DNA from: Stenotrophomonas sp. UBA2302
GTDB lineage: Bacteria > Pseudomonadota > Gammaproteobacteria > Xanthomonadales > Xanthomonadaceae
NCBI GenBank assembly: GCA_002345545.1
Contig: DDVW01000069.1
Span: 56,222 to 82,412 of the forward strand
Length of the DNA: 26,191 nt
Reading direction: 5' to 3'
The notes under the pieces are model-generated. The model did not search any database, was not told the DNA's origin, and saw only the letters and a program-made list of their open reading frames with translations. The translations under genes and the position numbers were made by a program. This document shows, in pieces, positions 1 to 26,191 of this stretch (the stretch's first letter is position 1; every line of letters begins with the position of its first letter).

Positions 1-1139
1 CCCGCGCCGGGCGGGATCCGCACGGTGCCGGTCACATGCTGCAAGCCAAGCCGCTTGCCGAGCGCGGCCTGCAACAGGTCCAAGCCGCGGCCATCACGCG
101 CGGAGATCCATACCCGCTCGCGGCGCGAGGCATCGGGAATACCGTCCTGCGCGTCGTGACGCACCTCCGCGCCCTCGATGCGGTCGATCTTGTTGAACAC
201 CAGCATCTGTGGAAGATCGCCGGCGCCGACCGCCTGCAACACCTCATCGACCTGAGCGATGCGTTCCTCGCGCAACGGATCGGCCGCATCCACCAGATGC
301 AGCAGCAGGTCCGCCTCGCGCGCCTCGCTCAGGGTGGAACGGAAGGCGGCGACCAGTTCATGCGGCAGGTCGCGGACGAAGCCGACGGTATCGGCCAGCA
401 CCACATGGCCGCCCGGCAAGGCGATACGCCGCACCGTGGGATCGAGCGTGGCGAACAGCTGGTCGGCGGCATAGGCCTCGGCACCGGTCAGCGCATTGAA
501 CAGGGTCGATTTGCCGGCATTGGTATAGCCCACCAGCGCCACCCGTGGCAGCTCGCTGCGCACCCGCGCACGGCGCATCTGGTTGCGCTGGACTTCGACC
601 TTCTCCAGCCGCTTCTGCAACTGTTCCACCCGCTTCTGCAGCAGGCGGCGGTCGGTTTCCAGCTGGGTTTCACCCGGTCCTCGCAGGCCGATCGAACCAC
701 CACGCTGGCGCTCCAGGTGGGTCCAGCCGCGCACCAGCCGCGTGGCCAGGTGGCGCAGCTGGGCCAGTTCGACCTGCAGCTTGCCTTCGTGGCTGTGCGC
801 CCGCTGCGCGAAGATGTCCAGGATCAGGCCGGTGCGGTCGATCACCCGGCGTTCGAGAAAACGCTCCAGGTTGCGCTCCTGCACCGGCGACAGCGAATGG
901 TTGACGAGGATCAGGTCGGCACCGGTCGCATCCGCCGCCGCTTTCACCTCTTCCAGCTTGCCGCTGCCGATCAGGGTGGAAGGGTTCGGATATTCCATGC
1001 GCGCAGTGATGGTCGCGGCAATGCTGGCACCGGCGGAGCGGGCCAGGTCGGTGAACTCTTCCAGCACTTCTTCTTCCAGCCGTCCGCTGTGCGGCTGGAT
1101 CAACAGCGCGTGTTCGCCTTTTTTTGAACGGTCAAACAC
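1..1139 (-). CDS. hflX: GTPase HflX, C-terminus cut by window edge
   Basis: HflX is a ribosome-associated TRAFAC-class GTPase that rescues or splits stalled 70S ribosomes under stress (family knowledge). The reverse strand is open from a GTG at 1139 to the window edge, about 379 of an expected 430-440 residues, so the C-terminus lies outside. The N-terminus reads MFDRSKKGEHALLIQP, as in xanthomonad HflX. The HflX domain carries the glycine-rich stretch GGSIGLRGPGETQLE, followed by the G1 loop GYTNAGKST (near 510-535), the G3 region DTVGFVRDLPHELV and the G4 motif NKID (near 190). The GTG start is chosen because it lies only 14 bases after the hfq stop and no upstream codon gives a better N-terminus. 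It is the last visible gene of the miaA-hfq-hflX order known from E. coli and is probably co-transcribed with hfq. Confidence 0.95.
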   Translation of the reverse strand, partial: MFDRSKKGEHALLIQPHSGRLEEEVLEEFTDLARSAGASIAATITARMEYPNPSTLIGSGKLEEVKAAADATGADLILVNHSLSPVQERNLERFLERRVIDRTGLILDIFAQRAHSHEGKLQVELAQLRHLATRLVRGWTHLERQRGGSIGLRGPGETQLETDRRLLQKRVEQLQKRLEKVEVQRNQMRRARVRSELPRVALVGYTNAGKSTLFNALTGAEAYAADQLFATLDPTVRRIALPGGHVVLADTVGFVRDLPHELVAAFRSTLSEAREADLLLHLVDAADPLREERIAQVDEVLQAVGAGDLPQMLVFNKIDRIEGAEVRHDAQDGIPDASRRERVWISARDGRGLDLLQAALGKRLGLQHVTGTVRIPPGA

Positions 1140-1153
1140 GCGCCGGGCCCTGC

Positions 1154-1432
1154 TTATTCGTTGTTGTCGTCATCGCCTGCCTGGCTGCCGTCGGCCGATT
1201 GCACATACCCACCGCCCGGTCCGACCTTCACATTGCGGGCCGGCACCACCGTGGAGATGGCGTGCTTGTAGACCATCTGGCTGACGGTATTGCGCAGCAG
1301 CACCACGAACTGGTCGAACGATTCGATGGTGCCCTGCAACTTGATGCCGTTGACCAGGTACACCGACACCGGCACCCGCTCACGGCGCAATGCGTTCAGA
1401 AACGGATCCTGCAAAGACTGCCCCTTGGACAT
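1154..1432 (-). CDS. hfq: RNA chaperone Hfq
   Basis: Hfq is the hexameric Sm-like protein that binds small RNAs and mRNAs and promotes their pairing. The 92-residue product starts [18 protein letters not shown]. It contains the Sm1 region ([20 protein letters not shown]) and the Sm2 signature VYKHAIST with the YKH triad that lines the proximal RNA-binding face. A short acidic tail ending DDDNNE follows, which is typical for a C-terminal tip. A strong ribosome site (GAGGAG, six bases before ATG) supports the start at 1432. It lies between miaA (90 bases upstream) and hflX (14 bases downstream), the conserved order. Identification is essentially certain from the sequence. Confidence 0.98.
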
Positions 1433-1522
1433 CGTCTACTCCTCGTTATTGTTTTTATGCCGGACCGATGGCGGCATCCCCTGCCTGTCCGGAGCACAGA
1501 TGGTACACCGGGCGGCATGCCC

Positions 1523-2476
1523 TCAGCGGCCCAGAAACAGCGACACCGCGTCCTGCAGGCGGGGCATGTCGCGTGCCGGGTCGAACCAGCGCGCATCCAG
1601 CTCGCCGCGCAGCCAGGTCAACTGCCGCTTGGCCAGCTGGCGCGTGGCGAATATCCCCTTGTCGCGGAACTCGCTGGCGCTGCCCTGCCCGTCCAGATAC
1701 TGCCAGGCCTGGCGGTAGCCCACCGCACGCACCGCCGGCAGATCCAGCGGGGCCGGCACCTGCCTCATCTGCGGCAGCGCGCGCAGGCGGCGCACTTCAT
1801 CCAGGAAGCCGTGTTCGAGCATCAGGTCGAAACGCTTTTCGACGCGCTGGTGGAGCACCGCGCGCTCGGCCGGCGCCAGCACCAGCTTCAACACGCGCGC
1901 CGGCAGCCGGGCGACACCCGGCAGTGCCTGCCAGTAGCTGATCGGCTTGCCGGTCAGGCGGAAGACTTCCAGCGCCCGCTGGATCCGCTGCGGATCGGTG
2001 GCATGGATGCGTCCGGCCGCTGCCGGATCGACCTGCGCCAGCTGCGCATGCAACGCCGGCCAGCCGACCAGTTCCGCCTCGGCGCTGATGTGCGCACGGA
2101 TCGCCGGATCGGCCTCCGGCATCGGCGACAGACCCTGCAGCAAGGCGCGGAAGTAGAGCCCGGTACCGCCCGCGAGGATCGGCAGCTTGCCGCGCGCGAC
2201 AATCTCCCGCACCGTCACCGCCGCATCGCTGGCGAACTCGGCGGCCGAATAGCTCTGCCACGGATCGCGCACGTCCAGCAGGTGGTGGGGAATACCGGCG
2301 CGCTCGGCGGCATCGGGCTTGGCCGCGCCGATCTCCAGCCCGCGGTACACCAGCGCCGAATCGACGCTGACGATCTCGCCGTCATACGCCTTGGCCAGCG
2401 CGATCGCCGCAGCAGTCTTGCCTGAGGCGGTCGGCCCCATCAGCGCGATGGCCAGCGGCCGGGTATCGACCGCCAT
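1523..2476 (-). CDS. miaA: tRNA dimethylallyltransferase MiaA
   Basis: MiaA transfers a dimethylallyl group from DMAPP to N6 of A37 in tRNAs reading UNN codons, the first step to ms2i6A. The 317-residue product has the P-loop GPTASGKT at residues 14-21, the substrate-binding stretch [21 protein letters not shown] (catalytic Asp of the VDSA motif), the [14 protein letters not shown] segment and the conserved [13 protein letters not shown] region. The [12 protein letters not shown] motif near the C-terminus contacts tRNA. Length matches the family (about 310-320). The start overlaps the folP stop as TGATG, indicating translational coupling. The C-terminal residues run to LGR directly before the stop, without a long extension. 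It sits upstream of hfq as in many gammaproteobacteria. Confidence 0.97.
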
Positions 2477-3372
2477 CAGTCCTCATCCGGCCAGCGTGGC
2501 AGCACCGGCCTGTCGGCACGTGGCGCTGGCACCGCATCCAGTGCCGCCAGCACCTTGAGCGCATCGACCGTGGCGGCCACGTCGTGCACGCGCACGAGCT
2601 TGGCACCGCGCTGTACCGCCAGCAGATGCGCGGCCACCGAGCCGGCCACGCGCTCGGCAGCGGCCGCACGCCCGGTGACATCGCCGATGCAGCGCTTGCG
2701 CGACAGCCCGGCCAGCAGCGGCACGCCCAGTGCCAGCAGGCTTTCCTGCGCCGCCAGCAGTGCGAAATTCTGCGCGGCATCCTTGTTGAAGCCGTATCCC
2801 GGATCAACCACCAGCCGGCTGCGGGCGATACCGGCCATTTCCGCGGCAAAGATGCGTTCGGCCAGGAAACGCTGCACCTCGCCGGCGACATCATCGCTGT
2901 GCCACGCCACACCCGCGTCATGCGGCCCGCCGAGCGCATGCATCAGCACCACTACGGCGCCGGAATCGGCCGCGACCTCCAGCGCGCCGGGCTGGCGCAG
3001 CGCCTGCACGTCATTGACCATCCCGGCCCCGGCCGCCAGCGCGGCGCGCATCACTTCCGGCTTGCAGGTATCGACACTGATCGGCACCGGTATCTGCGCG
3101 ACCAGCGCCTCGATCACCGGCACCACGCGCGCGATCTCCTCCTGCGCCGACACCGGCGCAGCGCCGGGACGGGTGGACTCGCCACCGACATCCAGCAGAT
3201 CGGCACCCTGCTCGACCAGCGCCAGTCCATGGGCGATCGCTGCTGCGGGATCGAAGTGCAAGCCGCCATCGGAAAACGAATCCGGGGTGACATTGACGAT
3301 GCCCATCACCTGCGCACGATCCAGCCGCAGCACACGGCCACGGCAATCCAGTGTCGGAGCGACGTCGAACAT
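2476..3372 (-). CDS. folP: dihydropteroate synthase
   Basis: FolP condenses p-aminobenzoate with dihydropterin pyrophosphate in folate synthesis and is the sulfonamide target. A start at ATG 3372 gives 298 residues beginning [13 protein letters not shown]. The reading frame is open further upstream, but a family-like N-terminus begins here. Signature motifs are [14 protein letters not shown] (residues 24-37), the loop 2 motif [11 protein letters not shown], the [10 protein letters not shown] stretch, [11 protein letters not shown] and GLSRKRCIG near the pABA/sulfonamide pocket. The start overlaps the stop of the upstream small membrane gene (TGATG), and the stop overlaps the miaA start in the same way. 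The three genes therefore look translationally coupled. In E. coli folP follows ftsH and precedes glmM; here miaA takes the glmM position. Confidence 0.97.
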
Positions 3373-3560
3373 CACGGTTTGTTCCTTGAACGGACCCGGT
3401 TGCCGATGATGCTCAGCACCACGCCCAGCACCACACCGACGAAGATGCCGGCAAAGTAGTTGCCGGTTTTCACCCCGAAACTGACGCCGGCGACGGTGGC
3501 GATGACCATTTCGGGCAGGTGCAGCGGCGGTGGCTGCGGCGGCTGGGGGGTATTCATCAC
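3372..3560 (-). CDS. small proline-rich membrane protein, unknown function
   Basis: A 61-62 residue protein begins with a proline-rich head (NTPQPPQPPPLHLPEM). One or two hydrophobic segments rich in Gly and Val follow, VIATVAGVSFGVKTGNYFAG then IFVGVVLGVVLSIIG, and the basic end is NRVRSRNKP. This suggests a small inner-membrane protein, with the basic tail probably cytoplasmic. Two adjacent start codons exist, GTG 3560 and ATG 3557; no clear Shine-Dalgarno site separates them. Its stop overlaps the folP start (TGATG), which argues that it is translated and coupled to folP. It lies between the ftsH terminator-like hairpin and folP, so it may be the first gene of the folP-miaA-hfq-hflX transcript. 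I do not recognise a named family. Confidence 0.7.
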   Translation of the reverse strand: MMNTPQPPQPPPLHLPEMVIATVAGVSFGVKTGNYFAGIFVGVVLGVVLSIIGNRVRSRNKP

Positions 3561-3620
3561 GGGAACCGGGAAAAGCGGGAGATGCGCCTATTCTCTCCCA
3601 GTGCCTGCGACTACGCATAC

Positions 3621-3650
3621 GCAAACGGGCCGGAAGGCCGGCCCGTTTGC
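3621..3650 (-). terminator. hairpin after ftsH
   Basis: A perfect 13-bp inverted repeat (GCAAACGGGCCGG / CCGGCCCGTTTGC) with a 4-base loop lies 18 bases after the ftsH stop and before the small membrane gene. On the minus strand it is not followed by a real T run (only GTATGCG). It may be a weak or Rho-assisted terminator, or an mRNA 3'-end stabiliser. It divides rlmE-ftsH from folP-miaA-hfq-hflX. Confidence 0.6.
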
Positions 3651-3668
3651 TGCAGATCACATTGGCGG

Positions 3669-5600
<1,932 letters not shown>

Positions 5601-5653
5601 CCTCATCGGCTCCGATGTTCCTCTAATTTCTGACGCAATGCGTATGGTTTAGC

Positions 5654-6286
5654 TTACTTGATCTGTGCCCGCTTGCCCTGCCCGAGGGCATAGACTTCCG
5701 GCGAACGGGCGCGGGAGGCCTCCGGCTTGCGGATCACGACCTTGTCGAAACGACGGCGCATTTCACGCACGTAGTCATCAAAGCCGACGCCCTGGAACAG
5801 CTTGATCAGGAACGCCCCACCGGGCTTGAGGTGGTTGTCGGAAAAATCCAGTGCCAACTCCGCCAGGTACATCATCCGCGGCTGGTCGACCGCCGTCATA
5901 CCACTTTTATTGGGGGCCATATCCGACAGCACAAGGTCTACCGGCTGACCGCCGAGCATGGCTTCGAACTGCGATAGGACGGCTTCCTCCCTGAAGTCCC
6001 CATGAAGGAACTCCACGCCGGCCAGCGGCGGCATCTCCAGGATGTCCAGCGCCAGCACGCGGCCGCTGTCGCCCATCTGCTTGCGCACCTGTTGCGACCA
6101 GCCGCCGGGCGCGGCGCCGAGGTCGACCACGACCATGTCCGGCTTCAGCAAGCGGTCACGCGCCAGCATCTCCTCCAGCTTGTAGGCGGCACGCGAACGC
6201 ATGCCTTCCGCCTGCGCCTTCTTCACGAAGGGATCGGAGAAATGTTCTTTCAACCAGCGTTGACTGCTTTTACTGCGGGAGGCCAT
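5654..6286 (-). CDS. rlmE: 23S rRNA 2'-O-methyltransferase RlmE (RrmJ/FtsJ)
   Basis: RlmE methylates the 2'-OH of U2552 in the A-loop of 23S rRNA, a late step in 50S assembly, using S-adenosylmethionine. The 210-residue protein matches the family length. The catalytic K-D-K-E tetrad is visible at K36, D122, K162 and E197. The SAM-binding motif I is VVDLGAAPGGWSQ (residues 53-65), and LSDMAPNKSG carries the catalytic Asp. It is divergent from yhbY with 64 bases between the start codons and is followed by ftsH, the conserved rlmE-ftsH pair. The short divergent gap must hold promoters for both directions, but I could not assign clear -10/-35 boxes. Confidence 0.97.
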   Translation of the reverse strand: MASRSKSSQRWLKEHFSDPFVKKAQAEGMRSRAAYKLEEMLARDRLLKPDMVVVDLGAAPGGWSQQVRKQMGDSGRVLALDILEMPPLAGVEFLHGDFREEAVLSQFEAMLGGQPVDLVLSDMAPNKSGMTAVDQPRMMYLAELALDFSDNHLKPGGAFLIKLFQGVGFDDYVREMRRRFDKVVIRKPEASRARSPEVYALGQGKRAQIK

Positions 6287-6350
6287 CGGAAACAGAGCCG
6301 GAGGGGGCCGCCATGATACCCTGAACCCCCTTGATTACCTGTGTTCCTGT

Positions 6351-6656
6351 ATGTCTATCGCCTTGACCCCGGCCCAGAACCGATTTTTGCGCGGTGCTGC
6401 GCACGACCTGAAAGCCCTGCTGCAGATCGGTGGAAAGGGGGTTACGCCAGCATTCCTGGCGGAGCTGGACGAAGTACTGGAACGCCACGAGCTGATCAAA
6501 GTGAAGGTCGGCGCCGAAGACCGCGAAGCACGCGACACGATGATTGCCGAGCTGGTCGCCGCCAGCGACTGTGCACTGGTGCAGCGCATCGGCCATGTGG
6601 CGGTGCTGTACCGCCCCAGCAAGGAGCAGCGCCAGATCGTGCTGCCCCGCGGCTGA
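6351..6656 (+). CDS. yhbY: YhbY-family ribosome assembly RNA-binding protein
   Basis: YhbY is a one-domain CRM protein associated with 50S precursors. The 101-residue product consists almost wholly of the CRM fold: ALTPAQNRFLRGAAHDLKAL, then the GxxG RNA-binding loop in IGGKGVT (residues 26-32), ending with GHVAVLYRPSKE. ATG 6351 is the natural start and gives the standard family length. The gene diverges from rlmE, another 50S maturation factor, the arrangement known in E. coli. The next gene on the same strand begins 18 bases downstream, so the two may form a short operon. Confidence 0.95.
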   Translation: MSIALTPAQNRFLRGAAHDLKALLQIGGKGVTPAFLAELDEVLERHELIKVKVGAEDREARDTMIAELVAASDCALVQRIGHVAVLYRPSKEQRQIVLPRG

Positions 6657-6674
6657 CCGGCGAGGCACCTGCAG

Positions 6675-7046
6675 ATGCACCTCAGCCGGGAACTGCCTGA
6701 TTACGCCTACAGCCTGCGCTCCGCCGATGGGCACCAGGCCAAGGTCAACGACCGCGTCCTCAGCCGCAGCTTCCTGCTCGCACCGGACCAGCTGGTCGAA
6801 GACTGGCCGGTCACCTCGCAGACGCAACTCACCCCGGCACATCTGGACGCGGTATTGGCGATGGAGCCGGCACTGGTGATTCTCGGCACCGGGGAACGCC
6901 AGGTTTTCCCGCCCGCGGCGGTGATGGCCGCCTGCCTCACCAAGGGCATCGGCATCGAGGTGATGACCAACGCCTCGGCCGCACGCACCTTCAACGTACT
7001 GGCGGCCGAAGACCGCCGCGTGGTCGCCGCCTTCGTTCTGGGCTGA
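6675..7046 (+). CDS. Mth938-domain (DUF498-like) protein
   Basis: A 123-residue protein resembles the Mth938/NDUFAF3-type fold family (DUF498). The family features seen are a short beta-rich N-terminus, the stretch EPALVILGTGERQVFPP (the conserved LxxGTG core), KGIGIEVMTNASAARTFNVL and the C-terminal DRRVVAAFVLG. No catalytic residues are known for bacterial members. The human homologue NDUFAF3 helps assemble respiratory complex I, but transferring that role to this protein would be speculation. ATG 6675 lies 18 bases after yhbY, suggesting co-transcription. Recognition is from motif memory, without a search. Confidence 0.8.
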   Translation: MHLSRELPDYAYSLRSADGHQAKVNDRVLSRSFLLAPDQLVEDWPVTSQTQLTPAHLDAVLAMEPALVILGTGERQVFPPAAVMAACLTKGIGIEVMTNASAARTFNVLAAEDRRVVAAFVLG

Positions 7047-7375
7047 AGACAGCACACGCATCGCTGCCGGCTGCGTCCTCCCAGGCACGGACCGGATGTG
7101 ATCGCCGACCGGCCGCCCGCGCGGATGCCACGGCCCTTTCCCGGTGTATTGCCGCATATGCGCTGTGAATCACATGGCTGCGTTTTTGTTGCGGCTATCT
7201 GAAGCGGGCAGCCCGCCGTTTTCCTGTTTGCCCCCCTCCGCTGCGAGGTGATCGCCTCCGGCAGACCCGGGCCGGGCCTGTTCCAGCGCGCAAACCGCCA
7301 TCTGTTCCGCCCCGTCCTGCGGCCGCGCGGGGGGACATTTCGGCCCGGCTTGCCTAAGCTGGCCCGCCCCATTCC
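7047..7375. other. non-coding gap before first phzF gene
   Basis: About 330 bases without a supported gene. The only structure seen is a short hairpin (GCGGG / CCCGC with loop CAG, about 7204-7216) followed by GTTTTCC, which could be a weak terminator for the yhbY pair. There is also a small palindrome TGTGAATCACA near 7165. It lacks the 6-base spacer of a Crp/Clp site. No convincing promoter was identified. Confidence 0.4.
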
Positions 7376-7387
7376 ATGCACTCCGCC

Positions 7388-8248
7388 ATGACCGCACGCC
7401 GTTACCTGCAACTGGACGTCTTCGCCGCCCGCCCGGGCGCCGGCAACCCGCTGGGCGTCATCGTCGACAGCGAAGGTCTGGACGATGCCGCCATGCAGGC
7501 CATCGCCGCATGGCTGAACCTGTCCGAGACCATCTTCTTCCTGCCGCCGGACGAAGGTGCCAGCTACCGCATCCGCATCTTCACCCCGAAGGGCGAACTG
7601 CCGTTCGCCGGCCACCCCAGCGTCGGCGCGGCGTGGGCGGCGGTCGAGCTGGGACTGGCCACGCCCGATGATGCCGGCCAGCTGGTCCAGCAATGTCCCG
7701 CCGGGCTGCTGCCGGTGCGGGTGCAGGGCGGCCGCTGGTTCCGCCAGATCCACGTGCGCAGCCCGCAGGCCGAGCGCCGCGCCATCGAAGTACCGGCACT
7801 ACCCGAAGGCCTGGCAGCGCTGGCCAAGCCCGGCCATGCCCCGAAACTGTGGAACAACGGCCCGGACTGGTGGCTGCTGGAAGCCGGTAGCGAAGCCGCG
7901 CTGCGCCGCTACCAGCCGGAACTGGCCGCCATCGCCGCCCTGCCCGGGCGCGGCAAGCTGGCCGTGTTCACCGCCGCCGACCGTCCGGACGTGGGCTATC
8001 AATATGTGCTGCGCGCCTTCGCCCCCGGCGTCGGCATCAACGAAGACCCGGTCACCGGCAGCGCCAATGCGCTGGTCGCCGCGCAGCTGCTGGCCCAGGG
8101 CCGGATCAAGCCGTTCCAGCAGTACCTGGCCAGCCAGGGCCGCGAGCTGGGCCGCGCCGGCGAGGTGCGGGTGGAAGTCGACGGCGATTCCAACATCTGG
8201 ATCGGCGGCGAGGTACAGCAGGTGATTTCCGGGCAACTGGAATGGTGA
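7388..8248 (+). CDS. PhzF-family isomerase, paralogue 1
   Basis: PhzF-family proteins have a diaminopimelate-epimerase-like two-domain fold; PhzF itself isomerises DHHA in phenazine synthesis, while most relatives have unknown substrates. From ATG 7388 the product is 286 residues, starting MTARRYLQLDVFAARPGAGN. The general acid/base Glu is conserved (E47 in LNLSETIFF). The PFAGHPSVGAAWA motif and the second-half motif NEDPVTGSANALVA are both canonical. An in-frame ATG at 7376 would add four residues, but alignment with the next gene favours 7388. No other phenazine genes are nearby, so phenazine synthesis is not implied. It is followed by a close paralogue 78 bases downstream. Confidence 0.9.
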   Translation: MTARRYLQLDVFAARPGAGNPLGVIVDSEGLDDAAMQAIAAWLNLSETIFFLPPDEGASYRIRIFTPKGELPFAGHPSVGAAWAAVELGLATPDDAGQLVQQCPAGLLPVRVQGGRWFRQIHVRSPQAERRAIEVPALPEGLAALAKPGHAPKLWNNGPDWWLLEAGSEAALRRYQPELAAIAALPGRGKLAVFTAADRPDVGYQYVLRAFAPGVGINEDPVTGSANALVAAQLLAQGRIKPFQQYLASQGRELGRAGEVRVEVDGDSNIWIGGEVQQVISGQLEW

Positions 8249-8326
8249 GCGGCCTTCCTGCACCACATGCGCCCCCCGCCTGCCCGCTGATTACCCACCC
8301 GCTCCACTGATTACGGACACCCCGCC

Positions 8327-9202
8327 ATGACCACCCGCCGCTTCCTGCAACTGGATGTCTTCGCCCCGCGCCCCGGCACCGGCAATCCGCTGGCCGTGGT
8401 GCTCGATGCCGACGGTCTGGATGACGCCGCGATGCAGGCCATCGCCCGCTGGACCCGCCTGCCCGAGACCACCTTCATCAGCGCCCCCACCGTGCCGGGC
8501 ACCAGCTACCGCATCCGCATGTTCGCGCCGCAGAAGGAAGTGCCGTTCGCCGGCCATCCCAGCGTCGGCAGTGCACACGCGGTGCTGGAAGCCGGCCTCG
8601 CCGCGCCGCTCGACGGCCAGCTGATCCAGGACGGCATCGCCGGGCAACTGCCGCTGCGCATCAGCGAGCACGACGGCGTGCGCACCATCGCCATCCGCAC
8701 CCCGCGTGCGGCGGTGGCCGAAGTGGTCGGCGCCGACGATCCGCGCCTGCAACCGGCGATCAGTGGCTGGCCGCTGGGCGGGCTGCCGCCGGTGCTGATG
8801 GACGGCGGTCGCCGCTGGTGGCTGGTGGAAGTGGCCGATGAAGCCACTCTGCGCACGCTCGCCCCGGACTGGGACGCGATCGCCACGCTGGCCGAAAGCA
8901 CCGGCGCGATGGGCGTGTTCGCCTACGCCCGCAGCGAAGGTGAGAGCTACCAACTGGTCGTGCGTGCCTTTGTCGGCAACGGCCGCCGCTTCGAGGATGC
9001 CGCCTCCGGCGCGGCCAATGCGGTGCTGGCCGCGTGGCTGGACGAACGCAACGCGCTGCCCGGCAGCGGCAAACGCTACACCGCCAGCCAGGGCCGCGAG
9101 GTCGGCCATGACGCGCTGCTGGAACTGCACATCGACGCGGACGGCGAGGTCTGGTCCGGTGGCCAGGTGCAGACCGTGATCCGCGGAACCATCGACTGGT
9201 AG
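8327..9202 (+). CDS. PhzF-family isomerase, paralogue 2
   Basis: A 291-residue paralogue of the preceding gene, colinear over its whole length: MTTRRFLQLDVFAPRPGTGN, then the catalytic Glu (E47 in TRLPETTFI) and VPFAGHPSVGSAHAV. The second-half motif has diverged: the usual EDPVTGSA is EDAASGAA here, losing Pro, Val and Thr of the glycine-rich active-site loop while keeping the Asp. Substrate or activity may therefore differ from paralogue 1. The ATG at 8327 is unambiguous. The pair probably arose by tandem duplication and is transcribed together, with the acetyltransferase gene following 45 bases on. Confidence 0.9.
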   Translation: MTTRRFLQLDVFAPRPGTGNPLAVVLDADGLDDAAMQAIARWTRLPETTFISAPTVPGTSYRIRMFAPQKEVPFAGHPSVGSAHAVLEAGLAAPLDGQLIQDGIAGQLPLRISEHDGVRTIAIRTPRAAVAEVVGADDPRLQPAISGWPLGGLPPVLMDGGRRWWLVEVADEATLRTLAPDWDAIATLAESTGAMGVFAYARSEGESYQLVVRAFVGNGRRFEDAASGAANAVLAAWLDERNALPGSGKRYTASQGREVGHDALLELHIDADGEVWSGGQVQTVIRGTIDW

Positions 9203-9247
9203 CCCGGTCGAAGATTTCCCTCCGCTCCCCGGAACAGGACGATACAG

Positions 9248-9796
9248 ATGCGCAGACAGCAGCCGGTGCCTCCACACTCCGGAAGTGCTCACCCGCAGAT
9301 CACCATCCGCGCCTTCGGCAGCGGCGATGAACCGGGACTGCGACAGATATTCATCCGTGCGATCGAGGGCCTGACCGCCACCGACTACGACCACAGGCAG
9401 CGCGCGGCCTGGGCCGGCACTGCCACGGACATCGCCGCGTGGAATGCGCGTATCCAGCGCCTCCGGCCTTTCATCGCGATGCGCGGGGACGTGATGGCCG
9501 GCTATGCCGATCTGCAGGCGGACGGACTCATCGACCACTTCTTCGTCGACGCCGGACACGCCCGGCGCGGCGTAGGCGGCGCCTTGATGCGGCATATCGA
9601 ACAGCAGGCGGCGCAGCGCAGCCTCAGCGCCCTGCATGCCCACGTCAGCCGCAGTGCGGAAGGATTTTTCGCAACGCACGGCTTCACCGTGGACCGGCGG
9701 CAAACGGTACACCTCGACGGCGTCGCACTGGACAACGCGTTGATGCACAAACGCGTGCAGCCCTTGCCCCGCTCCACCAGACAACAACGCCCCTGA
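9248..9796 (+). CDS. GNAT-family N-acetyltransferase
   Basis: A 182-residue protein with a GNAT fold, which transfers an acetyl group from acetyl-CoA to an amine. The acetyl-CoA pyrophosphate-binding motif A is HARRGVGGALMRHIE (Q/RxxGxG type), preceded by the beta4 strand IDHFFVDAG and followed by LSALHAHVSRSAEGFFATHGF, the typical motif B region. The substrate is unknown. An AGGA about nine bases before ATG 9248 supports the start. The last codons (TRQQRP, stop) form the left arm and loop of the terminator hairpin, so the coding region ends inside the terminator. It is probably the last gene of the phzF transcript. Confidence 0.88.
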   Translation: MRRQQPVPPHSGSAHPQITIRAFGSGDEPGLRQIFIRAIEGLTATDYDHRQRAAWAGTATDIAAWNARIQRLRPFIAMRGDVMAGYADLQADGLIDHFFVDAGHARRGVGGALMRHIEQQAAQRSLSALHAHVSRSAEGFFATHGFTVDRRQTVHLDGVALDNALMHKRVQPLPRSTRQQRP

Positions 9797-9813
9797 CGGG
9801 GCGTTGTTGTTTT
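9781..9813 (+). terminator. Rho-independent terminator overlapping the GNAT stop codon
   Basis: A perfect 13-bp stem (ACAACAACGCCCC / GGGGCGTTGTTGT) with loop TGAC is followed by TTT. The TGA of the acetyltransferase (9794-9796) is in the loop. On the other strand no T run follows, so it mainly serves the plus-strand transcript, although it sits between convergent genes. Confidence 0.85.
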
Positions 9814-9878
9814 CCAGCAGCCGAACCACTTCACGCAGACAGCAACTGCCGGGTTTGCATCCAGCCGATACCCGCGGC

Positions 9879-11174
9879 TTACCAGTTGAACTGGGTGCGC
9901 AGTGCGTACTGGCCGGTCTTGTCGCCGGTGATCTCGTTGTCGCCCTTGGTGTAGTTCAGCATGAAGCGCAGGCTTGGGTTGACGTAGTAGTTCACGCCCA
10001 TCAGCCAGCTGCTGACCCCGTAGTCGAGGGTGTCGTTCTCGGCGCTGTCATAGCGGGCGGTCAGCTCCCACAGGCCGTGGTTGCCCACCTTCGGCGAGGC
10101 GAACACGCCGGTGCCGGCCTTGTAGCCCTTGTGCCCGCCATTGAGCATCAGGCTGCCCTGCACATAGTAGGTGGTGACGTCCTGATCGCGCGTACCCGGC
10201 TGGCCGAAGGTGGCGTCGGCATACTCGGCCTGGAAGAACGCCGGGCCGAACGAACCGGCCGCTTCCACCGCATACACATCGACCTGGCTGCGGCCGGCAC
10301 CGGTGGTGGTGGCGATCTTCTGCGACGGGCCGCGGCGGCCGGCGTAATTGGCGGTTGCCGACAGGTCACCCGAGCCCTTGTTGGCGTTCTCATGGCTGAA
10401 CCACGCGCCCAGGTGCAGGGTGCGGTTCTCATCGTTGATCGGCGCGTAGGTGACACGGCCGGCCATGCCGGTGCCCTCGGTGCGGCTGCTGGCGGCACCG
10501 CGCAGGTTGAACACGCTCAGGCCGGCGGTGTAGTTCTCGCCCGCACGCAGGTAGCCCACGCCCTGCTGGAACTGGCGGCCGCTGAACAGACCGGTGGCGG
10601 TTGCAAACGGGCGCTCCATCATCAGCAGCTCATTGGAGCTGGTCAGCTCCTCCATCGCGCGATACGGCTTGAAGTGACCGATGGTGAACTTGCCGCCGAG
10701 TGCCGACCTGGCGATGTAGGCATCACGCAGGCCGTCCAGATTGCTGCCGGCGGAGAAATCCTGCTCCAGCTTGTACTCCCAGCCATAGGCCTTGCCACCG
10801 AGGGTCAGGCGCGCGCGGCGGAACTCGCTGGTGCCGGTGGTGTCGGCGATATCGCGGTCAAACGCGTAGGCGTCGAAATGGATGCGCCCGCCCAGCGACG
10901 CCTCGAACTTCTTGTCCGCCGAGGTGACCTTCAGCCCGCCCTTGGTTTCGACCTTGGTGCTGTTGTTGGCCAGCTTGTCGAGCGCGCCGGCGGTGTCGAT
11001 GTTGATCCCGGACTGGGCATCGCTGCGCTCTTCCAGTTCCAGCAGCTTGGCCTGCATCGCCGCCATCTGCTCACGCAGTTCGGCAATCTGCTGGTCACGG
11101 CTGTCGGCCGCCGCGGTGAAACTGGTGGTACCCAGGGCGACGCCGAGTGCGGCAGCCAGAAGGGAATAACGCAT
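9879..11174 (-). CDS. phosphate-selective porin, OprO/OprP family
   Basis: An outer-membrane beta-barrel porin of the OprO/OprP family, which takes up phosphate or polyphosphate under phosphate limitation in Pseudomonas. The 431 residues start with a signal peptide (MRYSLLAAALGVALG, cleavage near TAAA-DS). A short coiled coil follows (QQIAELREQMAAMQAKLLEL, about 28-47), which in this family forms an N-terminal periplasmic trimer segment. The barrel is rich in alternating aromatic strands (GGRIHFDAYAF, EFRRARLTLGGKAYGWEYKL) and ends in ALRTQFNW with a C-terminal aromatic. It is divergent from pstS1 and preceded by tandem Pho-box-like repeats, so regulation by PhoB is very likely. Ion specificity cannot be told from sequence. 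Confidence 0.92.
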   Translation of the reverse strand: MRYSLLAAALGVALGTTSFTAAADSRDQQIAELREQMAAMQAKLLELEERSDAQSGINIDTAGALDKLANNSTKVETKGGLKVTSADKKFEASLGGRIHFDAYAFDRDIADTTGTSEFRRARLTLGGKAYGWEYKLEQDFSAGSNLDGLRDAYIARSALGGKFTIGHFKPYRAMEELTSSNELLMMERPFATATGLFSGRQFQQGVGYLRAGENYTAGLSVFNLRGAASSRTEGTGMAGRVTYAPINDENRTLHLGAWFSHENANKGSGDLSATANYAGRRGPSQKIATTTGAGRSQVDVYAVEAAGSFGPAFFQAEYADATFGQPGTRDQDVTTYYVQGSLMLNGGHKGYKAGTGVFASPKVGNHGLWELTARYDSAENDTLDYGVSSWLMGVNYYVNPSLRFMLNYTKGDNEITGDKTGQYALRTQFNW

Positions 11175-11268
11175 GGGGAAACTCTCCGGTCAGATTGTCG
11201 TTGGAACTGCTGGCTGTACTGGGCCGCACCGGTGAAGCACTGAGGGACCCGTCAAAGGAGCGCCAAGG

Positions 11269-11321
11269 CTGACAGGCGAATGTGACAGATTCACTTCAAC
11301 GCAATGACATGCGGGTGACCT
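11269..11321 (-). promoter_or_regulatory. tandem Pho boxes upstream of the porin gene
   Basis: On the minus strand, 7-mers on an 11-bp period read AGGTCAC (11321-11315), ATGTCAT (11310-11304), a poor TTGAAGT (11299-11293) and CTGTCAC (11288-11282), compared with the PhoB half-site CTGTCAY. An extra CTGTCAG (11275-11269) follows, 13 bp on. The porin start is about 95 bases downstream. No clear -10 was assigned. Confidence 0.75.
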
Positions 11322-11448
11322 CCGCCCCTGCCATCGCGCGCGGCAAGGGCAAGGACAATGGCGAGGGCAGACGCCACGTCCGCTCGACCACCGCAGCGAT
11401 ACGGCAGCGCCACGTCCCTCGCCATACCGGCAGCGGGCGGCAACCGTG

Positions 11449-11488
11449 CTGTCACCGCAACGTCATACGGGCGACCCGCCGCTGTCAT
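11449..11488 (+). promoter_or_regulatory. Pho box array of pstS1
   Basis: Four 7-mers on an exact 11-bp period: CTGTCAC (11449), ACGTCAT (11460), a degenerate GCGACCC (11471) and CTGTCAT (11482). The first and last match the PhoB half-site CTGTCAY fully. A possible -10 (TATGCA, 11497-11502) lies eight bases after the last half-site, a spacing like that of PhoB-activated promoters. The pstS1 start is 63 bases downstream. Confidence 0.82.
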
Positions 11489-11550
11489 CGAAGGGCTATG
11501 CAATAGGTGCCGGGCGGAACCTCCGCACCTCTCTCTTCCAGGAGCCCTTC

Positions 11551-12570
11551 GTGATCCACACCTTCAAGTCGCGCGCCGCCGTTGCCATCCTCGCCGCATC
11601 CTCCGTGTTCGCCGCCAACGCGGCGGACATCACCGGCGCCGGCGCTTCCTTCATCTATCCGGTCATGACCAAGTGGTCGGCCGACTACAACGCCGCCACC
11701 GGCAAGCAGGTGAACTACCAGTCGATCGGCTCGGGCGGCGGCATTGCCCAGATCAAGGCCAACACGGTGGACTTCGGTTCCTCCGATGCGCCGCTCAAGC
11801 CGGAAGAACTGGCCGCCGCGGGGCTGGTGCAGTTCCCGTCGGTGATCGGCGGCGTGGTGCCGGTGCTCAATGTCGCCGGCGTGCAGGCCGGTGCGATGAA
11901 GCTCGACGGCCCGACCCTGGCCAACATCTTCCTGGGCAGGATCACCAAGTGGAACGATCCGGCCATCGTCGCGCTCAACGGCGGCCTGGACCTTCCCGAT
12001 GCCAAGATCACCGTCGTGCACCGCTCCGACGGTTCGGGCACCACCTTCAACTTCGTCAACTACCTGTCCAAGGTCAACGCCGACTGGAAGACCAGCGTCG
12101 GTGAAGGCACCAGCGTGCAGTGGCCGGTCGGCATCGGCGGCAAGGGCAACGAGGGCGTGGCCGCCTACGTCAAGCAGATCAAGGGCGCCATCGGCTATGT
12201 CGAGTTCTCCTACGCACTGCAGAACCGCCTGACCTTCTCGCGCATGAAGAACGCCGCCGGCAACTTCGTGCAGCCACGCGAGGAGAACTTCTCCGCCGCT
12301 GCCGCCAGCGCCGACTGGGCCGGCACCCGCGACTTCCATCTGGTGATGACCAACGCCCCGGGCGACCAGTCCTGGCCGATCACCGCCACCAACTTCATCC
12401 TGATGCGCAAGCAGCCCAAGAGCGCTGAAGGCGCCAAGGCCGCGGTCGAGTATTTCCGCTGGATCTATGCCAACGGTGACGAACAGGCCCGCCAGCTGGA
12501 TTACGTGCCGCTGCCCGACAGCCTGGTGCGCCAGATCGAAACCTACTGGCAGCAGAACCTGCAGTACTGA
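11551..12570 (+). CDS. pstS: phosphate ABC transporter substrate-binding protein PstS, soluble type
   Basis: PstS is the periplasmic high-affinity phosphate receptor of the Pst ABC transporter. A GTG start at 11551 is chosen because AGGAG lies six bases upstream and a signal peptide follows at once (FKSRAAVAILAASSVFAANA, cleavage near residue 24 or 25). The mature part shows the phosphate-binding segments GAGASFIYP, SIGSGGGIAQI, VDFGSSDAPL and HRSDGSGTTFNF. Length is 339 residues, as usual. It is very similar to the next gene (pstS2) but has a cleavable signal rather than a lipobox, so it should be free in the periplasm or secreted. It has its own Pho box array upstream and its own terminator downstream, so it is probably a single-gene transcript. 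Confidence 0.95.
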   Translation: MIHTFKSRAAVAILAASSVFAANAADITGAGASFIYPVMTKWSADYNAATGKQVNYQSIGSGGGIAQIKANTVDFGSSDAPLKPEELAAAGLVQFPSVIGGVVPVLNVAGVQAGAMKLDGPTLANIFLGRITKWNDPAIVALNGGLDLPDAKITVVHRSDGSGTTFNFVNYLSKVNADWKTSVGEGTSVQWPVGIGGKGNEGVAAYVKQIKGAIGYVEFSYALQNRLTFSRMKNAAGNFVQPREENFSAAAASADWAGTRDFHLVMTNAPGDQSWPITATNFILMRKQPKSAEGAKAAVEYFRWIYANGDEQARQLDYVPLPDSLVRQIETYWQQNLQY

Positions 12571-12609
12571 GCAACGAGACGGCAGGTCCCTCTCTCCCCT
12601 GTCGCCTCA

Positions 12610-12641
12610 GGCGCGGATCAAGCGATCCGCGCCTTCTTTTT
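12610..12641 (+). terminator. Rho-independent terminator of pstS1
   Basis: A perfect 10-bp stem (GGCGCGGATC / GATCCGCGCC) with loop AAGC is followed by TTCTTTTT. It lies 40 bases after the pstS1 stop, so pstS1 is terminated before pstS2. Confidence 0.9.
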
Positions 12642-12995
12642 GCCTTCCGGCAAACCGCGCAAGCCGCGAGCCGGCCAATACCGTTCACCACTGCTGCAGG
12701 AGCGGCGTAAGCCGCGAAGCGTGTGAACCAGTTGCCCTGCGGATCCCTTTCCACTGACCGCCTCCAGGCCCGCTGCCGGTGGAGCATTGAGGTTGCCCAC
12801 ACCCGCGAAACTGCTGCCTTCACGCGGCCAGGCATGTCCCGGCACGATGCGTGGCCCCCTGCGAACGGATCCGCTCCGGCTTTCGAGGTTTATGTCGCCG
12901 CGTGTGTCATCAACGACTCCGTTGCCGGAACCAGCGGCAATCCCGCCTGACATCAAACACCTTGATTCCATTGCCGTTTCCAGATTTCTTTGACG
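12642..12995. repeat. gap between pstS1 and pstS2 with REP-like hairpins
   Basis: About 350 bases without a supported gene. The left third holds two imperfect stem-loops that share AGCCGCGA: CCGGC...GCCGG (12647-12674), and GGAGCGGCGTAAGCCGCGAAG, in which GCGGC (12702-12706) pairs with GCCGC (12711-12715). The second resembles the GGAGCGGC-type REP elements of Pseudomonas and xanthomonads. A short possible reading frame (12723-12950) has no ribosome site or recognisable product. The Pho boxes of pstS2 begin at the right end. Confidence 0.45.
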
Positions 12996-13024
12996 ATGTA
13001 ATCAGGCTGTAACAAAAACATCAT
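12996..13024 (+). promoter_or_regulatory. Pho box array of pstS2
   Basis: Three 7-mers at exact 11-bp spacing: ATGTAAT (12996), CTGTAAC (13007) and ACATCAT (13018), compared with CTGTCAY. The match is weaker than at pstS1 (5, 6 and 4 of 7), but the phase, the A-rich spacer AAAA and the position 55 bases before the pstS2 start support a PhoB site. Confidence 0.7.
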
Positions 13025-13078
13025 TTCATAGCCGCATCCGCTGGTACCGCCAGCCCTTCTCCCGCTATGGAGTGACGC

Positions 13079-14167
13079 ATGAAGCTGCACACGACCGGTC
13101 TTGCCGCCCTTTCGCTGGCCATCGCCCTGGGCCTGTCGGCCTGTGGCGACAACGGCAACCAGGCCGCTTCCGCCCCGCAGAACGCCGCGACCGACGCACC
13201 GGCCGCCACCGACAAGGTGTCGGTCGAAATCGCCGGTGCCGGCGCCTCCTTCATCTACCCGCTGGTGTCCAAGTGGTCGGCCGACTACAACGCCGCCACC
13301 GGCGCCAAGGTCAACTACCAGTCCATCGGCTCCGGTGGCGGCATCGCCCAGATCAAGGCCGGCACCGTGGACTTCGGTTCCTCCGACAAGCCGCTGTCCA
13401 CCGAAGAGCTGGCGCAGGCCGGCCTCGGCCAGTTCCCGTCGGCCATCGGCGGCGTGGTGCCGGTGGTGAACCTCGAAGGCCTGCAGCCGGGCCAGCTGCG
13501 TCTGGACGGCCCGCTGCTGGCGGCCATCTACCTGGGCAAGATCGGCAAGTGGAACGACAAGGCCATCGCCGATGCCAACCCGGGCGTGACCCTGCCCGAC
13601 ACCAAGATCTCGCTGGTGCACCGCTCCGACGGTTCGGGCACCACCTTCAACTTCTCCAACTACCTGTCCAAGGTCAGTGGCCAGTGGAAGGACAGCGTCG
13701 GCGAAGGCACCTCGCTGCAGTGGCCGGACGGCGTCGGCGGCAAGGGCAACGAAGGCGTGGCCTCGTACGTGAAGCAGATCAAGGGTGCCATCGGCTATGT
13801 CGAACTGGCCTACGCGCTGCAGAACAACATGCCGTATGCCTCGATGCAGAACGCTGCCGGCAACTGGGTGCAGCCGACCGCTGAAACCTTTGCCGCCGCC
13901 GCGGCCAGCGCCGACTGGGCCAACGCCAAGGACTTCAACCTGGTGATCACCAATGCACCGGGCGCCAACGCGTGGCCGATCACCGCCACCAACTTCATGC
14001 TGATGCACAAGCAGCCGAAGGACGCCAAGCGCAGCGCCGAGACCCGCGCCTTCTTCAAGTGGGCGTTCGAGAACGGCCAGACCCAGGCCAACGAACTGCA
14101 CTACGTGCCGCTGCCGGCCGAGCTGGTGGCGCAGATCGAAAGCTACTGGGCCGCCGAGTTCAAGTGA
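13079..14167 (+). CDS. pstS: phosphate ABC transporter substrate-binding protein PstS, lipoprotein type
   Basis: A second PstS, 362 residues. The N-terminus MKLHTTGLAALSLAIALGLSACG is a lipoprotein signal with lipobox LSAC (Cys22). A Ala/Asp-rich linker (about residues 24-50) precedes the binding protein, which shares the motifs GAGASFIYP, SIGSGGGIAQI, VDFGSSDKPL and HRSDGSGTTFNF with pstS1. It is therefore probably membrane-tethered. A GGAG six bases before ATG 13079 supports the start. It is followed by pstC, so it is the likely partner of this transporter. The stop codon sits at the foot of a long hairpin that separates it from pstC. Confidence 0.95.
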   Translation: MKLHTTGLAALSLAIALGLSACGDNGNQAASAPQNAATDAPAATDKVSVEIAGAGASFIYPLVSKWSADYNAATGAKVNYQSIGSGGGIAQIKAGTVDFGSSDKPLSTEELAQAGLGQFPSAIGGVVPVVNLEGLQPGQLRLDGPLLAAIYLGKIGKWNDKAIADANPGVTLPDTKISLVHRSDGSGTTFNFSNYLSKVSGQWKDSVGEGTSLQWPDGVGGKGNEGVASYVKQIKGAIGYVELAYALQNNMPYASMQNAAGNWVQPTAETFAAAAASADWANAKDFNLVITNAPGANAWPITATNFMLMHKQPKDAKRSAETRAFFKWAFENGQTQANELHYVPLPAELVAQIESYWAAEFK

Positions 14168-14273
14168 CGCAATGACGCGGGCGCACCACCGGTGCGCCCG
14201 CCTATGTCATTGCGTCGTCCCCGCGCAGTCGGGGACAACGACCTCGAAAATCTGTACTCCCCGACCACGGGGA
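14166..14273 (+). repeat. long hairpin plus REP-like stems between pstS2 and pstC
   Basis: Directly at the pstS2 stop, two contiguous 11-bp arms GACGCAATGAC (14166-14176) and GCGGGCGCACC (14177-14187) pair with GGTGCGCCCGC (14191-14201) and GTCATTGCGTC (14206-14216). This makes a 22-bp stem with only a CTAT bulge and loop ACC. Two smaller stems follow, GTCCCCG/CGGGGAC (14217-14236) and TCCCCG/CGGGGA (14258-14273). No T run follows. By analogy with the intercistronic REP in other binding-protein operons, it may stabilise pstS mRNA and reduce read-through to pstC (inference). Confidence 0.7.
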
Positions 14274-14313
14274 CAGAAACACCACCGCATCCTCCTGGGC
14301 CCCCGCCGCTGCC

Positions 14314-15282
14314 ATGAATGCCATCGCACCGCCTCTTGTTTCGCCCAGTTCGCGTGACCTGCGCGACGCCCGCAACGACCGGCTGTTCCGCTGGTTCCTG
14401 ATCGCCACCGTGGCCTTCGTGCTGGTCGCCCTCGCCAGCGCCGCACTGTCGATGCTGTGGGGTGGCCGCCATGCCCTGCAGGCGCAGGGGTTGAGCTTTT
14501 TCTATTCGGCCGAGTGGAATCCGGTTGAAAACAAGTTCGGCGCGCTGGCGCCGATCTACGGCACCATCGTCACCGCCGTGATCGCGATGCTGATCGCGGT
14601 GCCGGTGAGTTTCGGCATCGCCTTCTTCCTCACCGAAGTGGCGCCGCGCTGGTTGCGCGGTCCGATCGGCACCGCCATCGAACTGCTGGCCGGCATTCCT
14701 TCGATCATCTACGGCATGTGGGGCCTGTTCGTGCTGGTGCCGGTGATGACCGAATACGTCACCCCGTTCCTCAACGACCACCTCGGCACGCTGCCGCTGA
14801 TCGGCAAGCTGTTCCAGGGCCCGCCGCTGGGCATCGGCATGCTCACCGCCGGTTTCGTGCTGGCGATCATGGTCATCCCGTTCATCTCCTCGGTGATGCG
14901 CGAAGTGTTCCTCACCGTGCCGACCCGCCTGAAGGAATCGGCCTATGCGCTGGGCTCGACCAAGTGGGAAGTGAGCTGGGACATCGTGCTGCCCTACACC
15001 CGCTCGGCGGTGATCGGCGGCATCTTCCTCGGCCTGGGCCGCGCACTGGGCGAAACCATGGCGGTGGCCTTCGTGATCGGCAACAGCGTGCGCCTGACGC
15101 CGTCGCTGCTGGAGCCGGGCACCACCATCGCCGCGCTGATCGCCAACGACTTCGGCGAGGCCACCGAAACCTACCGCTCGGCACTGCTGCTGCTCGGCTT
15201 CGTGCTGTTCATCGTCACCTTCGTGGTGCTGGCGATCGCCCGCCTGATGCTGATGCGCCTGGCCCGCAAGGAGGGCAACTGA
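14314..15282 (+). CDS. pstC: phosphate ABC transporter permease PstC
   Basis: One of the two inner-membrane permeases of the Pst transporter. The 322 residues contain about six hydrophobic segments, the first at about residues 27-50 (FLIATVAFVLVALASAAL), and the PstC-typical text IELLAGIPSIIYGMWGLFVL. The ABC-permease EAA loop is ESAYALGSTKWEVSWDIVLP, followed by a GLGRALGETMAV segment. ATG 14314 gives a hydrophilic N-terminus of normal length. The stop overlaps the pstA start (TGATG), so the two permeases are translationally coupled, which suits their 1:1 complex. It follows pstS2 after a 146-base spacer with hairpins. Confidence 0.96.
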   Translation: MNAIAPPLVSPSSRDLRDARNDRLFRWFLIATVAFVLVALASAALSMLWGGRHALQAQGLSFFYSAEWNPVENKFGALAPIYGTIVTAVIAMLIAVPVSFGIAFFLTEVAPRWLRGPIGTAIELLAGIPSIIYGMWGLFVLVPVMTEYVTPFLNDHLGTLPLIGKLFQGPPLGIGMLTAGFVLAIMVIPFISSVMREVFLTVPTRLKESAYALGSTKWEVSWDIVLPYTRSAVIGGIFLGLGRALGETMAVAFVIGNSVRLTPSLLEPGTTIAALIANDFGEATETYRSALLLLGFVLFIVTFVVLAIARLMLMRLARKEGN

Positions 15283-16148
15283 TGTCCACCGCCTCGTCCG
15301 AATCGCTGTACCTGCGCCGCCGCATCACCAACACCGTGGCGCTGTTGATGGGCTGCGCCACCGCGCTGTTCGGCCTGTTCTTCCTCGGCTGGATCCTGTG
15401 GACGCTGCTGTCCAAGGGCCTGCCGGGCATCAACATCGACCTGTTCACCCAGATGACGCCGCCGCCGATGCAGCAGGGTGGCCTGCTCAACGCCTTCTTC
15501 GGCAGCGCGGTGATGTGCACGCTGGCCATCGCCATCGGCACGCCGCTGGGCGTGGCCGCCGGCACCTGGCTGGCCGAGTACGGCAATGCCCGCAAGGCCG
15601 GCACGGTGGTGCGCTTCGTAAATGACATCCTGCTGTCGGCACCGTCGATCGTGCTGGGCCTGTTCGTCTACACGCTGTACGTGATGCAGACCGGCGGCCA
15701 GTTCTCCGCGTTTGCCGGCGCGCTGTCGCTGGCCTTCATCGTGCTGCCGGTGGTGATCCGCACCACCGACGAGATGCTGCGACTGGTGCCGGTGCAGATG
15801 CGCGAAGCCGCGCTGGCGCTGGGTGTGCCGCAGTGGAAGGTGATCATGCAGGTGCTGTATCGCAGCGCGATGGCCGGCATCGTCACCGGCATCCTGCTCG
15901 CACTGGCGCGCATCTCCGGCGAAACCGCGCCGCTGCTGTTCACCGCCTTCGGCAACCAGTACTGGAATTCCAACGTGTTCCAGCCGATGGCCTCGGTGCC
16001 GGTGGTGATGAACCAGTACGCCGGCAGCCCCTACGAATCCTGGCAGGTGCTGGCCTGGGCCGGCGCACTGGTGCTGACCGTGTTCGTGCTGCTGGTCAGC
16101 CTCTCCGCGCGCGGCCTGCTGCTGCGCAACCGCATTTCAAACGACTGA
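15282..16148 (+). CDS. pstA: phosphate ABC transporter permease PstA
   Basis: The second Pst permease, 288 residues from ATG 15282, which shares its A with the pstC stop. The frame is open far upstream inside pstC, but the true N-terminus begins MSTASSESLYLRRR. Visible features are a first membrane helix (about residues 19-44), the family segment AGTWLAEYG, SAPSIVLGLFVYTLYV, the EAA loop EAALALGVPQWKVIMQVLY, and ALARISGETAPLLFTAFGNQ near the C-terminus, which is characteristic of PstA. It ends RNRISND. pstB follows 18 bases downstream. Identification is firm. Confidence 0.96.
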   Translation: MSTASSESLYLRRRITNTVALLMGCATALFGLFFLGWILWTLLSKGLPGINIDLFTQMTPPPMQQGGLLNAFFGSAVMCTLAIAIGTPLGVAAGTWLAEYGNARKAGTVVRFVNDILLSAPSIVLGLFVYTLYVMQTGGQFSAFAGALSLAFIVLPVVIRTTDEMLRLVPVQMREAALALGVPQWKVIMQVLYRSAMAGIVTGILLALARISGETAPLLFTAFGNQYWNSNVFQPMASVPVVMNQYAGSPYESWQVLAWAGALVLTVFVLLVSLSARGLLLRNRISND

Positions 16149-16166
16149 ACTTGAACGATTGATCCC

Positions 16167-17009
16167 ATGGACCATGCCATGAACGACCTCAGCAATGCCG
16201 TGCCGATGCAGCGCATCAGCGTGCCCGCCGCCCACCAGTCGCTGCAGCCCACCGCACCGGTCAAGCTGGCCGCGCGCGGCCTGGATTTCTACTACGACAA
16301 GTTCCATGCGTTGAAGAACATCCACCTGGAGATCCCGGAAAAGCGCGTGACCGCGCTGATCGGTCCGTCCGGCTGCGGCAAGTCCACGCTGCTGCGCATC
16401 TTCAACCGCATCTACGCGCTGTATCCCAAGCTCGAGGCCCGCGGCGAGGTGCTGCTGGATGGCGAGAACATCCTCTCGCCGAAGTACCCGATGAACCGCC
16501 TGCGCTCCAAGGTGGGCATGGTGTTCCAGAAGCCGGTGCCGTTCCCGATGACCATCTTCGAGAACGTCGCCTACGGCATCCGCCACCACGAGAAGCTGTC
16601 CAAGGCCGAGATGATCGTGCGCGTGGAACAGGCGCTGCGTCAGGGCGCGCTGTGGGACGAGGTGAAAGACAAGCTCAACCAGAGCGCGCTGGGCCTGTCC
16701 GGCGGCCAGCAGCAGCGCCTGTGCATCGCCCGCGCCGTGGCGCTGCGCCCGGACGTGCTGCTGCTCGATGAGCCGACCTCGGCGCTGGACCCGATCTCCA
16801 CCAGCCGCATCGAGCAGCTGATCGAGGAGCTGAAGGACGATTACACCATCGCCATCGTCACCCACAACATGCAGCAGGCCGCGCGCGTGTCCGACTACAC
16901 CGCCTTCATGTACCTGGGCGATCTGATCGAACACGACCGCACCGAGACGATCTTCTCCAACCCGTCGAAAAAGCAGACCGAGGACTACATCACCGGCCGC
17001 TTCGGCTGA
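16167..17009 (+). CDS. pstB: phosphate ABC transporter ATP-binding protein PstB
   Basis: The ATPase of the Pst transporter, 280 residues. It has Walker [10 protein letters not shown] (66-74), a Q-loop near [13 protein letters not shown], the ABC signature LSGGQQQR (177-184), Walker B VLLLDEP (197-203) and an H-loop in [15 protein letters not shown]. The C-terminal [10 protein letters not shown] is the usual PstB end. The N-terminus carries about 30 residues before the first strand, roughly 20 more than in E. coli. Either it has a real extension, or translation starts at a downstream Met (residue 5 or 14). The ribosome site before 16167 is weak, so the start is uncertain. Confidence 0.95.
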
Positions 17010-17020
17010 GGCAGGCTGTT

Positions 17021-17039
17021 TGCGCGGCACTGCCGCGCA
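17021..17039 (+). other. small hairpin between pstB and phoU
   Basis: A 7-bp stem TGCGCGG / CCGCGCA with loop CACTG lies just after pstB in a 176-base spacer. No T run follows. It could be a transcript-processing or stability element; function is unproved. Confidence 0.3.
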
Positions 17040-17185
17040 GCCGCGTTCCCTCCGCTGCTCCGTCTGCGCGTAGACGCTGCCGTCGCCACGACCGGAACGA
17101 ATGAAATGCCAATGCAGCCCCCGCAGTTCCTTCGGATAAAAGCAGCCTTCCCTACTCCCGCTTCTGTCATAGCCCAGAGACACCC

Positions 17186-17896
17186 ATGAACAATCTTCCC
17201 AACGACCACATCGTCAGAAGCTACGACGAGGAACAGCAGCGCCTGGTCGCCGAAATCGTGCGCATGGGCGAGATGTCCGTCGCCCAGCTGGAAGCGGCGC
17301 TGGACGTGATCGAACGGCGTGACGAGAAGGCCGCCGAACGCATCGTCGCCAACGACGACGCCATCGACGAACTCGAGCAGCAGATCAGCCACGACGTGAT
17401 GCGGCTGGCGCTGCGCGGGCCGATGGCACGCGACCTGCGCGAGATCCTCGCCGGCCTGCGCATTCCCGCCGATATCGAGCGCATCGGCGATTACGCCGCC
17501 AACGTCGCCAAGCGTTCCATCGCACTGGCCAGCATGCCGCCGCTGCCGCATATCCAGGGACTGCAGGCGCTGGGCCAACTGGCCGCGCAGCAGGTCCGCC
17601 GCGCCCTCGAGGCCTATCGCGACAACAATGCCGAGGCCGCCCTGCAGCTGCGGGCCGACGACGCCCGGCTGGACGCGCAGTACACCGCGCTTTTCCGCGA
17701 ACTGCTCACCTACATGATGGAAGACCCGCGCAACATCACCCCATGCACGCACCTGCTGTTCATGGCCAAGAACCTGGAGCGCGTGGGCGACCATGCCACC
17801 AATATCGCCGAGAACGTGTGGTTCCTCGTGCACGGCGATGCGCCGCTGCCGCCGCGCGAGAAGCGCGACGAAACCAGCACCGTCGACCACGCCTGA
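17186..17896 (+). CDS. phoU: phosphate signalling regulator PhoU
   Basis: PhoU is a cytoplasmic helical protein that links the Pst transporter to the PhoR kinase and restrains PhoB activation when phosphate is abundant (family knowledge). The 236 residues form the two PhoU repeats, each with the metal-binding signature: ERIGDYAANVAKR in the first and ERVGDHATNIAEN in the second. Length is close to the E. coli protein (241). ATG 17186 gives the typical N-terminus with IVRSYDEEQQRLVAEIVRMG. It ends the pst cluster. phoB and phoR, which flank phoU in some bacteria, are not in this window. Confidence 0.95.
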   Translation: MNNLPNDHIVRSYDEEQQRLVAEIVRMGEMSVAQLEAALDVIERRDEKAAERIVANDDAIDELEQQISHDVMRLALRGPMARDLREILAGLRIPADIERIGDYAANVAKRSIALASMPPLPHIQGLQALGQLAAQQVRRALEAYRDNNAEAALQLRADDARLDAQYTALFRELLTYMMEDPRNITPCTHLLFMAKNLERVGDHATNIAENVWFLVHGDAPLPPREKRDETSTVDHA

Positions 17897-17949
17897 ACAC
17901 GGACCGGCAGCGGCGCTGGCCGCTGTCCCGTTGCAGCACAGTCGCGGCC

Positions 17950-17991
17950 CGGGCACGGCGCTGCCGGCATCGCCCGGCCGCGCCGTGCCCG
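17950..17991 (+). terminator. probable terminator hairpin after phoU
   Basis: GGGCACGGCG (17951-17960) pairs perfectly with CGCCGTGCCC (17981-17990), and an inner GCCGG/CCGGC stem extends it. It lies 54 bases after phoU and before bufA. No T run follows, so it may be Rho-assisted or an mRNA end stabiliser. Confidence 0.5.
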
Positions 17992-18080
17992 TATGCGTGC
18001 GCGGAAAACCACGCCGACGCGCATGGATGCTTGCTACTCTCCGCTCTCCCCCGGCCCAACCCTTTCCGGAGAGCGCAGAC

Positions 18081-18494
18081 ATGGCCATCGACATCCGCAA
18101 AACCACTTCCCTTGCCCTCGGTGCCGCCCTGATCGGTGGCCTGGCCTCGGCTCCGGCCTTCGCCATCAACGATCTGGCCCAAGGCTACGCACTCGGCGCC
18201 ACCGTGCAGACTCCGCCGACCGCCGAGACGCAGGCCACCAGCGAAGACACCAAGACCGAAGACGCCCACGCCAAGCACAGCGCCGAGGGCAAGTGTGGCG
18301 AAGGCAAGTGCGGCGCCAGCGACAACAAGACCGACGATGCAAAGACCCACGCCGAAGGCAAATGTGGCGAGGGCAAATGCGGCGCCAGCAAGGACACATC
18401 TGCCGACGCCAAGGCCGCAGACAAGGCCACCGGCGAAGCCAAGGCACAGGCCGAAGGCAAGTGTGGCGAGGGCAAGTGTGGCGGCAACCACTGA
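18081..18494 (+). CDS. bufA1: BufA1/HvfA-type bufferin precursor peptide
   Basis: A 137-residue exported, low-complexity protein. It has a signal peptide ([20 protein letters not shown], cleavage after AFA at residue 28). The body is hydrophilic and rich in Ala, Lys, Asp and Thr, with three copies of the ten-residue motif [10 protein letters not shown] giving six cysteines (72, 77, 95, 100, 128, 133), ending GGNH. This is the hallmark of bufferin/HvfA precursors, RiPPs in which a DUF692 enzyme converts the EGKCG cysteines to copper-binding heterocycle/thioamide groups, as published for Caulobacter and Haemophilus. TCCGGAGAG ahead of ATG 18081 provides a ribosome site. The next two genes encode the expected modification enzymes, and the reading frames overlap. 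Copper buffering in the periplasm is the likely role, by inference. Confidence 0.9.
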
Positions 18495-19356
18495 GTCACC
18501 CACCTCCACTCCGCACTGGCCGGTTCCGGCCGGTGCAGGGCTGGGTCTGCGACGTTCCTTGCTGGACGCCCTGCTGGCGGCACCGGCCGATGCGTTTGAT
18601 TTCCTCGAATGTGCGCCGGACAACTGGATCGGCGTCGGTGGCCGGCTGGGCGAGGCGCTGGCCGAGCTGTCGCAGCGGCACCCGCTGAGCTGCCACGGCC
18701 TGTCGCTGTCGCTCGGCGGCCCGGCGCCACTGGATGTGGACTTCCTCACCCGTACCCGCGGCTTTCTCGACCGGCACCGGGTGGCGCTGTACAGCGAGCA
18801 CCTGAGCTGGTGCAGCGATGACGGCCATCTGTACGAGCTGCTGCCGCTGCCCTTCACCGAAGAAGCCGTGCGGCACGTGGCCGCGCGCATCCGCCAGACC
18901 CAGGACATCCTCGGCCGCCGCATCGCGGTGGAGAACGCCTCCTACTACGCCGTGCCCGCCGCCGACATGGATGAGGCCGGCTTCATCAACGCGGTGCTGG
19001 ACGAGGCCGACTGCGACCTGCTGCTGGATGTGAACAACGTCTACGTCAACGCCATCAACCACGGCTATGACGCGCGGGAGTTCCTCGCCCGGCTGCCATC
19101 GGCGCGCATTGCCAGCTACCACGTCGCCGGTCATCACGACGAAGCCGTCGACCTGAAGATCGACACCCACGGCATGCCGGTCAAGGACGATGTGTGGTCA
19201 CTGCTGGCGCACACCTACGCACGGCATGGCGTGCGCCCGACCCTGCTGGAGCGCGACTTCAATTTCCCGCCACTGGCCGAGCTGCTGGCCGAAGTCGACC
19301 AGATCCGCCAGCTGCAGCAGGCTGCCGTTCCGGTGACGGCTTCCACCCATGGCTGA
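18478..19356 (+). CDS. bufB: DUF692/MNIO family peptide-modifying enzyme (BufB)
   Basis: A multinuclear non-haem iron-dependent oxidase (MNIO, DUF692), the MbnB relative that modifies precursor cysteines. The TIM-barrel sequence shows candidate iron ligands in the expected order: H73 (CHGLSLSLG), H108 (YSEHLSW), E152 (AVENASYY), D184/N187 (DVNNVYVN), H215 and H219 (YHVAGHH), D229 (KIDTHG) and E258 (LERDFNFP). The frame has no ATG near the family N-terminus. GTG 18478, with GAGGG five bases upstream inside the last bufA repeat, gives 292 residues and overlaps bufA by 17 bases; GTG 18463 is an alternative. The end overlaps bufC by 8 bases. The three-gene coupling supports a role on the BufA peptide. 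Confidence 0.9.
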
Positions 19357-20122
19357 GTCGCTGCGCGAACTGCAGTTGCGCTTCGCCGCCCACCTGCGTG
19401 ATCCGCAGCAGCAACCGGCACCGGCGCGGATCGATGCGCGCCGCCTGCAGGTCTATCGCGAGCTGTACTTCAACAATATCCAGAGCCTGCTGGCGGCCAA
19501 CTTCCCGGTCATCGCCCGCACGCTGGGCGAGCAGCACTGGCTGTCGCTGGTGCGCGCGTTCTGCCGCGAGCATCGCGCGCGCTCGCCGCTGTTCCCGGAG
19601 ATCGGCCAGGAGTTCATCCATTTCCTCGATACCCGGCCCACCGACAGCGGTGCCCCGTGGCTGCTGGAGCTGGCCCATTACGAATGGATCGAACTTGCCC
19701 TGCAGATCAGCGATGCACCGATGCCGCCGCATGACCCGGACGGCGACCTGCTCGCGGGCGTGCCGGTGCTTTCACCGTGGTGCCGGGCGCTGGCCTACCA
19801 GTGGCCGGTGCACCAGATCGGCCCGGACCACCGGCCCACCTCGCTCCCGTCGCAGCCGACGTTGTTGCTGGCCCGGCGGCAGGCGGACGGCCGCATCGCC
19901 TTCTCCGAACTGTCAGCGCTGCTGTACCGCCTGCTGGAGCGGCTGGAGCTGCACCCCGAGCTGAGCGGCCACCAGCAGCTGCACGCGCTGGCACAGGAAG
20001 CGGCGGTGCCGGCCGATGCCGCGTTCCTGGCCAACGGCGGTGCCATGCTGCAGCTGCTGCGCACGCGTGACTGCGTGCCGGGAACGCGCCTGGAAACCGC
20101 CGACGGACCACGGCAGGCCTGA
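19349..20122 (+). CDS. bufC: DUF2063-family bufferin biosynthesis partner (BufC)
   Basis: DUF2063 proteins pair with DUF692 enzymes as substrate-recognition partners, similar in role to MbnC (family knowledge). The 257 residues start [19 protein letters not shown]. They carry the DUF2063 core [20 protein letters not shown] and [13 protein letters not shown], then [20 protein letters not shown] and the [12 protein letters not shown] segment, all family-typical. The C-terminal half, with [12 protein letters not shown] and repeated [14 protein letters not shown], is less conserved. ATG 19349 overlaps the bufB stop (ATGGCTGA), so translation is coupled. It is the last gene of the operon; no DoxX-type bufD follows. 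Confidence 0.9.
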
Positions 20123-20190
20123 TCAGCCGCCGCGTGACGTCCACCGCCGCAGCCAGCCGCCCTGTCACCCCCCACCCGACCCCGCAAACA

Positions 20191-20216
20191 ACAAAGGCCC
20201 CTTCCGGGGCCTTTGT
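20191..20216. terminator. bidirectional terminator between bufC and the acyltransferase gene
   Basis: An 11-bp perfect stem (ACAAAGGCCCC / GGGGCCTTTGT) with a 4-base loop lies between convergent genes. On the minus strand it continues CCTTTGTTGTTTG, T-rich, so it best serves the acyltransferase transcript, but it can act on bufABC as well. Confidence 0.8.
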
Positions 20217-20234
20217 GCTGCCATCCGGCTGCGC

Positions 20235-21119
20235 TCAGTTGCGGGAGGCCAGCAGCGCGCTGATGTCGGCGTCCTTCTGCAGCCACAGGCCGTTCATCCA
20301 CTGCTGGAACTGCGCGCGGAAGCTGCGGTCATCCTGGTAGTTGCCACCGATCAGTTCGGCCGGGATCGGATGCTGGCGGATCAGCACCTTGATCTCGGGC
20401 ACGCGGTTGCCCATCAGGTCCATCATCGAGGGGATGCCCTTGGGGTAGACGATGGTCACATCCAGCAGCGCGTTCAGGCCCTTGCCCATCGCATCGAGCA
20501 CGAACGCCACGCCACCGGACTTGGGCTTGAGCAGGTGCTGGAACGGCGAGTTCTGCGCGGCGTGCTTTGCGGCGGTGAAACGCGTGCCCTCGACAAAGTT
20601 CATCACCGCCACCGGAATGCTCTGGAACTTCTCGCAGGCCTTGCGGGTGACTTCCATATCGCGTCGGCCCAGCTCCGGGTTCTTGGCGATCTGCTTGCGG
20701 GTGTAGCGGCCCATGAACGGGAAATCCAGCGCCCACCACGCCAGCCCCAGCACCGGCACCCAGAACAGCGAGCGCTTCAGGAAAAAGCGCAGCAGCGGAA
20801 TGCGGCGGTTGAACACCTTCTGCAGCACCAAGATATCCACCCAGCTCTGGTGGTTGGCCAGCACCAGATAGTGGCCGTCACGCAGCAGGTCGGCCTGGCC
20901 TTCCACGCTGAAGCGGGTGCCGGTGAACATCGCCATCATCGCGCTGTTCACCGAGACCCAGCTCTCGGCCAGACCGGTCAGCAACGGGTTGCAGGCCCGC
21001 CGCACCGGCGCGAACGGCAGCACCGCCTTGACCAGCGCCACCACGAACAGCGGCATGCAATGCAGCAGTGTATTGAGGACGATCAGCAGCAGAATAGGGA
21101 CAACGCGCAACCACACCAT
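20235..21119 (-). CDS. YihG-like 1-acyl-glycerol-3-phosphate acyltransferase family protein
   Basis: A membrane-associated acyltransferase of the PlsC superfamily, closest in remembered sequence to E. coli YihG. From ATG 21119 it has 294 residues: an N-terminal hydrophobic helix (about residues 5-35), the HX4D catalytic motif NHQSWVD (H90, D95), PLLRFFLKRSLFWVPVLG, WWALDFPFMGRYT and the acyl-acceptor motif FVEGTRF (175-181). In E. coli YihG contributes to phospholipid acyl composition; the exact acceptor here is unknown. The open frame extends 40 codons further to 21239, but 21119 gives the family length; the ribosome site is weak. It converges with bufC and diverges from the diguanylate cyclase gene. 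Confidence 0.88.
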   Translation of the reverse strand: MVWLRVVPILLLIVLNTLLHCMPLFVVALVKAVLPFAPVRRACNPLLTGLAESWVSVNSAMMAMFTGTRFSVEGQADLLRDGHYLVLANHQSWVDILVLQKVFNRRIPLLRFFLKRSLFWVPVLGLAWWALDFPFMGRYTRKQIAKNPELGRRDMEVTRKACEKFQSIPVAVMNFVEGTRFTAAKHAAQNSPFQHLLKPKSGGVAFVLDAMGKGLNALLDVTIVYPKGIPSMMDLMGNRVPEIKVLIRQHPIPAELIGGNYQDDRSFRAQFQQWMNGLWLQKDADISALLASRN

Positions 21120-21330
21120 TGGCAATACCGGAGCGACCCAGGGCCGAAAGAGCCACAGGGTAGCAAACCCGGCAGCGGCAATTGCCCGCAACCGGCCGGC
21201 GGTTGAGCGCGGCATGCCCGCCGCCCATCGCCAGCACACTCCCTGCCGGCCGCATCCCTTACAGTGGCGTTCCCCCGTGACACCCGGTCATCCGTTCCCA
21301 CCACTCCTGCGACCAGCCTTCCGACGTCCC

Positions 21331-22206
21331 ATGCATTTCAAACTGCCACCCTCGGGCGAGATCCTGGACCTGCTCCCGGACGCGGTGTGCGTGGTGGCGC
21401 CCGATGGCCGCCTGCTGATGGTCAACGCCGCCTTCGAGAGTATTTTCGGCTACCGCCCCGACGAGGTTGTCGGCCGCCAGCTGCTGGAACTGGTGCATCC
21501 CGACGACCGCGCCGCCACCGAACAGGCCGCACGCGAAGTGATGGAAGGCCGCGCCCGGCAGAATTTCCGCAACCGCTACCTGTGCCGCGATGGCAGCGTG
21601 GTCGACATCCAGTGGTCGGCCAAATGGCTGCCGGAATACGGCATCCGCATCGGCGTGGGCCACGAGGTCACCGCCCTGCGCAATTTCGAGCGGCAGCTTG
21701 AACACCTGGCCAGTCACGATCCGCTGACCGGCCTGCCCAACCGCCACCACCTGCAGCGCGAGCTGGACAAGGCACTGCTGCGCGCGGCCGAGGACAGCGA
21801 AGGGCTGGCCCTGCTGTATATCGATCTGGACGGCTTCAAGGACACCAATGACCGTCTCGGCCACCAGGCCGGCGACCAGCTGTTGTGCGAGGTGGCGCTG
21901 CAGCTGCGCCAGGGCCTGCGGCAGGGCGACCTGATCGCCCGCATCGGTGGGGACGAATTCATCGCGGTGCTGCCCGGTTGCGGCGACAGCGCCCTCGCCC
22001 TGGAAATCGCCCAGCTGCTGCGCGCGCAGCTGAGCGGCTGCGCCGGCCACATCGACGGCATCACCCGGGTCGACGCCAGTATCGGTGTGGCCTGTTTCCC
22101 GGCGGACGGCACCACCGTCGATGCCCTGCTGCGCCATGCCGACAGCGCCATGTATGCCACCAAGGCCGGCAAACGCTGCCGCAGCCTCCCCGGCCCGACG
22201 CCCTGA
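21331..22206 (+). CDS. PAS-GGDEF diguanylate cyclase
   Basis: A sensor enzyme that makes the second messenger c-di-GMP from two GTP. The 291 residues have a PAS domain (about 8-115: LPDAVCVVAPDGRLLMVN, then FGYRPDEVVGRQLLELVHPD), a short helical linker and a GGDEF domain from about 120 (LASHDPLTGLPNR). The active-site signature RIGGDEF is intact (GGDEF at 206-210), and the product-inhibition I-site RxxD (RQGD, 197-200) lies five residues before it, so the cyclase should be active and feedback inhibited. No membrane segment is present, so it is cytosolic; the PAS ligand is unknown. The frame is open upstream, but ATG 21331 directly precedes the PAS domain. Confidence 0.92.
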   Translation: MHFKLPPSGEILDLLPDAVCVVAPDGRLLMVNAAFESIFGYRPDEVVGRQLLELVHPDDRAATEQAAREVMEGRARQNFRNRYLCRDGSVVDIQWSAKWLPEYGIRIGVGHEVTALRNFERQLEHLASHDPLTGLPNRHHLQRELDKALLRAAEDSEGLALLYIDLDGFKDTNDRLGHQAGDQLLCEVALQLRQGLRQGDLIARIGGDEFIAVLPGCGDSALALEIAQLLRAQLSGCAGHIDGITRVDASIGVACFPADGTTVDALLRHADSAMYATKAGKRCRSLPGPTP

Positions 22207-22253
22207 ACCGGCCAGACCGGCGAATTCAGGCGGAACGTCGCTGAAAATCCACG

Positions 22254-22277
22254 AAATCGGCGCATAGACGCCGGTTT
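22254..22277 (+). terminator. weak terminator-like hairpin after the diguanylate cyclase
   Basis: AAATCGGCG pairs with CGCCGGTTT (one G-U pair) around loop CATAGA, followed by CTTCGG. It lies 47 bases after the stop, with only a short T run. Confidence 0.4.
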
Positions 22278-22498
22278 CTTCGGAATTCATACAGAAATAA
22301 CATCAAGTTCAGCCTCGTTCAGGCATCATGCCCGCACTTCCCGTCCATCCTTCACGCCGCCATAGTGGGCGCGTATGGGCGCAGTTTTCGCGCCACCCCG
22401 GGAAGTTCCGATCCCGGCAACACCCGCCTCACGGCGCCGTTGCCGTTCCGCCGGCAGGTCGACAGGCCCGCCAAGGCGCATCGTCAGAAGGAGATTCC

Positions 22499-22750
22499 AT
22501 GCAACGCAAGGCCACCAAGGCACGTACCGCCTCGTCCCCGCAGATCAAGCGCACCAGCGCCGCCAGCAAGAACGTGAGCTTCGACATCACCAGCGAAAGC
22601 ATCGCCGCCGATCTGGCCGCATTCCGCAAGCAGGGCGGGCGCATCGAGGTACTGGGCAACACGCCCCTGCGTGTGAACGTCACCGCCTTCCGCTCCAAGG
22701 GCAACACCCAGCGCAAGCAGGCCGCCGCCCAGACCGCCGTCAAGGCGTAA
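22499..22750 (+). CDS. small basic protein, unknown function
   Basis: An 83-residue Lys/Arg/Ala/Ser-rich protein. Its N-terminus MQRKATKARTASSPQIKRTS and C-terminus KGNTQRKQAAAQTAVKA are basic and probably disordered. Between them is a compact core, NVSFDITSESIAADLAAFRK then GGRIEVLGNTPLRVNVTAF, with a helix and beta strands. A strong AAGGAG five bases before ATG 22499 shows that this, rather than an upstream in-frame start, is the real beginning. It is monocistronic and ended by a strong terminator. It could bind nucleic acid (basic tails), but no known domain is recognised. Confidence 0.78.
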   Translation: MQRKATKARTASSPQIKRTSAASKNVSFDITSESIAADLAAFRKQGGRIEVLGNTPLRVNVTAFRSKGNTQRKQAAAQTAVKA

Positions 22751-22797
22751 GTGGCGCGCCGGCATGACGGAAGCGGTTTCCGCCATGCCGCCAGACA

Positions 22798-22828
22798 GCA
22801 AAGAGCCCCGCCATGCGGGGCTCTTTGC
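22798..22828. terminator. strong bidirectional terminator
   Basis: A perfect 14-bp stem (GCAAAGAGCCCCGC / GCGGGGCTCTTTGC) with loop CAT lies between the convergent small basic protein gene (ends 22750) and the S66 peptidase gene (ends 22865). CTTTGC on both strands gives each direction a short U run. Confidence 0.85.
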
Positions 22829-22864
22829 ATTCCACTCCATGCCCGGCAGGGCACCGGCCGCCCT

Positions 22865-23911
22865 TCAGCCGGCGGCCAGCACCGGCTCCAGCAGGCGGAA
22901 GCTGCCGGCATCGGCGTCCATTTCCACCTTGCCGCCGACCGGCACGATGAACTGCTCGCGGATGTGACCGATCATCGCGCCGGTATAGGCCGGGATGTTC
23001 AGCGGCAGGATGTAGTCATCGAAGATCTGGTCCAGCGTCAGCGAGCCGTAGCCGTCGCCGGGCTTGCAGTCGTTGCAGTCACCGAAGATGAAACCGGCGA
23101 TCTGGTCCAGCGCGCCCATCAGCTTCAAGGTGCTGAACATGCGGTCGATGCGGTACGGCGCTTCGCCCACATCCTCCAGGAACAGAATCTTGCCGCGGAA
23201 ATCCGGCAGGTACGCCGAGCCGGCCAGCGCGGTCAGCACCGTCAGGTTGCCGCCGACCAGTTCGCCCTGCACCTTGCCACCGCGCAGCGTGACGGTGCGG
23301 TTCCTGCGCGGCACCAGCTCGTCGCCGGCGACGATGCTGTTGCGGTACTGCATCAGCTCGCGCTGGAAGAACAGCCGCTCGAACTGGTCGACGTTGAAGC
23401 GCGGCCAGCTGGCCGCGGCGATCGGCCCATGGAAAGTCACCAGCCCGGTCTTGGCCTGGATCGCGCAATGCAGCGCGGTGATGTCCGAATAGCCCAGCAG
23501 CACCTTCGGGTTGGCGCGGATGCGTTCGTAGTCCAGCAGCGGCAGCAGCCGTGCCGCACCGGAGCCACCGCGCACACAGACAATCGCCTTGACCTGCCTG
23601 TCGCCGAACATGGCATTCAAGTCGCCGGCCCGCCCGGCATCGGTCCCGGCCAGATGGCCGTAACGGTCGCCGTAGTGCGCGCCGGTCTTCACCTTGAAGC
23701 CCAGCGCCTCCATCGCCTCCCCTGCCAGCTGCAGGTTCAGCCGTTCGTTGCTGGCCCCGGACGGACTCACCAGCCCCACCGTGTCGCCCTTGTTCAAGGC
23801 AGGTGGCAGCAGCCGCCCGCGCGGCGTGGCCGCCGTCGCCCCCTGCATGCCCGTCAGCGGCAGCAACGCCCCTGCCAGTGCGGTAGCGCCAATGAAACGC
23901 CGTCTGTCCAT
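22865..23911 (-). CDS. S66-family LD-carboxypeptidase-like protein with Tat signal
   Basis: Peptidase family S66 (LdcA / MccF type) removes the terminal D-Ala from murein tetrapeptides or cleaves related peptide amides. From ATG 23911 the product is 348 residues. It starts with a twin-arginine signal (DRRRFIGATALAGALLP, cleavage near ATA-ATP), so it is probably exported folded. Visible motifs are VGLVSPSG, the nucleophile in VRGGSGAARLL (S117), LGYSDITALHCA, GELVGGNLTVL, ILFLEDVGEAPYRIDRM, and the catalytic His in MIGHIREQFIVPVG. E. coli LdcA is cytoplasmic; Tat-exported forms are common in other bacteria. It may share a transcript with the next Tat protein gene upstream, 82 bases away. Confidence 0.9.
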   Translation of the reverse strand: MDRRRFIGATALAGALLPLTGMQGATAATPRGRLLPPALNKGDTVGLVSPSGASNERLNLQLAGEAMEALGFKVKTGAHYGDRYGHLAGTDAGRAGDLNAMFGDRQVKAIVCVRGGSGAARLLPLLDYERIRANPKVLLGYSDITALHCAIQAKTGLVTFHGPIAAASWPRFNVDQFERLFFQRELMQYRNSIVAGDELVPRRNRTVTLRGGKVQGELVGGNLTVLTALAGSAYLPDFRGKILFLEDVGEAPYRIDRMFSTLKLMGALDQIAGFIFGDCNDCKPGDGYGSLTLDQIFDDYILPLNIPAYTGAMIGHIREQFIVPVGGKVEMDADAGSFRLLEPVLAAG

Positions 23912-23993
23912 CGTGTCGTTCTCTCCCAAGTCTTCGTCCGGCCTGCAACCGGCCGTACCGCGCAATATCGCATCCGCGCGCCGAACCTGCCTG

Positions 23994-25136
23994 TCACCCG
24001 GCCGCGCGTGCGTGCCAGAGTTTGAGCAGCTCGGCTTCCTTCTCGCGGCTGATACCGGCATTCAATTTCGCCTGACGCTCGGCCGGCAGGCTGCCGAACC
24101 ACGCCAGCAGGTCGGTCACCGTGGTGGCCAGCGGGCGGAAGGTCAGCCCGGCGGCGATCGCACGGGCATTGCTCACCTGCCCGTAGCCGGCGTAGGGGTT
24201 GTCGCGCGGCGGTACCCAGATCGGCAGCCAGACCTTGTGTTCTTCCAGGAACGACATCGGCACATGGGTGAAGTCCACGCCACCGCCGGTGACCGCCTGA
24301 CAGCCGCGCAGCATCGCCTCCATGCCCAGCGTGTAGTCCGGCCCGGCCGTATTGAAGGCGCCATAGGTGCCGTTCTCGGCCAGCCGGATCATCCACTCGC
24401 CCAGGTCGCGGCCGTCGATGATCTGGATCGGATCGTCGCGCTCCCCCGGCACCAGCATCTCTCCGCCCTGCGCCACGCGCAGCGGCCAGTAGCTGAAGCG
24501 GTCGGTCTGGTCGCGCGGGCCGACGATGTAGGTGGGGCGCACGATGGTGGTGCGCGCGCCGAACTGCTTGAGCGCCTCGGCTTCACTCAACGCCTTCAAC
24601 GGACCGAACAGGTTCTCCATGTCGGCCATCAGGCTTTCCTGCGTCTCGGCCATCGCATCCTTGCCGGTGTAGGGCGCCAGCGCGGCGTCCTCGGTGATGC
24701 CCGGCCTGCTGCCATCGGCATAGGCGGAGATGGAAGAAATAAACAGGTAATGGCCGACATTGCCGCGCAGCACCTTGCCGGCATCGCGCACGCAGAACGG
24801 CACGCTGGTCGGGTTGTCGATGCACACGTCCCATTGCCGGCCCTTGAGCGCGGACAGGTCGCCGGTATTGCGATCCCCGTGCAGTTGCTCCACCTCGCCC
24901 GCCCACTCCGGCGAGGGCCGCTTGCCGCGGTTGAAGATGGTCACCTTGTGGCCGCGCGCCAGCGCGTAGTTGACCTGGAACGGCCCGGTGAAGCCGGTGC
25001 CGCCGAGGATCAGGATGCGCAGCGGCCGGGCGGCCCGCGTCACCGGTGCAGCGGAGTGTGCCAGCGCCGTTGCCGGCAATACGGTGGCAGCGGCGCCCAA
25101 GGCGCCAAGCTTGAGCAGATCACGACGGCTGGTCAT
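23994..25136 (-). CDS. NAD-dependent epimerase/dehydratase-like protein with Tat signal
   Basis: A 380-residue extended-SDR-like protein. The N-terminus TSRRDLLKLGALGAAATVLP is a Tat signal (SRRDLLKLG), unusual for this fold and implying export with its bound cofactor. The Rossmann motif is ILGGTGFTG (43-51), followed by the second strand KVTIFNRG. SSISAY (134-139) matches the SDR catalytic strand. The later FGPLK (177-181) occupies the place of the catalytic YxxxK: the Lys is kept but Tyr is replaced by Phe. PTYIVGPRDQTDRFSYWPLR and IIDGRDLGEWMI are typical of the family. ATG 25136 is chosen because the Tat signal starts there; earlier in-frame codons add a non-conserved stretch. Substrate unknown. 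Confidence 0.87.
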   Translation of the reverse strand: MTSRRDLLKLGALGAAATVLPATALAHSAAPVTRAARPLRILILGGTGFTGPFQVNYALARGHKVTIFNRGKRPSPEWAGEVEQLHGDRNTGDLSALKGRQWDVCIDNPTSVPFCVRDAGKVLRGNVGHYLFISSISAYADGSRPGITEDAALAPYTGKDAMAETQESLMADMENLFGPLKALSEAEALKQFGARTTIVRPTYIVGPRDQTDRFSYWPLRVAQGGEMLVPGERDDPIQIIDGRDLGEWMIRLAENGTYGAFNTAGPDYTLGMEAMLRGCQAVTGGGVDFTHVPMSFLEEHKVWLPIWVPPRDNPYAGYGQVSNARAIAAGLTFRPLATTVTDLLAWFGSLPAERQAKLNAGISREKEAELLKLWHARAAG

Positions 25137-25273
25137 CCAGACACTCCGGTGCAAGACGGGAAAAACCCACTCTCGCACCCCGACACCGTGCCACGCGCGT
25201 GACGAAAGTATCGGCGCCGCGCCCGTCCGACACACCCCTCAGCGGCGCCCAAACCATCCGGGCCAGATGGATC

Positions 25274-25867
25274 TCAGCGCTGGTCCAGTTCGTGGTGGAT
25301 CAGCACCACACACTGCGAGGCGAACAGCATCGTCGCCCCCAGCGTGATCTTCTTGGCGCCCATCCGTTCCAGGCTGGGGATGACCTTCTTCGGCATCGGG
25401 ATATGGTCGGTCAGCACGAAGCACGGCCTGTCGGCAAACACCTGCTCGCCAATCGGCGTGCCCTTGGGGTCCATCAGGAACAGCTGGTGGTCCACCGCCA
25501 GCTCCTGCATCAGCCGCTCGAAGCTCAGCGTACGCACCGTGACCCCGGACTCCACCGGCCGCTCCTGTTCCTTGCCCATGCCCTGCGACACGTCCAGCGC
25601 CTTGGCCACCTTGCCCAGCAGCGCCGCCTCGTGGAAGCCGTTGAACTCGTGCATGGCATTGACCTCGAAGCGCACGGTGCGCGAGAAGTCCGGGGTGCTT
25701 TCCAGCACCAGATAGACCACCACATCGGCCCGGTGCGACTGCGCCACGAAGATCGCGTTCATCAGCGTGTGCGCCAGGATTTCGGTGTGCGCGTCCTGCC
25801 CCACCGAAGCCAGCAGTTTCTGGCGGTCGGTCGGCGCCGCCCGCGCCCGCATTACAAAAGTTCGCAT
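25274..25867 (-). CDS. TrmY-like SPOUT pseudouridine methyltransferase (DUF358)
   Basis: A 197-residue SPOUT methyltransferase close to the bacterial branch of TrmY (DUF358), known from Vibrio. In archaea TrmY makes N1-methylpseudouridine at tRNA position 54. Family text includes MRTFVMRARAAPTDRQKLL, GQDAHTEILAHTLMNAIFVAQ, VYLVLESTPDFSRTVRF and GVTVRTLSFERLMQELA. The SAM-binding trefoil knot follows in FVLTDHIPMPKK and TLGATMLFASQCVVLIHHEL. ATG 25867 is chosen because the family N-terminus begins there; upstream in-frame sequence is unlike the family. In bacteria the substrate is unproved, since tRNA 54 is normally ribothymidine. No ribosome site is obvious. Confidence 0.88.
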   Translation of the reverse strand: MRTFVMRARAAPTDRQKLLASVGQDAHTEILAHTLMNAIFVAQSHRADVVVYLVLESTPDFSRTVRFEVNAMHEFNGFHEAALLGKVAKALDVSQGMGKEQERPVESGVTVRTLSFERLMQELAVDHQLFLMDPKGTPIGEQVFADRPCFVLTDHIPMPKKVIPSLERMGAKKITLGATMLFASQCVVLIHHELDQR

Positions 25868-26122
25868 GGGAAAGTGCTTGATCCGTGGTGATACGCGGCA
25901 CCGCTGTGCCGCCGTCGCATTGTCGCGTGAAAGCACACCCGGGGCCATGCGACAGGCAGCGGCACGACAGGTCACGTTGCCGGCCCGGAAATGGTGGCAG
26001 CCACTCCTCCACATCCCCGTGCCGTGCATTTGCGTCATCCGCCCATGCCGGAGTGAGAGGAATACCCACCCTCAGCGCCTGACGATCCGCGCCTCTCGTT
26101 GAAGAGGTGTTGAACTTCTCTA
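25868..26122. other. non-coding gap upstream of the TrmY-like gene
   Basis: About 255 bases with no gene I can support. The minus strand is open in two frames, but codon choice and products look like chance continuations of the TrmY-like frame or shadow frames. No clear promoter, terminator or RNA structure was seen. Confidence 0.4.
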
Positions 26123-26191
26123 TCAAGGCTTTTTGCTGCTCCGGTGAGGCTTTGAGCTGCTCCGTTGAGGCTTCTTAGACTCAACTTCCAA
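26123..26191 (-). CDS. possible C-terminal tail of a further gene, cut by window edge
   Basis: The last 69 bases of the minus strand read as 22 residues, LEVESKKPQRSSSKPHRSSK then KP, and end with consecutive stops TGA TAG. The underlying DNA contains a 21-bp tandem repeat, giving a 7-residue period KPxRSSx. This looks like the basic, disordered tail of a nucleic-acid-binding protein, but the body of the gene is outside and the family cannot be named. A plus-strand frame (F-S-I-K-A-F... ending at TAG 26176) is an alternative. Confidence 0.35.
   Translation of the reverse strand: MEVESKKPQRSSSKPHRSSKKP
26128..26169. repeat. two tandem copies of a 21-bp unit
   Basis: GCTTTTTGCTGCTCCGGTGAG (first 20 bases: GCTTTTTGCTGCTCCGGTGA) at 26128-26148 is followed directly by a second copy at 26149-26169 differing at three positions, then a partial third (GCTTCTTAG). 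The unit length is a multiple of three, compatible with a repeat in coding sequence. Confidence 0.7.

Follow-up and report, generated by a model that had tools for sequence, protein, structure and literature searches.

The bufABC genes downstream of phoU in a 26,191-nucleotide stretch of DNA (the window) probably constitute a three-gene EGKCG-type RiPP operon, the product of which would carry six 5-thiooxazoles, be exported by Sec, bind Cu(I) in the periplasm and protect against copper; we give this reading a probability of about 87%. Support from our analysis consists of the genes themselves, family membership, active-site conservation, a conserved genomic context and the lack of DoxX nearby. 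The cluster is one more member of a large family with published chemistry, and its absence of DoxX and sigma factor genes is not special.

A bufABC operon downstream of phoU

In the window, pst genes are followed by phoU and then by bufA, bufB and bufC, all on the plus strand from phoU onwards. The phoU gene (17186..17896), a conserved neighbour, is co-directional and ends 184 bases upstream of bufA; the other direct flank is a convergent acyltransferase gene (Pfam) behind bufC. The bufA/hvfA-like precursor gene (18081..18494) encodes 137 amino acids with an N-terminal signal peptide, three cassettes and six Cys. The bufB/hvfB-like MNIO gene (PF05114; 18478..19356) begins with GTG and overlaps bufA by 17 bases, and the gene for the bufC/hvfC-like partner (DUF2063 plus NGO1945_C; 19349..20122) overlaps bufB by 8 bases. 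On inspection, no other in-frame ATG, GTG or TTG lies between this GTG and the conserved core of BufB, which fixes the 17-base overlap. Family-model matches and the number of BufA homologues ruled out chance open reading frames, and plasmid origin was rejected because only two plasmid records match, each over 3% of 17100-21300. No Rfam RNA element reached the gathering score in 17800-20400.

BufB is 89% identical to BufB of S. pictorum and lies beside it within a starred clade of nine rows in a ‘quick’ BufB tree, the root of which is weak and 26 of the 84 inner branches of which are open. The source of the window reads like a Stenotrophomonas-type bacterium.

Precursor, enzyme and partner

The preliminary description had reported an exported-looking Cys-rich peptide with three repeats and six Cys, an MNIO/DUF692 enzyme with candidate iron ligands and a DUF2063 partner, with gene overlaps of 17 and 8 bases. 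All of this was confirmed, by coordinates, translation and repeat model for BufA, by the PF05114 and HvfB family matches and invariant residues for BufB, and by the HvfC family match and coordinates for BufC.

BufA contains three identical decapeptide cassettes of two Cys each, and its signal peptide was judged by eye, with cleavage after AFA. The cassettes fall within a threefold 67-nt direct repeat (18252-18486), with 72% and 79% identity to the reference copy; as the decapeptides are identical despite this divergence, the motif is maintained at the protein level. BufA scores 64.4 bits with the KCGExKCG_twice model (cut-off 19.5) and 62 bits with the full-length HvfA equivalog (NF050188), under the cut-off of 95, and 1484 homologues were found at E <= 0.001 among 7995 candidates scored. 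It has no Pfam match, hence no DUF2282. One relative (P0004, 91%) shares the three two-Cys cassettes; the precursors of S. pictorum and two other Stenotrophomonas have two, those of S. pictorum holding four Cys. Cassette number thus differs between relatives, which makes the six Cys a variable copy number rather than a fixed design. Among the pst-linked loci of the best 80 of 578 related loci, the precursors as picked contain from 0 to 11 EGKCG motifs, so that, together with the four cassette Cys of S. pictorum, a fixed copper stoichiometry is unlikely.

BufB matches PF05114 (348.7 bits) and the NCBIfam HvfB family (428 bits, cut-off 360), and falls below the cut-off of the NCBIfam BufB equivalog (277.8 against 310 bits). 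Residues 18-284 match, in two stretches, PDB 3BWW, a Histophilus somni MNIO described as 72.4% identical to HvfB (PMC13419390). We aligned 87 BufB sequences, from the best 80 of 578 loci, six clade relatives and the window, and found H73, E107, H108, E152, D184, N186, N187, H215, H219, D229, H231, E258, D260 and R25-R26 invariant in all 87. Over the 19 positions checked, 16 are invariant, F261 is present in 85 of 87 sequences, and A46 and H220 vary. In FonB, Arg15/Arg16 and Asp249/Phe250 are reported to shape EGKCG selectivity, Asp249 also acting in catalysis as the proposed base (PMC13097082); by motif rather than by alignment to the FonB sequence, R25-R26 and D260-F261 of BufB appear to correspond to these pairs. 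Ala variants of HvfB at N175, D242 and H244 are reported to be inactive (PMC13419390), and N186 or N187, D229 and H231 are their likely counterparts under the mapping we infer. BufC matches the HvfC family at 286.8 bits (cut-off 142), and its Pfam domains are DUF2063 and NGO1945_C.

Assignment to the EGKCG branch

Judged by its sequence, the cluster belongs to the EGKCG (oxazolin, ‘captophorin’) branch and not to the DUF2282 bufferins. It combines a repeated-EGKCG precursor with a signal peptide (by inspection), an HvfB-family MNIO with the metal, Arg-Arg and Asp-Phe residues, and a DUF2063/RRE partner (PME1, HvfC). DUF2282 bufferin membership was rejected on the missing Pfam match of BufA and the sub-cut-off equivalog score of BufB. 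The earlier label of a bufferin-type system holds for the family, but the branch is EGKCG/oxazolin and the product of homologues is a 5-thiooxazole: the oxazolin (oxazolone/thioamide) structure first given for EGKCG products has been revised to 5-thiooxazoles (PMC13097082). HvfA, with a signal peptide and three two-Cys EGKCG motifs, is reported in a preprint to acquire six 5-thiooxazoles (PMC13419390), and six would be expected here by analogy with homologues.

Among described systems, the hvf operon of nontypeable Haemophilus influenzae resembles the window in its three-motif precursor with signal peptide, in six modified Cys (known for HvfA) and in its HvfB/HvfC-family enzymes, but it includes a DoxX-like HvfX, and none was found in the window. 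The fon operon of Fontimonas thermophila, which makes the captophorin fontiphorin, consists as here of MNIO, partner and EGKCG precursor alone; set side by side from its description, fontiphorin carries seven 5-thiooxazoles (PMC13097082), against six Cys in the window’s BufA. The mmr operon of the marine genus Microbulbifer (MmrA, MmrB and MmrC; bulbicupramide), likewise compared by description, comprises mmrABC and EGKCG units, and the precursor of strain VAAF005 has three two-Cys cassettes, as in the window (PMC12538549). Bufferin 1 (DUF2282) clusters, for example in Caulobacter, also pair an MNIO and a DUF2063 partner with an exported Cys-bearing precursor (PMC12452194), whereas the window’s BufA lacks DUF2282, its BufB is below the equivalog cut-off, and no NrsF occurs in 15 related genomes. 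The Buf_EGKC|EF-hand precursors (EfhP type) of Pseudomonas and many Lysobacteraceae share the repeat and enzymes with the window and are often found at the pst-phoU slot, but the window’s precursor lacks their EF-hand pair.

DoxX and the three-gene form

A profile grown from relatives with one seed found no DoxX in the 26-kb window, which upholds the three-gene form of the preliminary description. As a ‘minimal’ form it is ordinary. EGKCG/oxazolin clusters are described as combining precursor, MNIO, DUF2063 and DoxX genes in differing ways (PMC12452194), the fon cluster is itself called a ‘minimal case’ of MNIO, partner and precursor only (PMC13097082), and the mmr system is described as mmrABC in a paper the main text of which does not mention DoxX (PMC12538549). 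Among the best 80 of 578 related loci, 52 are linked to pst, and 44 of these have no DoxX adjacent to bufC; the window thus shows the form that prevails at its slot. The other eight (L051, L058, L062, L066, L069, L072, L075 and L077) carry DoxX behind bufC and include S. maltophilia loci. DoxX occurs in the fetched DNA of 22 of the 28 loci in the same set that are not pst-linked, mostly upstream or on the opposite strand; of the six remaining, two (L001 and L002) are truncated where their contigs stop. With these two left out and kinship ignored, DoxX and pst linkage are associated (8/52 versus 22/26, Fisher p 3e-9). A Pfam scan of 73 of the 97 downstream open reading frames behind bufC found RNase T in 37 and DoxX in 6; the DoxX genes of L051 and L066, found by profile, lie outside these 73.

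In the window’s clade, all six loci with uncut DNA (L089, L090, L091, L092, L093 and L094) have the order phoU-bufABC-rnt without DoxX, two further loci (L088 and L095) being cut on the upstream side. The window differs from its clade in having the acyltransferase gene, not rnt, behind bufC. The genome search for DoxX proposed in the preliminary description was made in clade relatives: PF07681 has no match in five of the eight genomes (G001, G002, G003, G068 and G086) and one or two elsewhere in the genome in the other three (G025, G065 and G097), as well as one in G027, which lies outside the clade in the tree. With the HvfX model (cut-off 80 bits), the best DoxX protein of each of G097, G065, G027 and G025 reaches 32-43 bits, compared with 154 and 147 bits for the bufC-linked DoxX proteins in L072 and L062. 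DoxX/HvfX is called uncharacterised (PMC13419390). The three-gene form is common in the EGKCG family and is not a new kind of system.

Variation at the pst-phoU slot

A co-directional phoU lies upstream of bufA in 52 of the best 80 of 578 related loci, as in the window, and the slot in Lysobacteraceae can be written pst-phoU-[ECF sigma]-bufABC-[doxX]-rnt. Of these 52 pst-linked loci, 12 carry an intact ECF-type sigma gene in the phoU-bufA interval (L006, L008, L014, L018, L019, L028, L034, L051, L062, L075, L077 and L078; for example L006:5000-5512, L008:4845-5408, L014:4942-5481, L028:4709-5326 and L062:4846-5394), and in L050 the match is fragmented. The 12 genes are 55-97% identical to one another, and Sigma70 region 4 was above cut-off in all eight that were Pfam-scanned. 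No member of this family was found at E 1e-8 in the window or the other loci searched; a paralogue of 31-36% identity occurs once in seven of the eight clade genomes and is absent from G001 (E 1e-10). NrsF was found in none of 15 related genomes, Caulobacter being positive in the control set. Sigma and NrsF (anti-sigma) genes are described for Buf1 (DUF2282) and not for Buf2 clusters (PMC12452194), and so the earlier expectation that a sigma factor is often present fails for Buf2 as published, while a different ECF gene does accompany the 12 relatives. Neither this ECF gene nor the pst-phoU linkage was found in the main-text passages searched, including those of PMC12452194, PMC13097082, PMC13419390, PMC12538549, PMC12668002 and PMC11559002.

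Precursors vary as well. Among the best 80 of 578 loci, 39 of the 52 pst-linked precursors have an EF-hand pair, 37 by letter pattern and two, L022 and L030, on inspection; L050 yielded no EGKCG precursor, nor did L001 and L002, which end with their contigs. The pair is absent from the window, its clade, the pst loci of the S. maltophilia group, both Xanthomonas loci, one Pseudoxanthomonas and some Lysobacter. An RcnB-like gene (PF11776) sits between phoU and bufA in four of the six close relatives (L003:4934-5308, which is the same as L091, and L089, L090 and L094), and none is present in the window’s 184-base gap. With DoxX/HvfX, a private ECF sigma gene and an EF-hand pair each present in some loci and absent from others, this single chromosomal slot offers a natural comparison set; strains with and without each element would make the role of DoxX in EGKCG peptides directly testable.

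Expression signals

A promoter-like block, GCTTGCTACTCTCC (18029..18042, plus strand), lies some 40-50 bases upstream of where bufA starts and resembles an extended -10 element. Six relatives carry GCTTGCTAAGCTCC at this position, and GCTTGCTA..CTCC before bufA is common to the window and these six. Six of the eight clade genomes each have a single exact copy of the 14-base GCTTGCTAAGCTCC, located a few hundred bases upstream of bufB; in the other two (G001 and G002) the sequence upstream of bufB is truncated. With one mismatch there are eight matches in total against nine for a reversed control pattern, among them one in G001 before a peptidase-like gene (labelled by eye) and one elsewhere in G065. 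A looser form of the block (two free positions, one mismatch) has one match in the window against 0.10 expected, and 10 of 100 shuffles match. Conservation at one place and mismatch counts no better than the control point to a plain promoter element rather than a regulon box. The block shared with six relatives was not found in the parts of the literature covered by our search.

Between 17000 and 20500, a sigma-70 consensus scan gave no promoters (0.3 expected), and a simple terminator scan gave one terminator-like site, at 19848 inside bufC (1.3 expected). A strong hairpin (20191..20216, no strand assigned) between bufC and the convergent acyltransferase gene has A-rich and T-rich arms and no further T-run; its 76-nt stretch has a z of -3.51, and it is absent from the terminator scan’s list. 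A hairpin between phoU and bufA was rejected as a terminator (81-nt stretch, z -0.10, no T-run). No Pho box was found near bufA; the window has two weak matches, one at 5893 and one beside pstS at 11449, which do not exceed chance expectation. We infer an own promoter and terminator for bufABC; read-through from pst is possible but finds no support.

Proposed function and alternatives

By analogy with HvfC, BufC would recognize the signal-peptide/leader part of BufA and bring BufB into its active iron state, and BufB, by analogy with HvfB, would be a mixed-valent diiron oxidase. It would convert the six EGKCG Cys to 5-thiooxazoles in the cytoplasm, a change of about -4 Da each and -24 Da in all; the three-cassette MmrA is reported to lose 24 H over its six Cys, a shift of -24.2 Da (PMC12538549). 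The modified peptide would then be exported, presumably by Sec, and bind Cu(I) in the periplasm, as the chemistry and Cu binding published for homologues suggest; its most likely role would be protection against excess copper. Cu binding has been demonstrated biochemically for homologues (PMC13097082, PMC13419390), MBP-fused fontiphorin taking as many as four Cu (PMC13097082), and by this analogy a copper-buffer role is likely for the branch. A periplasmic copper buffer with six modified Cys, as first suggested, is thus sustained for likely export and for six Cys to be modified, and its copper role is likely by analogy with homologues. DoxX/HvfX would be unnecessary for modification, since modified peptides are reported from E. 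coli carrying fonABC, hvfABC, ngo genes or mmrABC (PMC13097082, PMC12538549); between missing functions ‘encoded elsewhere’ and ‘needs none’, the latter is the better choice for this step, on fonABC, hvfABC and mmrABC.

The window could instead hold a decayed four-gene cluster that lost DoxX/HvfX in its lineage and works only partly. The eight pst-linked relatives with DoxX behind bufC, same-genus S. maltophilia loci among them, are compatible with this, as is the wider BufB-tree group around the window (42 rows, 95*), which includes a 25-row unlinked set with DoxX in the fetched DNA of 21. However, the active-site residues of BufB are intact, the DoxX-free order is kept in all six close relatives whose locus is uncut, and the eight pst-linked DoxX rows sit elsewhere in the tree. 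The pst-linked rows require at least four changes of DoxX state, a kind of count that is blind to gain versus loss. We consider decay very improbable. We hold in equally low regard a Pho-response operon, expressed by pst-phoU read-through and making a peptide for phosphate-starved rather than copper-stressed cells: co-directional phoU is in its favour, but there is no Pho-box-like site near bufA, the conserved promoter-like block precedes bufA, and the phoU-bufA gap, which depends on the start codon picked, is at least 0.7 kb in 15 of the 47 loci with a computed gap.

That the peptide handles another metal or stress, such as gold, nickel, zinc or oxidants, is unlikely. PF11776 describes a nickel/cobalt transporter regulator, and its presence before bufA in four of six close relatives fits such a role, as does the frequent induction of related clusters by gold and oxidative stress (PMC13097082); yet the gene is missing from the window’s phoU-bufA gap, and the biochemistry of homologues is that of Cu binding (PMC13097082, PMC13419390). 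It is distinctly doubtful that the modular slot, with its optional ECF sigma gene in front, DoxX behind and EF-hand pair in the precursor, reflects a real phosphate-copper regulatory link, of which the window would be a stripped-down form with its own promoter. The proposed copper-protective EGKCG operon agrees with the retention of locus and block before bufA in six close relatives.

Other features of the window and its relatives

Two consecutive pstS-like genes precede pstC at 11446-14167 of the window (labelled by inspection and shared tblastn matches). Two adjacent, related-looking open reading frames at 7376-9202 presumably resemble PhzF-family proteins. In S. pictorum, a group II intron-type reverse transcriptase gene (L001:2522-4309) lies ~0.9 kb behind bufC.
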